Positions 1 through 64,000 of a stretch of DNA of 64,000 nt are shown here, piece by piece. A program made the position numbers and the translations under genes. The stretch spans positions 868,001 to 932,000 of the forward strand of contig NZ_CP048433.1 in the NCBI RefSeq assembly GCF_010509075.1, written 5' to 3'. The stretch's first letter is position 1; every line of letters starts with the position of its first letter. This stretch comes from Collinsella aerofaciens ATCC 25986 (GTDB taxonomy: Bacteria; Actinomycetota; Coriobacteriia; Coriobacteriales; Coriobacteriaceae). Below the pieces are notes generated by a model, which saw only the letters and a program-made list of their open reading frames with translations, was not told where the DNA came from and ran no database searches.

Positions 1-2
1 AC

Positions 3-359
3 ACCCTCGCGCGCCCGCTCATGTTTACCGGCGAGGCCATGTTCCCGTGGATGTTCGAGCAGATGCCCGAGCTCAAGCCCTTCAAGCCCGCCATGGACCT
101 GCTGATGGAAGACACCAGCTGGGACAAGATCTACGACCCGCAGCGCCTGGCCTACAACGAAGTGCCGCTCCAGGCCGCGGTGTATTTCGACGACATGTAC
201 GTGGATTCGGGCCTGCAGCTCGATACGCTCAGCCGCGTGGGCAACTCGCATGCCTGGGTGACCAACGAGTTCGAGCACGACGGTCTGCACGGCAGTGTGG
301 TGTTCAAGCACCTCTTCGACGAAGCACTCAACCGCGGAGACCTGCGCCGGATCTTCTAA
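3..359 (+). CDS. Alpha/beta hydrolase, C-terminal part (proline iminopeptidase-like)
   Basis: This reading frame is open from the left window edge, so only the last ~118 residues are present. The fragment resembles the end of S33-type alpha/beta hydrolases (proline iminopeptidase relatives). The segment AVYFDDMYVD would carry the catalytic Asp and EHDGLHG the catalytic His near the C-terminus. The nucleophile serine and oxyanion region lie outside the window, so neither peptidase activity nor substrate can be confirmed. A GTCCCC-type repeat and a strong hairpin follow immediately. The hydrolase family call is fairly secure; the exact enzyme is not. Confidence 0.7.
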   Translation, partial: TLARPLMFTGEAMFPWMFEQMPELKPFKPAMDLLMEDTSWDKIYDPQRLAYNEVPLQAAVYFDDMYVDSGLQLDTLSRVGNSHAWVTNEFEHDGLHGSVVFKHLFDEALNRGDLRRIF

Positions 360-361
360 CA

Positions 362-414
362 AAGGAGTGTCCCCACCTGCCGGCACAAAAGGAACGTCCC
401 CAAGTGCCGGCACG
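362..414. repeat. GTCCCC-signature intergenic repeat
   Basis: Two near-copies of a unit lie in tandem: GTGTCCCCACCTGCCGGCAC, then CGTCCCCAAGTGCCGGCAC. The same unit recurs at about 13.1 kb and 54.9 kb. It lies between the hydrolase stop and the proB terminator and codes for nothing evident. Confidence 0.6.
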
Positions 415-415
415 A

Positions 416-458
416 GAAAGACAGCGCTGCGGGAAACGATCCGCAGTGCTGTCTTTCT
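416..458. terminator. Bidirectional hairpin terminator between hydrolase and proB
   Basis: A 16-bp inverted repeat (AAAGACAGCGCTGCGG against CCGCAGTGCTGTCTTT, one G-U pair) with an 8-nt loop is flanked by A-rich and T-rich tails. It abuts the proB stop codon and can terminate both convergent genes. Confidence 0.8.
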
Positions 459-1586
459 TTATGCAAATACGATCAAGTTATCCCTGTGTATCGCCGGCTT
501 CTCGGCCAAGTTAGCGAGCAGGCGGTTGCTGGCGATCTGGTCCTGGCGGCGGCCGGCAGCAAGCTCCAGCACGTCCGAATCGGCCTCGGCGATACCGCGG
601 GCGACGACCATACCGCTCGGGTCGCACACATCGAGCACATCGCCCTCGGCAAACTGGCCATCGACCTCGCGAATACCCACCGCAAGCAGAGAAGAGCCAC
701 GGCTGACCAGCGCCTTCGCAGCACCATCATCGACCGTCACCGAGCCATGCGCCTTGTCGCCCAGTGCGATCCACAGCTTGCGGGGTGCGATGTCCAGACG
801 CTCCGCCGGCGGATCGAACAGCGTGCCCACGCTCTCGCCGCGGGCGAGGCGCACGAGCGCATCGGGCTCCTCGCCCGAGCAAATCACGCTCTGAATGCCC
901 GCCGTCATCAGGATGCGGCTCGCGCGAATCTTGGTAATCATGCCGCCCGTGCCCACCGATGTGGAAGAATCGCCCGCCGAGGCAATAATCTTGGCATCGA
1001 TCTTATGCACGACAGGAACAAACTCGGCCGTGGGGTCCTCATGCGGATTGGCAGTATAGAGGCCATCGATGTCCGAGAGCGTCACGCACAGATCGGCAGA
1101 AACCAGGCAGCTCACAAGCGCCGCCAGTGTGTCGTTGTCGCCAAACTTAATCTCATCGACGGTAACGGTATCGTTCTCGTTGACGACCGGCACCACGCCA
1201 AGCTCCACGAGGCGCAGCAGGGCGTCGCGCGCGTGCAGGTAAGACGTGCGGCGGGCCGTATCGTGGCGCGTGAGCAGCACGAGCGAGGTGAGCAGGTCGC
1301 GCGCATGGAACTCCTCGTCGTAGGCCGACGAGATGATGCACTGACCAGCCGAGGCGCAAGCCTGCAGGCTCGGCAGGTCGCCGACCGGCTTGCGGTCGAA
1401 GCCCAGCACGGGATAGCCACAGGCGATAGCGCCCGAGCTCACCACGACCAGACGCCAGCCGAGCTTGCGCAGCGCTGCGGCCTGATCGGCAAGCCCGCCG
1501 ATAAAGGAGCGGTTGACCTTGCCGTCAGTGCCCACAACCGTGGACGAACCGATCTTTACCACCATCGTTTTATAAGAAGTCGTCAT
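459..1586 (-). CDS. proB: Glutamate 5-kinase (with PUA domain)
   Basis: It phosphorylates L-glutamate with ATP to gamma-glutamyl phosphate, the first step of proline synthesis, in the cytoplasm. The 375-residue length matches the two-domain form. The amino-acid kinase domain shows VVKIGSS (9-15), VVVSSGAI (47-54), VNENDTV (135-141), FGDND (148-152) and SDIDGLY (171-177). The last ~90 residues form a PUA domain, as in the E. coli enzyme. It lies 79 nt downstream of pncB on the same strand and may be co-transcribed. The Shine-Dalgarno before ATG is weak. No proA is nearby. Confidence 0.95.
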   Translation of the reverse strand: MTTSYKTMVVKIGSSTVVGTDGKVNRSFIGGLADQAAALRKLGWRLVVVSSGAIACGYPVLGFDRKPVGDLPSLQACASAGQCIISSAYDEEFHARDLLTSLVLLTRHDTARRTSYLHARDALLRLVELGVVPVVNENDTVTVDEIKFGDNDTLAALVSCLVSADLCVTLSDIDGLYTANPHEDPTAEFVPVVHKIDAKIIASAGDSSTSVGTGGMITKIRASRILMTAGIQSVICSGEEPDALVRLARGESVGTLFDPPAERLDIAPRKLWIALGDKAHGSVTVDDGAAKALVSRGSSLLAVGIREVDGQFAEGDVLDVCDPSGMVVARGIAEADSDVLELAAGRRQDQIASNRLLANLAEKPAIHRDNLIVFA

Positions 1587-1665
1587 ACGTCAAACCAATC
1601 AACTGTTCAGCGAACGGCCGAGCTGGCGGCCAAGGGAGCGTGACTCGCCCCTACCACCCAAGAAA

Positions 1666-3171
1666 TTAGTGAGCCCAGGGAAAGGCAGAAGCCGCGGCCA
1701 TGTTCTTGCGCACGAGCTCGTCGCGCACCTGAGCCAGGCCCTGCTCCATGCCCACCACATAGGTCTGCGGGTACAGGAAGCGCTTGAAAGCTGCGTCCAG
1801 ATGATCGAGCGCCCAAGCACAGCGCTCGCGCGCGTCCTGGATGCTCTCACGCGGAGCCACCGCACTGCCATCGCGCACGATCGGCACCAGCAGCTCGCGA
1901 TACTCAAGTTCGGACACGTCGGTCACCAGGGCGGCATCATTCACGGCCACGAGGGTATTGCCGCGCGCGGCGCCCTCCCCCGCCAGATGGTCCTCGTCGT
2001 AGATCATGTCGCAGACCGGGCCGCCAAAGCCGTCGTAATAACGGCGCACGCGTTGCACACCCGGGATCGTGCGCTTGTAGGGCTGCTCGGAGAGCTTGAC
2101 CACCGGCGTCCATGGATCTGCCTCGCTCGCACGGCGGGCGGAAAGCTTGTACACGCCGCCCAGCGCCGGCTGGTCATAGCAGGTCGCAAGCTTGGTACCC
2201 ACGCCAAAGCTGTCGATGGGCGCGCCCTGGTCGAGCAGCGACTGAATCGTGTACTCATCCAGATCGTTAGAAACCGAGATCCCCACATAGGGCAGGCCCT
2301 CGGCATCAAAACGGCCGCGAACATACTTGGAGAGCTTGGCGAGGTCGCCGGAGTCAATGCGAATGGCCGACAAGCGCTCGCCCACCGCTTCCATCTCCTT
2401 GGCAACCGTAATGGCATGTTCACAGCCCTCGCGCACGTCATAGGTGTCGATGAGCAGCGTGCAGTTCTTGGGGCTCGATTTGGCAAAGGCACGGAAGGCC
2501 TCGAGCTCGGAATCGAAGCTCATCACCCAGCTGTGAGCATGCGTGCCAAAGACGGGAATACCGTAGCGGCGGCCGGCGAGCACATTGGACGTAGAGGAGC
2601 AGCCGGCAACGTAGCTCGCGCGCGCAACGGCCAGGCCGCCATCGGGACCCTGGGCTCGGCGCAGGCCAAACTCCGCCACGGGGCGACCGTCGGCGGCGAG
2701 CACCACGCGCGCCGTCTTGGTGGCGACAAGCGTCTGGAACCCGACGATGTTGAGCAGCGCCGTCTCGAGCAGCTGGCACTCCAGCGCGGGGCCGGTGACG
2801 CGCACCATGGGCTCGCGCGGAAAGACGAGCTCGCCCTCGGGCACGGCGTCGATGTTTACATGCGCACGAAAATCGCGCAGGTAGTCGAGGAATCCAGACT
2901 TGAACATCGCACCGCCAGCAGGGGCCTGGAGCGAGGCGAGGTAGTCGATGTCCTCGGGCGTAAAGCGCAGATTCTCGACCAGCTCGGGCAGCTCGGCGGT
3001 GCCGCACATGACGGCATAGGCGCTGCCAAAGGGATGGTCGCGGTAAAACGCGGTAAAACAACCCTGCTCATTGGCCTTGCCGCTCTCCCACAGGCCCTGG
3101 GCCATAGTGAGCTCGTACAGATCGGTGAGCATTGCAATGTCGGTGGGATGCGAGATGTCGGTCAAAGCCAT
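1666..3171 (-). CDS. pncB: Nicotinate phosphoribosyltransferase
   Basis: It converts nicotinate and PRPP to nicotinate mononucleotide in the NAD salvage (Preiss-Handler) pathway. The 501-residue protein begins MALTDISHPTD and carries family signatures DLYELTMAQ near the N-terminus, EFGLRRAQGPDGG in the middle, GTHAHSWVMSFDSELEAF, and IRIDSGDL before the phosphoribosyl-binding region. The frame is open 19 codons further upstream, but a good AAAGG Shine-Dalgarno sits about 8 nt before the ATG at 3171, which fixes the start. proB follows on the same strand. Confidence 0.94.
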   Translation of the reverse strand: MALTDISHPTDIAMLTDLYELTMAQGLWESGKANEQGCFTAFYRDHPFGSAYAVMCGTAELPELVENLRFTPEDIDYLASLQAPAGGAMFKSGFLDYLRDFRAHVNIDAVPEGELVFPREPMVRVTGPALECQLLETALLNIVGFQTLVATKTARVVLAADGRPVAEFGLRRAQGPDGGLAVARASYVAGCSSTSNVLAGRRYGIPVFGTHAHSWVMSFDSELEAFRAFAKSSPKNCTLLIDTYDVREGCEHAITVAKEMEAVGERLSAIRIDSGDLAKLSKYVRGRFDAEGLPYVGISVSNDLDEYTIQSLLDQGAPIDSFGVGTKLATCYDQPALGGVYKLSARRASEADPWTPVVKLSEQPYKRTIPGVQRVRRYYDGFGGPVCDMIYDEDHLAGEGAARGNTLVAVNDAALVTDVSELEYRELLVPIVRDGSAVAPRESIQDARERCAWALDHLDAAFKRFLYPQTYVVGMEQGLAQVRDELVRKNMAAASAFPWAH

Positions 3172-3255
3172 GGGGCGACCTTTCGGATGTGTGGTGCAGA
3201 ATTTGAGGGTTGGACGAGAGCAGAGCATGCGGACATGACGCCCGATGCGAGTCGG

Positions 3256-3714
3256 TTAGAGCAGGCCCATGCTGGTCAGGATCGTGTAGCCCATAAAGAT
3301 GACAAACGCGATGAGGGCAAGGACAATGATGATTTTTTGAGCCGGCGCCATGCCAGGGATCTCGTTCTCGCCCATAGGCTCCTTGGAGGTAACCATGCGC
3401 TGGGCAAAGGTCATCTCGTCACGGCTCGGCTTGGGCTCGACGGACTTGGGACGGGCGGCCTTTTTAGGCTGAGGTTTGGGCGCGGCAGGTGCAGGCTTCG
3501 CAGCAGCGGGCTTGGGTGCGGGCGCGGGCGCCGATGCGGATGCGGCGTTCGCGGCGGCCTCCTCGGCCTTCGCACGCTCGGCGCGCAGGGCAGCCAGCTC
3601 CTCACGCTCGCGACGGGCCTCTTCCCGAGCCTCGCGGCGGGCCTTCTCAGCGCGGAGCTCTTCCAACTCAGCGCGCTCCTCGTCGGACAATGGTTGGGAC
3701 TCAAGCTCGGCCAT
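3256..3714 (-). CDS. Acidic/Lys-Ala-rich coiled-coil protein with C-terminal membrane anchor
   Basis: I do not recognise this 152-residue protein. It has three parts: a charged Glu/Arg-rich N-terminal segment (about 5-60) that should form a coiled coil, an Ala/Pro/Lys-rich linker (about 60-105), and one hydrophobic helix near the C-terminus (IIIVLALIAFVIFMGYTIL). It is probably tail-anchored with the charged part in the cytoplasm. The ATG at 3714 is preceded by AGAAAGGG; an in-frame start 12 codons upstream would run into the tRNA terminator. pncB lies 84 nt downstream on the same strand. Confidence 0.7.
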   Translation of the reverse strand: MAELESQPLSDEERAELEELRAEKARREAREEARREREELAALRAERAKAEEAAANAASASAPAPAPKPAAAKPAPAAPKPQPKKAARPKSVEPKPSRDEMTFAQRMVTSKEPMGENEIPGMAPAQKIIIVLALIAFVIFMGYTILTSMGLL

Positions 3715-3730
3715 GGTATAGCCCTTTCTT

Positions 3731-3764
3731 TTAAAAAAAGCCGCCGACACAATGTCAGCGGCTT
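3731..3764 (-). terminator. Rho-independent terminator of tRNA-Ala
   Basis: On the minus strand the arms AAGCCGCTGACA and TGTCGGCGGCTT form a 12-bp stem with a 3-nt loop, followed by a T run. It starts ~15 nt after the tRNA 3' end and separates the tRNA from the membrane-anchored protein gene. Confidence 0.85.
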
Positions 3765-3778
3765 ATCAAATCCAAGGG

Positions 3779-3851
3779 TGGAGACGAAGGGAGTCGAACC
3801 CTCGGCCTCTGCCATGCGACGGCAGCGCTCTCCCAACTGAGCTACGTCCCC
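3779..3851 (-). tRNA. tRNA-Ala (anticodon CGC)
   Basis: It folds as a complete 73-nt cloverleaf. The acceptor GGGGACG pairs with CGTCTCC and includes the G3:U70 wobble that identifies alanine tRNAs. The D-arm carries AGCTCAGTTGGGAGAGC. The anticodon stem-loop is CTGCC-GTCGCAT-GGCAG, giving CGC for GCG codons, and the T-arm carries GGGTTCGACTCCC. The discriminator is A. The 3' CCA is not encoded: CCC follows the discriminator. Confidence 0.97.
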
Positions 3852-3864
3852 AGGACAAGTCGAT

Positions 3865-3892
3865 ATTTTACCTACGGCTCGCCAACTGTCAA
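3865..3892 (-). promoter_or_regulatory. Promoter of tRNA-Ala
   Basis: On the minus strand TTGACA (3892-3887) and TAAAAT (3870-3865) are 16 nt apart, 14 nt upstream of the tRNA 5' end. This is a near-consensus housekeeping sigma promoter. Confidence 0.8.
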
Positions 3893-3956
3893 CGCCCAAT
3901 AACCAGTCTTTTTGGGGCGCGGCTATTTTGGCAACTTTTCGAACAGGCGATCCTCT

Positions 3957-3992
3957 CGATGATTTTTTATCCCCGTCCCAGAAAAATCATCG
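3957..3992. repeat. Intergenic hairpin repeat, ATCCCCGTCC core
   Basis: Eleven-bp perfect arms (CGATGATTTTT and AAAAATCATCG) flank a core ATCCCCGTCC. The core recurs at 16715-16755 with different arms. It lies between the radical SAM gene stop and the tRNA promoter. Confidence 0.7.
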
Positions 3993-4001
3993 ACGAACGC
4001 G

Positions 4002-4940
4002 CTACTTTGCGCTGGTAAGAACACCGGTGGTGTCGAAGGCCGGGGTGAAGCTCTCGTCTACCGCGCCGCCCTCTTGCCAGAACATCGTCGTAAAACCCAG
4101 GTCGTCGGCATGGTCGAGCACCTGCTCGTACTCCTCACGCGTCACGGCGCGTGCCAGGTCGCCGCCCTGCTCGCGCATGAGCGCATTGGGCGTGTACTGG
4201 TTCATAACCGAGATCGGCACGTCGCCCACCGTCTGCCACACCAGGTCCAGCACGCGACACGAATCGTCTGCATGCCCCGGAAGCACCAGGTGACGCACGA
4301 TCATGCCACGCTTCATAAGCCCGTCCTCGTCCACCAACTCTCCCCCGCGGCGCTCGATCTCGCGCGCCATCTGGGCCAGACCCGACACGGCCACACGCGG
4401 GTAATCCTTTATATGGGAGAGCGACTGCGCAAGCCCGGCATCGGCATATTTAAAGTCGGTGAGCCACACATCGACCAGGTCGCCCAGCGCCGCCACGGCA
4501 CTCGCGCGCTCGTAACCACTCGTGTTGTAGACGATTGGGATAACCAGTCCGCGCGCCCGTGCCGCGGCAATCGCGGCAGGCAACAGGTGCGCATAGTGCG
4601 TCGCCGTCACCAAATTGATGTTGTTGGCACCCTGGTCCTGCAGTTCCAGCATAATCTCGACCAGGCGCTCAGGCGAAATCTCAAGGCCAAAATTGCCGGT
4701 CGAGATCTCGTGGTTCTGGCAGTAGATACATTTGAGCGAGCAGCCGCTAAAGAAGATCGTGCCCGAACCGGCCTCGCCCGAGATAGGCGGCTCCTCCCAC
4801 ATATGAAGCGCGGCGCGGGCCACCTTGAGCGTGTCGTTAGCACCGCAGACGCCGTGCGCGCCCTCATCGCGCGCCGCACCGCAACGGCGCGGACACAAAT
4901 GGCAGGCGGGCGAAAAAAGTTCGGTCAACGACGTCGGCAT
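4002..4940 (-). CDS. Radical SAM protein, PflX/PflA-like
   Basis: The 312-residue protein belongs to the COG1313-type radical SAM family related to pyruvate formate-lyase activating enzymes. The SAM-cluster motif CxxxCxxC is at C67, C71 and C74 (FSGCSLKCIYC). A second Cys-rich cluster sits at the N-terminus (PACHLCPRRCG...GVCG), as expected for this subfamily. Its true substrate is unknown and no PFL gene is adjacent. The ATG at 4940 is chosen because GGAG lies 9 nt upstream; the in-frame ATG five codons earlier has its GGAG only 1 nt away. Confidence 0.85.
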   Translation of the reverse strand: MPTSLTELFSPACHLCPRRCGAARDEGAHGVCGANDTLKVARAALHMWEEPPISGEAGSGTIFFSGCSLKCIYCQNHEISTGNFGLEISPERLVEIMLELQDQGANNINLVTATHYAHLLPAAIAAARARGLVIPIVYNTSGYERASAVAALGDLVDVWLTDFKYADAGLAQSLSHIKDYPRVAVSGLAQMAREIERRGGELVDEDGLMKRGMIVRHLVLPGHADDSCRVLDLVWQTVGDVPISVMNQYTPNALMREQGGDLARAVTREEYEQVLDHADDLGFTTMFWQEGGAVDESFTPAFDTTGVLTSAK

Positions 4941-5054
4941 AAAACCATGCTCCAAAACAACGATTCAGCAGCTCAAACGTAAAGGGATCAACCCCACAGA
5001 CGGCTCGAGCCCAAGGCGCCGTAATCGTCCGACACGATTTTTGTAATGTCAAGA

Positions 5055-5083
5055 CTGGAATCGATAAAGTGCCGCTTTATGAT
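5055..5083 (+). promoter_or_regulatory. Putative promoter of structured RNA
   Basis: CTGGAA (5055-5060), a 17-nt spacer and TATGAT (5078-5083) lie just ahead of the structured stretch below. The -10 is good and the -35 is weak. Confidence 0.45.
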
Positions 5084-5087
5084 GTAG

Positions 5088-5234
5088 GTATTCCGCCCCC
5101 CGCGGAGCAACTGGGTGAACCGTCGCGTTTATTTAGGGAGCCCACACAGTCGTACCTAGTACAGGTATCCTTCGTTGTTAAGGACGCTGGAACAGTCGAT
5201 GAGGGCACCCACCTGTTTTAGGTGGGTTCATTTT
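5088..5234 (+). ncRNA. Candidate structured non-coding RNA, possibly 6S RNA (ssrS)
   Basis: This lies in a 525-nt gap with no coding signal. It contains four hairpins in a row: TCCGC/GCGGA (5092-5106), TACCT/AGGTA (about 5152-5166), TCCTT/AAGGA (about 5167-5184), and an 8-bp ACCCACCT/AGGTGGGT stem (5207-5227) with a GTTTT loop and a T-rich tail that could act as the terminator. The 3' segment GGGCACCCACCT...AGGTGGGTTC resembles 6S RNA 3' ends as I remember them. I cannot fold the whole molecule reliably, so the 6S identity is an inference. A covariance-model scan would settle it. Confidence 0.45.
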
Positions 5235-5246
5235 CGTAACGTGGGG

Positions 5247-5273
5247 GGTGGTTTTCTTTTGCCGAAAATCACC
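5247..5273. other. Isolated hairpin in gene-free stretch 5235-5465
   Basis: GGTGGTTTTC pairs with GAAAATCACC (one G-U) around a 7-nt loop. It lacks a T run on the plus strand. The rest of this stretch up to 5465 holds no gene or further structure that I can support. Confidence 0.4.
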
Positions 5274-5465
5274 ATTACAGTCCATATGGATCCCCGCCGG
5301 CATCCCGACAAGCCATCGACAACATCCCAATATCTGGTAAGCGCGTGATTATCGCTGCGTGCAATTCCATGCACCCCCCTTGGTCGAGTATTATGGTTCG
5401 ACTATGCCCTTTGCGCATGGCGTTCTTCTGACCTTTTCCTTCGACGCTTGGCGGTTTTTAGATTC

Positions 5466-6665
5466 ATGGCTTCATCCCCGAGCTACATACCGTACCTATG
5501 CGTGGCAGCGGCGGCCTTTATCACGACCTTCCTCGCGGTGCCCCTGGTCAAGCGCTTGGCAATTAAGCTCGATGCCGTCGACTATCCTTCTAAGCGCCGC
5601 ATCAACACCAAGCCCATCCCGCGTTTGGGCGGAACGGCGGTGTTTTTGGGCCTGGTCGTTGCCTGCATTGTGCAAATCCTAGGCACCTGGCACCTAGGCT
5701 GGCCACCCGTCCTGGTGCCGCACCCGCGCCTTCACATTAGCTATCCCATGCTGGCGCTCTCCTTTACCGTCATCTTTGCGACCGGCGCGATCGACGACGT
5801 CTTCCAGCTCACGCCCAAGCAAAAACTGGCCGGACAGGTCCTCGCCGCGCTTATCGCCTGCATGGGCGGCCTGCGGATCGGCGTCATCGTCAACCCGTTT
5901 GCCCCCGGCGAGATCATGCTCGGATGGCTCGCCTACCCCATTACCGTGATCTATCTGGTGGCATTCACCAACATCATTAACCTCATCGACGGCCTCGACG
6001 GCTTGGCCACGGGCATCTGCGGCATCGCGTCGTTCACGATGTTTTCGATGGCCGTTCTCTCGGGCCGCATCGACGCCGCCGCGCTCTCCATTGCGCTCTT
6101 TGGCGCCTGTCTGGCCTTTTTGCGCTACAACTTCAACCCCGCAAGCATCTTCTTGGGCGACTCGGGGTCGCTGCTTCTGGGCTTTGCACTGGGCTCCATC
6201 TCGCTGCTCAACGTGAGCCGCACCGCCGCGCTCACCTCGCTTATCATCCCGCTCATCGTTGCCGGCGTGCCCATCATCGACACGTTTAGCGCCATCGTGC
6301 GCCGCAAGCGCGCCCACATTAGCATCGGGCAGGCCGACAAGGGTCACATCCACCACCGCCTGATCCAAGAAGGCTACAACCAAAAACAGGCCGTGCTGCT
6401 CATCTATGCCTGGTGCATCATGCTTTCGGCCGGCGCCGCCGCGATTAACCAGGTCGAGGTGCCCATGCGTGTGCTCATCTTTACCGTGCTCGCCATTGGC
6501 TCGGCTGCCTTTGCCAAGCATCTGCATCTGTTTGAGCCCGTGCTGCGCCACCATTACAACAAGCGCACGCACGAGGACGAGCTCGTCACCCCCGACGACC
6601 CCGCTTTTAAGCAGGAGGAGCAGGCAGCCGAGGAGCGCAAAGAAGAGCGCCACCACAAGCTCTAG
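5466..6665 (+). CDS. Undecaprenyl-phosphate N-acetylhexosamine-1-phosphate transferase (WecA/TagO/MraY family)
   Basis: This integral membrane enzyme transfers a sugar-1-phosphate from a UDP-sugar to undecaprenyl phosphate, starting synthesis of a cell-wall glycopolymer. The 399 residues contain about ten hydrophobic segments. Family motifs are AIDDV (Asp110-Asp111), NIINLIDGLDGL (169-180), FLGDSGS (229-235) and the HIHHRL loop (294-299). HIHHRL points to the WecA/TagO branch rather than MraY. The charged C-terminal tail is rich in Glu and Lys. The ATG at 5466 is preferred to a TTG six codons upstream; the Shine-Dalgarno (GGCGG) is weak. Confidence 0.85.
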   Translation: MASSPSYIPYLCVAAAAFITTFLAVPLVKRLAIKLDAVDYPSKRRINTKPIPRLGGTAVFLGLVVACIVQILGTWHLGWPPVLVPHPRLHISYPMLALSFTVIFATGAIDDVFQLTPKQKLAGQVLAALIACMGGLRIGVIVNPFAPGEIMLGWLAYPITVIYLVAFTNIINLIDGLDGLATGICGIASFTMFSMAVLSGRIDAAALSIALFGACLAFLRYNFNPASIFLGDSGSLLLGFALGSISLLNVSRTAALTSLIIPLIVAGVPIIDTFSAIVRRKRAHISIGQADKGHIHHRLIQEGYNQKQAVLLIYAWCIMLSAGAAAINQVEVPMRVLIFTVLAIGSAAFAKHLHLFEPVLRHHYNKRTHEDELVTPDDPAFKQEEQAAEERKEERHHKL

Positions 6666-6824
6666 GGCAAGCTGCCAAGGATGTGCCAAGGCACCGTTGG
6701 CCAAGCGCGGCCGCGCCGCACCCACCGCACAAGCCACCCCTCTCCCGCCCCTCGCCTACTTACGTCCCGCCCCTCCAATAAACGCGTTATCATCTTGACC
6801 CATGAACATACGTTAGGAGCAATC

Positions 6825-7874
6825 ATGCCAAACGAGAACAGCTACGAAGTCGCGCTGCAAAAGAGCAACGACATTCGCGAGGGCCTGGCCAAGACGCCCG
6901 AGAAGTTCACCATGCTCACCGGCGACCGCCCCACCGGCCGTCTGCACCTGGGCCACTACTTCGGCACCCTCAAGGGCCGTGTTGAGCTGCAGAACATGGG
7001 CGCCAAGACCAACGTGCTCATCGCCGACTACCAGGTCATCACTGACCGCGACACGACCGAGCACATCCAGGACAACGTGTACAACATGGTCATGGACTAC
7101 CTTGCCTGCGGCATCGACCCCGACAAGACCATGATCTACGCGCACTCCGCCGTGCCCGCAGCCAACCAGCTCATGCTGCCGTTCCTGTCGCTGGTGTCCG
7201 AGGCCGAACTGGCGCGCAACCCCACGGTAAAGGCCGAGATGGAGGCCTCGGGCCACGAGCTCACCGGCCTTCTGCTCACCTACCCGGTGCACCAGGCCTG
7301 CGACATCCTGTTCTGCAAGGGCAACGTGGTGCCCGTCGGTCGCGACCAGCTGCCGCACATCGAGCTTACCCGCACCATCGCTCGCCGCTTTAACAACCGC
7401 TACGGCAAGGTGTTCCCCGAGGTCGACGCGCTGCTGTCCGAGACCCCGCTGCTGCCGGGCCTGGACGGTCGCAAGATGAGCAAGAGCTACGGCAACGCCA
7501 TCAACATCTCGATGACCGCCGAGGAAACGGCCAAACGCATCAAGAAGAGCCAGACCGACTCCGAGCGCATGATCACGTTCGATCCCGAGAACCGCCCCGG
7601 CGTGTCTGGTTTGCTTTCGACGGCCGCCATCTGCACCGGTCGCTCCGAGGTCGAAATTGCCGAGGAGATTGGCATGGGCGGCTCCGGCCAGCTCAAGAAG
7701 TACGTGACCGAGGCCGTCAACGAGTACTTCGCACCTATCCGCGAGCGTCGCCAGCGCTACGAGAACGATCTGGATTACGTGAAGGACGTGCTGCACGAGG
7801 GCAACCGTCGCGCCAACGAGATCGCCGAGCAGACCCTGGCAGAGGTTCAGGACGCCATGGGTATGGTGTACTAG
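6825..7874 (+). CDS. trpS: Tryptophanyl-tRNA synthetase
   Basis: This class I synthetase charges tRNA-Trp. The 349 residues include the HIGH-type motif HLGH (41-44, within RPTGRLHLGHYFG) and KMSKS starting near residue 217. The ATG at 6825 has AGGAG five nt upstream, which rules out the long in-frame extension starting at 6681. I saw no T-box leader; the 160-nt upstream gap is GC-rich and otherwise featureless. A good terminator follows. Confidence 0.96.
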   Translation: MPNENSYEVALQKSNDIREGLAKTPEKFTMLTGDRPTGRLHLGHYFGTLKGRVELQNMGAKTNVLIADYQVITDRDTTEHIQDNVYNMVMDYLACGIDPDKTMIYAHSAVPAANQLMLPFLSLVSEAELARNPTVKAEMEASGHELTGLLLTYPVHQACDILFCKGNVVPVGRDQLPHIELTRTIARRFNNRYGKVFPEVDALLSETPLLPGLDGRKMSKSYGNAINISMTAEETAKRIKKSQTDSERMITFDPENRPGVSGLLSTAAICTGRSEVEIAEEIGMGGSGQLKKYVTEAVNEYFAPIRERRQRYENDLDYVKDVLHEGNRRANEIAEQTLAEVQDAMGMVY

Positions 7875-7909
7875 ACCGATCTGCTGGCTTGAGCTTTCGA
7901 TTGCTATAG

Positions 7910-7937
7910 GGCGGGCGCTACGGCGTCCGCCTTTTTT
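7910..7937 (+). terminator. Rho-independent terminator of trpS
   Basis: A 9-bp stem GGCGGGCGC/GCGTCCGCC is followed by TTTTTT, about 35 nt after the trpS stop. Confidence 0.9.
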
Positions 7938-7983
7938 GGAGCGGACCGCTTCGGCTCCGTCCATCACACTCTCCCGACAAACA

Positions 7984-8025
7984 GGAACAGGCCCGCTGGC
8001 AGATAGTTGCCAGCGGGCCTGTTCC
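7984..8025. repeat. Perfect 18-bp inverted repeat
   Basis: Arms GGAACAGGCCCGCTGGCA and its exact complement flank a 6-nt loop. No T run follows, so it is not a typical terminator. It lies in the 382-nt gap after trpS, which otherwise holds only the terminator and the repeat at 8202; no small gene is evident. Confidence 0.75.
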
Positions 8026-8201
8026 CGAAGTACACCGTTGAATCGCACAGAGGGGAGGGATGCGAATCAAACTCAACAGGGCAGGCTTTTTCATCGCCTA
8101 TTGCCTGCTCCGTTGCTGAATACAATATAGTTCACCGTGGTTTACTTTGTAGCGTCAATATGCGCCGCCACACCTTCTCCATAAGTTAGCTCCGGTAAAC
8201 T

Positions 8202-8242
8202 AAAACCACCACGAAGGGGACAGGCACCTTTGTGGTGGTTTT
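8202..8242. repeat. CCACCAC...GGGGACAGGCACC hairpin repeat, copy 1
   Basis: A 41-bp element has complementary AAAACCACCAC/GTGGTGGTTTT ends around a GGGGACAGGCACC core. Near-identical copies lie at 10244 and 11197, and a diverged one at 43270. This copy sits just after the alkyltransferase stop. Confidence 0.85.
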
Positions 8243-8256
8243 GACGAAGCCCGCCA

Positions 8257-8577
8257 CTACAGCCCGGCAGGCCAGCGACAGGCGGCCAAGTCGACGTGCA
8301 TGTCGTCCTTAAACGCCACACCCTCCCCTAGCAAAAGCTCACGTTGAGCATCGGGACCGCCAAAAGCGAAGCCCTCGCATATGTGCCCGTCGGCAAACAC
8401 CACACGATGGCAGGGAATCTGACCGGGGCGCGGATTGCTATGCAGGGCATACCCCACGTAACGCGCACTTCGCGGACGACCGGCAAGCAGCGCCACCTGA
8501 CCATACGTGGCGACCATCCCCTCGGGGATCTGCTCGACCACCTCGTACACCCGCTCAAAAAAGCCCTCAGACGCCAT
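8257..8577 (-). CDS. MGMT-family DNA alkyltransferase domain protein
   Basis: The 106-residue protein is only the C-terminal DNA-binding/active-site domain of O6-alkylguanine-DNA alkyltransferases. It retains the active-site motif PCHRV (Cys56), so it is not an alkyltransferase-like protein with Trp in place of Cys, although its size matches that group. Direct dealkylation of guanine is plausible but not assured without the N-terminal domain. The ATG at 8577 has GAGGGGAG just upstream. The frame runs open far upstream only because the 35-bp hairpin there has no stop in that frame. Confidence 0.85.
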   Translation of the reverse strand: MASEGFFERVYEVVEQIPEGMVATYGQVALLAGRPRSARYVGYALHSNPRPGQIPCHRVVFADGHICEGFAFGGPDAQRELLLGEGVAFKDDMHVDLAACRWPAGL

Positions 8578-8611
8578 CGCTCGCTCCCCTCTCCGCATTA
8601 ACAGCATAAAG

Positions 8612-8701
8612 AAATGATCCCTTGGGGACGGAGGAAAACGGATCATTCGCGGCCTCCGTGCGGTCGATGATCCGTTTTCCTCCGTCCCCAAGGGATCATT
8701 T
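8612..8701. repeat. Long hairpin with perfect 35-bp arms, GGGGACGG core
   Basis: The arm 8612-8646 is the exact reverse complement of 8667-8701, with a 20-nt loop. Each arm contains CTTGGGGACGGAGGAAAACG. It lies between the DegV stop and the alkyltransferase gene. A duplex this perfect implies recent origin or active maintenance. Confidence 0.9.
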
Positions 8702-8714
8702 GTTGGCAGGTCGG

Positions 8715-9569
8715 TTAGTTGGCGGGCTGGAAAAAGGCTACGGCTACGGCGCCGGGACCTACGTGGGTGCCGATGGTGGCACCGATGGTGTGGACGGGCA
8801 GCTCGCCCTCGGTGTGGCCAGCCCACAGTGCCGCGCTGTCCTCGATATACTTCTTGAGCACCGCATCCGAAAGACCCGTATAGCCGAGCGCAAGCGGCAT
8901 GGAAAAGTCGATGCCGCCTGCCTTTTCGACCTTTTGGTTCAGCAGGTTGCGGCCGTTCTTGGAACCGCGCGCCTTGCCCAGCTGCACGATCAGACCGTCC
9001 TCGACAGCAACCACGGGCTTTACGTTGAGCAGCGTACCCACGGCGCCGGCAGCAGCAGACAGGCGACCGCCGCGCACCAGGTACTCCAGCGTCTCGAGCA
9101 GGCCGATAACCACCACGCGGTCGCGCACGGCCTCGACCGCCGCCGCGATCTGGGCCGCGCTACGGCCCTCGTCCACCAAGCGCAGCGCATACTCAACCAG
9201 GATGCGTTCACCCAGGGTGACGTTGTTGCTATCAACCACGTACACATCGCCGCCCGGTGCCTCGGCAAGTGCGGTACGGGCACTCTGATTGGTGCCCGAA
9301 AGCTTAGCACCCACGGTAATAATCACAGCCTCATCGCCGGTTTCACGAACCTCGGCGATAGCCTGCGAAAACGCGTACGGGTTGACCTGACCGGTCTTGG
9401 GCAGCTCATCGCGCTCCACGAGCATCTCGTAAAAGCGCTGATGATCGATGTCGACGCCATCCATGTACACATCGGTGCCAAAGGTGACGGACAGCGGCAA
9501 AACAGCCAGTGCCGGGTGCTCCGCCGGCGACATATCGCTTGCGGAATCGGTAATAATGCGGACGGACAT
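8715..9569 (-). CDS. DegV family fatty-acid-binding protein
   Basis: The 284-residue protein starts MSVRIITDSASDMSP, the standard DegV N-terminus, and continues with the two-domain DegV pattern (PLSVTFGTDVYMDG, then KTGQVNPYAFSQA). DegV proteins bind a fatty acid; in Firmicutes some act as FakB subunits handing it to a fatty-acid kinase. No fakA is visible here. AAAGGA lies 7 nt before the ATG at 9569; the 35-codon upstream extension is not supported. It follows the MarR regulator on the same strand and may be controlled by it. Confidence 0.9.
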   Translation of the reverse strand: MSVRIITDSASDMSPAEHPALAVLPLSVTFGTDVYMDGVDIDHQRFYEMLVERDELPKTGQVNPYAFSQAIAEVRETGDEAVIITVGAKLSGTNQSARTALAEAPGGDVYVVDSNNVTLGERILVEYALRLVDEGRSAAQIAAAVEAVRDRVVVIGLLETLEYLVRGGRLSAAAGAVGTLLNVKPVVAVEDGLIVQLGKARGSKNGRNLLNQKVEKAGGIDFSMPLALGYTGLSDAVLKKYIEDSAALWAGHTEGELPVHTIGATIGTHVGPGAVAVAFFQPAN

Positions 9570-9688
9570 AACGAATCCTTTCTTGCGCAGGTCCCGCGCA
9601 GGGAATTTTGACAGCAATGCCCCGGCACGGTATACGCGCTCAAACGGGACGATGCAGTTATTAATGGGAAGCAAATGCCTAGGCGGCC

Positions 9689-10138
9689 CTACAGCTCGCG
9701 CAAGGTGTTGAGAATCGTACGCAGCGACGCATACATCTGCTCACGCTGCTCCACGCCCATGGCCTTGCCGGTGGTGTCGAGCACTTCGCGAATAATGCGA
9801 TCGGCCTCATTCATGCTCTCGCCGCCCAACGTGGTCAGGCGAACCGGGGCGCGATACTTAACGGCAGCATCGCCCGAGTCGTCGACCTCGACGTAGCCGC
9901 CCTCCTCCAGATGCGCCAGCGTGCGCGAGACGGCAGCGCGGGTCACGCCAGCCATGCGAGCGAGGTCAGCGCCAGTCAGGCCATCCTTGCTGCGCTCAAG
10001 ATAGTACAGGCACATGATGTCGGAGCCCTTAAGGCCCAGCCTTGCGCCCTCAGATGTCTTAATGCGCTGGATCTCCTTGTAGAGTCCGCTGATCAGTCCG
10101 ACAAAGTCCTCGAAACGTGTCTCGTCGCTCTGCTGCAT
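9689..10138 (-). CDS. MarR-family transcriptional regulator
   Basis: The 149-residue protein has a winged helix: recognition helix region DLARMAGVTRAAVSRTLAHL, followed by the wing GYVEVDDSGDAAVKYRAPVRLT. It is probably a dimeric repressor responding to a small molecule. It precedes degV by 119 nt on the same strand, so lipid or stress control of degV is possible. The ligand is unknown. Confidence 0.85.
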   Translation of the reverse strand: MQQSDETRFEDFVGLISGLYKEIQRIKTSEGARLGLKGSDIMCLYYLERSKDGLTGADLARMAGVTRAAVSRTLAHLEEGGYVEVDDSGDAAVKYRAPVRLTTLGGESMNEADRIIREVLDTTGKAMGVEQREQMYASLRTILNTLREL

Positions 10139-10243
10139 GGGAGACGACCGCCTTTCGCTTGCATAATGCTAACGGGTAAACATCTTAACCGTACCCAGCG
10201 ATCACAAGCCCCGCACGACCTATTTGTTAACTCATCAACATAA

Positions 10244-10282
10244 AAACCACCACAAAGGGGACAGGCACCTTTGTGGTGGTTT
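10244..10282. repeat. CCACCAC...GGGGACAGGCACC hairpin repeat, copy 2
   Basis: AAACCACCACAAAG and its complement flank GGGACAGGCAC. It differs from copy 1 at the arms by one base. It lies after the stop of the B3/B4 gene and upstream of the MarR gene. Confidence 0.85.
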
Positions 10283-10308
10283 GGGGCATCAATAGGTTCT
10301 AGGCGCCG

Positions 10309-11028
10309 CTACAACTCCACGCAGGGATTGTCGCGGGTCACAAGCGTCTTAACGACAACCGTCGCTCCCAGATAGCGCTCGAGCAAATCGGCAAGACGGT
10401 CGATGGCGGCCTGACAGTCCCCCATGCGCTCGGGCTCAACACATTCAATCGCCAGGAACGCGTCGGCCGAATCGTCGGACAGGGCCGTTCGAACGCCGTC
10501 GCGCCAGTTCCAGCAGCGGCACACGGCGCCCGCATCATCGACGTAGGCCAGCTCGCCGGGCAGCGTCGGGTCATCCGCTTCCTCGCCAAGCGGCAAGAAC
10601 GCGTCGCCACCGTCGGTCACCTTCAAGCGAAGGTCTCCCTCGATCGCATGCAAGTCCTCGCCTCCCACGGGCAGCGCGTAGGTCAGCGACACCGTGTTGT
10701 AGATGTCCACCGCGGGCGTAATGTGGCCCACCGGCTTGCCTTTAAGCACGCGTTTGAGCAAGTTCTCGATTGAGCAGCGCGCGCCCTTTTTAGTCTTGAA
10801 CAGACGATAGGCCTCGCGCCATGCCTTGACCGGTGCGTTCTCGCTGATAGTATCGCTGGTCAGATGGCGCTCCGCATCGATATTGGCGCGGTCGAGCAAC
10901 GCCGCAATCGCATCCACGTCCTCCTGGGGAATCTCGGCCGCGGGCTTCATACCCTCCACGACCACTACACCGACCGCTGCCTGCGGAAACAGCTCCCAGA
11001 ATGAATCCTCGGCAATAAAGCTCTTCAT
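10309..11028 (-). CDS. B3/B4 domain protein (PheT-like tRNA-binding fold)
   Basis: The 239-residue protein belongs to the free-standing B3/B4 family (COG3382). It is homologous to the editing domain of the phenylalanyl-tRNA synthetase beta chain. Typical segments are REAYRLFKTKKGARCSIENL, GHITPAVDIYNTVSL and ELAYVDDAGAVCRCWNWRDG. It may act in trans on mis-charged tRNA or amino acids, but that is family-level inference. GGGAG sits 7 nt before the ATG at 11028. Confidence 0.85.
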   Translation of the reverse strand: MKSFIAEDSFWELFPQAAVGVVVVEGMKPAAEIPQEDVDAIAALLDRANIDAERHLTSDTISENAPVKAWREAYRLFKTKKGARCSIENLLKRVLKGKPVGHITPAVDIYNTVSLTYALPVGGEDLHAIEGDLRLKVTDGGDAFLPLGEEADDPTLPGELAYVDDAGAVCRCWNWRDGVRTALSDDSADAFLAIECVEPERMGDCQAAIDRLADLLERYLGATVVVKTLVTRDNPCVEL

Positions 11029-11065
11029 ACGTGCTCCCTTCACGATTCGCCCTACGCGTACGCCT

Positions 11066-11127
11066 AAACAAAAAGCGCCCTTACAACGGCCACCTTCAAA
11101 GTCCTACGGTGCCGTCACAAGAGCGCT
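11066..11127 (-). terminator. Long hairpin terminator upstream of B3/B4 gene
   Basis: On the minus strand AGCGCTCTTGTGACGGC pairs with GCCGTTGTAAGGGCGCT (17 bp with G-U pairs), followed by TTTTTG. It probably ends pckA transcription, or acts as an attenuator of the B3/B4 gene 38 nt downstream. Confidence 0.7.
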
Positions 11128-11133
11128 TGCGCT

Positions 11134-11155
11134 GTCCCCATCCGGAGAAGGGGAC
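11134..11155. repeat. Small GTCCCC/GGGGAC hairpin
   Basis: GTCCCC and GGGGAC flank a 10-nt loop. It carries the same hexamer signature as the larger intergenic repeats. Confidence 0.5.
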
Positions 11156-11196
11156 GATATGTCAGGCGTATTGTAACCCGAGTCATCCGCGCGAGC

Positions 11197-11237
11197 AAAA
11201 CCACCACAAAGGGGACAGGCACCTTCGTGGTGGTTTT
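11197..11237. repeat. CCACCAC...GGGGACAGGCACC hairpin repeat, copy 3
   Basis: Same element as at 8202 and 10244, with one arm substitution (CTTCG instead of CTTTG). It sits 15 nt after the pckA stop. Confidence 0.85.
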
Positions 11238-11252
11238 GGGTCTGAGACGACG

Positions 11253-12923
11253 CTAATGGCGGAGTCCCAGCAGGCCACGGCCGCGATGACGGGCGTCGGC
11301 GGGCACCTGAGCGTGCGGACCAGCGGCCTTAACGGACTCGGGCAGGTGCGAGTACTTCTTCTCGAAGTTCTCCTCAAACATCACCGCCAGGTTGTGCGCT
11401 GCCTCGTCGTAGCGCGCGGTGCTCTGCCAGTACTGGCGCGGCACCAGGATACCGTCGGGCACACCGTGGCACGTAGTGGGAATGTCGACATTAAAGATAT
11501 CGTCGTGCACGAACTCACTGTCCTCGATGGTACCGTCGAGGGCGCGGGCCACCAGGGCGCGCGTGTAGGCCAGTTCGATGCGATGGCCCACGCCATAACC
11601 GCCGCCAATCCAGCCGGTGTTGACCAGATAGACGCGGGTGCGTCCGTCGGCGATACGCTCGCCGAGCATCTTGGCATAGACCATGGGATCGAGCGGCATA
11701 AACGGCTCGCCAAACAGCGAGGAGAACGTGGGCGTGGGCTCGGTGACGCCGACCTCGGTACCGGGGATCTTGGCGGTGAAGCCCGTCACAAAGTGATACA
11801 TGGCTGCATCGGCCGTCAGGCGCGAGATAGGCGGCAGCACGCCAAAGGCATCGCAGGTCAAAAACAACACGACGCTCGGGGTGGTGCCCATACCCTTGGT
11901 CCACGCGTTGGGGATATGCTCGACGGGATAGGCCACGCGCGTGTTGTGCGTGATCGAGACATCATCATAGTTAGGCTTGCGATTCTCATCGAGCACCACG
12001 TTTTCGCAGATGGCGCCAAAGCGAACGGCGTTGAAGATCTCGGGCTCGTGGAACGCATCCAAGCCCTCGCACTTGGCGTAGCAGCCGCCCTCGACGTTAA
12101 AGATGCCCATGTCGGACCAGCCGTGCTCGTCGTCGCCGATCAGCAGACGCGTGGGGTTGGCCGAAAGCGTGGTCTTGCCCGTGCCCGAAAGGCCAAAGAA
12201 CACGGCCGTCTCGTGCGTGACGGGATCCATGCTGGCCGAGCAGTGCATGGGCAGCACGTCGTCCTCGACGGGCAGTAGGTAGTTCATAACGCTGAAGATG
12301 GACTTTTTGATTTCGCCGGAGTAACCGGTGCCGGCAACCAAAATCACGCGCTCCTGGAAGTTAATGACCACGGCGGCGCTGGAGTTGAGGCCCTTAATGG
12401 CGGGATCGCACTGGTAGCCGGGAGCGGCGAGCACGCAAAAGTCCGGCTCGCCAGTGCGCGCGATTTCGCGGGCAAGCGGACGAGCGAGCATTTGCTTAAT
12501 AAAGAGCGCCTGGCTGGCGCGCTCGCAGGCGACGAGCAGGCGACGCGTGTGGTTGCGGTCGGCGCCCGCCATGCCGCGCGTGACGAATACATCGCGCTCG
12601 TTGAGAAAGTCGACGATACCGGCCTTGATGGCCTCGTAGCTCTCGATCGAAAGCGGGCGGTTGACGGCGCCCCAGGCAATCTTGTCGTGGACATCGGGGG
12701 TGTCGACGATAAAGCGATCGTTGGGAGAACGGCCGGTGCGCTCCCCCGTCTCGATCACCAGCGCGCCGTTGGATGCCATGCGGCCTTCTTCGCGGCGGAT
12801 GGCGTGCTCGACAAGCTCCGCGGCGGGTAGATCGACCAGCAAACGAGGCTGATTCTCGGCGGGATCTTCGACCAGCGTAATACCAAAGTTGGACAGAACT
12901 TCTGCAGGGGTAACACCAGGCAT
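11253..12923 (-). CDS. pckA: Phosphoenolpyruvate carboxykinase (ATP)
   Basis: It interconverts oxaloacetate plus ATP with PEP, CO2 and ADP. In fermenting gut anaerobes it often runs towards oxaloacetate. The 556 residues contain the kinase P-loop GLSGTGKTTLS (about 244-254), FNVEGGCYAK for metal and substrate binding, and the N-terminal ETGERTGRSPNDRFIV. The ATG at 12923 has a perfect AAAGGAGG. The 38-codon upstream extension is rejected because it reads through the promoter region. The C-terminal tail (ADARHRGRGLLGLRH) is slightly longer than I would expect. Confidence 0.96.
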   Translation of the reverse strand: MPGVTPAEVLSNFGITLVEDPAENQPRLLVDLPAAELVEHAIRREEGRMASNGALVIETGERTGRSPNDRFIVDTPDVHDKIAWGAVNRPLSIESYEAIKAGIVDFLNERDVFVTRGMAGADRNHTRRLLVACERASQALFIKQMLARPLAREIARTGEPDFCVLAAPGYQCDPAIKGLNSSAAVVINFQERVILVAGTGYSGEIKKSIFSVMNYLLPVEDDVLPMHCSASMDPVTHETAVFFGLSGTGKTTLSANPTRLLIGDDEHGWSDMGIFNVEGGCYAKCEGLDAFHEPEIFNAVRFGAICENVVLDENRKPNYDDVSITHNTRVAYPVEHIPNAWTKGMGTTPSVVLFLTCDAFGVLPPISRLTADAAMYHFVTGFTAKIPGTEVGVTEPTPTFSSLFGEPFMPLDPMVYAKMLGERIADGRTRVYLVNTGWIGGGYGVGHRIELAYTRALVARALDGTIEDSEFVHDDIFNVDIPTTCHGVPDGILVPRQYWQSTARYDEAAHNLAVMFEENFEKKYSHLPESVKAAGPHAQVPADARHRGRGLLGLRH

Positions 12924-12997
12924 GGGGCCTCCTTTAAAAACGCGGCACGTGGACGCGGCGCGCACTTTACTCACGTAAAGCCCGTTGTACCCGATAT

Positions 12998-13013
12998 GCA
13001 AAAACGTTTTTGC
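12998..13013. promoter_or_regulatory. Palindromic operator-like site upstream of pckA
   Basis: The perfect 16-bp palindrome GCAAAAACGTTTTTGC has the central CG and AAACGTTT core typical of LacI/CcpA-type operators. It lies 75 nt upstream of pckA. A second small palindrome, CTTTACTCACGTAAAG, lies at 12965-12980. The binding protein is unknown. Confidence 0.5.
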
Positions 13014-13070
13014 GGCAACGGCGAAGCGCCCGCCCAACGGTCAAAAATCGCAGGCAAGCGGCCTGGTCAT

Positions 13071-13173
13071 TGGGGACGTTCTTAATCGACTAATCGTTGG
13101 GGACACTTATGAACAGGCAACAACCAAGGAGTGTCCCTAGATGCCGGCACTTAGGGACGTTCCCAAAGTGCCG
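13071..13173. repeat. Cluster of GGGGAC/GTCCC repeat units
   Basis: Four GGGGAC or GTCCC-type motifs occur in about 100 nt, including TTGGGGACGTTC, TTGGGGACACTT, GGAGTGTCCCTAGATGCCGG and TTAGGGACGTTCCCAAAGTG. The unit resembles the repeat at 362-414. It fills the gap between pckA and the lactate permease stop. Confidence 0.6.
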
Positions 13174-13174
13174 A

Positions 13175-14746
13175 CTACAGCGGCAGGCCTTGGCCGAGCA
13201 TGGCGATGACGCTCATGAGGACCAGCATGCCGGCGGCGTAGGGCAGCACTGCGCCCAGAAGCTCGGCGTCCTTACCGCGCACGTGCACGGCAGCGAGGCC
13301 AATCGCGAGCGTCTGCGGCGAGACCATCTTACCGGCGGCGACACCCAGGGCGTTCAACGCAACCATCCAGTAGTCGCTCACACCCAGCGCCGAAGCGGCC
13401 TGGCTCTGAATGGGACCAAACAGCATGCCCGACGATGTGCCCGAACCGGTCACGAACGCACCGACGGCACCGATCCACGGGGCCAGAATCGGGTACAGAC
13501 CACCGGCGACGGCAATGCAGAACGCACTGATCGAAGAGATCATGCCCGCATAGCCCATCACCTTGGCACAGCCCAGCACCGAAAGCATCGTGATTACCGT
13601 CGGCATCATCTGCTTCACAGTCGCGGCCAGCACCTCGCCCATCATGCGCGGCGAAGCCCCCTGAATGGCGCCGCCGATAAACGCGGCCAGGAAGATCCAA
13701 ACACCCGGCGTGTTAATCCACGAAAACGTGAGCGTGCCGGGGTTCTCGCCGCAATACACCTGCACGTGACTCGCAAAGGGCGCAAGCGCGGCATGCACGG
13801 CGGGCACCAGGTTGGACGTACCCAACAGCAGTACAAAAATCAGGATGAAACACGACCAGGCAGAAAGCGCCGACTTAGCGGTGAGCTGCTCACCGGCCTC
13901 GATATTCATGTGAAAGCGCGCGTCCAGGTGACCGGACTTCTCGGCGCGCATGGCAAGCGCGGCGGTCAGCGCGAGCGACACGATGGAGCCCACGACCACG
14001 GCAAGCTCGGGGCCCACAAACATAGCGACGACCAGGGCAGCGCCGACAAAGGACGCGCCAGAGAGCAGCGCGATACCGGCCACGCCGTGCAGGCGCTCGC
14101 CTACGCTCGCAACATCGCCTTGATCGTCGGTCACGCGGCCCGCAACCAACACGATGAGCAGCGGCATCACCACAAAGAACGGTGCGAGCTGCACCAGCTG
14201 AACGGTCGCCAGGTGCAGGGAATCCAGACCCACCAGGTCGGCAACGGACACCGTGGGGATGCCGATGGAGCCGTAGGGCGTGGGCACGCCGTTGGCCAGC
14301 AGGCAGATCAGCACGGCAGGCACGGCCTCAAAACCAAGGCCCGCGAGCATGCCGGCGGGAATGGCGACAGCGGTACCAAAGCCAGCCATGCCCTCCATAA
14401 AGCCGCCGAAGCACCACGCCACGAGCAGCGCCAGCAGACGGCGATCGCTGCTGATGGAGGTGATCATGCTGCCGATCACGTCCATGGCGCCCGTGCGAAC
14501 GCAGAGGTTATACGTAAAGACGGCGGCGATAATCACCAACACGATGGGCCACAGCGCCATCAAAAAGCCCTCGAGCGAGGCCGTGGCTATCTGCGCCACC
14601 GGCAAATGCCACCACGCAAAGGCGAGCACGCACGAAAGAACAAACGAACCAATCGCGGCTTTCCAGGCCGGCCATTTAAAGCACAGCAGCATCACGACAA
14701 GCCAGATGATAGGCACAAGAGCCAGCAAAAATGCGGCGACGTCCAT
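13175..14746 (-). CDS. lctP: L-lactate permease (LctP family)
   Basis: This proton-coupled lactate/glycolate transporter in the cytoplasmic membrane has 523 residues, slightly shorter than E. coli LldP. It has 12-14 hydrophobic segments, the loop FGGFMEGMAGFGTAVAIP typical of the family, and the C-terminal signature GSGTSSGMLFGP. With pckA next to it, it fits lactate and organic-acid metabolism. An inverted repeat TTGAAC-N5-GTTCAA lies about 100 nt upstream and may be an operator. Confidence 0.9.
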   Translation of the reverse strand: MDVAAFLLALVPIIWLVVMLLCFKWPAWKAAIGSFVLSCVLAFAWWHLPVAQIATASLEGFLMALWPIVLVIIAAVFTYNLCVRTGAMDVIGSMITSISSDRRLLALLVAWCFGGFMEGMAGFGTAVAIPAGMLAGLGFEAVPAVLICLLANGVPTPYGSIGIPTVSVADLVGLDSLHLATVQLVQLAPFFVVMPLLIVLVAGRVTDDQGDVASVGERLHGVAGIALLSGASFVGAALVVAMFVGPELAVVVGSIVSLALTAALAMRAEKSGHLDARFHMNIEAGEQLTAKSALSAWSCFILIFVLLLGTSNLVPAVHAALAPFASHVQVYCGENPGTLTFSWINTPGVWIFLAAFIGGAIQGASPRMMGEVLAATVKQMMPTVITMLSVLGCAKVMGYAGMISSISAFCIAVAGGLYPILAPWIGAVGAFVTGSGTSSGMLFGPIQSQAASALGVSDYWMVALNALGVAAGKMVSPQTLAIGLAAVHVRGKDAELLGAVLPYAAGMLVLMSVIAMLGQGLPL

Positions 14747-14849
14747 GGGTAAAAGCTCCTTGGTACCGCGAGGGCGGCATCGGGGGTGTCATAAAACTTG
14801 AACAGGATACCGCACGCTTACCGACAATTTTCTGCCGCCTGCCGAAATA

Positions 14850-14866
14850 TTGAACAATCCGTTCAA
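14850..14866. promoter_or_regulatory. Inverted-repeat operator candidate between lctP and the flippase
   Basis: TTGAAC and GTTCAA are separated by 5 nt in the divergent promoter region. A further TTGAAC occurs about 37 nt to the left. The regulator is unknown. Confidence 0.35.
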
Positions 14867-14925
14867 AAACACGAGCAAACACCGCCGCGTCTATACTAGA
14901 GCGCAGCAATAGAAAGGACTCCGCC

Positions 14926-16500
14926 TTGAGCATCACGCCCCTCGATAGCATCCGCCGCGCCATCGCCCGCCGCAACGGCGTCACCGACCCCACCGTATCG
15001 GGCGGGGCGCACGGGCAGGGCGGACGCATCGAGAACGGCCTGTTCCCCGCATCGCACACCGCCGAGGAGCTCGCACGAATCCAAGAGCTGAGCCAGCGTA
15101 ACGCCGGCGGTCCCGACAGCAGCCAGACCACACGCCGTCGCCGCGAGCGCGATCGCCAACCCGGCCCCATCCACCGCATGGTCAATGCCTGGTGGAACCG
15201 CCTTCTCGGAGCCGTCTACGGCGGCGGCTTTTCCACGCAAGAAGCCGAGTACGAAGATCACGCCACCCGTCGCGACTACCTTTGGAATACCCTGGGCACC
15301 GCCGTATGGGGCATGGCGTTTCCCCTGCTCACCATTGTGTCGACGCAGCTCGTAGGCGCCGAGGAGGCCGGCAAGTTCTCCATCGCCTTTGTCACCGGCA
15401 CGCTCATCATGATCGCGTGCAACTACGGCGTCCGCAACTTTCAGGTCTCGGACATCGATGAAAAGACGTCCTTCGCCTCCTACCAGCTCAACCGCTGGCT
15501 CTGCGGAGCGCTCGCGCTGGCATGCGGCCTGGTATACAGCAGCGCCCGCGGCTACGATGCACAGATGGCCACGATCGGCCTGGGCGTCTACCTGTATAAG
15601 GTGATCGACGGCATCGCCGACGTGTACGAGGGCCGCCTGCAGCAGGCCGACAAGCTCTATTTGGCCGGCATGAGCCAAACGCTGCGTTCCGCCGGCGTCA
15701 TCGTGGTCTTTAGCGTGGCACTGTTCCTCACACGCAGCATGCCCATCGCGGCCATGGCCATGGGCATCGCCGCGATTGCCTCGCTCGTGCTGGTCACCGC
15801 GCCGCTGGCCCTGCTCGAAACCGAAAAATCGCGCCGCGTGAGCCTGCGCGAGGTCGGCCACCTGTTTATCCAGTGCGCCCCGCTCTTTGGTGCGCTGTTC
15901 CTGTTCAACCTTATCGAGAGCATGCCCAAGTTCGTGATGGAGGGCACGCTGGCCTACAAGTATCAGCTGTACTTTAATGCACTGTTCTTTCCGGCGCAGG
16001 CCATTTTGCTGGGCATTGGATTTATCTATAAACCGCAGCTCCTGCGTCTGTCGAGCATTTGGGCGAATCCGCGCAAGCGTCGCCGCTTTGACCTGATTAT
16101 TGTTGCCGTTATGGCACTGATCGTGGTCATTACCGGAGCATGCGCCGCATTTATGGCAGGCCCCGGCATCCCCATCATGAGCTTTATGTACGGCCTCAAC
16201 TTTGAGCGCTACCGCACGCTGGCACTGCTAATGGTTGTCGCCGGCGGCGTCACCGCGGCAATCGACTTTATCTACGCCATCATCACGGTGTTGCGCCACG
16301 CCGGCGACGTCACCAAGATCTACCTGATCTGCTTCGCCGTAAGCGTGGTGGTGCCGGTGATCCTGATTAAGCTGCTGGATCTGATGGGCGCTGTGGTGAG
16401 CTACCTAGCCATCATGGCCCTGCTCCTGGTGCTACTGATCATCGAGTACGCCCACATCCGCCAACGCATCGAACGCGACCGCAACCCATACGGCGCCTAA
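14926..16500 (+). CDS. Polysaccharide/lipid flippase-like membrane protein (MATE/Wzx type)
   Basis: The 524-residue protein has an unusual ~95-residue hydrophilic, Arg-rich cytoplasmic N-terminus, then about 12-14 transmembrane segments with the layout of polysaccharide export flippases (for example NTLGTAVWGMAFPLLTIVSTQLVGAEEAG). Such proteins move undecaprenyl-linked sugars across the membrane. Translation starts at TTG 14926 with AGAAAGGA about 7 nt upstream. No glycosyltransferases are adjacent, so its substrate is unknown. Confidence 0.75.
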   Translation: MSITPLDSIRRAIARRNGVTDPTVSGGAHGQGGRIENGLFPASHTAEELARIQELSQRNAGGPDSSQTTRRRRERDRQPGPIHRMVNAWWNRLLGAVYGGGFSTQEAEYEDHATRRDYLWNTLGTAVWGMAFPLLTIVSTQLVGAEEAGKFSIAFVTGTLIMIACNYGVRNFQVSDIDEKTSFASYQLNRWLCGALALACGLVYSSARGYDAQMATIGLGVYLYKVIDGIADVYEGRLQQADKLYLAGMSQTLRSAGVIVVFSVALFLTRSMPIAAMAMGIAAIASLVLVTAPLALLETEKSRRVSLREVGHLFIQCAPLFGALFLFNLIESMPKFVMEGTLAYKYQLYFNALFFPAQAILLGIGFIYKPQLLRLSSIWANPRKRRRFDLIIVAVMALIVVITGACAAFMAGPGIPIMSFMYGLNFERYRTLALLMVVAGGVTAAIDFIYAIITVLRHAGDVTKIYLICFAVSVVVPVILIKLLDLMGAVVSYLAIMALLLVLLIIEYAHIRQRIERDRNPYGA

Positions 16501-16580
16501 ATGGTGCAATGGGGGCAGCTAATTTGCGATGGAATCACCCCGACTGGGGTCTCGTTGCGGACAATATGCATCACGCAAAA

Positions 16581-16703
16581 CTAAGTGAGTAGACTTTTTC
16601 CGAATCCCCGACCACGCCAACAAAGCACAAGTCAGTGACCTGCGGTTTTGTTGAAGCAAACATGTTGGGTGCTCAGCATTTCCAAAAAAGTCTACTCACT
16701 TAG
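16581..16703. repeat. Widely spaced 19-bp perfect inverted repeat
   Basis: CTAAGTGAGTAGACTTTTT (16581-16599) and its exact complement (16685-16703) flank an 85-nt segment with no open frame. This lies within the 316-nt gap after the flippase, which holds no gene. The arrangement could be a small non-autonomous element or a long stem-loop RNA. Confidence 0.75.
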
Positions 16704-16714
16704 CCAGCGGGCAG

Positions 16715-16755
16715 CCAAATGATTATTAAATCCCCGTCCTAGAAAAATCATTTGG
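16715..16755. repeat. Intergenic hairpin repeat, ATCCCCGTCC core, copy 2
   Basis: CCAAATGATT and AATCATTTGG flank the same ATCCCCGTCC-AGAAAAATCAT core seen at 3957-3992. A related core, AGCCCCGTCCCAAATTAGC, follows at about 16785-16803 without clear arms. Confidence 0.7.
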
Positions 16756-16816
16756 TGGGCAGAAGGGCAAAAGTAGTCAAAAAAGCCCCGTCCCAAATTA
16801 GCTACCCTGTGCGCCG

Positions 16817-17656
16817 TTATTCCCCGGGGCGAATATTCGCGTAGAACTCCGCACCATCATCCAGGCGCAGGATGCCCACGCGGCCGAACTCCGACCCAGT
16901 GGCGGCGGCGCAGTCGATGTCGATGCGATCGGGTACGCCGGCGGTATCCTCGCCGCCCAGCCGCACAATCCGCCCGCGGCCCGACTCCTCATCGAGTCCC
17001 GCCAGGCCGCCGACCTCGCAATAACGTCCAAGCGACACCGTGGGCGTGTGGCCGCTCACCACGACCGGGCCATTGCCCTCGGCGGAAAGCAGCCCCGTCG
17101 ACGCATCCCAGTAGCCGTGACGAATCCACAGCAAGTCATCGGACGACTGCACCGCAAGCATCTGCTGCAGTAGCTCGCGATCGGCATCCACCGCCCCCGC
17201 ACCATCGGCACAATCAACCCCATGTTCAAGCAAAAACGCCCGCGCCGCCTCGGTCTGAATACCGGCGTGCACCAGCAGATACGAACGCTCGTCAGTCTCG
17301 GCCACCGCATAGAGCGGCAGCGTCGCCATCCAACGCACGAGCTCCTCGTACGCCTCAAATTCCATGTCGTTGAGCTGCTCGCGCGTCGTCCAGCCACCGT
17401 TGATATCCCAGGTCTCGGCATCGAGCGGATCCTGACCAATGATGGCATCGAGCATGATCTGCTCGTGATTACCCTTGAGCACGTGGGCGTTGGGCAGCGA
17501 GCGCACGAGCTTAATAACGCCGACCGGATCGGGCCCGCGATCGATCATGTCGCCCAGCACGTACAGCGTGTCGTCGGACGTCAACGAGATCTTAGACAGG
17601 GCCTCGTCAAGCGCACGCACGTGCCCGTGAGCATCAGATGTCACATAGATCGCCAT
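16817..17656 (-). CDS. Calcineurin-like metallophosphoesterase (ApaH/PrpE-like)
   Basis: The 279-residue protein has the metal-binding motifs in order: DAHGH (8-12), GDMIDRGPDP (35-44), GNHE (62-65), and a later SGHTP. This pattern fits ser/thr protein phosphatases and diadenosine tetraphosphatases; sequence alone does not separate these. It is a single-gene unit, divergent from the antiporter downstream on the other strand. Confidence 0.88.
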   Translation of the reverse strand: MAIYVTSDAHGHVRALDEALSKISLTSDDTLYVLGDMIDRGPDPVGVIKLVRSLPNAHVLKGNHEQIMLDAIIGQDPLDAETWDINGGWTTREQLNDMEFEAYEELVRWMATLPLYAVAETDERSYLLVHAGIQTEAARAFLLEHGVDCADGAGAVDADRELLQQMLAVQSSDDLLWIRHGYWDASTGLLSAEGNGPVVVSGHTPTVSLGRYCEVGGLAGLDEESGRGRIVRLGGEDTAGVPDRIDIDCAAATGSEFGRVGILRLDDGAEFYANIRPGE

Positions 17657-17909
17657 GGTACGCCTCTCCTTGCATTGCGGCCGAAGCCCGGCGCCGCAAC
17701 TAAAACTTCAAGTTGAACTTAAACGTTACCCATTGTACTCCGTTGCAATAAAGCTGGAAAGGGTTTCCGAGCAGAGGCAAAGACGGCAGCCGTCTATGAC
17801 GATATCGCGCACGCCCGCAATCCAACCCCATAAACCCACCATCTTTGGGTACAAATAACCGCAGACAACTGACCGTGCCACGCCAACCACCCAGGAGCGG
17901 ACACCATCC

Positions 17910-19511
17910 ATGAACCAGATCCTTCTCTTTATCGGCCTCGTCATTATTCTGTGCCTGACCATCAAACCCGTCGGCAAAAAACTCCCCTTCCCCACCCTGC
18001 TCATCTTTATCGCGCTGGGCATGCTGTTGGGCGTCAACGGCCCGACGCATATCGACTTTAGCGACTACGCACTCACCGAAACCGTCTGCAGCACGGCGCT
18101 GCTGTTCATCATGTTCTACGGCGGCTTTAACACCAATATCGACCGCGCCAAGCCCGTCGCTGCGCCGGCGGTGCTGCTGAGCACGCTCGGCGTCGTCATC
18201 ACTGCCGGCATCACCGGCGTGTTCGCCCACTTCGCGCTGGGGATCGACTGGATCGGCAGCCTGCTGCTGGGATCGGTCGTGGCATCCACCGACGCGGCGA
18301 GCGTCTTTAGCGTACTGCGTGAGCACAGCCTGTCGCTGAGAGGTGGCACCGACTCGCTGCTCGAGGTCGAATCGGGCTCCAACGACCCCGTCGCCTACAT
18401 GCTCACCGCTGTGCTCGCTACACTCGCGGCCGGCGGCGACATCAACATTCCCGCACTGCTGGCCAAGCAGATTATCCTGGGCGTGGGCCTGGGCCTTGCC
18501 ATCGGCTGGGCGGCGGGCCGCCTGATTGAACGCGCGCACGCAACGGCCAAGGACGCGCAGACCATCTTTTTGTTCGCCGTGGCCATCGTCGCCTACGCGC
18601 TGCCGAGCTACCTGGGCGGCAACGGCTTTTTGGCTGTATACCTGGCCGGCATTGTGCTGGGTGCCAGCGACATCACCGGCAAAGTCGAGATGGCGCACTT
18701 CTTTGACACCCTCACCGAGATGGCAGAGATGACCATCTTCTTTTTGCTGGGCCTGCTCGTTACACCCGCACGCCTGCCGCAAATGCTGCTACCGGGCCTG
18801 GCACTCATGGCGTTTATGCTCTTTGCGAGCCGCCCCATCGCCGTAGGCATGCTGCTGGCGCCGTTTAGGACGAACCCTCGCCAGGTTGCACTCGTAAGCT
18901 GGGCGGGTCTGCGCGGAGCAGCTTCGGTCGTCTTTAGTCTCTTTGCCGTGGTGGCCGGCGTTCCCGGCGGACACGACCTATTTGACCTGGTGTTTGTGAT
19001 TGCCGTGTCGAGCATTGTGGTGCAGGGCTCGCTGCTGCCGGCGGTGGCGAAGAAGCTCGATATGATCGATGCGACCGGCGACGTGCGCCGCACCTTTAAC
19101 GACTACCGCGACGAGGACGGCATGTCGTTTGTAAAGCTCAAGGTGGGCGCTGGACATCCGTTTGCCGAACGCTCACTCGCGGACATCGGCAGCGCCACGG
19201 ACATGCTCGTGGTCCTGGTGCTTCGCGACGGCGCGCACCCAGTGCTGCCCAACGGCGATACCGTGATCCAGGAAGGCGATCTGCTGGTGATGGCCGCCCC
19301 AACGTTCGAAGAGCGTGCCGAGGTTACGCTGCGCGAGGTCACCGTGACGCCCCACGGTCGCCTGGCCGGCCAGCGCCTGCGCGATGTGCCGCAAGGCAAG
19401 CATCCGTTTATTGTGGTGATGCTCAAGCGCGAAGGCCAGACGATCATCCCCGATGGCAACACCCTAATATACGCCGGCGACGAAGCCGTCATTGCCACGC
19501 TGGCATCGTAG
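17910..19511 (+). CDS. CPA1-family cation/proton antiporter with C-terminal RCK/TrkA-C region (NhaP2-like)
   Basis: The 533 residues split into about 12 transmembrane segments (1-385) and a soluble regulatory region (390-533) with a TrkA-C fold (GHPFAERSLADI...GDLLVMAAP). The membrane part has the ion-site pattern STDAASVFSVL and ESGSNDPVAYMLT, the conserved NDP of CPA1 exchangers. It resembles the K+/H+ antiporter NhaP2 (CvrA). It probably expels K+ or Na+ in pH or volume control. The ATG follows AGGAG with 14 nt spacing. Confidence 0.88.
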   Translation: MNQILLFIGLVIILCLTIKPVGKKLPFPTLLIFIALGMLLGVNGPTHIDFSDYALTETVCSTALLFIMFYGGFNTNIDRAKPVAAPAVLLSTLGVVITAGITGVFAHFALGIDWIGSLLLGSVVASTDAASVFSVLREHSLSLRGGTDSLLEVESGSNDPVAYMLTAVLATLAAGGDINIPALLAKQIILGVGLGLAIGWAAGRLIERAHATAKDAQTIFLFAVAIVAYALPSYLGGNGFLAVYLAGIVLGASDITGKVEMAHFFDTLTEMAEMTIFFLLGLLVTPARLPQMLLPGLALMAFMLFASRPIAVGMLLAPFRTNPRQVALVSWAGLRGAASVVFSLFAVVAGVPGGHDLFDLVFVIAVSSIVVQGSLLPAVAKKLDMIDATGDVRRTFNDYRDEDGMSFVKLKVGAGHPFAERSLADIGSATDMLVVLVLRDGAHPVLPNGDTVIQEGDLLVMAAPTFEERAEVTLREVTVTPHGRLAGQRLRDVPQGKHPFIVVMLKREGQTIIPDGNTLIYAGDEAVIATLAS

Positions 19512-19608
19512 CCATCCCCACCCATAAGTTGCGGTGAAATAGGGATTGAATAGGCCTCTGAACAGCCATTTCAGTCCCTATTTCACCGCAACTTATTGAG
19601 GGGATGGA
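19512..19608. repeat. Large hairpin after the antiporter gene
   Basis: Perfect 22-bp arms (19524-19545 and 19575-19596) are extended by outer CCATCCCC/GGGGATGG pairs. The loop is 29 nt. It probably contributes to termination and again carries CCCC/GGGG edges. Confidence 0.75.
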
Positions 19609-19637
19609 TTGAAAAACATTTGAATTGACACCGAAAT

Positions 19638-19671
19638 GAAAAAAGCCGGGGGATGTCCCTCGGCATTTTTT
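19638..19671 (+). terminator. Rho-independent terminator
   Basis: GCCGGGGGA pairs with CCCTCGGC (one mismatch/wobble), then ATTTTTTAT. It is the second stop signal after the antiporter gene. The A-rich left side also suits the minus strand, ending any transcript that leaves the BREX side. Confidence 0.75.
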
Positions 19672-19815
19672 ATGTGAGCCAAGACTAAACAGTTCTCTGG
19701 AAACCGCCGGCGCCATTGCGTCAGCAATTTGCGAGCCGCTCTACCCCACATCTCGGCGGCTAAGGACTTTTCGCAGGTAGTTTGACGAACATATGTTTGC
19801 TTATTATAATATTAC

Positions 19816-19845
19816 TTGAAAGCACCCCTTATCTCATGGTATAAA
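19816..19845 (+). promoter_or_regulatory. Promoter of DUF3800 leader
   Basis: TTGAAA (19816-19821), an 18-nt spacer and TATAAA (19840-19845) sit in an AT-rich patch. Transcription would start at about 19852, exactly where the structured leader begins. Confidence 0.65.
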
Positions 19846-19851
19846 GAATAC

Positions 19852-19927
19852 GGTTCCCTCCAAAAGAGGGGCCTCCAAGAGCCGGGGTCTTACCCCCGGC
19901 ATTTTTTTGCAAAAATGGAGGCCCATC
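19852..19927 (+). ncRNA. Structured 5' leader of DUF3800 gene (DUF3800-type RNA motif candidate)
   Basis: Three elements are visible. CCCTC/GAGGG (19856-19870) forms hairpin 1. GCCGGGG/CCCCGGC (19881-19900) followed by seven T forms a terminator-like hairpin 2. GGGCCTCCA (19869-19877) is perfectly complementary to TGGAGGCCC (19916-19924), which contains the gene's Shine-Dalgarno. Helix 3 encloses hairpin 2 and competes with hairpin 1 for two bases. This suggests control by termination and/or hidden ribosome binding. Conserved RNA motifs beside DUF3800 genes have been reported from comparative genomics, as I recall; whether this is one of them is untested. Confidence 0.6.
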
Positions 19928-20605
19928 ATGAGCGAACTCTCCGTCTTTGTTGACGAATCTGGCGACCTCGGAGGCGTCTCCAACTACTACCTCGTCACCC
20001 TCGTTTTTCACGATCAAAACGATGCAATCGTTGAACGCATTGACCGCTACGAGCGCGCCCTGTCGCAGTCCTCGCTTCCCAATACGCCTTTTCATGCAGG
20101 ACCCCTACTGAATGGAAACGGCGACTACAAAGATCTTCCCAAGGAGCAGCGAAGGCACATGTTGAGCGCATTTCGCGCGTTCATTCAGCATCTCCCCATA
20201 CGCTATCTCTGTCTGCAATACCGAATGAGCGAATTCGCCGGCAATCAAAACGGTCTCGCGGAGAGAATGAGGCGAGACCTCACAGTTGAGCTTTTCGACC
20301 ATCTGAAAGTCTTCCAGCGATACGACACCGTTAAGATTTACTACGACAACGGCCAACCGATTGTAACGGAGGTCATTCATTCTGCGCTTGAGTACGTTCT
20401 AGCAAGGGATGTCATCGTATACCGAGAAGCCACACCACGAGCCTACCGGCTATTCCAAGTTGCTGACTACATCTGTACGATCGAGCTAACGGCTATCAAG
20501 TTTGACAGCAAGGAAGATACAAAGACTGATCGGCTATTTTTTGGAACCCGAAGGACGTTCAAAAAGGGATTTCTCTTATATCTCAGGAAGAAAAGGATGA
20601 ACTGA
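19928..20605 (+). CDS. DUF3800 domain protein
   Basis: The 225-residue protein opens with SVFVDESGDLG (acidic D9, E10, D13), the family hallmark, and has a later D-rich YYDNGQPI segment. DUF3800 is thought to have an RNase H-like fold, but its function is unknown. It is common in defence islands and on mobile elements. The ATG at 19928 has GGAGG 6 nt upstream. The gene converges on the BREX operon (7-nt gap between stops) and has lower G+C than housekeeping neighbours, consistent with acquisition. Confidence 0.85.
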   Translation: MSELSVFVDESGDLGGVSNYYLVTLVFHDQNDAIVERIDRYERALSQSSLPNTPFHAGPLLNGNGDYKDLPKEQRRHMLSAFRAFIQHLPIRYLCLQYRMSEFAGNQNGLAERMRRDLTVELFDHLKVFQRYDTVKIYYDNGQPIVTEVIHSALEYVLARDVIVYREATPRAYRLFQVADYICTIELTAIKFDSKEDTKTDRLFFGTRRTFKKGFLLYLRKKRMN

Positions 20606-20612
20606 CCCGGGG

Positions 20613-20825
20613 TCACCAGTCGTCAGACGCTCCGCAGTCGTCGTCGACGGCAAGGTCTCGGAGGTCGAGGCCTTCGCGTTCGGCTTGGGCTAGGAGCTCT
20701 TGGGGCGACTCGTCCTCGATATCCACTACGTCGAGCATGGCGGCCGGAAAGCCCACGCCGGCTGCACTCCCCGCGCGGCCGAGCAGGCTCTCGCGCAGCT
20801 GGTCTACATCAACTTCGATTTTCAT
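20613..20825 (-). CDS. Small conserved-looking acidic protein, last gene of the BREX transcript
   Basis: The 70 residues begin MKIEVDVDQLRESLL, and about 20 of the 70 are Asp or Glu, concentrated in the second half (VDIEDESPQELL, DLAVDDDCGASDDW). A GGGAGG Shine-Dalgarno lies 8 nt before the ATG at 20825. I do not recognise a named family. Its position 27 nt after the 454-residue gene suggests the two work as a pair, for example a small acidic partner that binds or inhibits the larger protein. That is inference from layout only. Confidence 0.65.
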   Translation of the reverse strand: MKIEVDVDQLRESLLGRAGSAAGVGFPAAMLDVVDIEDESPQELLAQAEREGLDLRDLAVDDDCGASDDW

Positions 20826-20852
20826 GGTGAAACCTCCCGCCAAACCAGGCCC

Positions 20853-22217
20853 TTACTCGTCAGCGCCAAGCACTTCCACGGCAGCAACAAAAGCCGCCAC
20901 TTGCTTGTCGTCCATCTGCGTGGCCAGGCGCCCCACGGGCTCATCGTAGGCATACTGAACCTTATCGATAAAGCAGTCCCAAGCGCGCTCGTCCACACGA
21001 ACGGCGGTCTCGCAATACTGGCTGAGCTTTTTGAGTCCATACCAAAACGCATTCACATGACGCGCGGGGTCCTCATCCAGCACACCATCGTAGCGACGCC
21101 CATTAAACTCACGCATGCGCGCCACGGTAACCTCGAGCGAGTCGCCGCCCTCGGCCGAAGCCTCATCCACAAGCTCGGGAATCGGAACCTCGCGCCGAAC
21201 ATCATGCCTGGTAGCGCCGTCGTACTCACCCACCAACACATCTTCGTCAAGCCGAGAATCGTAGTCAAAATAGCTCAAGCCACTACAGATCCCATGCGGC
21301 GAGCCCGTGCCAAACGCACAGAACAACCCACCGTCGATAACAACACGACGGTAGGTCTCAAACGACTTCTTAACCTGAGCGAGCAACTCGGAAAGCTCCC
21401 CGGCATCGCACGCCGTCTCGCACGCAACGCACACAGACTCGGGCAACGATACCGGCTCCACCGTGCTCCCCGCAACGCGGGCGGCACGCTCGGCCCGATA
21501 CGCCTGCGCCGCCAAGCGCGCTCGCTGCGCAGCGCCGCGCACGTTGGTAAGTTCACGCTCCAACGCCACATCACCAGCTACATCGCCAGCAAAATCGCCC
21601 GTAAACCCGTCAGCGCCCTGCGACCCCGTCGCACTCAGCTCAGATTCAAACGTCGCTGTGATCATGCCCGCAAGGTCCGTCGCATCGGCGGCACAACGCA
21701 GCTGCTCCAGCTGCGTACACAGCAGATCGGCATCCAGGGGCACGGCATCCACAACGCGCACGTCACTCAGGCGCGCCACGCCCTGCAGCACTAAAGCCCC
21801 CGCGGCATCGTACGCGGCACAAACCCTGTCCGCAGTATTGGCCCGCAGCTTTACCTCGATAAACGAAAGCGTCTGCTCCAGGCGCGTCAGCAATTCGGCC
21901 TTGTCCTCCATGCGCAAGAAGGCAGCATAGCGACGCTCCATCTTCAGCGGACCCACAACGCCCGCCTGTTTGCGAGCGCGCGCAAGGGCCGCACCCTCAA
22001 CACGGCGCACGTACGTATCAACAGCCCGCACGGCAGACTCGCGTGCAGCGCGCTCGGCGGTCTCGACGCCCCTAAGCACACCCAGTAGCTCGCGGGAGCG
22101 TGCCTTGGGCACCAACTCCCCGCGATCGTACTGCTCAAGCGCCGTCTGACGCTTGGTTACCGATTCAAAGCCAAACAGCTCGTCGAGCAGCTCACCAACA
22201 GAACGCTCGTCCGCCAT
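20853..22217 (-). CDS. Unrecognised 454-residue protein, BREX-linked
   Basis: I recognise no family. The N-terminal half (about 1-270) is rich in Ala, Arg, Glu and Leu and looks like long helices or coiled coil. The C-terminal half is mixed and has aromatic-rich segments (VVIDGGLFCAFGTGSPHG, SGLSYFDYDSRLDED, AFWYGLKKLSQYCETAV). The ATG at 22217 follows GGGAGG. It is 76 nt downstream of brxL in the same direction and is followed by the 70-residue gene, so it is likely co-expressed with BREX. It is not one of the core BREX genes that I know. Confidence 0.65.
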   Translation of the reverse strand: MADERSVGELLDELFGFESVTKRQTALEQYDRGELVPKARSRELLGVLRGVETAERAARESAVRAVDTYVRRVEGAALARARKQAGVVGPLKMERRYAAFLRMEDKAELLTRLEQTLSFIEVKLRANTADRVCAAYDAAGALVLQGVARLSDVRVVDAVPLDADLLCTQLEQLRCAADATDLAGMITATFESELSATGSQGADGFTGDFAGDVAGDVALERELTNVRGAAQRARLAAQAYRAERAARVAGSTVEPVSLPESVCVACETACDAGELSELLAQVKKSFETYRRVVIDGGLFCAFGTGSPHGICSGLSYFDYDSRLDEDVLVGEYDGATRHDVRREVPIPELVDEASAEGGDSLEVTVARMREFNGRRYDGVLDEDPARHVNAFWYGLKKLSQYCETAVRVDERAWDCFIDKVQYAYDEPVGRLATQMDDKQVAAFVAAVEVLGADE

Positions 22218-22293
22218 GGCAGGCCTCCCTACTCGAACACGCCAACATGCTCGCAGGGCGCCCGAACACCGAACGCCCCGCTCGCCCGCACCC

Positions 22294-24660
22294 CTACAGA
22301 TCCAGCGCCTTCTTCGCGGCGTCGACGGGATCGCCATCCATGTAGAACACCGGGCTCAGCCCCGAGATAATCTCGGACGAAACACTCTGCAGGCCCGCGA
22401 TGGCGCTCAGCGGCAAAATCACGCGCTTGGCGCCGGCGTTTTTGGCCACGCGCATAATGTCCTCGAGCCCGCGGATCTCGTCCATAGAGCCCGACATGCG
22501 CAAGATTCCCGGAATCGCCAGCGCGGGCATCACCGGGCGGTTGCACGCCGCGGAGCAAAGTCCCACAAACTCGGCGAGCGAAACCTCCTCGGACAGCCCC
22601 TTGCTCTGCAGGTCGTTGTAGAACAGCAGGTAATCCTTGGAGCCAATGTGCATGCCCGGCGCCACGCGGTTCGCCAGATTCACAAAGTTGTCGAACGCGG
22701 CCTCCAGCGTATCGCGCACCGGCTTGTTAAAGGCCACGCCCTCGTGCTTAAACTTGCACTCGCCGGCAACGGCCTTGTTCTCAAGCTTGTACACGGCAAC
22801 CTCGCCGCCCTGCGACCTGCCCACGCCAAACACGTGGCCGGACAGCAGCGGCCCGTCGGGAATCAGCGTGTCCTCGCTCTGCTCGGGCACGCGCACCACG
22901 TGCACGTCCTGCGGGTTGTCGGCATCCATATAGCCCAGGTTGACGTCGATAAACTCGACGCCCGCCATAATCTTGAGCTGCTCCTTTACGCGGCGACGGC
23001 CCTCGATGGCGTAATCCAACAGCCAGCGCACGTCGTCCTTGTCCATGGCCTCGTCGGGGAACAGCAGCTTGGCAAGGCCGCTAAAGGTCTTGCGCACGGC
23101 GATCTCGTCACGCTTGTTAAAGTCACTGTTAAAGCGGAAATACCGGTCGATATGGTGCGTAAAGTCTTTGCGGCGCATCTCCTTGCAAAACTCCGACAGG
23201 CAGTCGGTAATCAGGCCATAATGCCCGGTCAGCAGGCTCGAGCGCATCTTGGGAATCTCCCAGCCCGGCAGGTAGTAATGGATACGGTCGAAGAAGGCCG
23301 AATCGTTGTTAAACTCCGGCGGGAACGGATCAAACAGGTGCGTGGTCTTAAGGACATTTTGCACGGTGTCGTTGATGTTGCCCTCAAAGACCATGGAGGC
23401 GTCGGCGTTAATCTGGTCGCGGCCGCGTGCGTAACTGCCGCTCGCCATGTAGTCCTTCATGATCTGCACGGCGTTGGTGTCCTTAAACCGCATGCCGGCG
23501 ACCTCGTCGAACGTCACGCAATCCCAGTGGCCCACCAGGCCCACGCGATCGGCGCGCATGGAGTTCATACGGCCGAACAGGTTGGCCGTGGTGGTCTGAC
23601 CGCCCGAAAGCAAGATGGCGTAAGGCGAGACCTCTTTGTAGATATGGCTCTTGCCGGTGCCGCGGGGACCCAATTCGCACAGGTTGTAGTTGCGCTCGAT
23701 AAGCGGCACCATGCGCTCGATAAAGTGGAGGCGCTCTTTCTCGGAAAGCTCGCTGGGTTCGTAGCCAGCCGAGCGCAGCAGCATATTGAGCCACTCGTCG
23801 CGCGTAAAGTACTGGCGCTCGTCGATCATGGCATCCAGGTCCAGATTGGGCATCTGAATGGGCGTGAGCGACGCCACGCTAAACGGAGAGTCCTCGGGTC
23901 CGCGCTTTTTGCGCTTGGCCTTGGAGCGGCGCGGCGCATCGTCGCCAAAGACCTCCATGCCAAACTCGTCTTCCTCATCCACGGGATGACGATACTCGAT
24001 GCTCATAATGCACCAAATGCCGCCCTGCAGAATCTTGGAATAGTCGCGCACGTACTCGGCCGGCATCACAAACGGCTCGATGGTCAGGTTGGCAAACGAC
24101 GCCACGTAGATATCTTTGTACTCGTCGAGCTTGGCCGTCACCTTGTCGATGATGGTAAAACGACCCAGCTCGCGGATCTTGGACTTAATGCGCTCGGACT
24201 CGTCGGGGCGCACGTAGTTATCGGTAAGAATCCTGCGAATGCGGTCAAGGCCCTCCGCCACGGCTTCCTCGTCATCGGTTGAGCAGTACATGCCCAGCAG
24301 GTACTCCAGCACAAAGGTTGGCACGTTGGCGCCACGCTTCATAAGGGCCGTCAGGTCCTTACGCACGATCTTGCCAGCAAAGTGCTCAAGCAGCTTGCCG
24401 TCAAGGCCATCCATATCGTAGCCGTCGTCCTCGGGGGCCTCGGCCGCGGCCTGGTCATAGCCATCGGTCGAGGATTCGTCCTTGGTGGTCGCCGCAGCCT
24501 CAACGGGCGCGGCAGCAACCGGCTCCGGGGCAGGCGCAACAGCCTCAGTCGCCGGGGCCTCCGCAGCAGGCGCGGCCTCCGCAGGCACCACACCCTCCAC
24601 CGGCACATCCACATCAATCGAGGGAACTTCCCACAGATTGTCGTCATTGCTATCAAACAT
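22294..24660 (-). CDS. brxL: BREX protein BrxL (AAA+ ATPase with Lon-like C-terminal domain)
   Basis: BrxL is a core type 1 BREX protein, a ring-forming AAA+ DNA-binding ATPase required for phage exclusion in several systems. Walker A is GPRGTGKS at 331-338 (ELGPRGTGKSHIYKEVSPYA), followed by a Walker B-like HWDCVTFDEVAG and an N-terminal alpha region (LLEHFAGKIVRKDLT). At 788 residues it is longer than the roughly 680 I recall as usual. The excess is an Ala/Pro/Glu-rich acidic linker at residues 11-85. AGGAG precedes the ATG at 24660 by 9 nt. pglZ ends 11 nt upstream. Confidence 0.92.
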   Translation of the reverse strand: MFDSNDDNLWEVPSIDVDVPVEGVVPAEAAPAAEAPATEAVAPAPEPVAAAPVEAAATTKDESSTDGYDQAAAEAPEDDGYDMDGLDGKLLEHFAGKIVRKDLTALMKRGANVPTFVLEYLLGMYCSTDDEEAVAEGLDRIRRILTDNYVRPDESERIKSKIRELGRFTIIDKVTAKLDEYKDIYVASFANLTIEPFVMPAEYVRDYSKILQGGIWCIMSIEYRHPVDEEDEFGMEVFGDDAPRRSKAKRKKRGPEDSPFSVASLTPIQMPNLDLDAMIDERQYFTRDEWLNMLLRSAGYEPSELSEKERLHFIERMVPLIERNYNLCELGPRGTGKSHIYKEVSPYAILLSGGQTTTANLFGRMNSMRADRVGLVGHWDCVTFDEVAGMRFKDTNAVQIMKDYMASGSYARGRDQINADASMVFEGNINDTVQNVLKTTHLFDPFPPEFNNDSAFFDRIHYYLPGWEIPKMRSSLLTGHYGLITDCLSEFCKEMRRKDFTHHIDRYFRFNSDFNKRDEIAVRKTFSGLAKLLFPDEAMDKDDVRWLLDYAIEGRRRVKEQLKIMAGVEFIDVNLGYMDADNPQDVHVVRVPEQSEDTLIPDGPLLSGHVFGVGRSQGGEVAVYKLENKAVAGECKFKHEGVAFNKPVRDTLEAAFDNFVNLANRVAPGMHIGSKDYLLFYNDLQSKGLSEEVSLAEFVGLCSAACNRPVMPALAIPGILRMSGSMDEIRGLEDIMRVAKNAGAKRVILPLSAIAGLQSVSSEIISGLSPVFYMDGDPVDAAKKALDL

Positions 24661-24671
24661 AGGGCACACTC

Positions 24672-27380
24672 CTAAAAACCAAAGTCAGCAACAGGGGCAA
24701 ACGAAACAGCGATGGTATACGTCTCGCGCCAAACGATCTTGCCCGTCTCGCGCTCGCGGCAGACCAGATAGTACGGGCCCTTGGCCGAGAATCCATCCGC
24801 CGCATGCAACGCAAACTTGGCATGCACCACGCGCTCCTGCGAGTTAACAGAAGTCTTGTTGGCATGCGCCTTGACCGTATCGCTCACCTCGTTGCCGCTT
24901 GCATCGGTAAACACCAGCTCGTACTCGCACGGCAAGACCTTGCCTTGGACAGGTTCTTCCTGGATTAAGTTGACCGAGAAAAGCGAGTTGGTCACTCGGC
25001 GTCCCTCACTTAGTACGCGCAGTGTCGCTGCGCGCGTGTCGACAAAGTCCTTGGAACCCGAGCGTGCACGCCAAAATCCGATAACGGGCACGCAGAGCTC
25101 CTGCAGGCTCATGCCGCCGTGGACGTAGTTGTTAGTGCCGCCGGGACGCTTGAAGTGCACGTTCTCGCGCGGGGCAAACCCCTCAAATCCGGCTCCCAAA
25201 CGTCCCATGTCAACATTAACAAACACCCCACACGCCTCATCCGAAAGTTTGAGTACGGCCTCGTTGGGCACCACCAGATGACGTTTGCCGTGCATGACGG
25301 GAGCATCAAGGACGGGAAGGTCTGGCTTGCCGAGCATCTGGCACTCGTTGAGCTCCCGACGCGTGTAGATAAAGCCGTGGTCCGCCGTTATAACAACACG
25401 TGCGCCCGGGGCGTCGGTGCACACACGGCGCGCCAACGTGGCAAGTTCCTCCACAGTGTCCGCGCAGGCATCGAAGACGTCATCCTGCGTAGCGGCCTTC
25501 TCGCCCGTGGCATCGATCTTGTTGTGGTAGAGGTAGACGAGTCTTGAGTCCTTGAGCAGTACCTTGCGCTCGGTTCCCGCCATGTTGAGGTATGCGCTCG
25601 AGCGTAAAGCGCGGGCCGTGGGCTCAACGTGGGCGAGCACGGCCTCGCGCTGCGGAGTCGTCGCAGTGGGCATGCCGTCAGCCAACACAAATGGGCCATC
25701 TGCTGCAAGCTCAAGCGCTTGGTGCGGCAGCAGCGCGGGCATACCCACCTCGGTAATGGAGGGAAAGACCGCCTGCATGCTAGAGACCTTGACGTTGCCG
25801 CCGCGCTCGCGCTCGAGCAACGCCGCAACGTCACGAGCCACCTCATAGCGCAGCGCGTCGCTCACAATAACGACCGTCGTTTTGGCAGAGCCCACAAAGG
25901 TGGGCAGCATATGCCAGTAGAACTCATCCTGCCGTGAGGGACCTTCGATGTAGCCGCAATCGGCCCACTCCCCCTGCGCAGCGGCCGCCCAACAGGCATT
26001 GGCGTCGGCCAAGAACCAGTTGCTGTAGAGATTCTCCGCCCAGTCCGCCACAGAGCGGGCAGGCTCCTCGAGCGCATCACACTCGACGGAGCGCGCCCGC
26101 AGATACGCGGTGCACATATGGCGATAAGCAGCGTCCATGGCATACCAATCGGACGTGTAGGCATCCCACACCTGCTGGGGTTGCGCCAGATGGAACCCGC
26201 CCGCGTGCGCCTGCCTAAACGCACACATATCGGCCACAGCGGCAAGCAGGTCAAAATAGCTCTCGACACGACGGTACCAGCTCAGGTCGCAACGGCGCGC
26301 CACAAAGGCACGTGCGTCCTCAACGCGGTCCGCGCCCTGGGCAAACGAACTGAACAGCTGCGAGAGCACGGCCTCGTTGACGCACGGGAACACGTCAAGC
26401 GAGGCCAGCGCATCGATTGGCAGAGTCTCGAACCGCGCAAAGAGCCCACGGGCATCCTCCACCAAACGACAGATCTCAAATAGGTCCTCGCTCGATGCCT
26501 GGGTATCGGCGGCCTGGTCCCACGTGCGCACCGCCTCAAGGCAATAGGGGCCGTAGGCGGGAGCCACATAGCTTTCGAGCCCCTTGAGCGCTCCCTCGGG
26601 AAGCGCGGTTGATGCCGCCGTAAGGAGCACATGGGATGCAAGCATAAGCAATGAGTCACGCTCGTAAAGCGGCCCATCAAACCCATAGCAACGCACAATG
26701 AAGGCAGAGAGGGCATCGCGCACGCAGTACTTGTCCGCCAACTCAGCCAGCGCCTCGGGACCCTCGTGCAGCAACATGGTCATACAGCCACGCAGCACAA
26801 ACGCGGGGCGCGCGTCACCAGGCTCTTTACCGCCAAAAATCACCGTAAGGATGCCGAGTTCGATATCGGATGCGCCCGAGGCATGCGGAACACACGCGGC
26901 AAACTTAGCGCAGCGGGTCTTGGCATCAAAGAACGTCTTGTGCTCGCGCAGGCTCTCGCGCACGGCGTCGATATTCTCGATGCCCAGCTGATCGGCCAAA
27001 AGCGAAAGATAGTCAGCCTGGAACTGATCGGCATACAGCTCAACATCGGCAAGCCAATCACCCTCAAGCCTGCCGCGCGGGCAACGGCGATACAGCAAGA
27101 TATCGCTCGCAAGGTCATCGCGGTTGATGAGCTTCTTGACGGCAAACATACGGCCCTCGCAGGCCTCAACAAAGCGCACCGGGCGCTCAAAGTCACCGTG
27201 AGCAGACATTACGCCGGCATCGGCCCCCACGCCGTCGAAACCCTCGGCAGCCAATCGCTCAAACTCAGGAGCAAACTCGCCGTCCGCATCGTGCCAAACC
27301 ACAACACGGCGCGGCGCGCATGAGGACAACGGCTGCAAAAATCGCAGCTTGAGCTGTTCTTCTACATCGATCTTGGGCAT
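24672..27380 (-). CDS. pglZ: BREX alkaline-phosphatase-fold protein PglZ (type A)
   Basis: PglZ is a core BREX component with an alkaline-phosphatase-like catalytic core; its physiological substrate is unresolved. The 902 residues show the N-terminal VVVWHDADGEF, the metal-site motifs VVIVSDALRYEVA (centre) and VVITADHGFIYTRREL (about residue 665), and the C-terminal beta-rich domain. TAAGGA lies 6 nt before the ATG. It follows the C-terminal pglX fragment by 23 nt, so it should be translated from the same mRNA. Confidence 0.93.
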   Translation of the reverse strand: MPKIDVEEQLKLRFLQPLSSCAPRRVVVWHDADGEFAPEFERLAAEGFDGVGADAGVMSAHGDFERPVRFVEACEGRMFAVKKLINRDDLASDILLYRRCPRGRLEGDWLADVELYADQFQADYLSLLADQLGIENIDAVRESLREHKTFFDAKTRCAKFAACVPHASGASDIELGILTVIFGGKEPGDARPAFVLRGCMTMLLHEGPEALAELADKYCVRDALSAFIVRCYGFDGPLYERDSLLMLASHVLLTAASTALPEGALKGLESYVAPAYGPYCLEAVRTWDQAADTQASSEDLFEICRLVEDARGLFARFETLPIDALASLDVFPCVNEAVLSQLFSSFAQGADRVEDARAFVARRCDLSWYRRVESYFDLLAAVADMCAFRQAHAGGFHLAQPQQVWDAYTSDWYAMDAAYRHMCTAYLRARSVECDALEEPARSVADWAENLYSNWFLADANACWAAAAQGEWADCGYIEGPSRQDEFYWHMLPTFVGSAKTTVVIVSDALRYEVARDVAALLERERGGNVKVSSMQAVFPSITEVGMPALLPHQALELAADGPFVLADGMPTATTPQREAVLAHVEPTARALRSSAYLNMAGTERKVLLKDSRLVYLYHNKIDATGEKAATQDDVFDACADTVEELATLARRVCTDAPGARVVITADHGFIYTRRELNECQMLGKPDLPVLDAPVMHGKRHLVVPNEAVLKLSDEACGVFVNVDMGRLGAGFEGFAPRENVHFKRPGGTNNYVHGGMSLQELCVPVIGFWRARSGSKDFVDTRAATLRVLSEGRRVTNSLFSVNLIQEEPVQGKVLPCEYELVFTDASGNEVSDTVKAHANKTSVNSQERVVHAKFALHAADGFSAKGPYYLVCRERETGKIVWRETYTIAVSFAPVADFGF

Positions 27381-27403
27381 GAATATCCTTACCGTATCTG
27401 CAG

Positions 27404-28372
27404 TTACTTAATCTTCGCCAGCACATCCTGAAACTTGGCGTAGTTGACCTTGACACCGTCATCCAGATCGATCTTAATCATCTGGTCTGCCAAGTGGTGC
27501 AGTTTCTCCTCGTAGGCAATGGTCTCTTTGAGCTGGTCGTTGAGCTTTTTGATGCGCTTATCCAAGCGCACGCGCTCGCCGCGCTCGGCACTGACAAGGG
27601 CATCGTTGGCATACCCGATCTGGGCACGGTAGCGCTCCTGCTGCTCATGCACATAGTCGGTGCGGATGCGAGCCAACAGGTCAGGCTGGTAGCGATGCAT
27701 GTAAACAAGGCACTTGAAGCCGTTCTTCTTGCCGCTGTCGAACAGCCAGTAGATGGGGCGCTTCTTATAGGTCTGGCAGTGGTCCTTATAGAAGTCCTTC
27801 AAAAAGCAGGTGCGAATCACCTCGCGCGAGGTGCCCTTGCCGCCGAGCGCCTCGGCAATAAAGGCCAGGTTCCGTTCGAGTGTCTCCTCGCCGTACACGG
27901 TGCGCACAAAGTCGATAAAGTAACGCACGATGTCGTCGTCAAAGTACTCGTCGTCGGTGATGGGCAGCACGTTGTCGGCATCGGGCATAAAGGTCACATG
28001 GGCGGGATCGGGCATCTTGGCCAGATAGTCGTCGACCGTGGTGCCCTGATCGGCCAGGACCAGGCCATCCACATCCAGCGAATAGCGGCCAAACATGCAG
28101 CCCACGGCATAGCTTAGGAGCGAGGTGATCTCATCGCGCTTAGTGCGCACGTATTTGTTGCCCTTATAGCTCTCGGGGATCTCATCGGCGGTATCAAAGA
28201 TGCGCGCCACCGAAACGTACTTATCCTCGACCTCGATGGGCACCTCCCCCTCCATGTTGTAGATCTTGGCAAAGATTCGGTTGAGCTCTTCCTCGTTAGC
28301 GCGAAGCTGCTCAAAGCGAGCATTGACCTCGGCCTTGCGAGCCTCGTATTTATCTTGAAGTAAAGTGGCCAT
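27404..28372 (-). CDS. pglX: PglX C-terminal domain, encoded as a separate protein
   Basis: The 322 residues match the C-terminal ~300 residues of full-length BREX-1 PglX as I recall it: LLQDKYEARKAE, NEEELNRIFAKIYNM, YAVGCMFGRYSLD, PITDDEYFDDDIV, KDFYKDHCQTYKKRP, IYWLFDSGKKNGFK, YVHEQQERYRAQ and DDGVKVNYAKFQDVLAKIK. It contains no methylase motif. It has its own ATG with AGAAAGGG 10 nt upstream, so it can be made independently. Together with the 830-residue N-terminal piece (29160-31652) it adds up to a normal PglX of about 1150 residues. The HEPN gene separates the two. Confidence 0.88.
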   Translation of the reverse strand: MATLLQDKYEARKAEVNARFEQLRANEEELNRIFAKIYNMEGEVPIEVEDKYVSVARIFDTADEIPESYKGNKYVRTKRDEITSLLSYAVGCMFGRYSLDVDGLVLADQGTTVDDYLAKMPDPAHVTFMPDADNVLPITDDEYFDDDIVRYFIDFVRTVYGEETLERNLAFIAEALGGKGTSREVIRTCFLKDFYKDHCQTYKKRPIYWLFDSGKKNGFKCLVYMHRYQPDLLARIRTDYVHEQQERYRAQIGYANDALVSAERGERVRLDKRIKKLNDQLKETIAYEEKLHHLADQMIKIDLDDGVKVNYAKFQDVLAKIK

Positions 28373-28408
28373 GACAGACCGCCCTTTCTTTGTTGAAAAG
28401 TGCGGCTA

Positions 28409-28427
28409 TGCAAATTTAAAATTTGCA
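28409..28427. promoter_or_regulatory. Palindrome between HEPN gene and pglX C-terminal gene
   Basis: The perfect palindrome TGCAAATTTAAAATTTGCA has 9-bp arms around one A, with loosely matching GCTA/TAGC outside. It lies in a 121-nt AT-rich gap. It could be an operator, a hairpin, or a trace of the insertion. Confidence 0.5.
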
Positions 28428-28493
28428 CTAGCCAGCTAAACAATTAACAGATTTAAATTCTTTACGGATTAAAGCGCGTCGTTTATTAATTCC

Positions 28494-29150
28494 CTAGTGT
28501 TTGTTGCTCTTTCTATGAATGAGCTTTTCAAATTCGCCTCTGCCAGCGTCCTTAAAATAAAAACGAGCGTCAATATCAATCGCCTTTATCCAGTCGGTAA
28601 ACGCCTTTTGAGGCAGAAGCATCATGGCAGTCGTTTTTCCACTTGAACCACCAGCTTTATCCTCGAGAAGCATCATTCCATTAGGGAAGTAATACGTACA
28701 CCCATGTGCAAGTGAATTGCGGATATGAGTTAGTAAAGTCATTCCTTTACCTGAGTCTTTAGGTTCGGGACCCTTGCGACCAGAGATTGTATAAGGTTGA
28801 ATACAGAGGACCCTCGGACTAACGATATCAATCGGAGCTTCAATCTCTTGTTTAACTCCATCAGCCGACTTTTGATTTACAGTTGTTTTAAATCCATATT
28901 CCTCAATCACATCTCCAAGATTATCAGCCATAAGTAATTCACGCTTCCCGGAAGGCACCCCTTCATACTCAAGAAGAGTATCGAATGGCAATTGTTTCAA
29001 TCCATAATCAGAGGCGGTTCTTCTTTGAGAGGCAGAGTTAGCTACAGATTTAGTCACAAAGAAATCCCAAATAGAAGAAATCTCATCCGGAGTCCAATAG
29101 CTAGATTCATGCAGAGACATATGAAATGAAGATATACAGGCTTTGTCCAT
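28494..29150 (-). CDS. HEPN-domain protein (putative RNase) inside the BREX operon
   Basis: The 218-residue protein carries the HEPN catalytic-type motif R-x4-H at R144-H149 (IRNSLAHGCTYYF), as in RNase-active HEPN toxins and defence proteins. The ATG at 29150 follows AGGTG; an in-frame GTG directly abuts the pglX stop TAG, so translation is probably coupled. The gene is AT-rich beside GC-rich neighbours, suggesting recent acquisition. It interrupts pglX between its specificity region and C-terminal domain. A role as abortive-infection effector guarded by BREX is inference. HEPN proteins without RNase activity also exist. Confidence 0.75.
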   Translation of the reverse strand: MDKACISSFHMSLHESSYWTPDEISSIWDFFVTKSVANSASQRRTASDYGLKQLPFDTLLEYEGVPSGKRELLMADNLGDVIEEYGFKTTVNQKSADGVKQEIEAPIDIVSPRVLCIQPYTISGRKGPEPKDSGKGMTLLTHIRNSLAHGCTYYFPNGMMLLEDKAGGSSGKTTAMMLLPQKAFTDWIKAIDIDARFYFKDAGRGEFEKLIHRKSNKH

Positions 29151-29159
29151 AACCAGCAC

Positions 29160-31652
29160 CTACACCAAAGGGTTATGTTTGAAATCCCAAGAGGTTTCAA
29201 ACGAATCCCAATCGGTTTTTGATAGTTCGCGGCACGAGTCGACCATGTCGTTGACCAACGGCTCCTGTTCCTTGTTCTGAATGATCGGGTAGGTTGCGAT
29301 TTGGCCTACCTCGAAATTAAGCGTCGGCGAGAGCATGCTTGCGACACGCATAATCACGGAGCTGTTACAAGCTCCCTGGAGATACTTGAGTGACTCCTCG
29401 TCGCTAAAAACGCTCGTGCCCGCCACATCAAAGATATGCCCAGCAGGCTTAAAACGAAACGCAATAGACCCGCTCGAGATTTTTGACCATGTAATCGAAG
29501 GCATAAAAAAACAGTCGGGATTTCGAATCACCGAACCCGCGAACTCTCGAACTAGGTGGCCATTGCTCTCCCAATTGATAACGCATTCATTATTACCGTA
29601 CCATTTACGAAAATCGCCTCCCTTGTTGTAGGGGAACCATTTGCAAGCGTTTTCAATCGACTCTTGAATAGATCCACAGGAATAGACGCTCTTGCAATCA
29701 TCGACTTCCCACCACTCGCGAACGAAACGAGCGTTCTCGCCAGTAGCAAGCCCTTGGCGCGGCTTGCCATACTCACTGAGCTGTTTTGCGTTTCCAAACG
29801 CATCCAGAAGAGCGTCACTGGCCCAGTAGGCTATGGGGGTGCCGGGGATTTGCTTGAAGGTGCCGGCGTCGCAGCGGTAGAACCAGCCGCAATCGGGGTT
29901 TTGGATGGCCTCGACCAGTTTGAGCCTCTTGGCCTCAGAGCCGTTGATATCAACAAGGCGCACATAGGCGCCCTCGGCGTCCGAATGCTGGTTGTAGATC
30001 ACGTCAGCTGTAACGTTGACGACCTCGCCGCCGATAGCATCAAACGCGCGAGGTCCCAGATGGGCCATGGAAACGATTGTCTTGTTGTCGATAACCTTGG
30101 CGCGCATCTTCTCAAAGCTGCCCAGGAACATCCAACTCTGCATGGTAACCATTGCGGCGTAGCCCTTATCCTCGACAAGGTTAAAACCGCGCTCGATAAA
30201 GCACGTGCAGAGGTCGCTCTTCACGTCGGGGTAGTTCTTCTTGATCCACTTGCTCATGAATGGATTAAAGCTGCTGCTGCCCATATACGGAGGATTCGCC
30301 ACGACGCAGATAAAACGACGGGACAGTTTCTCGCAAATGGCGACGGCGCTTTCGAGCTTAGTTTTGGTCGCAGAAGCAAAAAGGTCATCGGAACAACTCG
30401 CGGCGGCAGCCTTGAGCTCGTCGATCTCGTCCTCTGAGGGATTGAGCAGCGAACCGATCTCGCCCAAATGACTCAGCTCCTCGGCGAGCTTCTTGTTACC
30501 CGGCAGCTCGTCCTCCCCTAGCGGGATGCTCGAGAGCACGGTAACGTCGGCGCGAACGCCCCGCCCAAAGAAGCGACGGTCGTGCTCGCGGGCGCACATG
30601 GCAAGCGCCAGCTCCGCGATCTGTGCCGCGCGGGAATCGATTTCCATACCTGCAAGGTTTTTAGTAAGAATGAGCTCGGGAATCTCGCGCTCACGATAGC
30701 CGCGCTCCTCGTACATATGGAAGAGCAGCTCAAACGCATAGACCAAGATATGGCCCGAGCCGCATGCGGGGTCGCAGAGGGTTATCTCCTCGGGACTCGA
30801 AATGCGAATGAAGTCCTCGTGCTCAGCATCGGGCTCGATGTAATACTCCATGCGCTCGCGTAGCGAACTCCCCGGATTGTTGAGCATCCACAGACGGCCG
30901 AGCGAGTTCTCGACCATATAGCGCACAATCCACTCGGGGGTGAAGAGCTGCGTGGCGGGCGCGATGTCCGCCGCCGCTGCCTTGCGCTTGGACTTGAAGA
31001 ACTCGTCTTTAACGTCGGCATTGTAGTACTGATACATCCAGCCCAGAACGGTCACGCCCTCGCGCCAGTCCTCGTCAGTGAGGACGGCATTGAGTTTGCC
31101 CACCACGCTGTCAGCCATCATGAGGCCCTGGGGCAACAGCAGCTCCATGGCTCCGCCCACGCGTTCAAAGACGCCCGGCAGGCAATCGGCAAGCTCCTCG
31201 CACTGAGCAACAAACAGGTAGCGCCACAACGGTTCATCCAAGCCCGCCATCTTGAGCTCGGCTATGCGATCGGTATCGGCCGTCGTTATTTCCACGTCCA
31301 GTGCGTTCTCCACGGCCTCGCTGCCATGGCTGCCGTCCGCACGACTTAGCATGCGCATACGGCTGGGAAGCCATCCGTATGCATCCATGAAGCGAATGGC
31401 CACGATGCGGTTGAACCAGGTGTAGGCCGCACGGTCGCGCAGCGCCTCGTGACCCACCTCTGCCTGCATGCGCAGCAGTTCGTCGCGTTGCTCAATCTCA
31501 GCCGGACTTAGGGGCAGGCTGTTGACGGTCTCGGACCCAGCGGGCGCAGGTGCAGGTTCGGTGATGCCGTAGCGCACCATCTGCGCCTCAACGCCTTTGA
31601 TGAGCTCCGTGCGGGCCCAGGTGCAGAAGCTCTTAAGAGCAGAATCGTTCAT
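29160..31652 (-). CDS. pglX: BREX adenine methyltransferase PglX, N-terminal catalytic and specificity part
   Basis: PglX methylates adenine in a non-palindromic host site, marking self DNA. This 830-residue piece holds SAM motif I DPACGSG (294-300) and catalytic motif IV NPPY (453-456), followed by the target-recognition region. It ends DWDSFETSWDFKHNPLV-stop, the point where full-length PglX proteins continue into the C-terminal domain now encoded at 27404-28372. The last ~220 codons are visibly AT-richer than the methylase core. AGAAAGG precedes the ATG at 31652. brxC ends 66 nt upstream. Confidence 0.92.
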   Translation of the reverse strand: MNDSALKSFCTWARTELIKGVEAQMVRYGITEPAPAPAGSETVNSLPLSPAEIEQRDELLRMQAEVGHEALRDRAAYTWFNRIVAIRFMDAYGWLPSRMRMLSRADGSHGSEAVENALDVEITTADTDRIAELKMAGLDEPLWRYLFVAQCEELADCLPGVFERVGGAMELLLPQGLMMADSVVGKLNAVLTDEDWREGVTVLGWMYQYYNADVKDEFFKSKRKAAAADIAPATQLFTPEWIVRYMVENSLGRLWMLNNPGSSLRERMEYYIEPDAEHEDFIRISSPEEITLCDPACGSGHILVYAFELLFHMYEERGYREREIPELILTKNLAGMEIDSRAAQIAELALAMCAREHDRRFFGRGVRADVTVLSSIPLGEDELPGNKKLAEELSHLGEIGSLLNPSEDEIDELKAAAASCSDDLFASATKTKLESAVAICEKLSRRFICVVANPPYMGSSSFNPFMSKWIKKNYPDVKSDLCTCFIERGFNLVEDKGYAAMVTMQSWMFLGSFEKMRAKVIDNKTIVSMAHLGPRAFDAIGGEVVNVTADVIYNQHSDAEGAYVRLVDINGSEAKRLKLVEAIQNPDCGWFYRCDAGTFKQIPGTPIAYWASDALLDAFGNAKQLSEYGKPRQGLATGENARFVREWWEVDDCKSVYSCGSIQESIENACKWFPYNKGGDFRKWYGNNECVINWESNGHLVREFAGSVIRNPDCFFMPSITWSKISSGSIAFRFKPAGHIFDVAGTSVFSDEESLKYLQGACNSSVIMRVASMLSPTLNFEVGQIATYPIIQNKEQEPLVNDMVDSCRELSKTDWDSFETSWDFKHNPLV

Positions 31653-31718
31653 GGTTGATGAGCCTTTCTAAACGCCATAAGCAACCGGCGCACGTTTTGG
31701 CGCCGGTTGCCCCGCGGG

Positions 31719-34700
31719 TTAGTTGATACGGATCTCGTCGTTTGCAGCGAGTGCCTGCATAAGGCGGGAGCGCAAGTCATCCACATAGCGCTCCACGTCC
31801 TCTGCGGACAAGAGACGACTCGGCTTGGCCAGATCGGCGCGGCGCACGGTCTTGATCTTGCGCTGGGGCTTGGGCGCGGGCACGGGAGCAGACGATGCGG
31901 CGCCCTTGTTGGAGACCTTCTTGACCACCTCACCCGTACTCGTGACCTCAGTGGTGCGGCGCTCGTTGTCCATGCGCATGCGGGCCGCATCCACGGCGTC
32001 GTATATCTTGTTGGTTGCAGCAACGATCCAGTTGCCCCAGTTAGTCGCGGCAACACTCAGCTCGTTGAGGCTTTGAGCACTGTGGGCACGGTTTTTGAAC
32101 GACTCGTATTTGGCGGCGGCTTCTGCTATGGCATCCTTGGCTTGATTGACAAAGCCCTTTTGACTCTCAGCCTGTGCCTGCAGGTCTTGCAGATCGCTCT
32201 CGATGCGGCACAAAAACTCATTGCGGCGGATGCCCAGCAGCTTTTTTATGTCGTCCTCAACGGGATCCATAAGCGGCTGCAGGTCTTTAATGCGGCCATA
32301 GGGCTTGGGATCTTTGAGGATCTCGCGCACCTTTGCCACGTTCTCCACCGCGTTGGGAATGTCATCGGAGACATACTCAATACCCTCGGTGCGACTCAAG
32401 AAATCCTTGGCGTGATCAAACGCCGTTCGTTGGTTGGACTCGAAGAACTCAACCACCCTGTCAAAGTCTTCCTTGGCATCGAGCAGGCGGTCCTCGTGCT
32501 TGGTGAAGGTGGTCAAGAATGCCTCGGACTCGCTCTGGTCCTTAAGGATGTCGGCGACCTCCGAGCGCATCTTCTCGCACTCGTCCTCACCGGGATACGG
32601 GTAGGCTGGTTTGATGCCCGTGTAGTAGTCGCGTGCCATGGCGAGGCACGCCTCGCGCAAGTCCTCAAGGCGCGCTTTAAGCTCGGCCACGAGCTTATCC
32701 TCGTTGGAGGGCACGGTGCCAAGCTCAAACAGGTCACGCATAAGCTCGCCCGTATCGCACAGCAAACGGTCACTCATGCGCATACGCAAGCGCACCTGGG
32801 CTTTATCGGCATCCTTGCGCAGGAGTGCCACCATGCGGCTATCGTTGGCTTGAACCGTTTGACCGCCAAACAGCACCTGCGCGCGCTGCTCCACCACAAG
32901 CTGCGCCACCACATTTGCGATATCGACCTCGCGCCAGCCAAAGGGTCTTTGCTGGTACTGGCGCTGGATATCGCCCATAGCGGTATCCAGGTGGCGCTGG
33001 TGCTGAACTTTGAGGTAGTCCTCGACCTCCTTGAGCGCACGCATGTTGCCCGCGTCCATGCCAGCGAGCCCAGCTTGAACGTTGCCCGCCAGAGTGGAGC
33101 GGATATCGGAATCGCTCGTGACCGGCGCGCCGATATAGTCGGCCTTTTCAAAGACCACATCGCACAGCTGCGCCAGCACCTGCTCAAAAACCTGGGCGGG
33201 TTTGGCCGCGCGGACCTCAACCATGCGGCCGTTGACCGCGCAACGTGCATGGAGCACGGCCTCGCTCAAAAGGGTATCGGCCTCCTTCTCGTTATAAGCC
33301 GCCTCGCGCATCTTGGACTCGACGATCTGGCGCGTACTCGGCTGAAGCTCCTGGAGATTTCGCGTCTTGGCGTACTTGCGGATCTTGGCGGCGTTGACGA
33401 GCGTCTCCCAATAATCCGCCTCGTCGCTCAAGGCCACGATGGCTTTGCCCGAAGAAGCCAAGGCCAGCTCGGTATCGTCCGCACGGCCCAGGTCGCTCGC
33501 CATAGTCGCCACGTAAAGCTCCATGCCGCCCATGCTGGTACCGTGGATTGAGCCGTCCACATAGCGGTCAAACGGAAAGTCGTTGGCCCCGCGGTTGAGT
33601 TTGCGCGCGGTGTAGATGCTGTCGAACAGGCGCTTTTTGATAGACTCGATCACCTGCGCGTTATCGATCGGGGTGCGTGCGATCTCCTGCGCTATCTCCT
33701 GCTCCTCGTCGGTGAGGAAGCTATAGGTATCGCCCTGGCGTGCCACGTAGTTCTCGCGCTCCAGGCGGGCAAGGGACTCCTTGACGCGGTCCTTGAGGGC
33801 GCGCATGTCCACGTCGAGGCCGTCGATCATGAAGATGGAGATGTTCTCGGCCGTGGCCTTAACGTAGCCGATGTAACGAATCAGGTACAGGAGCTTGAGC
33901 ACCTGAACGTCGTAGGGTTCAAGGCCCTCTGCGTCCTCGGCCGCACGGACCGCGCGGTCGACCACCTGGATGATGCCGTGCTCAAGGTCTTTGGAGATAG
34001 TATCGAAGAAGCGCCAGAACGGCACGAGCGCACCGGTCTGGTCATGCTGGATGGCCTGAGCGCTCTCCTGGAACGCGCTCAGCATGGAGCGCTCGCCCGT
34101 TGACATGTGCTTGGCCTTGACACCGTGCTTGCGCACCTCGGTCATCACGTCGGGCAGGAGCTTAAACTGGTAGCCCACAAACGGGTAGCTGGCCACAAAA
34201 TCCTTGGAGTTGGCGTAGCCGGCAAGGTCGGAGCGCGAGCCACCCTCAAAGGTAAAGTTGTTTTTAAGCACGGCGGCGTCTTGCTCGTAGACCTGTGCAA
34301 GCATATCGGCCACCGGCGCGGTCTTCTCGAGCACACGGCGCTGGATGACCTCGTCCACGCTGGAGCTGGAGAGCGAAAGTCGGGTATTGAAACGGCCTTG
34401 GATCTTTGAAAAGTCGTTGCCCACGGGCAGGCTCAGGTTGTCGATGGCCTCCTGGCTCGTGACCATCACCCACACGCGGCCACCGCAGGCGGCACCCAAC
34501 TCCTCGACGATGGTCTGAAGGCTCAGCATAAGGCTTGGGTCCTGGTCGTTTGTAATAAACTGACCCACCTCGTCGACCATAAAGAGCAAACGGAAGTTGC
34601 CGCCGTGGGCCGCTGCCTGAGCGTCCACGTAGTCCTTGACCTTTTTGGCAAAGACATCAGGGGCCAAAACCTCGTCCTCAGAACCCTCGAGCCAGTTCCA

Positions 34701-35381
34701 TGCGGCCTTTTCGCTCATGCCGAGCACGCTCTGCAGCACCTCGACGACGTCGTCCTCAAAGTAGCTGTAGGTATCGCGGGTCTGGAGCCAGGACTCGCCG
34801 TTGACGCGCTCAAAGGCCTCGCGGAACTCCTGGGTCTTGCCCAGGGAATCGATGTATTCCTCGAGCTTTGCAAGCTTGAGGTCCTCGCCGTAGAAGCCGC
34901 GCGCCTCGTAGAACATGCGCTCAAAGCCGCGAAGCAGCGCCGTGGGAGCCGTATCACCCTGCTTCCACTGGCCCGCCTTGCTATCGATGTTAAAGAGGAT
35001 GGCCTGCGTGGACACCGAGCAGGCGCGCTCCATGGCAGCCTCGACCATGGGGTCGACGATCTTGCCGTCAAAGTAGCGGATGGCGCTCTTGCCGCCGATC
35101 TGGCGATTCTCGAGCAGGTAGCTCAGCATCTTGAGGAAGTGCGATTTACCAGAACCGAAGAAACCACTGATCCACACGCCGATCTTGTCGGTGGACACAT
35201 CGATGGCATCGCCGTAGGCCTTGAAGAACGTGGCAAAATGCCTCTGCAACTCGCGCGTCACCACGTACTCGTCAAGCTCCTGGCGGATGGACCCATCTTT
35301 TGAATCCTGGACCTTGACCACGCCGTTGATGGAGCGGTTGATGTCTTTAGCAAAGAGGTCGCGAATGATCGTGTTGTCCAT
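31719..35381 (-). CDS. brxC: BREX ATPase BrxC (PglY-like)
   Basis: This large P-loop ATPase is essential for BREX. The 1220 residues open MDNTIIRDLFAKDINRSING, a family-typical start. Walker A is GFFGSGKS (73-80) and a Walker B-like LLFMVDEVGQFI lies near residue 270. The C-terminal third is helical and highly charged. AAAGGAG lies 6 nt before the ATG. Length and order (after brxB, before pglX) are standard for type 1. Confidence 0.95.
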   Translation of the reverse strand: MDNTIIRDLFAKDINRSINGVVKVQDSKDGSIRQELDEYVVTRELQRHFATFFKAYGDAIDVSTDKIGVWISGFFGSGKSHFLKMLSYLLENRQIGGKSAIRYFDGKIVDPMVEAAMERACSVSTQAILFNIDSKAGQWKQGDTAPTALLRGFERMFYEARGFYGEDLKLAKLEEYIDSLGKTQEFREAFERVNGESWLQTRDTYSYFEDDVVEVLQSVLGMSEKAAWNWLEGSEDEVLAPDVFAKKVKDYVDAQAAAHGGNFRLLFMVDEVGQFITNDQDPSLMLSLQTIVEELGAACGGRVWVMVTSQEAIDNLSLPVGNDFSKIQGRFNTRLSLSSSSVDEVIQRRVLEKTAPVADMLAQVYEQDAAVLKNNFTFEGGSRSDLAGYANSKDFVASYPFVGYQFKLLPDVMTEVRKHGVKAKHMSTGERSMLSAFQESAQAIQHDQTGALVPFWRFFDTISKDLEHGIIQVVDRAVRAAEDAEGLEPYDVQVLKLLYLIRYIGYVKATAENISIFMIDGLDVDMRALKDRVKESLARLERENYVARQGDTYSFLTDEEQEIAQEIARTPIDNAQVIESIKKRLFDSIYTARKLNRGANDFPFDRYVDGSIHGTSMGGMELYVATMASDLGRADDTELALASSGKAIVALSDEADYWETLVNAAKIRKYAKTRNLQELQPSTRQIVESKMREAAYNEKEADTLLSEAVLHARCAVNGRMVEVRAAKPAQVFEQVLAQLCDVVFEKADYIGAPVTSDSDIRSTLAGNVQAGLAGMDAGNMRALKEVEDYLKVQHQRHLDTAMGDIQRQYQQRPFGWREVDIANVVAQLVVEQRAQVLFGGQTVQANDSRMVALLRKDADKAQVRLRMRMSDRLLCDTGELMRDLFELGTVPSNEDKLVAELKARLEDLREACLAMARDYYTGIKPAYPYPGEDECEKMRSEVADILKDQSESEAFLTTFTKHEDRLLDAKEDFDRVVEFFESNQRTAFDHAKDFLSRTEGIEYVSDDIPNAVENVAKVREILKDPKPYGRIKDLQPLMDPVEDDIKKLLGIRRNEFLCRIESDLQDLQAQAESQKGFVNQAKDAIAEAAAKYESFKNRAHSAQSLNELSVAATNWGNWIVAATNKIYDAVDAARMRMDNERRTTEVTSTGEVVKKVSNKGAASSAPVPAPKPQRKIKTVRRADLAKPSRLLSAEDVERYVDDLRSRLMQALAANDEIRIN

Positions 35382-35459
35382 GGATGCTCCTTTGGGTTTG
35401 GGAACGTTATGGCAAAGGGTTGTTACCGGCGGCAGGGACTTGCCTGCGGGGAGCCGTGC

Positions 35460-36152
35460 TTACGAGATATCGATGGCGCGGTAGTAGTTGTCGGCCGGCA
35501 GACGGTTAAAGAGCTGGAAAGAAGAGCCGTTGAAACTGCCCGGATAGGCGGCGACCACAGGCACCTCATCAAAATCCGCAAGCATGCAGTGGAGAAGCGT
35601 GTGTATGCGAAAGAACGGGAAAACCTCGCCCGCGCCAGTAAGGAGAACGACGTCTCCAGGCGCGTGCGGTTCGGTCTGCTCAAGGATGTACGCGGCGACT
35701 TTCTCAGGCGAGGCGAACTTGGCCACGTCCTCGAGCACGCGCTGGGTACCGCGGCGCTCCTCTTGGTGCGGGATAGCCTTGAGGACACGGCGCTTTTCGA
35801 GAATTGCCAGCACGGCGTCGTAAAGGTTCATGACCTTGAGCGTGCACGGAAGCTTGTCGGCCTCGGCATCGCGTGAAAGGGTGTCAAATAATGCACGCGC
35901 CTCAAACTCCAGCGCGGGGTCATAGCAAAAAGTGTGGAAGCCGATCTCATTGCCTATGCCCTTGTTGGCCAAAAAGTCCTCGCTGCACAGGCACTCGCGC
36001 AGAAGCTGCGCACGGCGCTCAAATTCCTGACAGGCGCGCTCGGAGCGGGCATGCGCCGCCACGACGCTCTTGCGGGAATGGATGCCGATATTGGTGGTGA
36101 GATCGGTCGCCGGGGTGATAACAGGGTCGACGGCGCTTTTGACGGGAGCCAC
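35460..36152 (-). CDS. brxB: BREX protein BrxB (DUF1788)
   Basis: The 230-residue protein matches the DUF1788 pattern, including GIGNEIGFHTFCYDPALEFEA, VLLTGAGEVFPFFRIHTLLH and the end VVAAYPGSFNGSSFQLFNRL. It is a core BREX component of unknown biochemical role. It starts at GTG 36152, 1 nt after the brxA stop codon, so its translation is probably coupled to brxA and would be affected by the brxA reading-frame switch. The Shine-Dalgarno is weak. Confidence 0.92.
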   Translation of the reverse strand: MAPVKSAVDPVITPATDLTTNIGIHSRKSVVAAHARSERACQEFERRAQLLRECLCSEDFLANKGIGNEIGFHTFCYDPALEFEARALFDTLSRDAEADKLPCTLKVMNLYDAVLAILEKRRVLKAIPHQEERRGTQRVLEDVAKFASPEKVAAYILEQTEPHAPGDVVLLTGAGEVFPFFRIHTLLHCMLADFDEVPVVAAYPGSFNGSSFQLFNRLPADNYYRAIDIS

Positions 36153-36153
36153 G

Positions 36154-36804
36154 CTACATCACCGCCCTGCCGGTAAGGGCCGCGATAAGCGACTGCTCGC
36201 CCAGCTGAACCAAGACTCGCTCGACATCGAAATCGAGGAAGAGTGGTGACAGGCGCTCGGACTCCGGGCCCTGGCCCTCGCCGATAAGGCCGGCATGGCG
36301 GAGCGTCTGGCGGAGCGAGCCCTTAATGCACTTGACCGTGGCCTCAGTCCAGCGGGCCGCGTCCGGATACTCCGTGGTAAAGCGTGTCATAAAGGCGTTG
36401 AGGTCAACCGCCGTAAAGGCATAATCGAAGTTTTGTAGGCGCTCCCCTACCTCGACGAGCACGAGCTCGCGCACGATATCGTAGCGGCAGATCATGCTGT
36501 AGAAGATGGCCTGGTCCGTCTGCGTGGGAGTGCCGGATGCCATGAGCCTGGTTAGGGATGACGCAGCCTCGACGGCGGTTTTGGGGTCGATGCCGCGCGC
36601 GGCGCATACGGCGTCCGTGGGCACCATGGCGTCAAGGCGGCGAAGGCACACGGTTGCGCGGTTGGCGACCATGCGCTCCGTGGGATATTGAAAGAGGTTC
36701 TCGCTCTTTACGCGTACAATGACCTGCTCGTCGCTTGCGCCCTGCATACGAAGGGCAGCGACGATGCGCATCTCATGCGGGAGGAATTGCTCGCGGGTGA
36801 GCAC
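36154..36804 (-). CDS. brxA: BREX protein BrxA (DUF1819); start lies in a poly-G tract
   Basis: The 216 residues match BrxA (EMRIVAALRMQGASDEQV, ENLFQYPTERMVANRATVCLRRL), a small winged-helix DNA-binding core protein. As written, the frame opens only at a GTG whose G is the last of a ten-G run, with no spaced Shine-Dalgarno. A GTG at 36838 with GGAG 8 nt upstream begins MDVTTKSVR, but with ten G it shifts frame and stops about 20 codons in. With 9 or 12 G it would join brxA and give the expected longer N-terminus. The state here is therefore probably off, or reduced, unless the run length is an assembly error. Confidence 0.9.
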   Translation of the reverse strand: MLTREQFLPHEMRIVAALRMQGASDEQVIVRVKSENLFQYPTERMVANRATVCLRRLDAMVPTDAVCAARGIDPKTAVEAASSLTRLMASGTPTQTDQAIFYSMICRYDIVRELVLVEVGERLQNFDYAFTAVDLNAFMTRFTTEYPDAARWTEATVKCIKGSLRQTLRHAGLIGEGQGPESERLSPLFLDFDVERVLVQLGEQSLIAALTGRAVM

Positions 36805-36813
36805 CCCCCCCCC
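36804..36813 (-). repeat. Homopolymer of ten G at the start of brxA
   Basis: A run of 10 C on the plus strand (G on the coding strand) sits at codons 9-12 of the upstream-start reading of brxA. It is the longest G/C homopolymer I noticed in the window. Runs of this kind change length by slipped-strand mispairing. Confidence 0.9.
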
Positions 36814-36835
36814 GAACGCTTTTTGTGGTTACATC

Positions 36836-36850
36836 CACAGTACACGCTCC
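36836..36850 (-). promoter_or_regulatory. Ribosome binding site and GTG start upstream of the poly-G tract
   Basis: On the minus strand GGAG (36850-36847), 8 nt, then GTG (36838-36836) make a well-spaced initiation site leading into the G run. It is the best start signal for brxA. Confidence 0.65.
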
Positions 36851-36927
36851 AAGGGTGTCAAAGGCTGTCACAAGTACGCCGCAACCCGGCAGGCAGGCGC
36901 GGCGCACATGACAATAATCATACCTGT

Positions 36928-36944
36928 TGGTAAAAAAGTTACCA
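36928..36944. promoter_or_regulatory. Inverted repeat in the BREX promoter region
   Basis: TGGTAA-AAAAG-TTACCA lies about 90 nt upstream of the brxA start. On the minus strand a TTGACA (36959-36954) precedes it and a TATGAT (36922-36917) follows. The two hexamers are too far apart to belong to one promoter, so the exact promoter is uncertain. The site could bind a repressor; no BrxR-like regulator is in the window. The 300-nt gap between brxA and the antitoxin-like gene holds no other feature. Confidence 0.4.
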
Positions 36945-37105
36945 CGCCCAGAGTGTCAAATGTTGAGCAACAAAATATAATCCGGTTAACGGTCATTTTC
37001 GCAGCTTAGAAACTTTAACGAGGTCGCCCCAAATCACACTTGCCAGACAACCGCGCTTACGAATGCAGGCACGCACACGCCCAACGCCACCCTCCGCTAC
37101 ACTCA

Positions 37106-37133
37106 ACATAGAGTTCTACATATGATTCTATGT
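37106..37133. promoter_or_regulatory. Inverted-repeat operator of antitoxin-like gene
   Basis: ACATAGA and TCTATGT are separated by 14 nt and end 2 nt before the AAGGAG Shine-Dalgarno. The position fits autoregulation by the encoded protein. Confidence 0.55.
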
Positions 37134-37145
37134 AAGGAGTTTCAT

Positions 37146-37319
37146 ATGCCTGTCGTAAAGCCTATTTCTGATCAGACGCGCGCGCTAACTACCATTCAGG
37201 AACGCGAAGATCACATTCAACGTACCATCGCTCATGGTTACGACGACCTCACCAACGGTCGTGTGCGCCCCTGGAAACAAGCGAAGGCCAAGGCGGATCG
37301 GATGCGGGCTTCGAGATAA
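37146..37319 (+). CDS. Orphan antitoxin-like small protein (Phd/RelB-type N-terminus)
   Basis: The 57-residue protein starts MPVVKPISDQ, the hallmark opening of Phd/YefM/RelB-type antitoxins. It ends with a GYDDLTNGRVRPWKQAKAKAD segment of the kind that precedes the toxin-binding tail. The middle appears shortened. No toxin gene follows: the next 130 nt have no coherent frame before serC. It is either a remnant of a decayed toxin-antitoxin pair or a solitary regulator. The operator upstream supports continued expression. Confidence 0.6.
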   Translation: MPVVKPISDQTRALTTIQEREDHIQRTIAHGYDDLTNGRVRPWKQAKAKADRMRASR

Positions 37320-37450
37320 GCCCTCCCCCATGTAACCATCCTGTAAATCATAGCGGCGCACTCGGGTTTTGCTGTGATGCGGTCGCGCCTGACGCTGCAC
37401 TGTGCTAAAGTATCCCGAACGTTCAAACGACTACGAGGGGGAACTAGAAG

Positions 37451-38575
<1,125 letters not shown>

Positions 38576-38644
38576 CCCGCAACACGCGGGCCGACCAGCC
38601 ACTTCAAACCACTTGTTTTAGACAAACCTGCTAAGGAGTTTTCC

Positions 38645-39808
38645 ATGCGCAAGATTAAAACCATCGATGACATTACCAAGGACGGCAAAGTCGAGTTTGG
38701 CGAGGGCTACGAATTTGTGAGCACCGCCGAAGAGGCCGACGCGATCCTGATGCGCTCGACCGACCTGCACGGCTACGAGCTGCCCGAGGGCATCCGCGCC
38801 ATCGCCCGCTGCGGTGCCGGCGTCAACAACATCCCCGTCGAGGAATACGCCAAGAAGGGCGTCGTCGTCTTTAACTCCCCCGGTGCCAACAGCAACGCCG
38901 TCAAGGAGCTCGTCCTAGGCATGCTGGTGCTCTCGAGCCGCGGCGTGGTGCAATCGATGAACTGGGTGCGCGACAACGCCGACGACCCCGAGATTCAGGT
39001 CGATGCCGAGAAGGCCAAGAAGGCCTTTGTGGGCCGCGAGCTCAAGGGCAAGCGCATCGGCGTCATCGGCCTGGGCAACGTGGGCTCCAAGGTCGCCAAC
39101 GCCTGCGTCGACCTGGGCATGGACGTTTACGGCTACGACCCGTTCATTTCCGTCGAGCACGCGTGGGTGCTGAGCCGCGAGGTGCAGCGCGTGGGCACGC
39201 TCGAGGATCTCTGCCGCGGCTGCGACTACCTCACCGTGCACGTGCCCAGCAAGGCCGACACCATCGGCATGATCAGCACCGAGCAGATTAACCTGCTGGC
39301 ACCGGACGCCGTGCTCATCAACTACGCGCGCGAAACCATCATTGACGAGGACGCCGTCGACGCCGCCCTGCGCGAGGGCAAGCTCAGCTGGTTTAGCTGC
39401 GACTTCGCCACGCCCAAGACGGTCAAGATGCCCAATACGTTTATCACCACGCACTCGGGCGCCGGCACCGGCGAGGCCGAGGCCAACTGCGCCGACATGG
39501 CCATCAGCGAGCTCAAGGATTACCTGGAGAACGGCAACATCGCACACAGCGTCAACTACCCCGCCTGCAGCATGGGCAAGGCGCGCGCTGCAAGCCGCAT
39601 TGCCTGCCTGCATGCCAACGTGCCCAACATGATCGGCCAGATCACGGCCATCCTGGCCAAGGACAACGCCAACGTGCAGCGTATGACCAACGAGTCCGCC
39701 GGCGAGAACGCCTACACCATGTTCGACACCGACGAACACCTAGACAGCAGCACCATCGAGGCGCTCAAGCAGATTCCGTCGATGTATCGCGTGCGCGTGA
39801 TCAAGTAG
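38645..39808 (+). CDS. serA: D-3-phosphoglycerate dehydrogenase
   Basis: It oxidises 3-phosphoglycerate with NAD+, the first step of serine synthesis. The 387 residues carry the Rossmann motif GVIGLGNVGSKVANA, the substrate-loop GAGVNNIPVEEY, and a C-terminal ACT domain (from about 315, LHANVPNMIGQITAILA) that can sense serine. It is the short form without the intervening ASB domain. AAGGAG precedes the ATG. A strong terminator follows. Confidence 0.95.
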   Translation: MRKIKTIDDITKDGKVEFGEGYEFVSTAEEADAILMRSTDLHGYELPEGIRAIARCGAGVNNIPVEEYAKKGVVVFNSPGANSNAVKELVLGMLVLSSRGVVQSMNWVRDNADDPEIQVDAEKAKKAFVGRELKGKRIGVIGLGNVGSKVANACVDLGMDVYGYDPFISVEHAWVLSREVQRVGTLEDLCRGCDYLTVHVPSKADTIGMISTEQINLLAPDAVLINYARETIIDEDAVDAALREGKLSWFSCDFATPKTVKMPNTFITTHSGAGTGEAEANCADMAISELKDYLENGNIAHSVNYPACSMGKARAASRIACLHANVPNMIGQITAILAKDNANVQRMTNESAGENAYTMFDTDEHLDSSTIEALKQIPSMYRVRVIK

Positions 39809-39870
39809 CGCCGACTGACCTGACGGGCAGCTCCCCATGTGGCCTGCCCGTCACTGACATTGAATGCCCG

Positions 39871-39907
39871 CGGGGGTGCCTTTCGCACGAGAGGCGCCCC
39901 CGTTTTT
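39871..39907 (+). terminator. Rho-independent terminator after serA
   Basis: CGGGGGTGCC pairs with GGCGCCCCCG, followed by TTTTT. A second hairpin (GACGGGCAG/CTGCCCGTC) lies just before it at about 39820-39851. Confidence 0.85.
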
Positions 39908-39985
39908 GTGAGCGCTCCATTAAATGCACCGAGCCGCTTCTTGGCATACAATCTGTATGTTGACCTAACTATCTGTGAGGTGCCT

Positions 39986-41206
39986 ATGGTTGATACAGAT
40001 TTTGCCTGGTGGCTTACGCAAGGGCTCGTGCGGATCGACAGTTCCGACCCAGGTGCGTATGAGGGCGAGATTGAACGCTATATCAAAGCGTTGGTTGAGG
40101 AACGGTTGGCGCAGCTGAGCCATCCGGTACTCGATGCCGTGCAGGTTGAGGAACTCGAGGTGCTGCCCGGGCGCCGCAACCTTATGGTCACCGTGCCGGG
40201 ACTGAGCGACGAGCCACGGCTCGTCTATATCTGCCATATGGATACCGTTACACTGGGCGATGGCTGGGACGCGGACATTCCGCCGCTCGGAGCGATCGTG
40301 CGCAACGATAAACTCTATGGCCGCGGTGCCTGCGATATGAAGGGTGGCCTGGCCTGCGCCATTGCCGCACTGGTCCATACGCTCGAGCGCGTGGCGGCAG
40401 AAGGCAAGCTGCCCCGCCGTGGCTTCTCACTCATTTGCTCGGTCGACGAGGAGGACTTTATGCGCGGCTCAGAGGCCACGATCGATGCTGGCTGGGTCGG
40501 CTCGCGTGAATGGGTGCTGGACACCGAGCCCACCGACGGACAGATCCAGGTGGCGCACAAGGGGCGTACGTGGTTCGAGATTGAAATGACTGGCGTAACG
40601 GCGCATGCGAGCCAGCCGTGGAAGGGCGCGGATGCCGTCGCCGCCATGGCCGAGGTCGTGTGTTCGCTCCGTCGCGCGTTTGTGGCGCTGCCCGTACACG
40701 ATGAGCTGGGATCTTCGACCATCACGTTTGGACAGATCGAAGGTGGCTACCGTCCCTATGTCGTACCCGACCGCGCCAAAGCCTGGGTCGACATGCGACT
40801 GACCCCGCCGACCGATACGGCCGCCGCGACGCGCATGGTAGAGCAGGCCATCGCCGGCGCCGAAGCCGCCGTTCCCGGTTGCCATGGCAGCTACACCGTG
40901 ACGGGCGACCGCCCCGCCATCGAGCGCGACCCGAACTCTCCCCTTCTAGCAGCGCTCAAGCGTGCCGCCGATGACGTGACGGACGCGGACACGACCGTCG
41001 GCTTCTTTACCGGCTACACCGACACCGCCGTCATTGCCGGCAAGACAGACAACCGCAATTGCATGAGCTACGGTCCCGGGTCGCTCGCGCTCGCGCACAA
41101 GCCCAACGAATATGTGCCCCACGCCGATATCGTTCGTTGTCAGCAGGTGCTAATCGCGCTCGCCGATAACGTGCTCTGGGACGCGAGCGGCCAAGTTGGG
41201 GCATAA
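39986..41206 (+). CDS. M20-family metallopeptidase/deacylase
   Basis: The 406-residue protein has the M20 metal sites ICHMDTV, GRGACDMKGG and CSVDEED, and a dimerisation insert (VTAHASQPWKGADAV) typical of ArgE/DapE/CPG2 relatives. Substrate cannot be assigned; the closest general type is the YgeY-like or acetylornithine deacetylase-like group. The ATG at 39986 has GAGG 5 nt upstream; the longer frame starting at 39839 would read through the serA terminator. A short DUF1015 gene follows after 39 nt. Confidence 0.85.
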   Translation: MVDTDFAWWLTQGLVRIDSSDPGAYEGEIERYIKALVEERLAQLSHPVLDAVQVEELEVLPGRRNLMVTVPGLSDEPRLVYICHMDTVTLGDGWDADIPPLGAIVRNDKLYGRGACDMKGGLACAIAALVHTLERVAAEGKLPRRGFSLICSVDEEDFMRGSEATIDAGWVGSREWVLDTEPTDGQIQVAHKGRTWFEIEMTGVTAHASQPWKGADAVAAMAEVVCSLRRAFVALPVHDELGSSTITFGQIEGGYRPYVVPDRAKAWVDMRLTPPTDTAAATRMVEQAIAGAEAAVPGCHGSYTVTGDRPAIERDPNSPLLAALKRAADDVTDADTTVGFFTGYTDTAVIAGKTDNRNCMSYGPGSLALAHKPNEYVPHADIVRCQQVLIALADNVLWDASGQVGA

Positions 41207-41245
41207 TAAGCCGCGAACAAACCGACTCGTGCGTTAGGACCGCCC

Positions 41246-41929
41246 ATGAAAGCACTTCCGTTTCCCTGCATCCGCCCGGCTCAGGACCGCGTGCTCGAGG
41301 CGTTGCCCGCAATGGGCAGCATCCTGAGCGGCAACGATGCTCTGCGCGGAGCCATTGCCGATGGCCTGATGCTCAAGGACCCGGGTGCGGCGTATTACGT
41401 GTACGAATGCTCGGGCGAGCCGGGACGTGTGACGGGTGTCGTGGCGATCTGCCCGACGAGTGTACTTGCGGGTGGCAAGGGCGATGCCAGCGCTGACGTG
41501 GCCGCCGCCGCGCGCGCGATCGCCGAGCTCAAGGTGCAGCCGCGCCCCGTGTCGCTCGCCTACGAGGCCTCGCCCGTCATGGATATCATCCTGGGCGCCG
41601 CCAAAGAGGGCGCGTCGCTCTACGCCGTCACCGACCCCGCGGGCATTACGCACCGCGCGTGGGAGGTCAAGCGCGAGGACGCCGTCGGGGCCATCCGCGC
41701 TATGCTCGACCAAGCACCGGAGCCGGCACTGGCCGACGACCCCGCCTACGCTGCCGCGCTGACCGGGGCGTCGCAGCTGCTGGCCGATGAGGCCCGTTCC
41801 GCCGGAACGTACACCGGCAAGGAGCCGTTCAACTTTACCGTTGCCGTGCTCTTCCCCGCTGCGCAGGTCAGCGGCGGCGCGCCGCAGGTTCCGACAGGTC
41901 TGCTCACGCACCAGGTCGCGCGGTTCTAG
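41246..41929 (+). CDS. Short DUF1015-family protein (ParB/SerK-like fold)
   Basis: The 227 residues align with the N-terminal part of DUF1015 proteins (FPCIRPAQDRVLEALPAMGSIL), which are normally about 400 residues long, so this one is short or C-terminally truncated. DUF1015 genes commonly accompany serC and serA in Clostridia and relatives. Free-serine kinases (SbnI, archaeal SerK) share the broader fold. A link with serine metabolism is therefore plausible here, though the M20 gene and a terminator lie between. Confidence 0.7.
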   Translation: MKALPFPCIRPAQDRVLEALPAMGSILSGNDALRGAIADGLMLKDPGAAYYVYECSGEPGRVTGVVAICPTSVLAGGKGDASADVAAAARAIAELKVQPRPVSLAYEASPVMDIILGAAKEGASLYAVTDPAGITHRAWEVKREDAVGAIRAMLDQAPEPALADDPAYAAALTGASQLLADEARSAGTYTGKEPFNFTVAVLFPAAQVSGGAPQVPTGLLTHQVARF

Positions 41930-41974
41930 CAAGACCAGACCGCCCAGCACAAAAATCGGCAGCTCAACAAACAG

Positions 41975-42015
41975 GGGGCGGAGATGCAGCAGGTACATGC
42001 ATCTCCGCCCCTTTT
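41975..42015. terminator. Hairpin terminator between convergent genes
   Basis: GGGGCGGAGATGC pairs with GCATCTCCGCCCC, then TTTT on the plus strand. It ends the M20-DUF1015 transcript and can serve the opposing phosphatase genes. Confidence 0.85.
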
Positions 42016-42058
42016 GCGTCGAGAAGTTATGCCGGCGACCCGTGCCGCCGCGCTCGCG

Positions 42059-42694
42059 TTATCCGCGCTGCGGACCTGCAGTAGCCACAAGCGGTTCAAG
42101 CCCCAGCTCGCGCGCGTAATCCTCCTGCGTAAAAATCTCAATCAGCTCAAACGTGCCGGCCTCGTCGTTAAACACGAAATGCAGCACCGAGCAGTTGCCC
42201 GGCACGCGATCGCGCTCGTCAGCCGCCGCACCCTTCACGTGGTCCATGAACTCCTTGATGGCCGAGCCATGGCTTACCGCGAGCACGCACATATGGTCCG
42301 GACGCTGCATAAGCTCGGTCAGCGTCGCCACCATGCGCTCGCGCACTTGCATCTGGCCCTCGCCGCCAAACTGGCAATAGAAGTCGCGCCACGGGCGCTC
42401 GGGCATGAGCACCACGCGCTCGGCCTCAAAGTCGCCAAAGAACCACTCGCGCAGGCCGTCCAGGCGCTCGTACGCCAAGCCCGGCCACAAGTTGGCGATA
42501 GTCTGCTCGGTGCGATGAAGTGTGGAGGTGTAAGCATGATCGGGCTCAATGCCGCGTGCGCGCAAAAACATACCGGCGCGCGCCGCCTGATCGCAGCCCA
42601 GCTGCGTGAGCGGCGAGTCACTCCAACCCTGAATGATGCGCTTAAGGTTGAATATTGTCTGCCCATGACGAACCAGATACAGGTCTTTATTCAT
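42059..42694 (-). CDS. Histidine phosphatase (phosphoglycerate mutase-like), paralogue 1
   Basis: The 211-residue protein starts MNKDLYLVRHGQT, with the catalytic RHG motif, and has the second site VLAVSHGSAIKEF. It is probably a cofactor-independent small-molecule phosphatase rather than a glycolytic mutase. The ATG at 42694 follows AAAGGA. Its start is 17 nt after the stop of paralogue 2 (42712-43254), on the same strand. The two proteins align along most of their length and arose by tandem duplication. It has a C-terminal extension (FTQEDYARELGLEPLVATAGP) not found in the neighbour. Confidence 0.88.
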   Translation of the reverse strand: MNKDLYLVRHGQTIFNLKRIIQGWSDSPLTQLGCDQAARAGMFLRARGIEPDHAYTSTLHRTEQTIANLWPGLAYERLDGLREWFFGDFEAERVVLMPERPWRDFYCQFGGEGQMQVRERMVATLTELMQRPDHMCVLAVSHGSAIKEFMDHVKGAAADERDRVPGNCSVLHFVFNDEAGTFELIEIFTQEDYARELGLEPLVATAGPQRG

Positions 42695-42711
42695 AGGGGT
42701 CCTTTCGTTCG

Positions 42712-43254
42712 TTACCAACACAAGAGCGAAAACGCCCCGTCGCAATAGCCAAAATGAAGCACGGCACCGTTGTCGGGTAGCTCTCCCTCGCCAGTCACAT
42801 ACTCAAGAAACTCCTGGCAGGCTGAGCCGTGGGAAACCGCCAGCACGCAGTCGTGTTGCGGCCTGGCCATGATGCGGGACAGCGCCGCGACCATGCGCGA
42901 CTGAAGCTGCACTTCCGACTCGCCGCCAAAGGCCACCGGATAATCGCCCCAGGGCTGCGGCGGCATCTCGCGATTTGATGTGCCCTCCAGCGAGCCAAAA
43001 TGCCACTCACGCAGGTCATCGACCAGCTCAATGGAACGGCCCTCGCCAACGATAAGCTCGGCCGTATGCCGCGCCCGGCCCAACGGCGAGGAATACACAT
43101 GATCAAAGGCCACGCCACGCGCCGCAAACGCCGTACGCGCCGTCAGCGCCTGCTCGCGCCCGCGCGCCGTAAGCGGCGAATCGTGCCAGCCCTGCAAAAT
43201 GCTCTGCACATTGAGCTCAGTCTGCCCATGCCGCACCAAATACAGATCTGCCAC
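42712..43254 (-). CDS. Histidine phosphatase (phosphoglycerate mutase-like), paralogue 2
   Basis: The 180-residue protein starts VADLYLVRHGQTELN at GTG 43254 behind GGGGAGGG. It carries RHG and VLAVSHGSACQEF. The REWHFGSLEG segment matches REWFFGDFEA of the neighbouring paralogue. Its substrate is unknown. The upstream frame runs through a repeat element and is not coding. Confidence 0.87.
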   Translation of the reverse strand: MADLYLVRHGQTELNVQSILQGWHDSPLTARGREQALTARTAFAARGVAFDHVYSSPLGRARHTAELIVGEGRSIELVDDLREWHFGSLEGTSNREMPPQPWGDYPVAFGGESEVQLQSRMVAALSRIMARPQHDCVLAVSHGSACQEFLEYVTGEGELPDNGAVLHFGYCDGAFSLLCW

Positions 43255-43269
43255 ACACCCTCCCCTCGT

Positions 43270-43306
43270 ACCACCACAAAGGGGACAGGAGTCTTTGTGG
43301 TGATTT
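43270..43306. repeat. CCACCAC...GGGGACAGG hairpin repeat, copy 4 (diverged)
   Basis: ACCACCACAAAGGGGACAGG is kept, but the second half reads AGTCTTTGTGGTGATTT, so the arm has one wobble and the core differs. It lies between nitroreductase and phosphatase genes. Confidence 0.8.
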
Positions 43307-43337
43307 TGCCGCCGGATTGCGCCGCAACGACGCACAA

Positions 43338-44009
43338 CTACAGCAGCACGTCGGCAAGCGGACGCTTGGGTACGTGGTGCACCCGCGCCTCGTCGCGCCA
43401 ATAATTGATGGAGCCGTCGGGGTTGGAATCGATCGCATCGATCACCTGTGTCTCGGCCGGAACGCCAAACGCCATGATCAGCTTGAGCTCATATTTGTCG
43501 TTATCGAGCCCCATGGCATCGATCGCGTGGGGCGTAAAGGCCTTGAACATGCAGGCTGCCACCTCGGGCGTGGCGCTGCGGGCGGCGAGCATCATCGTCT
43601 GCGCGGCAATGCCCGTGTCGACATCGGTAATGGGAGCGGCGGGCTTGCCCGGAACGGCGCGCTCAGCAAGAATCGCGATGTAGCCGGTCGGGCGCTCACC
43701 CTCGGCAGGACCCGGCCAGTCCTTAAGTGCGCCGGCCCATGCGAGCTCGTCAAATACACGCGCGCAGTCCTCTGCACCGCTTACCACATGAAAACGCAGA
43801 CGCTGAGCATTGGCACCACAGGGAGCCAGGTGCGCAAGTTCCGCCAGCTCGAGCAAAAACTCGCGCGGCACGCGCATGGACTCGTCAAAGCGGCGGCACG
43901 TGCGGGCGCGGCGAACCAACGCATCAAACGCGTCCAAGCCGAGCTTTTCGCAACCCTGCTTTGCCATCGACTCAGCGCTTACCGGCGCCGCGGGAACTGT
44001 TTCGTTCAT
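43338..44009 (-). CDS. Nitroreductase-family flavoprotein
   Basis: The 223-residue protein has the FMN-binding N-terminal pattern RRARTCRRFDESMRVP and LAHLAPCGANAQRLRFHVV, and a central DTGIAAQTMMLAA. It is probably an NAD(P)H-dependent oxidoreductase for quinones or nitro compounds; the substrate is unknown. The ATG at 44009 is chosen over one four codons upstream because GGGGG lies 6 nt before it. A DtxR-type iron box lies 28 nt upstream. Confidence 0.85.
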   Translation of the reverse strand: MNETVPAAPVSAESMAKQGCEKLGLDAFDALVRRARTCRRFDESMRVPREFLLELAELAHLAPCGANAQRLRFHVVSGAEDCARVFDELAWAGALKDWPGPAEGERPTGYIAILAERAVPGKPAAPITDVDTGIAAQTMMLAARSATPEVAACMFKAFTPHAIDAMGLDNDKYELKLIMAFGVPAETQVIDAIDSNPDGSINYWRDEARVHHVPKRPLADVLL

Positions 44010-44037
44010 AGGGACCCCCAATTTCGGGCAATTGTTC

Positions 44038-44056
44038 TTAGGAAAATCTAACCTAA
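44038..44056. promoter_or_regulatory. DtxR/IdeR-like iron box upstream of nitroreductase
   Basis: TTAGGAAAATCTAACCTAA matches the IdeR consensus TTAGGTTAGGCTAACCTAA at 15 of 19 positions. Its place just upstream of the nitroreductase start suggests iron-dependent repression. Confidence 0.55.
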
Positions 44057-44244
44057 AACGTAGGCAATAACGAACAGGGCTGCAATGTTCTACACCTGTT
44101 GAATAGAAAATCGCGACGTGGGGAACAACGGAAACAATTCGGGGCCTTTGGGTTACGTTTCACCCTCCCCGACCCATACGTCAGCGCCTTTAGGCGATAC
44201 TGGTCGTAACGATCAAGGCTTACGCCGCACGGAAAGGAGACATT

Positions 44245-44847
44245 ATGGGCATCTTTAAGAACGATGACCAAAAATCGAGCCAGTTTGGATTTGACGAGAA
44301 AAGCATGGCGGGCAAAGCCGTCAAGGCCGTACGCTGGATCTACGCCATCACGGGCGTCTTAGCGCTCATTGCTGGTATCGCGCTGCTTTTTGCACCCGCC
44401 AAGTCCCTCGTCTTTTTGATGACTGTCCTGGGTTTTTACTTTGTAATCACTGCTGCCATCAGGCTGTTCACTGCCATTTTTGAGCCGCTGCTGCCCACCG
44501 GCTGGCGCGTGACGAGCATCATCTCCAACCTACTCATTATCTTGGGCGGCGTCATAATCCTGCGCAACCAGGCCTTCTCGACCGCGACGCTCACCACGAT
44601 GGTGGTTATCGTGGCCGGCTTTGGCTGGATTGTCGAAGGTGTCATGTCCATTCTGGAGTCCGAGCTTTCGTCCAACCGCGCCCTCGCTATCCTGAGCGGT
44701 GCACTCTCCATCATCGCCGGCATGTTCGTGTTTATCTATCCGCTATGGTCGGCCAAGATGCTCGTCATCTTTAGCGGCGCCGCGCTGCTGGTGTTTGGCG
44801 TTACGCTGATTGTTCGCGCTATTCAATTTGGCAAACTGGTGCACTAG
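44245..44847 (+). CDS. HdeD/DUF308-family membrane protein
   Basis: The 200-residue protein has six hydrophobic helices in paired repeats (for example WIYAITGVLALIAGIALLF and LAILSGALSIIAGMFVFIY), the DUF308 pattern. The function of the family is unclear; E. coli HdeD is linked with acid resistance. AAGGAG lies 7 nt before the ATG. Its stop codon directly abuts the next start. Confidence 0.85.
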   Translation: MGIFKNDDQKSSQFGFDEKSMAGKAVKAVRWIYAITGVLALIAGIALLFAPAKSLVFLMTVLGFYFVITAAIRLFTAIFEPLLPTGWRVTSIISNLLIILGGVIILRNQAFSTATLTTMVVIVAGFGWIVEGVMSILESELSSNRALAILSGALSIIAGMFVFIYPLWSAKMLVIFSGAALLVFGVTLIVRAIQFGKLVH

Positions 44848-45330
44848 ATGCCGCGAACGCTCTTTATTGATGCCGACGCCTGCCCGGTCACGCGCGAGTC
44901 GATTGACTGCGCGCGGCGGGCGGGCGTCGCCGTTGTTATCGCCGGCAACAGCACGCAAAACCTGGAACGGCACATTCGCCGCGACGACCCGCGCGATGCC
45001 GAGCACGCGCGACGCGGCTTTTGGGTCACGACGCTCGACGTGAGTGTGGGCGCCGACAGCGCCGACTTTGCCATTGTCGAACGCCTGCAGGCGGGCGACG
45101 TGGTCGTGACGCAGGACATTGGCTTGGCGAGCATGGTGCTCGGGCGCGATGCCGCCGCCATCGGTGTGCGCGGGCGCGTCTACGACAAAGCGACCATCGA
45201 CATGCAGTTGTTTATTCGCCACGAGGAAAAGAAGGTGCGTCGCGCTGGCGGTCGCACCCGCGGGCCGGCAGCCTTCACCAGCGAAGATCGCGCTCGCTTT
45301 AAACGCAACCTCACCGAGCTGCTGCGCTAA
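44848..45330 (+). CDS. YaiI/YqxD family protein (DUF188)
   Basis: The 160-residue protein begins FIDADACPVTRESIDCA and contains VVTQDIGLASMVLGRDA and RGRVYDKATIDMQLFIRH, the signature segments of UPF0178/DUF188, which has a PIN-like fold. No function is established. It starts immediately after the DUF308 stop and is co-transcribed with it. Confidence 0.9.
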   Translation: MPRTLFIDADACPVTRESIDCARRAGVAVVIAGNSTQNLERHIRRDDPRDAEHARRGFWVTTLDVSVGADSADFAIVERLQAGDVVVTQDIGLASMVLGRDAAAIGVRGRVYDKATIDMQLFIRHEEKKVRRAGGRTRGPAAFTSEDRARFKRNLTELLR

Positions 45331-45335
45331 CCAAG

Positions 45336-45488
45336 GTAGATTTTTGGGACATGTCCGGAAATCTGCTTTTTGCTTTGGGCGGTGTGAGCGCTCAAAATCC
45401 ATGGCTCAACAAAAAACGGGTTTCAAAATGCCATGCGTCGCCGCATTGTGCAGGCGCCGAGCATGGCTATTTTGAAACCCGTTTTGTT
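45336..45488. repeat. Two hairpins between convergent genes
   Basis: The first (45340-45366) pairs AGATTT with AAATCT around TTGGGACATGTCCGG. The second (45408-45488) pairs AAAACGGGTTTCAAAAT with its exact complement, with a nested GCCATGC/GCATGGC. The second fits a bidirectional terminator. Confidence 0.7.
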
Positions 45489-45496
45489 AGGCCCAC

Positions 45497-46585
45497 TTAG
45501 AGGCCGAAGGCGGATAGGATGAGGCCCCAGCCGGCACCGATGACGTACATCATGATCAGGAACAGGACGTTTTCGCGGGCGCTGCGGTTGGTGCGGAACA
45601 GCACCAGGTAGCCCACACCGGCGGAAATGAGCGTGCCGGCGAGCATCGGCGCCAGCTGTAGCGCGCCCTCCAGGTACAGCTGCGTGATAACGACGCTAGC
45701 CGAGCAGTTGGGGATCAGGCCGACGAGTGCCGAGCCCAGGACCGCAAGCGTCTCGTTACCGCGCAGGAACTGCTCGATTGCGGACTCGCCGAACGTCTCG
45801 AGTACGGCGACCAGAATCAGCGTCACCAGAAAAATGAATACCGAGACCTGCACGGTGTGCGAGATCGCGCTGCGGATGATCGACAGGACAGGCGTCCCTT
45901 CGTGGGAATGAGAGTGACCGTGACCATCATGGTGTTCATGTTCGCCCTCATGACCGTGATCGTGGCCATGTCCGTGTTCGTGCTCGTCCTCGTCTTCATC
46001 GCAACCGCAATGGTCGCGCTCGCACAGCTCATGGATGTGATCGGTGCTCACGCCCGCCTCGGCCACCTCGTCGATGATGTCACCGCCGCTGTGGTCGTCA
46101 TGCGCGCAGTTAACGTGCGCCGGATTGACAGTGGTCCCCAACACGGTACGACGAATCGCCGCATGCGCGCGAGCGTTACGACGCAGGCCGCGAATGGCGG
46201 CGTCCACGATAAAGCCCGTGATCAGCGCGATCAGTGCCTTCGAAGCCAAAAGCATCGCCATGGTCTGCACGGGCACCTGCTCGGCGAGCAACAGCGGCAG
46301 CATCTCATCGGAGGTCGAGAGGAACACGGCGACCAGCGTGCCCAGCGTCACGACACGGCCGGCGTACAGCGTTGCTGCCATGGCCGAAAATCCGCACTGC
46401 GGCACAATGCCCAGCAGCGAGCCAGCCACAGGACCCGCAGCGCCGGCGCGCTTGATAGCGCCGTTGACGCGGTCGCCCGCAACGTGCTCAAGTGTCTCGA
46501 GAGCAAGATACGTCACCAACAAAAACGGCGCCAGCGAGAGCGTGTCCTTGCCGGCGTCGAGCAGAATATCAATCAGCAAATCCAT
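45497..46585 (-). CDS. Putative heavy-metal/manganese exporter (10-TM ArsP_2 type)
   Basis: The 362-residue membrane protein has two halves with matching motifs: LLGIVPQCGFSAMAATLYAG in the first and LVGLIPNCSASVVITQLYLEG in the second. They are joined by a His/Asp/Glu-rich cytoplasmic loop (about 190-232, GHGHDHGHEGEHEHHDGHGH). The halves and the conserved Cys are typical of the 10-TM heavy-metal exporter family. The loop should bind divalent metal. Substrate is probably Mn, Zn or similar. The promoter region has paired GTCCTAG repeats. Confidence 0.78.
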   Translation of the reverse strand: MDLLIDILLDAGKDTLSLAPFLLVTYLALETLEHVAGDRVNGAIKRAGAAGPVAGSLLGIVPQCGFSAMAATLYAGRVVTLGTLVAVFLSTSDEMLPLLLAEQVPVQTMAMLLASKALIALITGFIVDAAIRGLRRNARAHAAIRRTVLGTTVNPAHVNCAHDDHSGGDIIDEVAEAGVSTDHIHELCERDHCGCDEDEDEHEHGHGHDHGHEGEHEHHDGHGHSHSHEGTPVLSIIRSAISHTVQVSVFIFLVTLILVAVLETFGESAIEQFLRGNETLAVLGSALVGLIPNCSASVVITQLYLEGALQLAPMLAGTLISAGVGYLVLFRTNRSARENVLFLIMMYVIGAGWGLILSAFGL

Positions 46586-46626
46586 GACGGATGGAACCTT
46601 TCATGTCTTTCGGCAGCATTGTAAAA

Positions 46627-46663
46627 GTCCTAGCGGTCAACTAGGGTATTGTAGTTGTCCTAG
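46627..46663. promoter_or_regulatory. Operator-like repeats upstream of metal exporter
   Basis: GTCCTAG occurs at 46627 and again 30 nt later. Between them GTCAACTA and TAGTTGTC form a near-perfect inverted repeat. It lies about 40-75 nt upstream of the exporter start and is a candidate site for a metal-responsive repressor. Confidence 0.4.
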
Positions 46664-46757
46664 GCGCGATGCCAATAGTTGCCCATGGTAAACTATCATC
46701 TCGCCACATCTCAATGAACCCGAGCCGCGCGGTGCGGCCCGTCCAAGGAGCAGTTAT

Positions 46758-47726
46758 ATGAACGTTTCACAAGCACTCGAATACGAGCGTCAGCCGTTTA
46801 TCCCCATGTTTATCTATGGCGATCACGGCGCCATGGAGTCCGAGCGCCAGAAGGGCGAGGAGGCCCTTAAGGTGCTCGAAACCGAGTACTTTACCGCCGA
46901 GGGCGACCCCAGCTTCGACTTTGCCACCGTGCGCGACCTGGCTGACCGCAACCGCGACCTGTGCGACCAGATTGGCGAGGCGCGCCTGCGCAACGTGACG
47001 CCCGCGACGCTTTCGCGCGGCCTGTCCGATGCCGACACCTGCGCCGCCATCGGTAAGATGCAAAAGCGCACCGCCGCGTCGGTCATGCGCGAGATCCGCG
47101 GCGACCGCGACGCGCTCGGCGTGGCCTACGCCCGCAAGCCCATCCAGGGCACCGTGCTCGGTATCGACATCGAGACCACCGGCCGTGCACCCGAGCGCGG
47201 TTATATCATCAATGTGGGTTGGGAAATCATGGAGCTCACCAGCGACGCCGTCCCGCACGACGCCGAGGCACACTACTGCGGCCTGCCCGATATCTACCGC
47301 GGCGAGGATGTGCCGTTGTCGAATATCCACCACATCACCTGGGACGACATCGACGGCAAAAAGCCGTTCCGCGAGAACAAGGAACTGCAGAAGCAGCTGC
47401 TCAAGCTTATGAAGAAGTACCCGTACATGGCGCACAACGCCGCCTTTGAGGACAGTTGGTTCAAGATCCACCTGGACGGTTACGCCGAGGCACGCCGCGC
47501 CGGCAAGATCATCGTCATCGACTCGCGCCAGATCTGCCGCAGCCTGGATGCCGACGTCCGCTCGCTCCCCCGCGAATCCGCGCCCGCCGCGCTCGAGAAC
47601 TGGGCGCGCCGCCGTGGAACCCTCGCCGCCGACGCCAACGAGCAGCATCTGGGCCTCGACGACACCGACCTCATGCTCCGCACGGTTCAGGCCGAGTTCA
47701 ACCTCAAGAACCTATTCGCGAAATAA
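46758..47726 (+). CDS. 3'-5' exonuclease, DEDDh (DnaQ-like)
   Basis: The 322-residue protein has a ~130-residue helical N-terminal region of unknown role, then an exonuclease domain with GIDIETTG (D137, E139), HNAAFEDSWF (about 227) and HLGLDDTDLM (about 297), giving the DEDDh set. It could be a proofreading or RNA/DNA-trimming nuclease. It is monocistronic. AAGGAG lies 8 nt before the ATG. Confidence 0.87.
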   Translation: MNVSQALEYERQPFIPMFIYGDHGAMESERQKGEEALKVLETEYFTAEGDPSFDFATVRDLADRNRDLCDQIGEARLRNVTPATLSRGLSDADTCAAIGKMQKRTAASVMREIRGDRDALGVAYARKPIQGTVLGIDIETTGRAPERGYIINVGWEIMELTSDAVPHDAEAHYCGLPDIYRGEDVPLSNIHHITWDDIDGKKPFRENKELQKQLLKLMKKYPYMAHNAAFEDSWFKIHLDGYAEARRAGKIIVIDSRQICRSLDADVRSLPRESAPAALENWARRRGTLAADANEQHLGLDDTDLMLRTVQAEFNLKNLFAK

Positions 47727-47791
47727 CCGATCCATCTGCGGGAGCGCCTGCCAGGCACAGCGCAATCCGTCTGGGCACACCGACACGCAGT

Positions 47792-47832
47792 AAACTAGGG
47801 CGCAGCCTTATGGCTGCACCCTAGTTTTCATC
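47792..47832 (+). terminator. Rho-independent terminator of exonuclease gene
   Basis: AAACTAGGGCGCAGCC pairs with GGCTGCACCCTAGTTT (one mismatch or wobble) around a TTAT loop, then TTCATC. Confidence 0.85.
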
Positions 47833-47875
47833 AAAACGAGCAAATACGCGTGCTTCACATAGTCGGCAGGTTGGC

Positions 47876-47904
47876 CCACCTACATTTTTCGAGTTGTTCG
47901 GCCA
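47876..47904 (-). repeat. 29-bp dispersed repeat, copy A
   Basis: CCACCTACATTTTTCGAGTT continues with GTTCGGCCA. Copy C (51019) differs at two positions. Copies B and D are diverged and inverted. No coding function is apparent. Confidence 0.75.
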
Positions 47905-47923
47905 GCTGAACCACTAGTCAAGG

Positions 47924-49429
47924 GGTGGCGCGCGCAGACGTGGTGTAAGAGCGTCCTGAGGTCCGTCGCTGCAAGTCCCGATGTTACTCCTTCTTGAGGC
48001 CGCGCCTCTCGACTATCTCGTCCACTATCTCCCTGGCGCGCCGCCCGAGCGCGCGGCGCCTCCCCTCTGTCGGGGCCGGCCTGTCCGCGGGCTCGGCGAA
48101 GCCCTCGGCGGCCGAGGCCTCGGAGAACACGCGCTGCTGGGACCACTGTCCCTCGGTCTCCATGAGGCTCGCGCACGTCAGGCGCAGCATCGACTCCCTC
48201 GAGGGGAAGGACTGCACGACCCTGTAGCGGCGCTTGATCTCGCGGTTGGCGCGCTCCTGGACGTTGTTGGTGCGGAGCTTGGCCCAGTGCGCCCTGGGGA
48301 AGGCCGTGAACGCCAGCGCGGAGTCCTCGGCCTGCTCGAAGACCTCGCCGGCCCTGGCGGACACCGACGCCACCCAGGGCGCCGCCTCGGCCCACACGCA
48401 GCGCGCGAGGTCGGGGTCGTCCTGGTAGACCGCGGCATGCACGAGGTCCCTGACGGCCGCCTTGGAGTCCTCGGGCCTGCCCGAGCAGGCGCTCTGGAGG
48501 TTGCGCTGCAGGTGCGTCACGCAGCGCTGCCAGGCGCAGCCCTGGAACAGGCGCGAGACGGCGGCCACGAGCCCGGCGTGGCTGTCGGAGACCACGAGGC
48601 GAACGCCGGCCAGCCCGCGCTCGCGCAGCCCGCCGAGGAATGCCGCCCAGGAGTCCTCGCTCTCGGTGTCGACCACGTCGCAGCCCAGGAAGTGCTTGCG
48701 CCCGTCGGCGCCCAGCCCGATCGCGGTCACGACGCCCTGCGAGACGACCGACGAGCCGACCCTGCAGCTCATGTAGGTGGCGTCGAGCCACAGGTAGCAG
48801 CACGGCGTGCCCGACAGGTCGCGGCGGCGGAACTCCGCCACCTCGGCGTCGAGGTCGGAGCAGAGGCTCGAGACCTCCGAGCTCGACAGCGAGGATATGC
48901 CCAGCCTGGACGCCACGCGCTCGACCTTGCGGGTGGATACGCCGCACACGTACATCTCCTGCACGATGGCGGCCACCGAGGTGTCGACGCGCGACCATCG
49001 CGCGAGCATGCCCTCGGGGTAGTAGGTGCCGTGCCTGAGCTTGGGTATCTCGAGCTCCACGTCGCCCACGGCGGTCTTGAGCGACCTGGGGCGGTAGCCG
49101 TTGCGACTGTTCTCCCTGCCGTCGCTGCGCTCATTGCGGCTCGCGCCGCACATCTGCTGGGCCTCGGAGTCCATCAGCGCGTTCATCACGCCGCCCAGCA
49201 CCCTGCACGCGAACTCGCGCGCGTCGCCGCACTCCTGCCAAAGCCTCGCCGCCTCGAGGGCCTCGTCGCGGCCGAGGCGCAGTACACTCTCTTCTTGGGG
49301 CATCGCCTTTCCTTCCATTCGTCACCTTCATTACTCCAACGACGAATTCTAGGCGGTGTCCCCTCCCTTTCAAGAAAGGGCGGAGGCGGGGCATGCCCCG
49401 CCTCTTACACCACATCTCTGTGCGCTACC
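47924..49429 (-). mobile_element. Complete IS256-family insertion sequence
   Basis: The 1506-bp element has 28-bp terminal inverted repeats matching at 23 positions, with an identical inner block GTGGTGTAAGAG. It is flanked by an 8-bp target duplication AGTCAAGG (47916-47923 and 49430-49437). One intact transposase gene fills it. Both ends and the duplication are intact, so the insertion is recent and potentially active. Confidence 0.92.
47984..49303 (-). CDS. IS256-family (mutator-type) transposase
   Basis: The 439-residue protein has the family landmarks CRVLGGVMNALMDSEAQQMCGA, the DDE-domain start LWLDATYMSCR, VVSDSHAGLVAAV and WQRCVTHLQRNL. It is full length. MPQEESV at 49303 is the more likely start; an ATG five codons upstream is also possible. 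Confidence 0.92.
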   Translation of the reverse strand: MPQEESVLRLGRDEALEAARLWQECGDAREFACRVLGGVMNALMDSEAQQMCGASRNERSDGRENSRNGYRPRSLKTAVGDVELEIPKLRHGTYYPEGMLARWSRVDTSVAAIVQEMYVCGVSTRKVERVASRLGISSLSSSEVSSLCSDLDAEVAEFRRRDLSGTPCCYLWLDATYMSCRVGSSVVSQGVVTAIGLGADGRKHFLGCDVVDTESEDSWAAFLGGLRERGLAGVRLVVSDSHAGLVAAVSRLFQGCAWQRCVTHLQRNLQSACSGRPEDSKAAVRDLVHAAVYQDDPDLARCVWAEAAPWVASVSARAGEVFEQAEDSALAFTAFPRAHWAKLRTNNVQERANREIKRRYRVVQSFPSRESMLRLTCASLMETEGQWSQQRVFSEASAAEGFAEPADRPAPTEGRRRALGRRAREIVDEIVERRGLKKE

Positions 49430-49549
49430 AGTCAAGGCCCCTTGAACCGCAATCGAAGCTAAAATCGCCTTAATTTCGCAACCAAGCCCCATAAATCTAC
49501 CTGAATCAATTCGAATAGGACGTTGCGATCGCACCATTTGTATAGGATA

Positions 49550-49578
49550 AGGCCGAATAACTCAAATTATGTTGGTGA
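49550..49578 (+). repeat. 29-bp dispersed repeat, copy B (diverged, inverted to A)
   Basis: AGGCCGAATAACTCAAATTA continues with TGTTGGTGA. It overlaps the first possible ATG (49569) of the nuclease-like gene. Confidence 0.6.
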
Positions 49579-50999
49579 GGCATCTGAGCGGTCGGCAAAA
49601 ACGCTTAGAAGCTACGAATCCGCAACTAAAGTTCATCAAAAAGGGGCAGCCGGCAGAAACCTCCCCAGCCAAAGCTGCTCCCTCAATACGACAGCTCAAA
49701 AACCCACCGTTCGCAGAAGATAAGCCGCGCCCCAATACCGTTGCCCGAAGTTTCGGGCGTATGCGGCGTCCGCTATGCCATCATGCGCGTATGGGAATCA
49801 TTCTGTCACATACCACGGCACGCGCTGTATACCAAACAGCCAACTCGCTCGCAAGCTACGCGACCGGTCCCATACCTATGGAAAAGATCAGGGTGTCTGC
49901 GCCGACCACGTCCGACCTGGAAGCGGCACGAGCATGGCTCAACAGAAAGAATGTCGATTCTGAACGTATCCATGTGCTGACGTTTTCCAATAATGCCAAA
50001 AGGCACCGCAAGGGCTGCACCTGCCACTGCACGCGCTATACGTTTGATGCAGAAAGCTACCTAGAACTCGAGCCGAACGTCTACATCGTCGATATCAAGC
50101 TGTGCGCGTTAGAAGCAACAGCCGACCTCAACCTTTCGGAGCTCGTTGAGTATTACTTTGAAATCTGCGGCTCCTACGCGCTTGGAACGTCCGACGAAAC
50201 TCAATATCGCGAGCGCCCAGCCCTAACCAGCGTTGAAGAGCTCAGAGCCTTCTTTTCAGAGGCACCGGGGTATCGTGGATCTAATAAAGCACTTAAGGCA
50301 CTTTCTTATGTACACGAAGGCTGTCGCTCCCCACTCGAAACGGCGTTTGTCATGATGCTGACAATGCCCAAGTCAATGGGTGGCTTAGCCATACGCGCTA
50401 TCAAAACGGATTATCCGATCCCAGTCCCCAAAAGATACGCCGCCCTAACGCGACGGACGGTTTTCTACCTCGACGCGCTGCTCGAAAATTCGATGACCGA
50501 TATCGAATACAACGGCTTTTACCACGACGAACCCGAGCAGCAATCAATTGACGAGGAGCGCCGAAACACGCTGCGAAACATGGGATATGCCGTTATCACA
50601 GTTAATCGTCATTCGTTTTTCAAGCAGTCCGCTTTTAAACGGGTCATGGAAGCGATTCGCATTCGCGAGAAGATATGGCCCGGTCGACTCCCGGATAACT
50701 TCGCCATCCTGCAAGAAACTCTTCGTCAATTTGTCTTGCGGCGCTACTTCGAATACGGTCGCCGCGTCCTGGAGACACTCAAAGAAGAAGAGGCCGCCAA
50801 GCGCGAAATTGCAAGCCAATATCCGCAAGCTGATGACCCGAGCATCAACGATGTGCCCGAACCCGACGACATGCAACACGTCGGGGCCCTTGCTGAGGAA
50901 ATCAATGGGGCTTGGGAATGCGACATGTTCGCAAAAATCGATGAAAACCGCACGGAAGACGACACGATTATTGATCTAATTGAGAATTCGCTCTTCTAA
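49569..50999 (+). CDS. Unrecognised nuclease-like protein (DUF559/PD-(D/E)XK-like C-terminal half)
   Basis: The 476-residue frame is AT-richer than its surroundings. The N-terminal half has a Cys/His cluster (RHRKGCTCHCTRY). The second half has SPLETAFVMMLTMP, DIEYNGFYHDEPEQQSIDEERR and NTLRNMGYAVITVNRHSFF, an arrangement like DUF559/Vsr-type endonuclease folds with an E...E-x-N variant. No catalytic claim is safe. The true start may be the ATG at 49791 (MGIILSHTTARAVY), because the first 74 codons look non-coding and no Shine-Dalgarno precedes either. It is flanked by 29-bp repeats B and C in inverted orientation. Confidence 0.6.
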   Translation: MLVRHLSGRQKRLEATNPQLKFIKKGQPAETSPAKAAPSIRQLKNPPFAEDKPRPNTVARSFGRMRRPLCHHARMGIILSHTTARAVYQTANSLASYATGPIPMEKIRVSAPTTSDLEAARAWLNRKNVDSERIHVLTFSNNAKRHRKGCTCHCTRYTFDAESYLELEPNVYIVDIKLCALEATADLNLSELVEYYFEICGSYALGTSDETQYRERPALTSVEELRAFFSEAPGYRGSNKALKALSYVHEGCRSPLETAFVMMLTMPKSMGGLAIRAIKTDYPIPVPKRYAALTRRTVFYLDALLENSMTDIEYNGFYHDEPEQQSIDEERRNTLRNMGYAVITVNRHSFFKQSAFKRVMEAIRIREKIWPGRLPDNFAILQETLRQFVLRRYFEYGRRVLETLKEEEAAKREIASQYPQADDPSINDVPEPDDMQHVGALAEEINGAWECDMFAKIDENRTEDDTIIDLIENSLF

Positions 51000-51018
51000 A
51001 GGCGATCTCTGCGGATGT

Positions 51019-51047
51019 CCACCTACATTTTTCGACTTATTCGGCCA
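51019..51047 (-). repeat. 29-bp dispersed repeat, copy C
   Basis: CCACCTACATTTTTCGACTT continues with ATTCGGCCA, two differences from copy A. It starts 19 nt after the stop of the nuclease-like gene and is inverted relative to copy B. Confidence 0.75.
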
Positions 51048-51209
51048 CCGATGTGCCAGATTGGCTGCAGCAATGCTCAATATAACTTTAGATAAAACTG
51101 ATTCTGCAGGAACTCCCGTAGAGGAAGAACTGATTCTCGCGGTATTTGACACGATAAAGTACAAATATGAACAGTTCTAATGCTTCTCAAGGTGGCTTTC
51201 TTAGCATGC

Positions 51210-51238
51210 TAGCCGAACATCTCGAAATATGTTGGCGA
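51210..51238 (+). repeat. 29-bp dispersed repeat, copy D (diverged)
   Basis: TAGCCGAACATCTCGAAATA continues with TGTTGGCGA. With copy C it forms an inverted pair about 160 nt apart. The interval holds only a short frame (35 codons from 51076) that I cannot support as a gene. Confidence 0.6.
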
Positions 51239-51314
51239 GCATTGCGTCGATGTCTCCCAACCCACAGAAAATCGCAGAGGCGGCAAGCAGTCATCGAAAT
51301 TAACGCAAATTGTA

Positions 51315-51373
51315 TTGACATATGAACATGCGCTCATATAATCGGAAGCAAGTTTTATGAGCGCATGTTCATA
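51315..51373 (+). promoter_or_regulatory. Promoter and double operator of the ArsR/SmtB regulator
   Basis: Consensus TTGACA (51315-51320) and TATAAT (51337-51342) are 16 nt apart. The operator TATGA-N8-TCATA occurs at 51321-51338 inside the spacer and again at 51356-51373. The two operators are near-exact inverted copies of each other. A bound repressor would block RNA polymerase directly. Part of the same 18-bp site recurs at 52095. Confidence 0.85.
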
Positions 51374-51388
51374 TGAAAGGATATTGCA

Positions 51389-51754
51389 ATGAGCATCCGC
51401 GTTGATGAAATGAAACCCGACACCGAGGCCACCGAGCCCGCGATCCCCACCACCTGCTCGCCCGAGGACCTTCCCGACGAGGAGCTTCTCTACGACCTCG
51501 CCGACCTGTTCAAGGTCTTCAGCGACACCACGCGCATCAAGATCCTCTATGCCCTCATGGGCCGCGAGCTCTGCGTGGCAGACATCGCCGAAGCGACCGA
51601 AACCTCGCAGTCCGCGGTGTCGCACCAGCTGCGCACACTCAAGCAGTCGCACCTGGTTAAATTCCGGCGCGACGGGCGCAATATCCTCTACTCGCTCGCC
51701 GACGACCACGTCTACACCATGCTCAACCAGGGCATGAGCCACATCTGCGAATAG
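51389..51754 (+). CDS. ArsR/SmtB-family metal-sensing repressor (CadC-like)
   Basis: The 121-residue winged-helix protein carries the metal-site helix ELCVADIA (60-67) and recognition helix SQSAVSHQLRTLKQSHLV. Cys23 in the N-terminal arm (TTCSPEDLPD) and Cys62 fit a CadC/SmtB-type Cd/Zn/Pb site. It presumably represses itself and the downstream metallochaperone and ATPase, through the three TATGA-N8-TCATA sites. AAAGGA precedes the ATG. Confidence 0.9.
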   Translation: MSIRVDEMKPDTEATEPAIPTTCSPEDLPDEELLYDLADLFKVFSDTTRIKILYALMGRELCVADIAEATETSQSAVSHQLRTLKQSHLVKFRRDGRNILYSLADDHVYTMLNQGMSHICE

Positions 51755-51817
51755 CGACCAACCACGGTACCAGCGCGGCCTGCACCCAAGCCGCAAATAC
51801 AGAGAAAGGAACCCACC

Positions 51818-52036
51818 ATGAAAAAGCAGTTTAAACTCGACGAGATCGACTGCGCCAACTGCGCGCGTGAGCTTCAGGACGAGCTGGCCAAGCTTGATGG
51901 CGTCAAGTCCGTTTCGGTCAACTTTATGACCCAGAAGTTGACGCTCGAGGCCGATGACGCCGAGTTCGACGAGGTCCTCGACCGCGTTGTGGAGTTCACC
52001 GCCGACGCCGAGCCGGACTGCGAGATCATTCTCTAG
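51818..52036 (+). CDS. Heavy-metal-associated (HMA) domain protein, metallochaperone-like
   Basis: The 72-residue protein is a single HMA ferredoxin-like domain with the metal site DCANCA (C12, C15). The P-type ATPase downstream lacks an N-terminal HMA domain, so this protein probably supplies that function in trans. The acidic residues and DCANCA, rather than MTCxxC, favour Zn/Cd over Cu. AGAAAGGA precedes the ATG. Confidence 0.88.
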   Translation: MKKQFKLDEIDCANCARELQDELAKLDGVKSVSVNFMTQKLTLEADDAEFDEVLDRVVEFTADAEPDCEIIL

Positions 52037-52094
52037 CCCAGGTTTACGCCAACCCGCAAGGCCGCGCTTGCCGCGGCCTTTGCTCGCGAAATTA

Positions 52095-52112
52095 TATGAG
52101 TGAGTGTTCATA
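52095..52112 (+). promoter_or_regulatory. Third ArsR/SmtB operator, upstream of the P-type ATPase
   Basis: TATGAGTGAGTGTTCATA keeps the TATGA-N8-TCATA ends of the two sites upstream of the regulator, with three internal changes. It gives the ATPase gene its own metal-responsive control point. Confidence 0.75.
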
Positions 52113-52136
52113 CATTCAAATGGGAGGATTCGAGTC

Positions 52137-54089
52137 ATGGCCACCGCCGACCCCAAGAAGAAAAAGAAGAAGCGCAAGAAAAAAGAGTCACTCGAGCATA
52201 AGCGCAACCGCATCCTGGTAGCGCTGGGCATTTTTGCCGTGGTGTACGCCCTCGATGAGCTCGGCACCCTCACTGCCGCATTCGGCACCCCGGGCGACAT
52301 CTACGCCAGCTTCGCACTGTTCCTCGTGCCGTTTTTGATTGCCGGCTACGACGTACTGCAAAAGGCATTCAGTAACATCCGCCGCGGCAAGGCCTTCGAC
52401 GAGAGTTTCCTTATGGCAGTCGCAACCATCGGCGCGTTTGCCATGGTGTTCTTCCCCGATACCGACCCGCACATGGCCGAAGGCGCCGCCGTCATGCTGT
52501 TCTACCAGGTCGGCGAGCTGTTCCAGGCATACGCCGTGGGCAAGAGCCGCAAGTCGATCAGCGCCATGATGGACATCGCGCCCGACTACGCTAACGTCGA
52601 GCAGCCCGACGGCACGCTCGAACAGGTCTTTCCCGATGACATCGCCGTGGGCACCGTGATCGTGGTCAAGCCCGGCGAGCGCGTGCCTATCGACGGCGTC
52701 ATCGTCGAGGGCGAAACCCAGCTCGACACCGCCGCGCTCACGGGCGAGTCAGTCCCCCGCCCCGCCAAGTCCGGCGACGATATCATCAGCGGTTGCATCA
52801 ACATGACGGGCCTCATCCACGTGCGCACCACCAAGTCCTTTGGCGAGTCCACCGTCGCGCGCATCTTGGAGCTCGTAGAAAACGCCAGCGAAAAGAAGGC
52901 GCGCACCGAGAACTTCATCACGCGCTTCGCCCGCATCTACACGCCCGCCGTCACCGGCGCTGCCGCGGTACTCGCGCTCGGCGGCGGCTTGGTCACCGGC
53001 GCCTGGTCCGACTGGATCCTGCGCGGTCTGACCTTCCTGGTCGTCAGCTGCCCGTGCGCGTTGGTGATCAGCGTGCCGCTCAGTTTCTTTGGCGGCATCG
53101 GCGGCGCCTCCAAGCTGGGCGTTCTCATCAAGGGCTCCAACTACCTCGAAACGCTCGCCGACGTTGACACCGTCGTCTTTGACAAGACCGGCACGCTCAC
53201 CAACGGCACGTTTTCGGTCGTGGCGGTACACCCCGAGGCAGGCTATACCGAGCAATCGCTGCTTGAAGTCGCAGCCCTCGCCGAGTCATTCTCCGACCAT
53301 CCCATCGCGCAGTCGGTGCGCGCCGCCTACCAGGGCGAGCTCGACCCCAAGCGCGTGAGCGACTCCGCTAATGACGCGGGCCACGGCGTGACGGCGACCA
53401 TCGACGGCAAGCACGTCGTCGTCGGCAACGCCAAAATGCTTGCTGCGGCCGGTATCGACGTTCCCAATTGTGAGGTTGTCGGCACGATCCTCCACGTGCT
53501 CGTTGACGGCGTTTACGCCGGCCACATCGTGATTGCAGACACCGTTAAGGCCGACGCCGAGCAGACGATCCGCGACCTGCACGCCGCCGGCGTCAAGCGC
53601 ACCGTTATGCTCACGGGCGACCGCGAGGAGGTTGCGGCGTCTGTGGCCAAGCAACTCAGTCTCGACGAGTTCCACGCGCAGCTGCTGCCGGGCGATAAGG
53701 TCGAGCGTGTTGAGGCGTTGCTCGCGGCCGAAAGCGGCAAGGGCAAGCTCGCTTTTGTCGGCGACGGTATCAACGACGCACCCGTGCTTACCCGCGCAGA
53801 CGTTGGCATCGCCATGGGCGCTATGGGCTCGGACGCCGCAATTGAGGCGGCGGACGTCGTGCTCATGGATGACAAGCCGTCCAACATCTCCCGCGCGATC
53901 CGCGTGGCGCGCAAGACCATGTCGATTGTTTGGCAGAACATCATCTTTGCGCTGGGCATTAAGTTGCTGATTCTGGTGCTTGCGGCACTGGGCATCGCCA
54001 ACATGTGGCTTGCCGTGTTCGGCGACGTAGGCGTGGCGATTATCGCCATCCTGAATGCCATGCGCGCGATGGGTGTCAAGAACCTGTAG
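52137..54089 (+). CDS. Cadmium/zinc-exporting P1B-type ATPase
   Basis: The 650-residue pump has the ion-site CPC (305-307, SCPCALVISVPLSF), phosphorylation site DKTGTLT (Asp349), SDHPIAQ in the nucleotide domain, and the hinge GDGINDAPVL. SCPCALVIS and the neighbouring regulator indicate Zn/Cd/Pb rather than Cu. There is no HMA domain; the N-terminus is instead a Lys-rich tail (PKKKKKKRKKKESLE). GGGAGG precedes the ATG at 52137. Confidence 0.93.
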   Translation: MATADPKKKKKKRKKKESLEHKRNRILVALGIFAVVYALDELGTLTAAFGTPGDIYASFALFLVPFLIAGYDVLQKAFSNIRRGKAFDESFLMAVATIGAFAMVFFPDTDPHMAEGAAVMLFYQVGELFQAYAVGKSRKSISAMMDIAPDYANVEQPDGTLEQVFPDDIAVGTVIVVKPGERVPIDGVIVEGETQLDTAALTGESVPRPAKSGDDIISGCINMTGLIHVRTTKSFGESTVARILELVENASEKKARTENFITRFARIYTPAVTGAAAVLALGGGLVTGAWSDWILRGLTFLVVSCPCALVISVPLSFFGGIGGASKLGVLIKGSNYLETLADVDTVVFDKTGTLTNGTFSVVAVHPEAGYTEQSLLEVAALAESFSDHPIAQSVRAAYQGELDPKRVSDSANDAGHGVTATIDGKHVVVGNAKMLAAAGIDVPNCEVVGTILHVLVDGVYAGHIVIADTVKADAEQTIRDLHAAGVKRTVMLTGDREEVAASVAKQLSLDEFHAQLLPGDKVERVEALLAAESGKGKLAFVGDGINDAPVLTRADVGIAMGAMGSDAAIEAADVVLMDDKPSNISRAIRVARKTMSIVWQNIIFALGIKLLILVLAALGIANMWLAVFGDVGVAIIAILNAMRAMGVKNL

Positions 54090-54103
54090 CGTTCGTGGGC
54101 TGT

Positions 54104-54232
54104 CCGGCCGGGACCGGGCTTGGTTTTGAAAACGTCCTCGCGCATGAGGCCCGTCTTTCCTGCTCCTGCGGAGCAACGGAAAGGCGGGCCTCGCGCTGTG
54201 GAGTGTTTTCAAAACCAAACCCGGCCCCGGCC
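54104..54232. repeat. Very long imperfect hairpin between convergent genes
   Basis: Three nested stems are visible. CGGGCTTGGTTTTGAAAAC pairs with GTTTTCAAAACCAAACCCG (one wobble). Inside, GAGGCCCGTCTTTCC pairs with GGAAAGGCGGGCCTC. The tip is TGCTCC-TGC-GGAGCA. It follows the ATPase stop and may terminate both sides. The rest of the gap to 54368 holds nothing I can assign. Confidence 0.75.
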
Positions 54233-54368
54233 TGCGGTGACGTAGGTGGCAGTTCTTGGGCATCGCTTGCTGGCGGGGTTCCTTTGCTGAAATGGACTTG
54301 GCCGAAAGGACCGCTGGTCCCGGTCGCTGGTTCGCGCTTTGCGCGAACTCCGCGCTACTGGGGGTTCG

Positions 54369-54758
54369 TTAGGATTCCGCCGCTTGGCCCGTCGCCTCGC
54401 CCCGGTTCAGCATCGCCCTCAGTTTCTCGAAGCTTTCCTCGCTCAGGCAGTGCTCCATGTGGCAGCCCTCTTGCGACGCGACCTCAGCCGAAACACCCGC
54501 ATCCTCCAGCAGCCCCACGAAAAAGCAGTGACGCTCCCACATTTGGCGAGCGACCTCCAGACCACGCTCCGTCAGATGAACGTCGCGCTTGCCCATTTCG
54601 ACATAGCCGTTGCTTTCCAGCGTCGCCATGGCCTTGGAAACGCTCGCCTTGGTTACGCCGAGGTACTCCGCAACGTCGATCGAGCGCACGATGCCCTGGC
54701 GTTCCGACAGAACGTAGATCGATTCGAGATAGTCTTCTCCGGATTCACGTAGGGCCAT
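54369..54758 (-). CDS. DtxR/MntR-family metal-dependent regulator
   Basis: The 129-residue protein has the DtxR winged helix (GEDYLESIYVL, VAEYLGVTKASVSKAMATLE, HLTERG) and the metal/dimer domain (RHCFFVGLLEDAGV, EGCHMEHCLSEESFEKL). It has no C-terminal SH3-like domain, as in MntR. It is likely a Mn or Fe sensor. AAAGG lies 7 nt before the ATG at 54758. Repeated AGTTAGCC-type sequences upstream may be its own operator. Confidence 0.88.
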   Translation of the reverse strand: MALRESGEDYLESIYVLSERQGIVRSIDVAEYLGVTKASVSKAMATLESNGYVEMGKRDVHLTERGLEVARQMWERHCFFVGLLEDAGVSAEVASQEGCHMEHCLSEESFEKLRAMLNRGEATGQAAES

Positions 54759-54780
54759 GGGCCGCCTTTCGCGATGATTG

Positions 54781-54870
54781 CTAGTTAGCCTTTGGATACT
54801 TTCCACGGCTTACTTTACCGCAAAAGTTGCCCATGTCTTACTACTTTGCCTAAAAGTTAGCCGTGTTTCA
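54781..54870. promoter_or_regulatory. Repeated AGTTAGCC-like motifs upstream of DtxR-type gene
   Basis: AGTTAGCC (54783), AAAAGTTGCCC (about 54820) and AAAAGTTAGCC (about 54852) occur within 90 nt. They resemble half-sites of DtxR-type boxes and suggest autoregulation. Confidence 0.35.
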
Positions 54871-54895
54871 CAAAACGAGCGGGACGAAAACAAAA

Positions 54896-54940
54896 TGGGG
54901 ACGCCCCGCAAGGAGTGTCCCCAGGTGCCAGGTGCCGGCC
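54896..54940. repeat. GGGGAC/GTCCCC repeat unit
   Basis: GGGGAC (54897-54902) and GTCCCC (54916-54921) are followed by AGGTGCCAGGTGCCGG. It shares AAGGAGTGTCCC with the repeats at 362 and 13.1 kb. Confidence 0.6.
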
Positions 54941-54945
54941 CGCAG

Positions 54946-55716
54946 TTACATCAATCCAAAGTGCTTCGCGGCGTTGTAGATGCCGTCGTCGTCCACGGCA
55001 GTCGTCACATAGGTCGCCGCAGCTTTCACCGTGTCCTGTGCGTTGCCCATGGCCACACTCGTGCCCACGGCGGCAAACATCGACAGGTCGTTCTCGCCGT
55101 CGCCAAAGGCAATCGCCTCGCTCGCGTCGATACCAAGCCGCTCGAGCGTCGCCGCCACGCCCAGGTCCTTGCCGCCGTTAGCGGGAATAATGTCGCAGAA
55201 CAGGTCGCACCAGCGCGTGGTGAGCGAATGCGACACGGCGTCGGTCACGATATGTTCGTCGGCCGGGTCCACAAAGGCGCAGAACTGGTAGACCGGTGCG
55301 TCAAAGGCGTGCTCAAACGGCTCCTCGTGGTAGACGATTCCCGCGTTGCTGCCAGCCGTCACCACGCGCTCGGACAGGCGGTTCACAAACGAGTTCTCGC
55401 CCTGCATGCACAGCGAGTCATAGCGCCCCTGCGCCACCTGGTCCACAATCACCGCAACGTCGTCCGGATCGATCGGACAGCTGCGGTAAACCCCCTCGGC
55501 ATCAAAACAGTGCTGACCCGAGAGCGTAATGTACGCATCCCAGCCCAGGTCGAACAGCCAGTCCGGCATCTGGTAGGTCGGGCGACCCGTGGCGATCACG
55601 CATGCGATCCCCTGCTCGTGAAAGCTGTCGAGCACCTGCTGCGCCGACGCCGGAATCCGGTGGGTCTTAAAGCTCAGCAGCGTGCCGTCGATATCGAAAA
55701 ACGCGGCTTTGATCAT
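54946..55716 (-). CDS. HAD-superfamily hydrolase (Cof-type)
   Basis: The 256-residue phosphatase begins MIKAAFFDIDGTLLSFKTH (nucleophile Asp8, acid Asp10) and has the later motif AFGDGENDLSMFAAVGTSVAMGNA. This is the Cof/IIB cap subclass, which acts on sugar phosphates or cofactors; the substrate is not predictable. It follows the ABC-F gene by 6 nt and is co-transcribed. Confidence 0.9.
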   Translation of the reverse strand: MIKAAFFDIDGTLLSFKTHRIPASAQQVLDSFHEQGIACVIATGRPTYQMPDWLFDLGWDAYITLSGQHCFDAEGVYRSCPIDPDDVAVIVDQVAQGRYDSLCMQGENSFVNRLSERVVTAGSNAGIVYHEEPFEHAFDAPVYQFCAFVDPADEHIVTDAVSHSLTTRWCDLFCDIIPANGGKDLGVAATLERLGIDASEAIAFGDGENDLSMFAAVGTSVAMGNAQDTVKAAATYVTTAVDDDGIYNAAKHFGLM

Positions 55717-55722
55717 CCTCGT

Positions 55723-57582
55723 CTACTCCTCGCCCTCGAGCTTTTCGCTCGCCTCGAGCCACGCCATCTCCAGCTCGTCCATGGCGGCGTGAGCCTCGTC
55801 GATCTTTGCCTGCTGCTCGCCGAGCGCCGTGTAGTTGGTGGGATCGACTTGGGCCATTGCTGCCTCGGCCTCCTCAACGCGGGCGCGCTGCGTCTCCATC
55901 TTGCGCTCGAGCGAACTCACCTCGCGGCGGAGCTTCTGGCGCTCGGCGTTGGACAGGCCGTTGGGCTGACCGCTCGACTTGGGCTTTTCGGCCGCAGCTG
56001 CCGCGGCACCGGTGTCAAACGTGCCGGTCTTGGCGCTCGGCGCGCCCACGGGCTCGCCCTCGGCGGTGGCGTTGCACAGGCGCAGGTACTGGTCCACGCC
56101 ACCGGGCATATGCGTCAGGTGGCCGTCGAGCAGCGCCCACTGCTGGTCGGTCACGCGCTCCATCAAAAAGCGGTCGTGCGTCACCAGGATCAGCGTGCCG
56201 GGCCAGCCGTCGAGCAGATCCTCGACAATCGCCAGCATGTCGGTATCCAGGTCGTTGCCGGGCTCGTCCAGGATGAGCACGTTGGGCTCGTCCAGGATTG
56301 TCAGTAGCAGCGACAGGCGACGGCGCTGGCCGCCCGAAAGATCGCCGATGCGACTCCAGAGCTGCTGCGTCGTAAAGCCCAGACGCTCGCAGAGCTTCTC
56401 GGGCGAAGTCTCCTTGCCGTCGATGACGTAGTACTTCTTATAGTTGCTGAGCACCTCTCGGATCGTGTCGCCCATGTAGGGTTCGAGCTCCTCGAGCTGC
56501 TGCGACAGCACGCCAAAGCGCACTGTCTGGCCAATCTTCACGCGGCCGCGCGTGGGTTCAATCTTGCCCTGGATCACGCCGAGCAGCGTCGACTTGCCGG
56601 CACCGTTCTCGCCCAGCAGGCCATAGCGGTCGCCCGCACCAATGAGCCAGGTCACGTCAGAGAGCACCTGCTTGGGCGCGCCATCGGTATCCGCATAGCC
56701 GGCGTCCACGTCGACCACATCGATAACCTGCTTGCCCAGGCGGCTCACGGCTAGGCGCTTGAGCTCCAGCTCGTCACGCACGGGAGGCACGTCGGCGATC
56801 AGCTCACGAGCAGCCTCAACGCGAAACTTGGGCTTGGTGGAGCGCGCCTGGGCACCGCGGCTCAGCCACGCGAGCTCCTTGCGCGCCATGTTGCGACGAC
56901 GCTCCTCGGTGACGGCGGCCATGCGGTCGCGCTCCACGCGCTGCAGGATATATGCGGAGTAACCGCCCTCGAAGGGATCGACCTGGCCGTCGTGGACCTC
57001 CCACATACTGGTACAGACCTCGTCCAAGAACCAGCGGTCGTGCGTGACCACGAGCATCGCGCCCTGGCCGCGCTGCCAGCGGGCCTTTAAGTGACGCGCG
57101 AGCCAGTTGATGGTGCGCATGTCCAGGTGGTTGGTGGGCTCGTCGAGCATGAGCACGTCGTAGTCGCCGATCAGCAGGCGCGCGAGGTCCACGCGACGGC
57201 GCTGGCCGCCCGAAAGCTCGCCCACCGTGCCCTCCCAGGGCACATCGCTAATAAGGCCGGCCAGAATCTGGCGCGTACGCGGGCTCGAGGCCCACTCGTA
57301 TTCGGGCGTGTCACCGACGACGGCATGATGCACGGTGTCGGTATCGACCAGGTTATCCTTTTGGCCGAGCAATCCAATCGTCGTGTCGCGGCGGTGCGTC
57401 ACGCGCCCGTCATCGGGCTCCAGCGTGCCGGCGAGCACGCTCAGCAGCGTCGACTTGCCGTCGCCGTTTTTACCGACAATACCAATGCGGTCGCCCTCGC
57501 CCACGCCGAGCGTTACGCTATCGAAAATATGCTTGGTGGGAAACTCTAGGCTGACGGAATCGCATCCCAAAAGAATCGCCAT
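55723..57582 (-). CDS. ABC-F family ATPase (ribosome-associated type)
   Basis: The 619-residue soluble protein has two ABC domains. The first has Walker A GIVGKNGDGKST and signature LSGGQRRRVDLARLL. The second has GLLGENGAGKST and LSGGQRRRLSLLLTIL. An inter-domain linker of ~80 residues separates them, and a C-terminal coiled coil (AERQKLRREVSSLERKMETQ) ends it. This is the Uup-like layout. No membrane segments are present. It may rescue stalled ribosomes; antibiotic resistance cannot be inferred. The ATG at 57582 follows AAGGAG. Confidence 0.9.
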   Translation of the reverse strand: MAILLGCDSVSLEFPTKHIFDSVTLGVGEGDRIGIVGKNGDGKSTLLSVLAGTLEPDDGRVTHRRDTTIGLLGQKDNLVDTDTVHHAVVGDTPEYEWASSPRTRQILAGLISDVPWEGTVGELSGGQRRRVDLARLLIGDYDVLMLDEPTNHLDMRTINWLARHLKARWQRGQGAMLVVTHDRWFLDEVCTSMWEVHDGQVDPFEGGYSAYILQRVERDRMAAVTEERRRNMARKELAWLSRGAQARSTKPKFRVEAARELIADVPPVRDELELKRLAVSRLGKQVIDVVDVDAGYADTDGAPKQVLSDVTWLIGAGDRYGLLGENGAGKSTLLGVIQGKIEPTRGRVKIGQTVRFGVLSQQLEELEPYMGDTIREVLSNYKKYYVIDGKETSPEKLCERLGFTTQQLWSRIGDLSGGQRRRLSLLLTILDEPNVLILDEPGNDLDTDMLAIVEDLLDGWPGTLILVTHDRFLMERVTDQQWALLDGHLTHMPGGVDQYLRLCNATAEGEPVGAPSAKTGTFDTGAAAAAAEKPKSSGQPNGLSNAERQKLRREVSSLERKMETQRARVEEAEAAMAQVDPTNYTALGEQQAKIDEAHAAMDELEMAWLEASEKLEGEE

Positions 57583-57654
57583 ATGCCCTGCTCCTTCGTA
57601 GAAATTCAACGTTGTCCATGATAGCAGCGAAAAGACGGGGCGCGCACGACACAA

Positions 57655-57692
57655 AAAGGCGGGCCATCTCCCACAAGAGATGACCCGCCTCT
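57655..57692 (-). terminator. Terminator of the pst operon
   Basis: On the minus strand AGGCGGGTCATCTC pairs with GAGATGGCCCGCCT, then TTTTTGTG. It separates pstB from the ABC-F gene. Confidence 0.85.
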
Positions 57693-57745
57693 CCAATCAG
57701 TCCCGCGGCAACCGTGGCCGCCGCGGGCCTCAAGCATGTCCCGGA

Positions 57746-58614
<869 letters not shown>

Positions 58615-58618
<4 letters not shown>

Positions 58619-59541
58619 TCGGCCGTCATCTTCCTTGCCAGTTGCTTGCCCACAATGCGGGCGATTACGTTAAACAGCAGCACGCAAATCATCAGCAGCG
58701 CCGCGGTGCCCCAGACGATCTGCTGGGCCTCGGGGCTGCCTTCGCCATAGATCTTGTAGATGTGCACGGCGAGCGACTCGCCTGGGCGGAACACGTTCCA
58801 GGCGCAGGTGGGGCTCGACAGGTTAAAGCTCAAGAAGTTCAGGCGAACCGGCGAGCTCATGCCCGAGGTAAAGAGCAGTGCTGCGGCCTCGCCAAACACA
58901 CGGCCGGCCGAAAGCACGATGCCCGTCACGATAGCGGGCATGGCCTCGGGGATCAGGATGTGCAGCGTGGCCTCCCAGCGAGTGAGGCCCATGGCCAGGC
59001 ACGCATCGCGCTGGGCCTGCGGCACGTCCTCGAGCGCCTGCTGGATCACGCGCACCAGGATGGGGATGTTGAACATGGTGAGCGCGACGGCGCCGGAGAT
59101 GATGGAGTACTTCCAGCCCAGCTGCACCGAGAACACCAGAAAGCCGAACATGCCGACGACGATGGAAGGCAGCGAGGACAGCGTCTCGATGGCGGTAGAG
59201 GCGATGTCGCGGATAGGGCCGTTCGGCGCGTACTCAACCAGGAAGACCGCTCCGCCTAGGCTGATGGGCACCGAGATGATCAGAGTGATCAGCAGCAGGT
59301 AGAACGAGTCGAACAGCTGGTAGAGCACGCCGCCCTGCGTTCCGTTGGCGCGCGACGGCTCTGTGAGAAAGCCCGGCTGGAACAGCGTCGAGATGCCCTC
59401 GAACAGGATATAGGCCACCATGGAGATGACGATGAGCATGACGATGGCGACGATCGCCGTCAGCACGCCCGTGGCGATGCGATCCTGCTTTTGGACACGC
59501 CCGAGCCTCGCCTCGTCGATGTGGATGCGCGTGCTAGCCAC
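58615..59541 (-). CDS. pstA: Phosphate ABC transporter permease PstA
   Basis: The 308-residue permease has six transmembrane helices and the cytoplasmic EAA-type loop (ALEDVPQAQRDACLAMGLTRWEATLHILIPEA). The GTG at 59541, 5 nt after AAGG and overlapping the pstC stop by 8 nt, is the probable start. It pairs with PstC to form the channel. Confidence 0.93.
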
Positions 59542-60442
59542 GAGCCTTCGCCCCCTTGCGGCCAATGAGATGGATGATCAGGATGAAGATGAGGCTCATG
59601 CCCATCAGCAGCAGACCGAGTGCCCACAGGACGTCGTCCTGGGCCGAGCCCTCGGCGTAGACCGCCATGGACGTGGTGAGCGTGGTGGTGATGGTCGAAG
59701 CCGGCGACAGCAGCGACGTCGGCATGGCCTCGATGCCGCCGATGACCATGCGCACGGCGAGCGTCTCGCCAAAGGCGCGGGTCATGCCCAAGATAACCGC
59801 GGTCATGAGCGACGGCATGGCGGACTTGAGCACCACGTGCCAGATGGTCTGCCAGCGGGTGTAGCCCAGCGCGAGCGAGCCCTGTCGGTAGCCGTCGGGC
59901 ACGGCGCGCAGGCCATCGACCGAAAGCGTGGTCATCGTCGGCAGAATCATGACCGCCAGCACGATGGCGCCGGGCAAGATGCCCAGGCCCGTGCTCACGT
60001 GGAAAACGCTCTTCATAAGACCGACGACCACGTGAAAACCGATCAGGCCAAAGACGACCGAGGGGATGCCGGTCAAAAGCTCAATGAGCGGCTGAAAGAT
60101 CTTAGAGCCAAACTTAGGGCTAATCTCGACCGCAAAGATGGCAGAGCCGATGGCGATGGGCAGCGCGATAAGCGTGGAGAGTACCATGACCGCAAACGAG
60201 GTGACGATCAGGGGCAGGGCGCCGGTATAGGGCAGGCCGTTTTCGGCTGTGTTGGCCAGGTCCCACTTGGTGCCGGTGAAAAACTCGACGACCGAGACGC
60301 CGTCCTTGACAAAAGCCGAGAGGCCCTTTTGGGCGACCATAAAGATGAGCGCGGCAACGACAAGCGTCACGAGCGCTACGCACGCGCCCGTGACGCCCAG
60401 GCCCACGTTCTCAAGGTCGCGCTTTGGCAGCTGTTTTGCCAT
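59534..60442 (-). CDS. pstC: Phosphate ABC transporter permease PstC
   Basis: The 302-residue permease has six transmembrane helices and the loop LRAVPDGYRQGSLALGYTRWQTIWHVVLKSAMP. The periplasm-facing segment FFTGTKWDLANTAENGLPYTGALP is typical of PstC. It lies 24 nt after pstS. Confidence 0.94.
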   Translation of the reverse strand: MAKQLPKRDLENVGLGVTGACVALVTLVVAALIFMVAQKGLSAFVKDGVSVVEFFTGTKWDLANTAENGLPYTGALPLIVTSFAVMVLSTLIALPIAIGSAIFAVEISPKFGSKIFQPLIELLTGIPSVVFGLIGFHVVVGLMKSVFHVSTGLGILPGAIVLAVMILPTMTTLSVDGLRAVPDGYRQGSLALGYTRWQTIWHVVLKSAMPSLMTAVILGMTRAFGETLAVRMVIGGIEAMPTSLLSPASTITTTLTTSMAVYAEGSAQDDVLWALGLLLMGMSLIFILIIHLIGRKGAKARG

Positions 60443-60466
60443 TGCAAACCTTTCCGGGGCGATTAC

Positions 60467-61408
60467 TTATTTAGCAGAGACCTTGCCGCTGGCGTCCTTG
60501 ACGACCTTCATGGCAGAGACGGGGATAAAGCCCTGCTCCTCGACGAGCTTGCCCTGGACGTCGTCGGAAAGCATGAACTCCAGGAAGGCCTTGGTGGCGT
60601 CGTCGGCGTCCTTTGCGCAGTACATGTGCTCGGTAGCCCAGATCTTAAAGGAGTCGTCGGTGACGTTTGCACTCTTGGGCTCCACGCCCTCGACCTTGAT
60701 GGCGTTGAACTTGGAGTCATCGAAGTGCGAGAAGTCGAGGTAGGAGATGGCGTAGTCGGTGCTGCCCATCTGAGTCTGGACATCGCCGGACTTGTCGAGC
60801 TCGGCGTCGCCCTTAAAGTCGACGGTCTCGTCGCCAAAGACGGCGGCCTCGAAGGTGGCGCGGGTACCGGAGCCGGCCTTGCGGTTGAGCACGACGATGG
60901 TGGCGTCGTCGCCGCCGACCTCCTTCCAGTTGGTGATCTGGCCGGAGAAGATGCCCTTGAGCTGCTCGAGGGACAGGTCGTCGACCGTCACGTTCTTGGA
61001 AACGACGGGGCCCATGCCCACGACGGCGACCTCGTGGTCGACGAGGTTCTTGACCTGGTCGGCCTCGAGCTTGGTCTCGGCGAAGACGTCGGAGTTACCG
61101 ATGGTGACGGTGCCGGCGGCGACAGCGGTCAGGCCCTTGCCCGAACCGTTGCCCGAGCCGGAGACGGAGACGTCCGGGTTGGCATCCATGAACTTCTCGG
61201 CAGCGGCCTCGACGAGAGCCTGGAACGAAGAGGCGCCGTCGTAGGTCACCTCGCCGGAGACAGACTCGGCAGCGGCAGCGGCGCTGCCCTTGTCGGCGGC
61301 ATCGGATGCGCCGGAGCCGCCGCACCCAACGAGACCGAGACCGACGATGCTGGCAAGACCACCAGCGAGGCCGAGGAACTGACGACGAGAATAAGCCTGA
61401 TCGAGCAT
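60467..61408 (-). CDS. pstS: Phosphate-binding lipoprotein
   Basis: This is the extracellular phosphate receptor. The 313-residue precursor starts MLDQAYSRRQFLGLAGG. The signal contains a twin-arginine-like SRRQFL followed by a lipobox with Cys29 (GLVGCGGSG), so it is a lipoprotein, perhaps Tat-exported. The mature part has DGASSFQALVEAAAEKF, SGSGNGSGKGLTAV and RKAGSGTRATFE, which bind phosphate. AAAGGA lies 6 nt before the ATG at 61408. The 242-nt gap beyond it holds no gene; a Pho-type promoter is expected, but I could not identify a box. Confidence 0.94.
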   Translation of the reverse strand: MLDQAYSRRQFLGLAGGLASIVGLGLVGCGGSGASDAADKGSAAAAAESVSGEVTYDGASSFQALVEAAAEKFMDANPDVSVSGSGNGSGKGLTAVAAGTVTIGNSDVFAETKLEADQVKNLVDHEVAVVGMGPVVSKNVTVDDLSLEQLKGIFSGQITNWKEVGGDDATIVVLNRKAGSGTRATFEAAVFGDETVDFKGDAELDKSGDVQTQMGSTDYAISYLDFSHFDDSKFNAIKVEGVEPKSANVTDDSFKIWATEHMYCAKDADDATKAFLEFMLSDDVQGKLVEEQGFIPVSAMKVVKDASGKVSAK

Positions 61409-61650
61409 GATCTTCCTTTCATACATGCGAATCGCGGGCACCCTGCCCGCTTTGCTGTTTGGAAAGATACGGCCCCGACCGGGCAGCGTCCGCGCCAACT
61501 ACGGTTTCTTACGGGCATTTGATAGACCCTTACCGCAAGCGCAGCACGGCCTTTACAAACGAATAACAATCCAGCGCCGAACATGGCGCACCTTTTACAC
61601 CAGAGGAAGGTAGTTGTTGGGTGTTCCTATAGTTTTGTCAACCGTCGGGG

Positions 61651-62241
61651 CTACTCCCGGTAGGGCACCCGGTCGCGCATCACGGCGTATATCGCCCTGA
61701 GCCGCTTCCTCGCGACGGCCTTGAGCGCCCGCCCGTGCCCCATGCCCCGCGCCCTGCAGGCCCGGTAGTACTCGCCGTAGCGCCCCGAGGACCTCACCAG
61801 GCTGTTGCACGAGAAGATCAGCAGGGACTTGAGCCTCGCGTCGCCGCGCCTGGACGCCCTGACCGACCTCACCGACGTGCCGGAGCTCCTCACCCTCGGG
61901 GCTATGCCGCAGTACGAGGCCAGGTGGTCGTGGTCCGGGAACCTCCCGATGTCGACCGACACCGCGAGCTGCGCCGCGGTCCTCGGGCCGATGCCGGGCA
62001 CGGTGAGCAGACACGCGTAGGTCTCGTCGCCCTCGAGCAGCGCCGCCGTCTCGGCCTCGAGGGCCCCGGCCTCGTCGAGGGCCTCCGATATCCGGGCGGC
62101 CAGGAACCTGACCTGCCTGTTCTCGGCCTCGACGAGCGCCGGCGGGGGCGCGGTGGAGGCGGCCGCGGCCTCCCCGGCGGCCTCGGCCCGCGGGCCCTCG
62201 GCCCCGGAGCGGGCGATCCCCCACGCCCCGCCGAACCCGGC
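61651..62241 (-). pseudogene. IS110-family transposase, C-terminal part
   Basis: These 196 residues contain the transposase_20 domain (LLTVPGIGPRTAAQLAVSV, LASYCGIAPRVRSSG, RRGDARLKSLLIF). The part is cut at its N-terminal side by the IS3-family insertion, in the frame that would continue exactly from the N-terminal part at 63462. It has no start of its own at the junction. Confidence 0.88.
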
Positions 62242-62258
62242 GAGTGGATTGGCAACAC

Positions 62259-63147
62259 CTATTTGGACGATTCCGGGAGGGACAGCCCCGCCTCCCTGAA
62301 CTCGACCGGAGACATGTAGCCCAGCGTCGAGTGGATCCTGAAGTTGTTGTACCAGTGCACGTAGTCCGAGAGCTTGGCCCGGAGCTCGCGCGTCGTGCCG
62401 AACGTCTCGCGGTGGACGAGCTCGGCCTTCAGTATCCTGTTGGTCGACTCGTCGACGGCGTTGTCGTAGGGGCAGCCCTTGGCCGACAGCGACCTCTCAA
62501 TGCCGAAGGCCTCGAGCATCAGGTCGATCTCGGCGTTGTCGAACTCGCTGCCGCGGTCCGTGTGGAAGACCTCGATGTCCGAGATGGGGAAGGAGAGCGT
62601 CGCGAACGCCGACTTGACCAGCCGGGCGTCCTTCCTGGGCCCGGCGGAGTGGCCGACGATCTCCCTGTTGTAGAGGTCGACGAGCAGGCAGACGTAGTTC
62701 CACGAGGCCCCGACGCGCACGTAGGTCAGGTCGCTGCATATATGGGTGCGCGGCGCCCTGCCGCCGAAGCCGCGCGCGACGACGTTGGGCACGTCGGCCT
62801 CGTTGACCGCCCCGGGGTGCACCTTGAACCTCTTCCTGCCGTATGCGCTGACCAGGCCGTTCTCCCTCATGATGCGGCAGACCCGGCGCCGGCTGACGGT
62901 GACGCCCGACCTCTCGAGCGACGCCTTTATCTTGCGCGAGCCGTACCGGCCCTTGCTGGCGGCGTGGGCCGCGACCACGGCCGGCGCGGCGGGGTCCGGC
63001 GCGGCGGGCCGGTCGGCCCGCGAGCGCATGGAGTAGTACGTCGACCTCGCGACGCCGAGGAGCCTGCACTGCGCTGATATGGGGTAGCGGCCCTCGTTGG
63101 CCGCTATGGCCCTCACTTTCGAGCGTATATCAGCGCCGCTTGTTTTA
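62259..63147 (-). CDS. IS3-family transposase OrfB (made by -1 frameshift from OrfA)
   Basis: The integrase-type (rve) catalytic domain shows THICSDLTYVRVG (first D), HTDRGSEFDN (second D) and the late DESTNRILKAE (E), preceded by an HTH_21 region (ISAQCRLLGVARSTYY). It has no good start of its own. It lies in the -1 frame of orfA, with a CTTAAAAC slip site at 63149-63142, so it is probably expressed as an OrfAB fusion. Its stop lies inside the left inverted repeat. The apparent 571-residue frame that joins it to the IS110 N-terminus is accidental. Confidence 0.88.
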
Positions 63148-63400
63148 AGACGTCGACCTCCATCCGGAGCCTGCGGTTCTCGCGCTCGAGCTCCAGGATC
63201 CGGTTCTGCTCGGGCGTGCGGTTGCACGCGGCGCGCGGCGAGCCGGTCGCGTTTATCGACTTGATCCACCTCTCCACGGTGCTCTTGCCGAGGTCGTACT
63301 CGTCCATGATCTCGCGCTTGGGCTTGCCGGCGTTGTAGAGGTCGACTATCTGCCTCTTGAACTCGTCGGTGAAATGCCTCGGGTGCCTGGGGTCCCTCAT
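63113..63400 (-). CDS. IS3-family transposase OrfA
   Basis: The 95-residue protein has a helix-turn-helix (FTDEFKRQIVDLYNAGKPKR, DLGKSTVERWIK) and a leucine-zipper tail (ILELERENRRLRMEVDVLKQ). MRDPRHPRHF at 63400 is the probable start; the frame upstream overlaps the terminal repeat. Confidence 0.88.
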   Translation of the reverse strand: MRDPRHPRHFTDEFKRQIVDLYNAGKPKREIMDEYDLGKSTVERWIKSINATGSPRAACNRTPEQNRILELERENRRLRMEVDVLKQAALIYARK

Positions 63401-63461
63401 ATACGGCCCTCCCGTCTCCTGCGCCCCTCCCGGAACTGTCCACATCAGTGTAGCCAATCCA

Positions 63462-63974
63462 GAGCAGCTCCAGCCACCGCCGGTCCGACAGGTCGACCGC
63501 GGCCTCGAGGGCCGGGCAGGACTCGAGCAGCACCGCGCGCAGGCGGTTCTTGTCCCTGGTCGCGCAGGCGACGACGTGGTCGCGCTGCGACGAGAGGGCG
63601 CGGGCGGCCTCGAGGGCCTCGCCGCGGCCCGGGACCCCCGACAGGGAGTCCGGCACGCCCAGGGCGGTCCGCGCGATCACCGCGGCGTCGCGCTCGTCGG
63701 TCTTGGCCTCGCCGGCGAACAGGCCCGCGGCGCGGCTGGCGGCGAGCCCGGGCAGGTGGGCGACCCCGAGCCCCGCGGCGCGGGCCCGCCTCACGGCGAG
63801 GGACCCTATGTTGCGGAACTGGTCGACGACGACGAGCGTGCCGGCGGGCGCGGAGGCGAACAGCGCGTCGAGCTCGGCCTCCCTGTTGCGGACGGGGGCG
63901 CTGGCCAGCACCTCCCCGTCGCGGTCGATCAGGCAGGCCCAGTGCGACGACTTGCCGACGTCCAGGCCGAGCAC
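63462..63974 (-). pseudogene. IS110-family transposase, N-terminal part (may extend past the window)
   Basis: These 171 residues begin at or before GTG 63974 (VLGLDVGKSSHWACLID). They hold the DEDD catalytic region: LDVGK, VVVDQFRNIG and KTDERDAAVIA. The gene is cut after RRWLELL by the IS3-family insertion. Confidence 0.88.
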
Positions 63975-64000
63975 GGCCGCGGGTCTGGTGGATGGCGCTT

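What the first reader, a model, noticed from the sequence alone, without database searches (positions are those of the whole stretch)
27404..31652. PglX split into two proteins with a HEPN gene placed exactly at the break
The 830-residue N-terminal piece has both methylase motifs and ends DWDSFETSWDFKHNPLV. The 322-residue piece downstream starts at the residues that normally follow (LLQDKYEARKAE). Both have clean start or stop codons and good Shine-Dalgarno sites, so this is not a frameshift. Between them lies an AT-rich 218-residue HEPN-domain gene whose start abuts the pglX stop. The layout suggests a deliberate architecture: a two-subunit methylase with an RNase-type effector made only when the methylase subunit is translated.
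Basis: partly seen in the sequence, partly recalled or inferred. Interest (0 to 1): 0.9.

Follow-up and report, generated by a model that had tools for sequence, protein, structure and literature searches.

The report
Split BREX methylase with toxin slot
In these gut bacteria a key anti-phage enzyme is made as two separate proteins, and the gap between their genes holds an exchangeable, often toxin-like gene, so the break looks like a lasting design rather than damage.

Summary
The window (a Collinsella-type genome) carries a full BREX-1 operon. PglX is encoded as an 830-aa NTD+methylase+TRD protein and a 322-aa CTD protein that together cover PglX, with a HEPN-motif gene between them. It is not an artefact: of 396 class genomes, 45 match PglX-C and 35 of these have a short stand-alone frame (33 clear, 2 cut by contig ends). 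An isolate record shows the same layout with PglX-C annotated 'hypothetical'. The break is at the same joint in 42 of 49 split rows, three others being cut by contig ends. All 48 N-to-C gaps are at least 556 bp. HEPN is only one occupant: 21 of 48 hold HEPN genes; others hold SIR2, DUF2971, RES, FRG, HEC-01-like or membrane proteins. In five relatives the TRD half and the effector vary between mostly 80-100% identical flanks, and they reassort. PglX-C is under purifying selection. Best reading: a two-subunit methylase whose joint is an exchangeable specificity-plus-effector slot, the effector acting as backup or abortive toxin. That control is inferred. BREX-linked HEPN genes are known; I found no report of the split slot.

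The parts
29160..31652 (-). PglX-N: N-terminal domain, N6-adenine methylase domain and target recognition domain; ends DWDSFETSWDFKHNPLV*
   Evidence: NF033452 1-899/1210; PDLC02521 1-869/1174; E. coli BrxX through residue 870
29160..30200 (-). Variable half of PglX-N (end of methylase domain plus TRD); approximate 5' edge of the exchangeable cassette
   Evidence: DNA identity falls to 38-70% from about 30.2 kb in L036, L040, L041 and to 39-58% from about 29.85 kb in L037; L039 stays at 76-98% because it shares this TRD; protein identity over residues 560-830 is 41-51% to four relatives and 90% to L039
28494..29150 (-). HEPN-family effector gene, RNSLAH motif at residues 144-149; ATG 9 nt after the pglX-N stop, alternative GTG directly after the stop
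   Evidence: no hit at the library thresholds used
28373..28493 (-). 121-bp spacer between effector stop and PglX-C start, AT-rich, with an SD-like GAAAGGG
   Evidence: identity to relatives is low here and returns at the PglX-C start
27404..28372 (-). PglX-C: C-terminal domain of PglX as a separate protein
   Evidence: NF033452 906-1209/1210; BrxX residues 892-1195; dN/dS 0.07-0.13
31719..35381 (-). brxC
   Evidence: NF033441 1068.9 bits; PDLC02471
35460..36152 (-). brxB
   Evidence: PF08747 4.3e-32
36154..36804 (-). brxA
   Evidence: PF08849 1.5e-30
24672..27380 (-). pglZ (BREX-1 type A)
   Evidence: TIGR02687 1.3e-125
22294..24669 (-). brxL
   Evidence: TIGR02653 4.7e-257

Best explanation
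This is a BREX-1 operon of a recurrent variant in which the methylase/specificity protein PglX is two subunits: PglX-N (NTD, methylase, TRD) and PglX-C (CTD). Shown: the two proteins together cover PglX. The break is at the same inter-domain joint in nearly all split loci with complete ends. PglX-C is under purifying selection. In N-to-C order there is always an extra gene or gene set between them, usually starting within a few bases of the PglX-N stop and often from toxin or defence families. The TRD half plus this gene differs between close relatives on a nearly constant backbone. Inferred: PglX-N and PglX-C assemble in trans into the working methylase and phage-recognition factor. The split makes the TRD/CTD joint a gene junction, so new TRDs and new effectors can be recombined in without an in-frame fusion. 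The HEPN protein is a metal-independent RNase made in step with PglX-N, kept quiet while BREX is intact, and triggered by phage attack or by inhibition of BREX, when it cuts RNA and aborts infection. Because TRD and effector reassort, the controlling partner, if there is one, should be a constant BREX part rather than the TRD.
For: Complementary profile coverage 1-899 and 906-1209, structure mapping. Short stand-alone PglX-C frame in 35 of 45 class genomes with a match, 33 of them clear. Same N-tail in 42 of 49 split rows and a shared C-head; 16 fused homologues shown have only a 3-25 aa linker there. 48 distinct N-to-C gaps, smallest 556 bp. 47 of 48 have an ORF of at least 80 aa starting within 101 nt of the PglX-N stop, against 10 of 48 on the reverse strand and a mean of 2.7 (maximum 6) in 100 shuffles. 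32 of 48 gaps hold a toxin/defence-type domain, three of these below Pfam's cut-off. The HEPN HMM hits 18 N-to-C gaps (16 of them built it), one C-to-N locus at the end of PglX-N, and none of 37 fused loci. Mosaic inheritance. PglX-C dN/dS 0.07-0.13, one effector pair about 0.18. One locus has two PglX-N genes and one PglX-C (L086). Precedent: PrrC is silenced by a linked type I R-M enzyme and released by a phage inhibitor (PMC2610378, abstract and passages).
Against: No direct evidence of assembly, RNase activity, toxicity or regulation. The effector families share no adaptor that I saw, though I did not search for one systematically. HEPN relatives also occur outside BREX (L169 and L170, where no BREX gene was found by tblastn; L171 in a prophage tail region), so the protein need not depend on BREX. 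The C-to-N locus L121 is split with 10-13 bp at each junction and no effector. Salmonella PglX CTD could not be expressed alone (PMC11341690, passages). The HEPN fold model is poor (mean pLDDT 60.5) and its fold search uninformative. The window HEPN shares only 15-27% identity with its relatives and has no Pfam hit itself. Not every gap has a recognisable effector: 9 of 48 have no call, and in L042, L104, L116 and L143 the recognised gene is not the one abutting PglX-N or starts 101 nt or more away.
Confidence: 0.62

Rival explanations
1. The break is a recombination-prone landing site: self-contained defence or toxin genes settle behind PglX-N as passengers and work on their own, without control by BREX.
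For: Occupants belong to unrelated families; 5 of 10 scanned match stand-alone defence models (HEC-01A, PDC-S15, PDC-S31, ThsA/PDC-S25; the SIR2 match of L049 is weak). Relatives of the HEPN gene occur without BREX. Fused-PglX loci carry similar cargo at other BREX gene junctions. TRD and effector reassort.
Against: In N-to-C order the slot is never empty (48 gaps). The cargo almost always starts within tens of bases of the PglX-N stop and on the same strand, far above chance. This HEPN family appears in split loci but in none of 37 fused loci, though phylogeny is not corrected for.
Confidence: 0.3
2. The split exists mainly to let the TRD be swapped or inverted (specificity shuffling); the gene in the gap is incidental.
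For: TRD half is hypervariable on a nearly constant backbone. L096 and L099 (C-to-N order) carry inverted second TRD pieces flanked by imperfect (77-85%) inverted repeats of 122-159 nt. L086 has two PglX-N genes. L121 is split without cargo.
Against: In N-to-C order, cargo is present in every one of 48 gaps, and it varies independently of the TRD.
Confidence: 0.2
3. pglX is broken: a pseudogene, insertion damage or assembly error.
For: [quoted passage not shown] A truncated PglX-C relic exists elsewhere in this genome. Single copies elsewhere are damaged: the PglX-C of G210 has an in-frame TAG, PglX-N of L045 is interrupted, and the PglX-N tail of L093 is atypical.
Against: In the window both frames are intact with own start sites; same break point across lineages, purifying selection, many independent assemblies including isolates.
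Confidence: 0.02

Closest known systems
BREX type 1 with fused PglX/BrxX (E. coli, Salmonella, Acinetobacter)
   Same: Same six core genes, same PglX domains in the same order, TRD the most variable part (PMC11842806, passages).
   Different: PglX is two proteins with a variable gene between them; the 16 fused homologues shown have a 3-25 aa linker there.
HEPN and other backup effectors in BREX/Pgl operons (PMC3710099 passages; PMC12839542 abstract, sections 17 and 35, passages)
   Same: HEPN, including pEK499_p136-type, was already seen embedded in Pgl operons 'in a few instances' (2013), and a large survey lists HEPN, PIN, Schlafen and OLD/TOPRIM genes beside or within BREX loci (2026).
   Different: In the passages I read, neither describes a split PglX, an effector inside the methylase gene, or a TRD-plus-effector cassette; 'split' occurs 0 times in the 2026 main text. 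Supplements and figures were not seen.
PrrC with type Ic R-M EcoprrI (PMC2610378, abstract and passages)
   Same: A HEPN-type RNase gene linked to a DNA-methylating restriction operon; proposed second line of defence when the first is inhibited.
   Different: PrrC has an ABC ATPase and sits with hsd genes; here there is a small 218-aa protein without an ATPase match, in BREX, between two halves of one methylase.
Embedded candidate systems such as HEC-01 (PADLOC model names)
   Same: Defence genes embedded in a larger methylase-containing operon; L143 carries a HEC-01A match (E 5e-187) in this very slot.
   Different: The meaning of HEC as embedded in the Hma system is recalled; a search listing only showed the phrase in one paper, which I did not read.

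Membership tests
BREX type 1 | brxA, brxB, brxC, pglX, pglZ, brxL in one cluster | tested here: met
   All six found in order on one strand
BREX type 1 | PglX as a single polypeptide | tested here: not met
   Two polypeptides covering the model 1-899 and 906-1209. I treat this as a variant, since all domains are present
BREX type 1 | Site-specific adenine methylation and phage exclusion | not testable with these tools
   Needs long-read methylome and phage assays
HEPN superfamily, pEK499_p136-like | R-x4-6-H motif, polar residue after R | tested here: met
   RNSLAH at 144-149; R, N, A, H invariant in 17 of 17
HEPN superfamily, pEK499_p136-like | Profile match to PF18736 | tested here: inconclusive
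   The window protein has no Pfam hit. Relatives L110 and L134 pass the curated cut-off, and an HMM of L110, L134, L127 finds the window protein at 1.4e-9
HEPN superfamily, pEK499_p136-like | HEPN four-helix fold with motif at the end of helix 3 | tested here: inconclusive
HEPN superfamily, pEK499_p136-like | RNase activity | not testable with these tools
   Needs biochemistry
PrrC/RloC anticodon nucleases | ABC ATPase domain fused to HEPN | tested here: not met
   218 aa, no ATPase hit
HEPN-MNT toxin-antitoxin | Adjacent minimal nucleotidyltransferase gene | tested here: not met
   Neighbours are PglX-N and PglX-C; no MNT hit among the ten window proteins scanned

The most novel reading that the evidence does not exclude
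BREX-1 in Coriobacteriia and some Clostridia is a modular platform. A two-subunit PglX exposes, at the TRD/CTD joint, a plug-in socket for unrelated cell-killing effectors (HEPN RNases, SIR2/RES NADases, FRG, DUF2971, membrane proteins). All of them are held in check by the same constant BREX core and fired when that core detects phage or is inhibited. Strains refresh specificity and effector independently by recombination at fixed short anchors.
Probability: 0.33. Interest if true: 0.88.

Novelty: new variant of a known kind. Interest (0 to 1): 0.74.

Why it matters
How BREX restricts phage, and how its backup effectors are wired to it, is open. A natural split of PglX just after the TRD gives a ready two-part tool to separate recognition from the CTD. 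A slot that unrelated effectors have entered repeatedly gives a direct test of whether one BREX signal can fire different killers. In the one annotated isolate record I examined, PglX-C is a 'hypothetical protein', so such systems can look truncated to standard pipelines. The slot is a place to look for new anti-phage effectors: 9 of 48 gaps have no family, membrane or HTH call.

Tried and rejected
Frameshift, pseudogene or assembly artefact: rejected on recurrence, selection and isolate genomes. Effector specific to its TRD: rejected for close relatives. The window and L039 share a TRD (90%) with effectors 23% alike; L036 and L039 share an effector (93%) with TRDs 45% alike; L036 and L040 share a TRD (90%) with effectors 18% alike and no blastp hit (TRDs, effectors). 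In one search the L040 effector had been translated in a wrong frame; its values there are void and were redone. Split as a single clean event: the tree of 88 PglX-C rows needs at least 5 label changes on starred branches. But 49 of 52 split C-heads share an L-[IL]-x-[DEN]-K-[YF] motif against 2 of 35 fused, so recombination of one old split form is also possible; left open.
Full report
WHAT IS THERE. The window holds a complete BREX-1 operon on the minus strand: brxA, brxB, brxC, pglX-N, a small gene, pglX-C, pglZ, brxL. PglX-N (830 aa) matches positions 1-899 of the 1210-position BREX-1 PglX model and PglX-C (322 aa) matches 906-1209. Aligned to solved BrxX/PglX, PglX-N reaches E. coli residue 870 and PglX-C residue 21 lies at 892. 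In E. coli BrxX the TRD is 651-837 and the CTD 838-1205 (PMC11842806, passages). The break is thus just past the TRD, in the first part of the CTD, with at most a few positions unaccounted for. GC is 0.39-0.51 in windows starting at 28250-29450, covering the last part of PglX-N and the small gene.

THE SMALL GENE. It has no hit at the thresholds used in Pfam, NCBIfam or PADLOC. Aligned with 16 relatives from the same slot, its only invariant columns are R144, N145, A148 and H149, the RNxxAH form of the HEPN motif. A model built from the other 16 finds it at E 1.2e-13 among 4546 ORFs, and a model built from three Pfam-linked relatives finds it at 1.4e-9. Two of those three pass Pfam's own cut-off for pEK499_p136 HEPN (L110; L134). 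The structure model is weak (mean pLDDT 60.5), but the motif sits at the end of a better-modelled helix, as expected for HEPN (PMC3710099, passages). The fold search was uninformative. I call it HEPN on sequence grounds; RNase activity is inferred.

IT RECURS. PglX-C was sought in 396 genomes of the class: 45 have a match, 35 of these with a short frame (33 clear, 2 cut by contig ends) and 10 with frames of 723-1327 aa. Of the 35, 25 (window included) show PglX-N upstream with a gap, 5 have the order C then N, and 5 could not be resolved. A scan of named genomes, capped at 80 places and baited with split PglX-C, found the split in Collinsella, Slackia, Adlercreutzia, Enterorhabdus, Olsenella and Atopobium records, and in Pseudoflavonifractor, Gemmiger, Intestinimonas, Agathobaculum, Oscillibacter, Selenomonadaceae, a Spirochaetales MAG and others. 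Many of the last set are metagenome bins. In the class of a Pseudoflavonifractor genome, searched with a fused bait, 31 of 391 genomes match and two are clear stand-alone frames, one of them the search centre. So the split is common in Coriobacteriia and rare in that sample; the two baits differ. In viral contigs 12 of 13 matches are fused and one (L160) is split. In a C. aerofaciens isolate record the operon lies between serC/serA and a potassium/proton antiporter gene (the window's neighbours look the same by eye), and reads brxC, pglX (836 aa), 'hypothetical' (199 aa), 'hypothetical' (322 aa), pglZ, brxL.

SAME BREAK, NEVER EMPTY. The N piece ends in a form of ...DWDSFETSWDFkrHPLV in 42 of 49 split rows. 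Of the other seven, three are cut by the contig end, two (L091, L143) show the motif with a changed or longer tail, and two (L093, L099) differ. The C piece begins M-x-x-L-I-x-DKY...NEEELNRIF; the head motif L[IL]x[DEN]K[YF] is in 49 of 52 split heads and 2 of 35 fused. The 16 fused homologues shown have only a 3-25 aa variable linker at this point. In one search all 42 N-to-C rows have a gap of at least 556 bp. Of 8 C-to-N rows, four have 9-13 bp between the halves, L096 has 113, L099 has 1442, and two overlap only through an upstream start choice. Pooling sources gives 48 distinct N-to-C gaps. In 47 of 48 an ORF of at least 80 aa starts within 101 nt of the PglX-N stop, and in 35 an ATG ORF starts within 30 nt. 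The same test on the reverse strand gives 10 and 1, and on 100 shuffles means of 2.7 and 0.4. A few of these ORFs may still be chance (L093; L104, where the DUF2971 gene starts 239 nt on).

WHAT FILLS THE SLOT (48 gaps). RNxxAH HEPN 18 (in L042 it is the second ORF). RiboL-PSP HEPN 3: L040, L131, L055. SIR2_2 2. DUF2971 4, one just under the cut-off. RES 2, both under the cut-off, one weak. FRG 1, AAA_21 plus DUF4276 1, DUF4760 1. Toxin-antitoxin or Schlafen-AlbA type 2: L116 by Pfam on a later gene of its gap, L117 only by its near-identical first ORF. Predicted membrane proteins without a family 4, by a simple hydropathy scan. HTH 1. The remaining 9 have no call; for L093, and for the first ORF of L138, no library scan was run. 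In 12 of 48 an antisense DUF3800 gene also lies in the gap, and long gaps can carry SNF2-type helicases (L053). Of 10 occupants scanned with PADLOC, 5 match candidate or known defence models; the two RNxxAH HEPN and two RiboL-PSP proteins in that scan match none. The HEPN family is absent from the 37 fused loci, but fused loci carry other cargo between brxC and pglX or between pglX and pglZ. The slot is therefore an extra gene junction within a general habit of BREX operons.

A CASSETTE THAT IS EXCHANGED. Against five Collinsella relatives, DNA identity is mostly 80-100% on both sides. It collapses from about 30.2 kb (L036, L040, L041) or 29.85 kb (L037) through the TRD half and the effector, and in all five returns to 92-97% at the PglX-C start. 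L039 keeps the window's TRD but not its effector. One relative, L041, also has a diverged brxB/5' brxC stretch (53-80%). TRD and effector are separate modules: the window and L039 share the TRD (90%) but not the effector (23%); L036 and L039 share the effector (93%) but not the TRD (45%); L036 and L040 share the TRD (90%) with effectors 18% alike and of different HEPN families (TRDs, effectors). The 3' end of pglX-N and the start of pglX-C are conserved in DNA among relatives and could serve as homology anchors; that is inference. PglX-C has dN/dS 0.07-0.13 over 15 pairs; the L036/L039 effector pair about 0.18.

TWO SUBUNITS. Purifying selection on PglX-C, free gene order (C-N loci), and L086 with two PglX-N genes (77% identical) around one PglX-C all fit a C subunit that works in trans. 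Against this, Salmonella PglX CTD could not be expressed alone (PMC11341690, passages).

HOW IT MAY WORK. Ocr binds the TRD and CTD of BrxX (PMC11842806, passages), and changes in the C-terminal region of PglX have been reported to uncouple methylation from restriction (PMC13326643, passages). PrrC shows that an RNase can be silenced by a linked R-M enzyme and released by a phage inhibitor (PMC2610378). By analogy, I propose the slot effectors are a second layer fired when phage is sensed or BREX is disabled. Since effectors switch without switching TRD, a controlling partner should be in the constant core. The main doubt is that the effectors are unrelated families, and HEPN relatives live outside BREX, one in a prophage tail region. 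A passenger model is therefore a serious rival.

PRIOR ART. HEPN genes in Pgl operons were noted in 2013 (PMC3710099, passages), and a 2026 survey catalogues backup nucleases in BREX (PMC12839542, abstract, sections 17 and 35, passages). I found no description of a split PglX with a gene in the break in the literature searches. These cover the open library only, and apart from the papers named here I saw only their listings. The founding BREX paper is not held.

Noticed in passing
window 19907-20605 (+): A DUF3800 gene (RNase H-like by recall) downstream of brxL on the opposite strand; 42-52% identical copies lie antisense inside 12 of the 48 pglX-N/pglX-C gaps.
   Followed up: partly
window 20853-22337 (-): A 494-aa gene right after brxL without any Pfam, NCBIfam or PADLOC match at the thresholds used; 85-89% identical in Collinsella loci (L038/L078, L076, L077, L079, L080, L081, L172), weaker in L083, L098, L086.
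   Followed up: partly
G000:C1:786710-787186 (L071 8678-9169): A truncated second PglX-C fragment elsewhere in the same genome, a likely relic of another BREX locus.
   Followed up: partly
L096 10975-15689 and L099 12406-16976: C-to-N ordered split pglX with an inverted second TRD piece and imperfect (77-85%) inverted repeats of 122-159 nt: may be an invertible specificity switch.
   Followed up: partly
L086 6858-13557: Two PglX-N genes (77% identical) flank one PglX-C.
   Followed up: no
L171 5923-6570: A relative of the HEPN gene (27%) lies between genes of the opposite strand that look like tail genes in a viral contig, like a prophage moron.
   Followed up: partly
L045 7249-12054: PglX-N of genome G299 is interrupted by about 2.1 kb of other DNA; only described.
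   Followed up: no
L049, L051, L062 (about 1140-1205 aa), L053, L063 (about 970 aa): Large further gene in long gaps; L053 is an SNF2-type helicase, L049 has no family match.
   Followed up: partly
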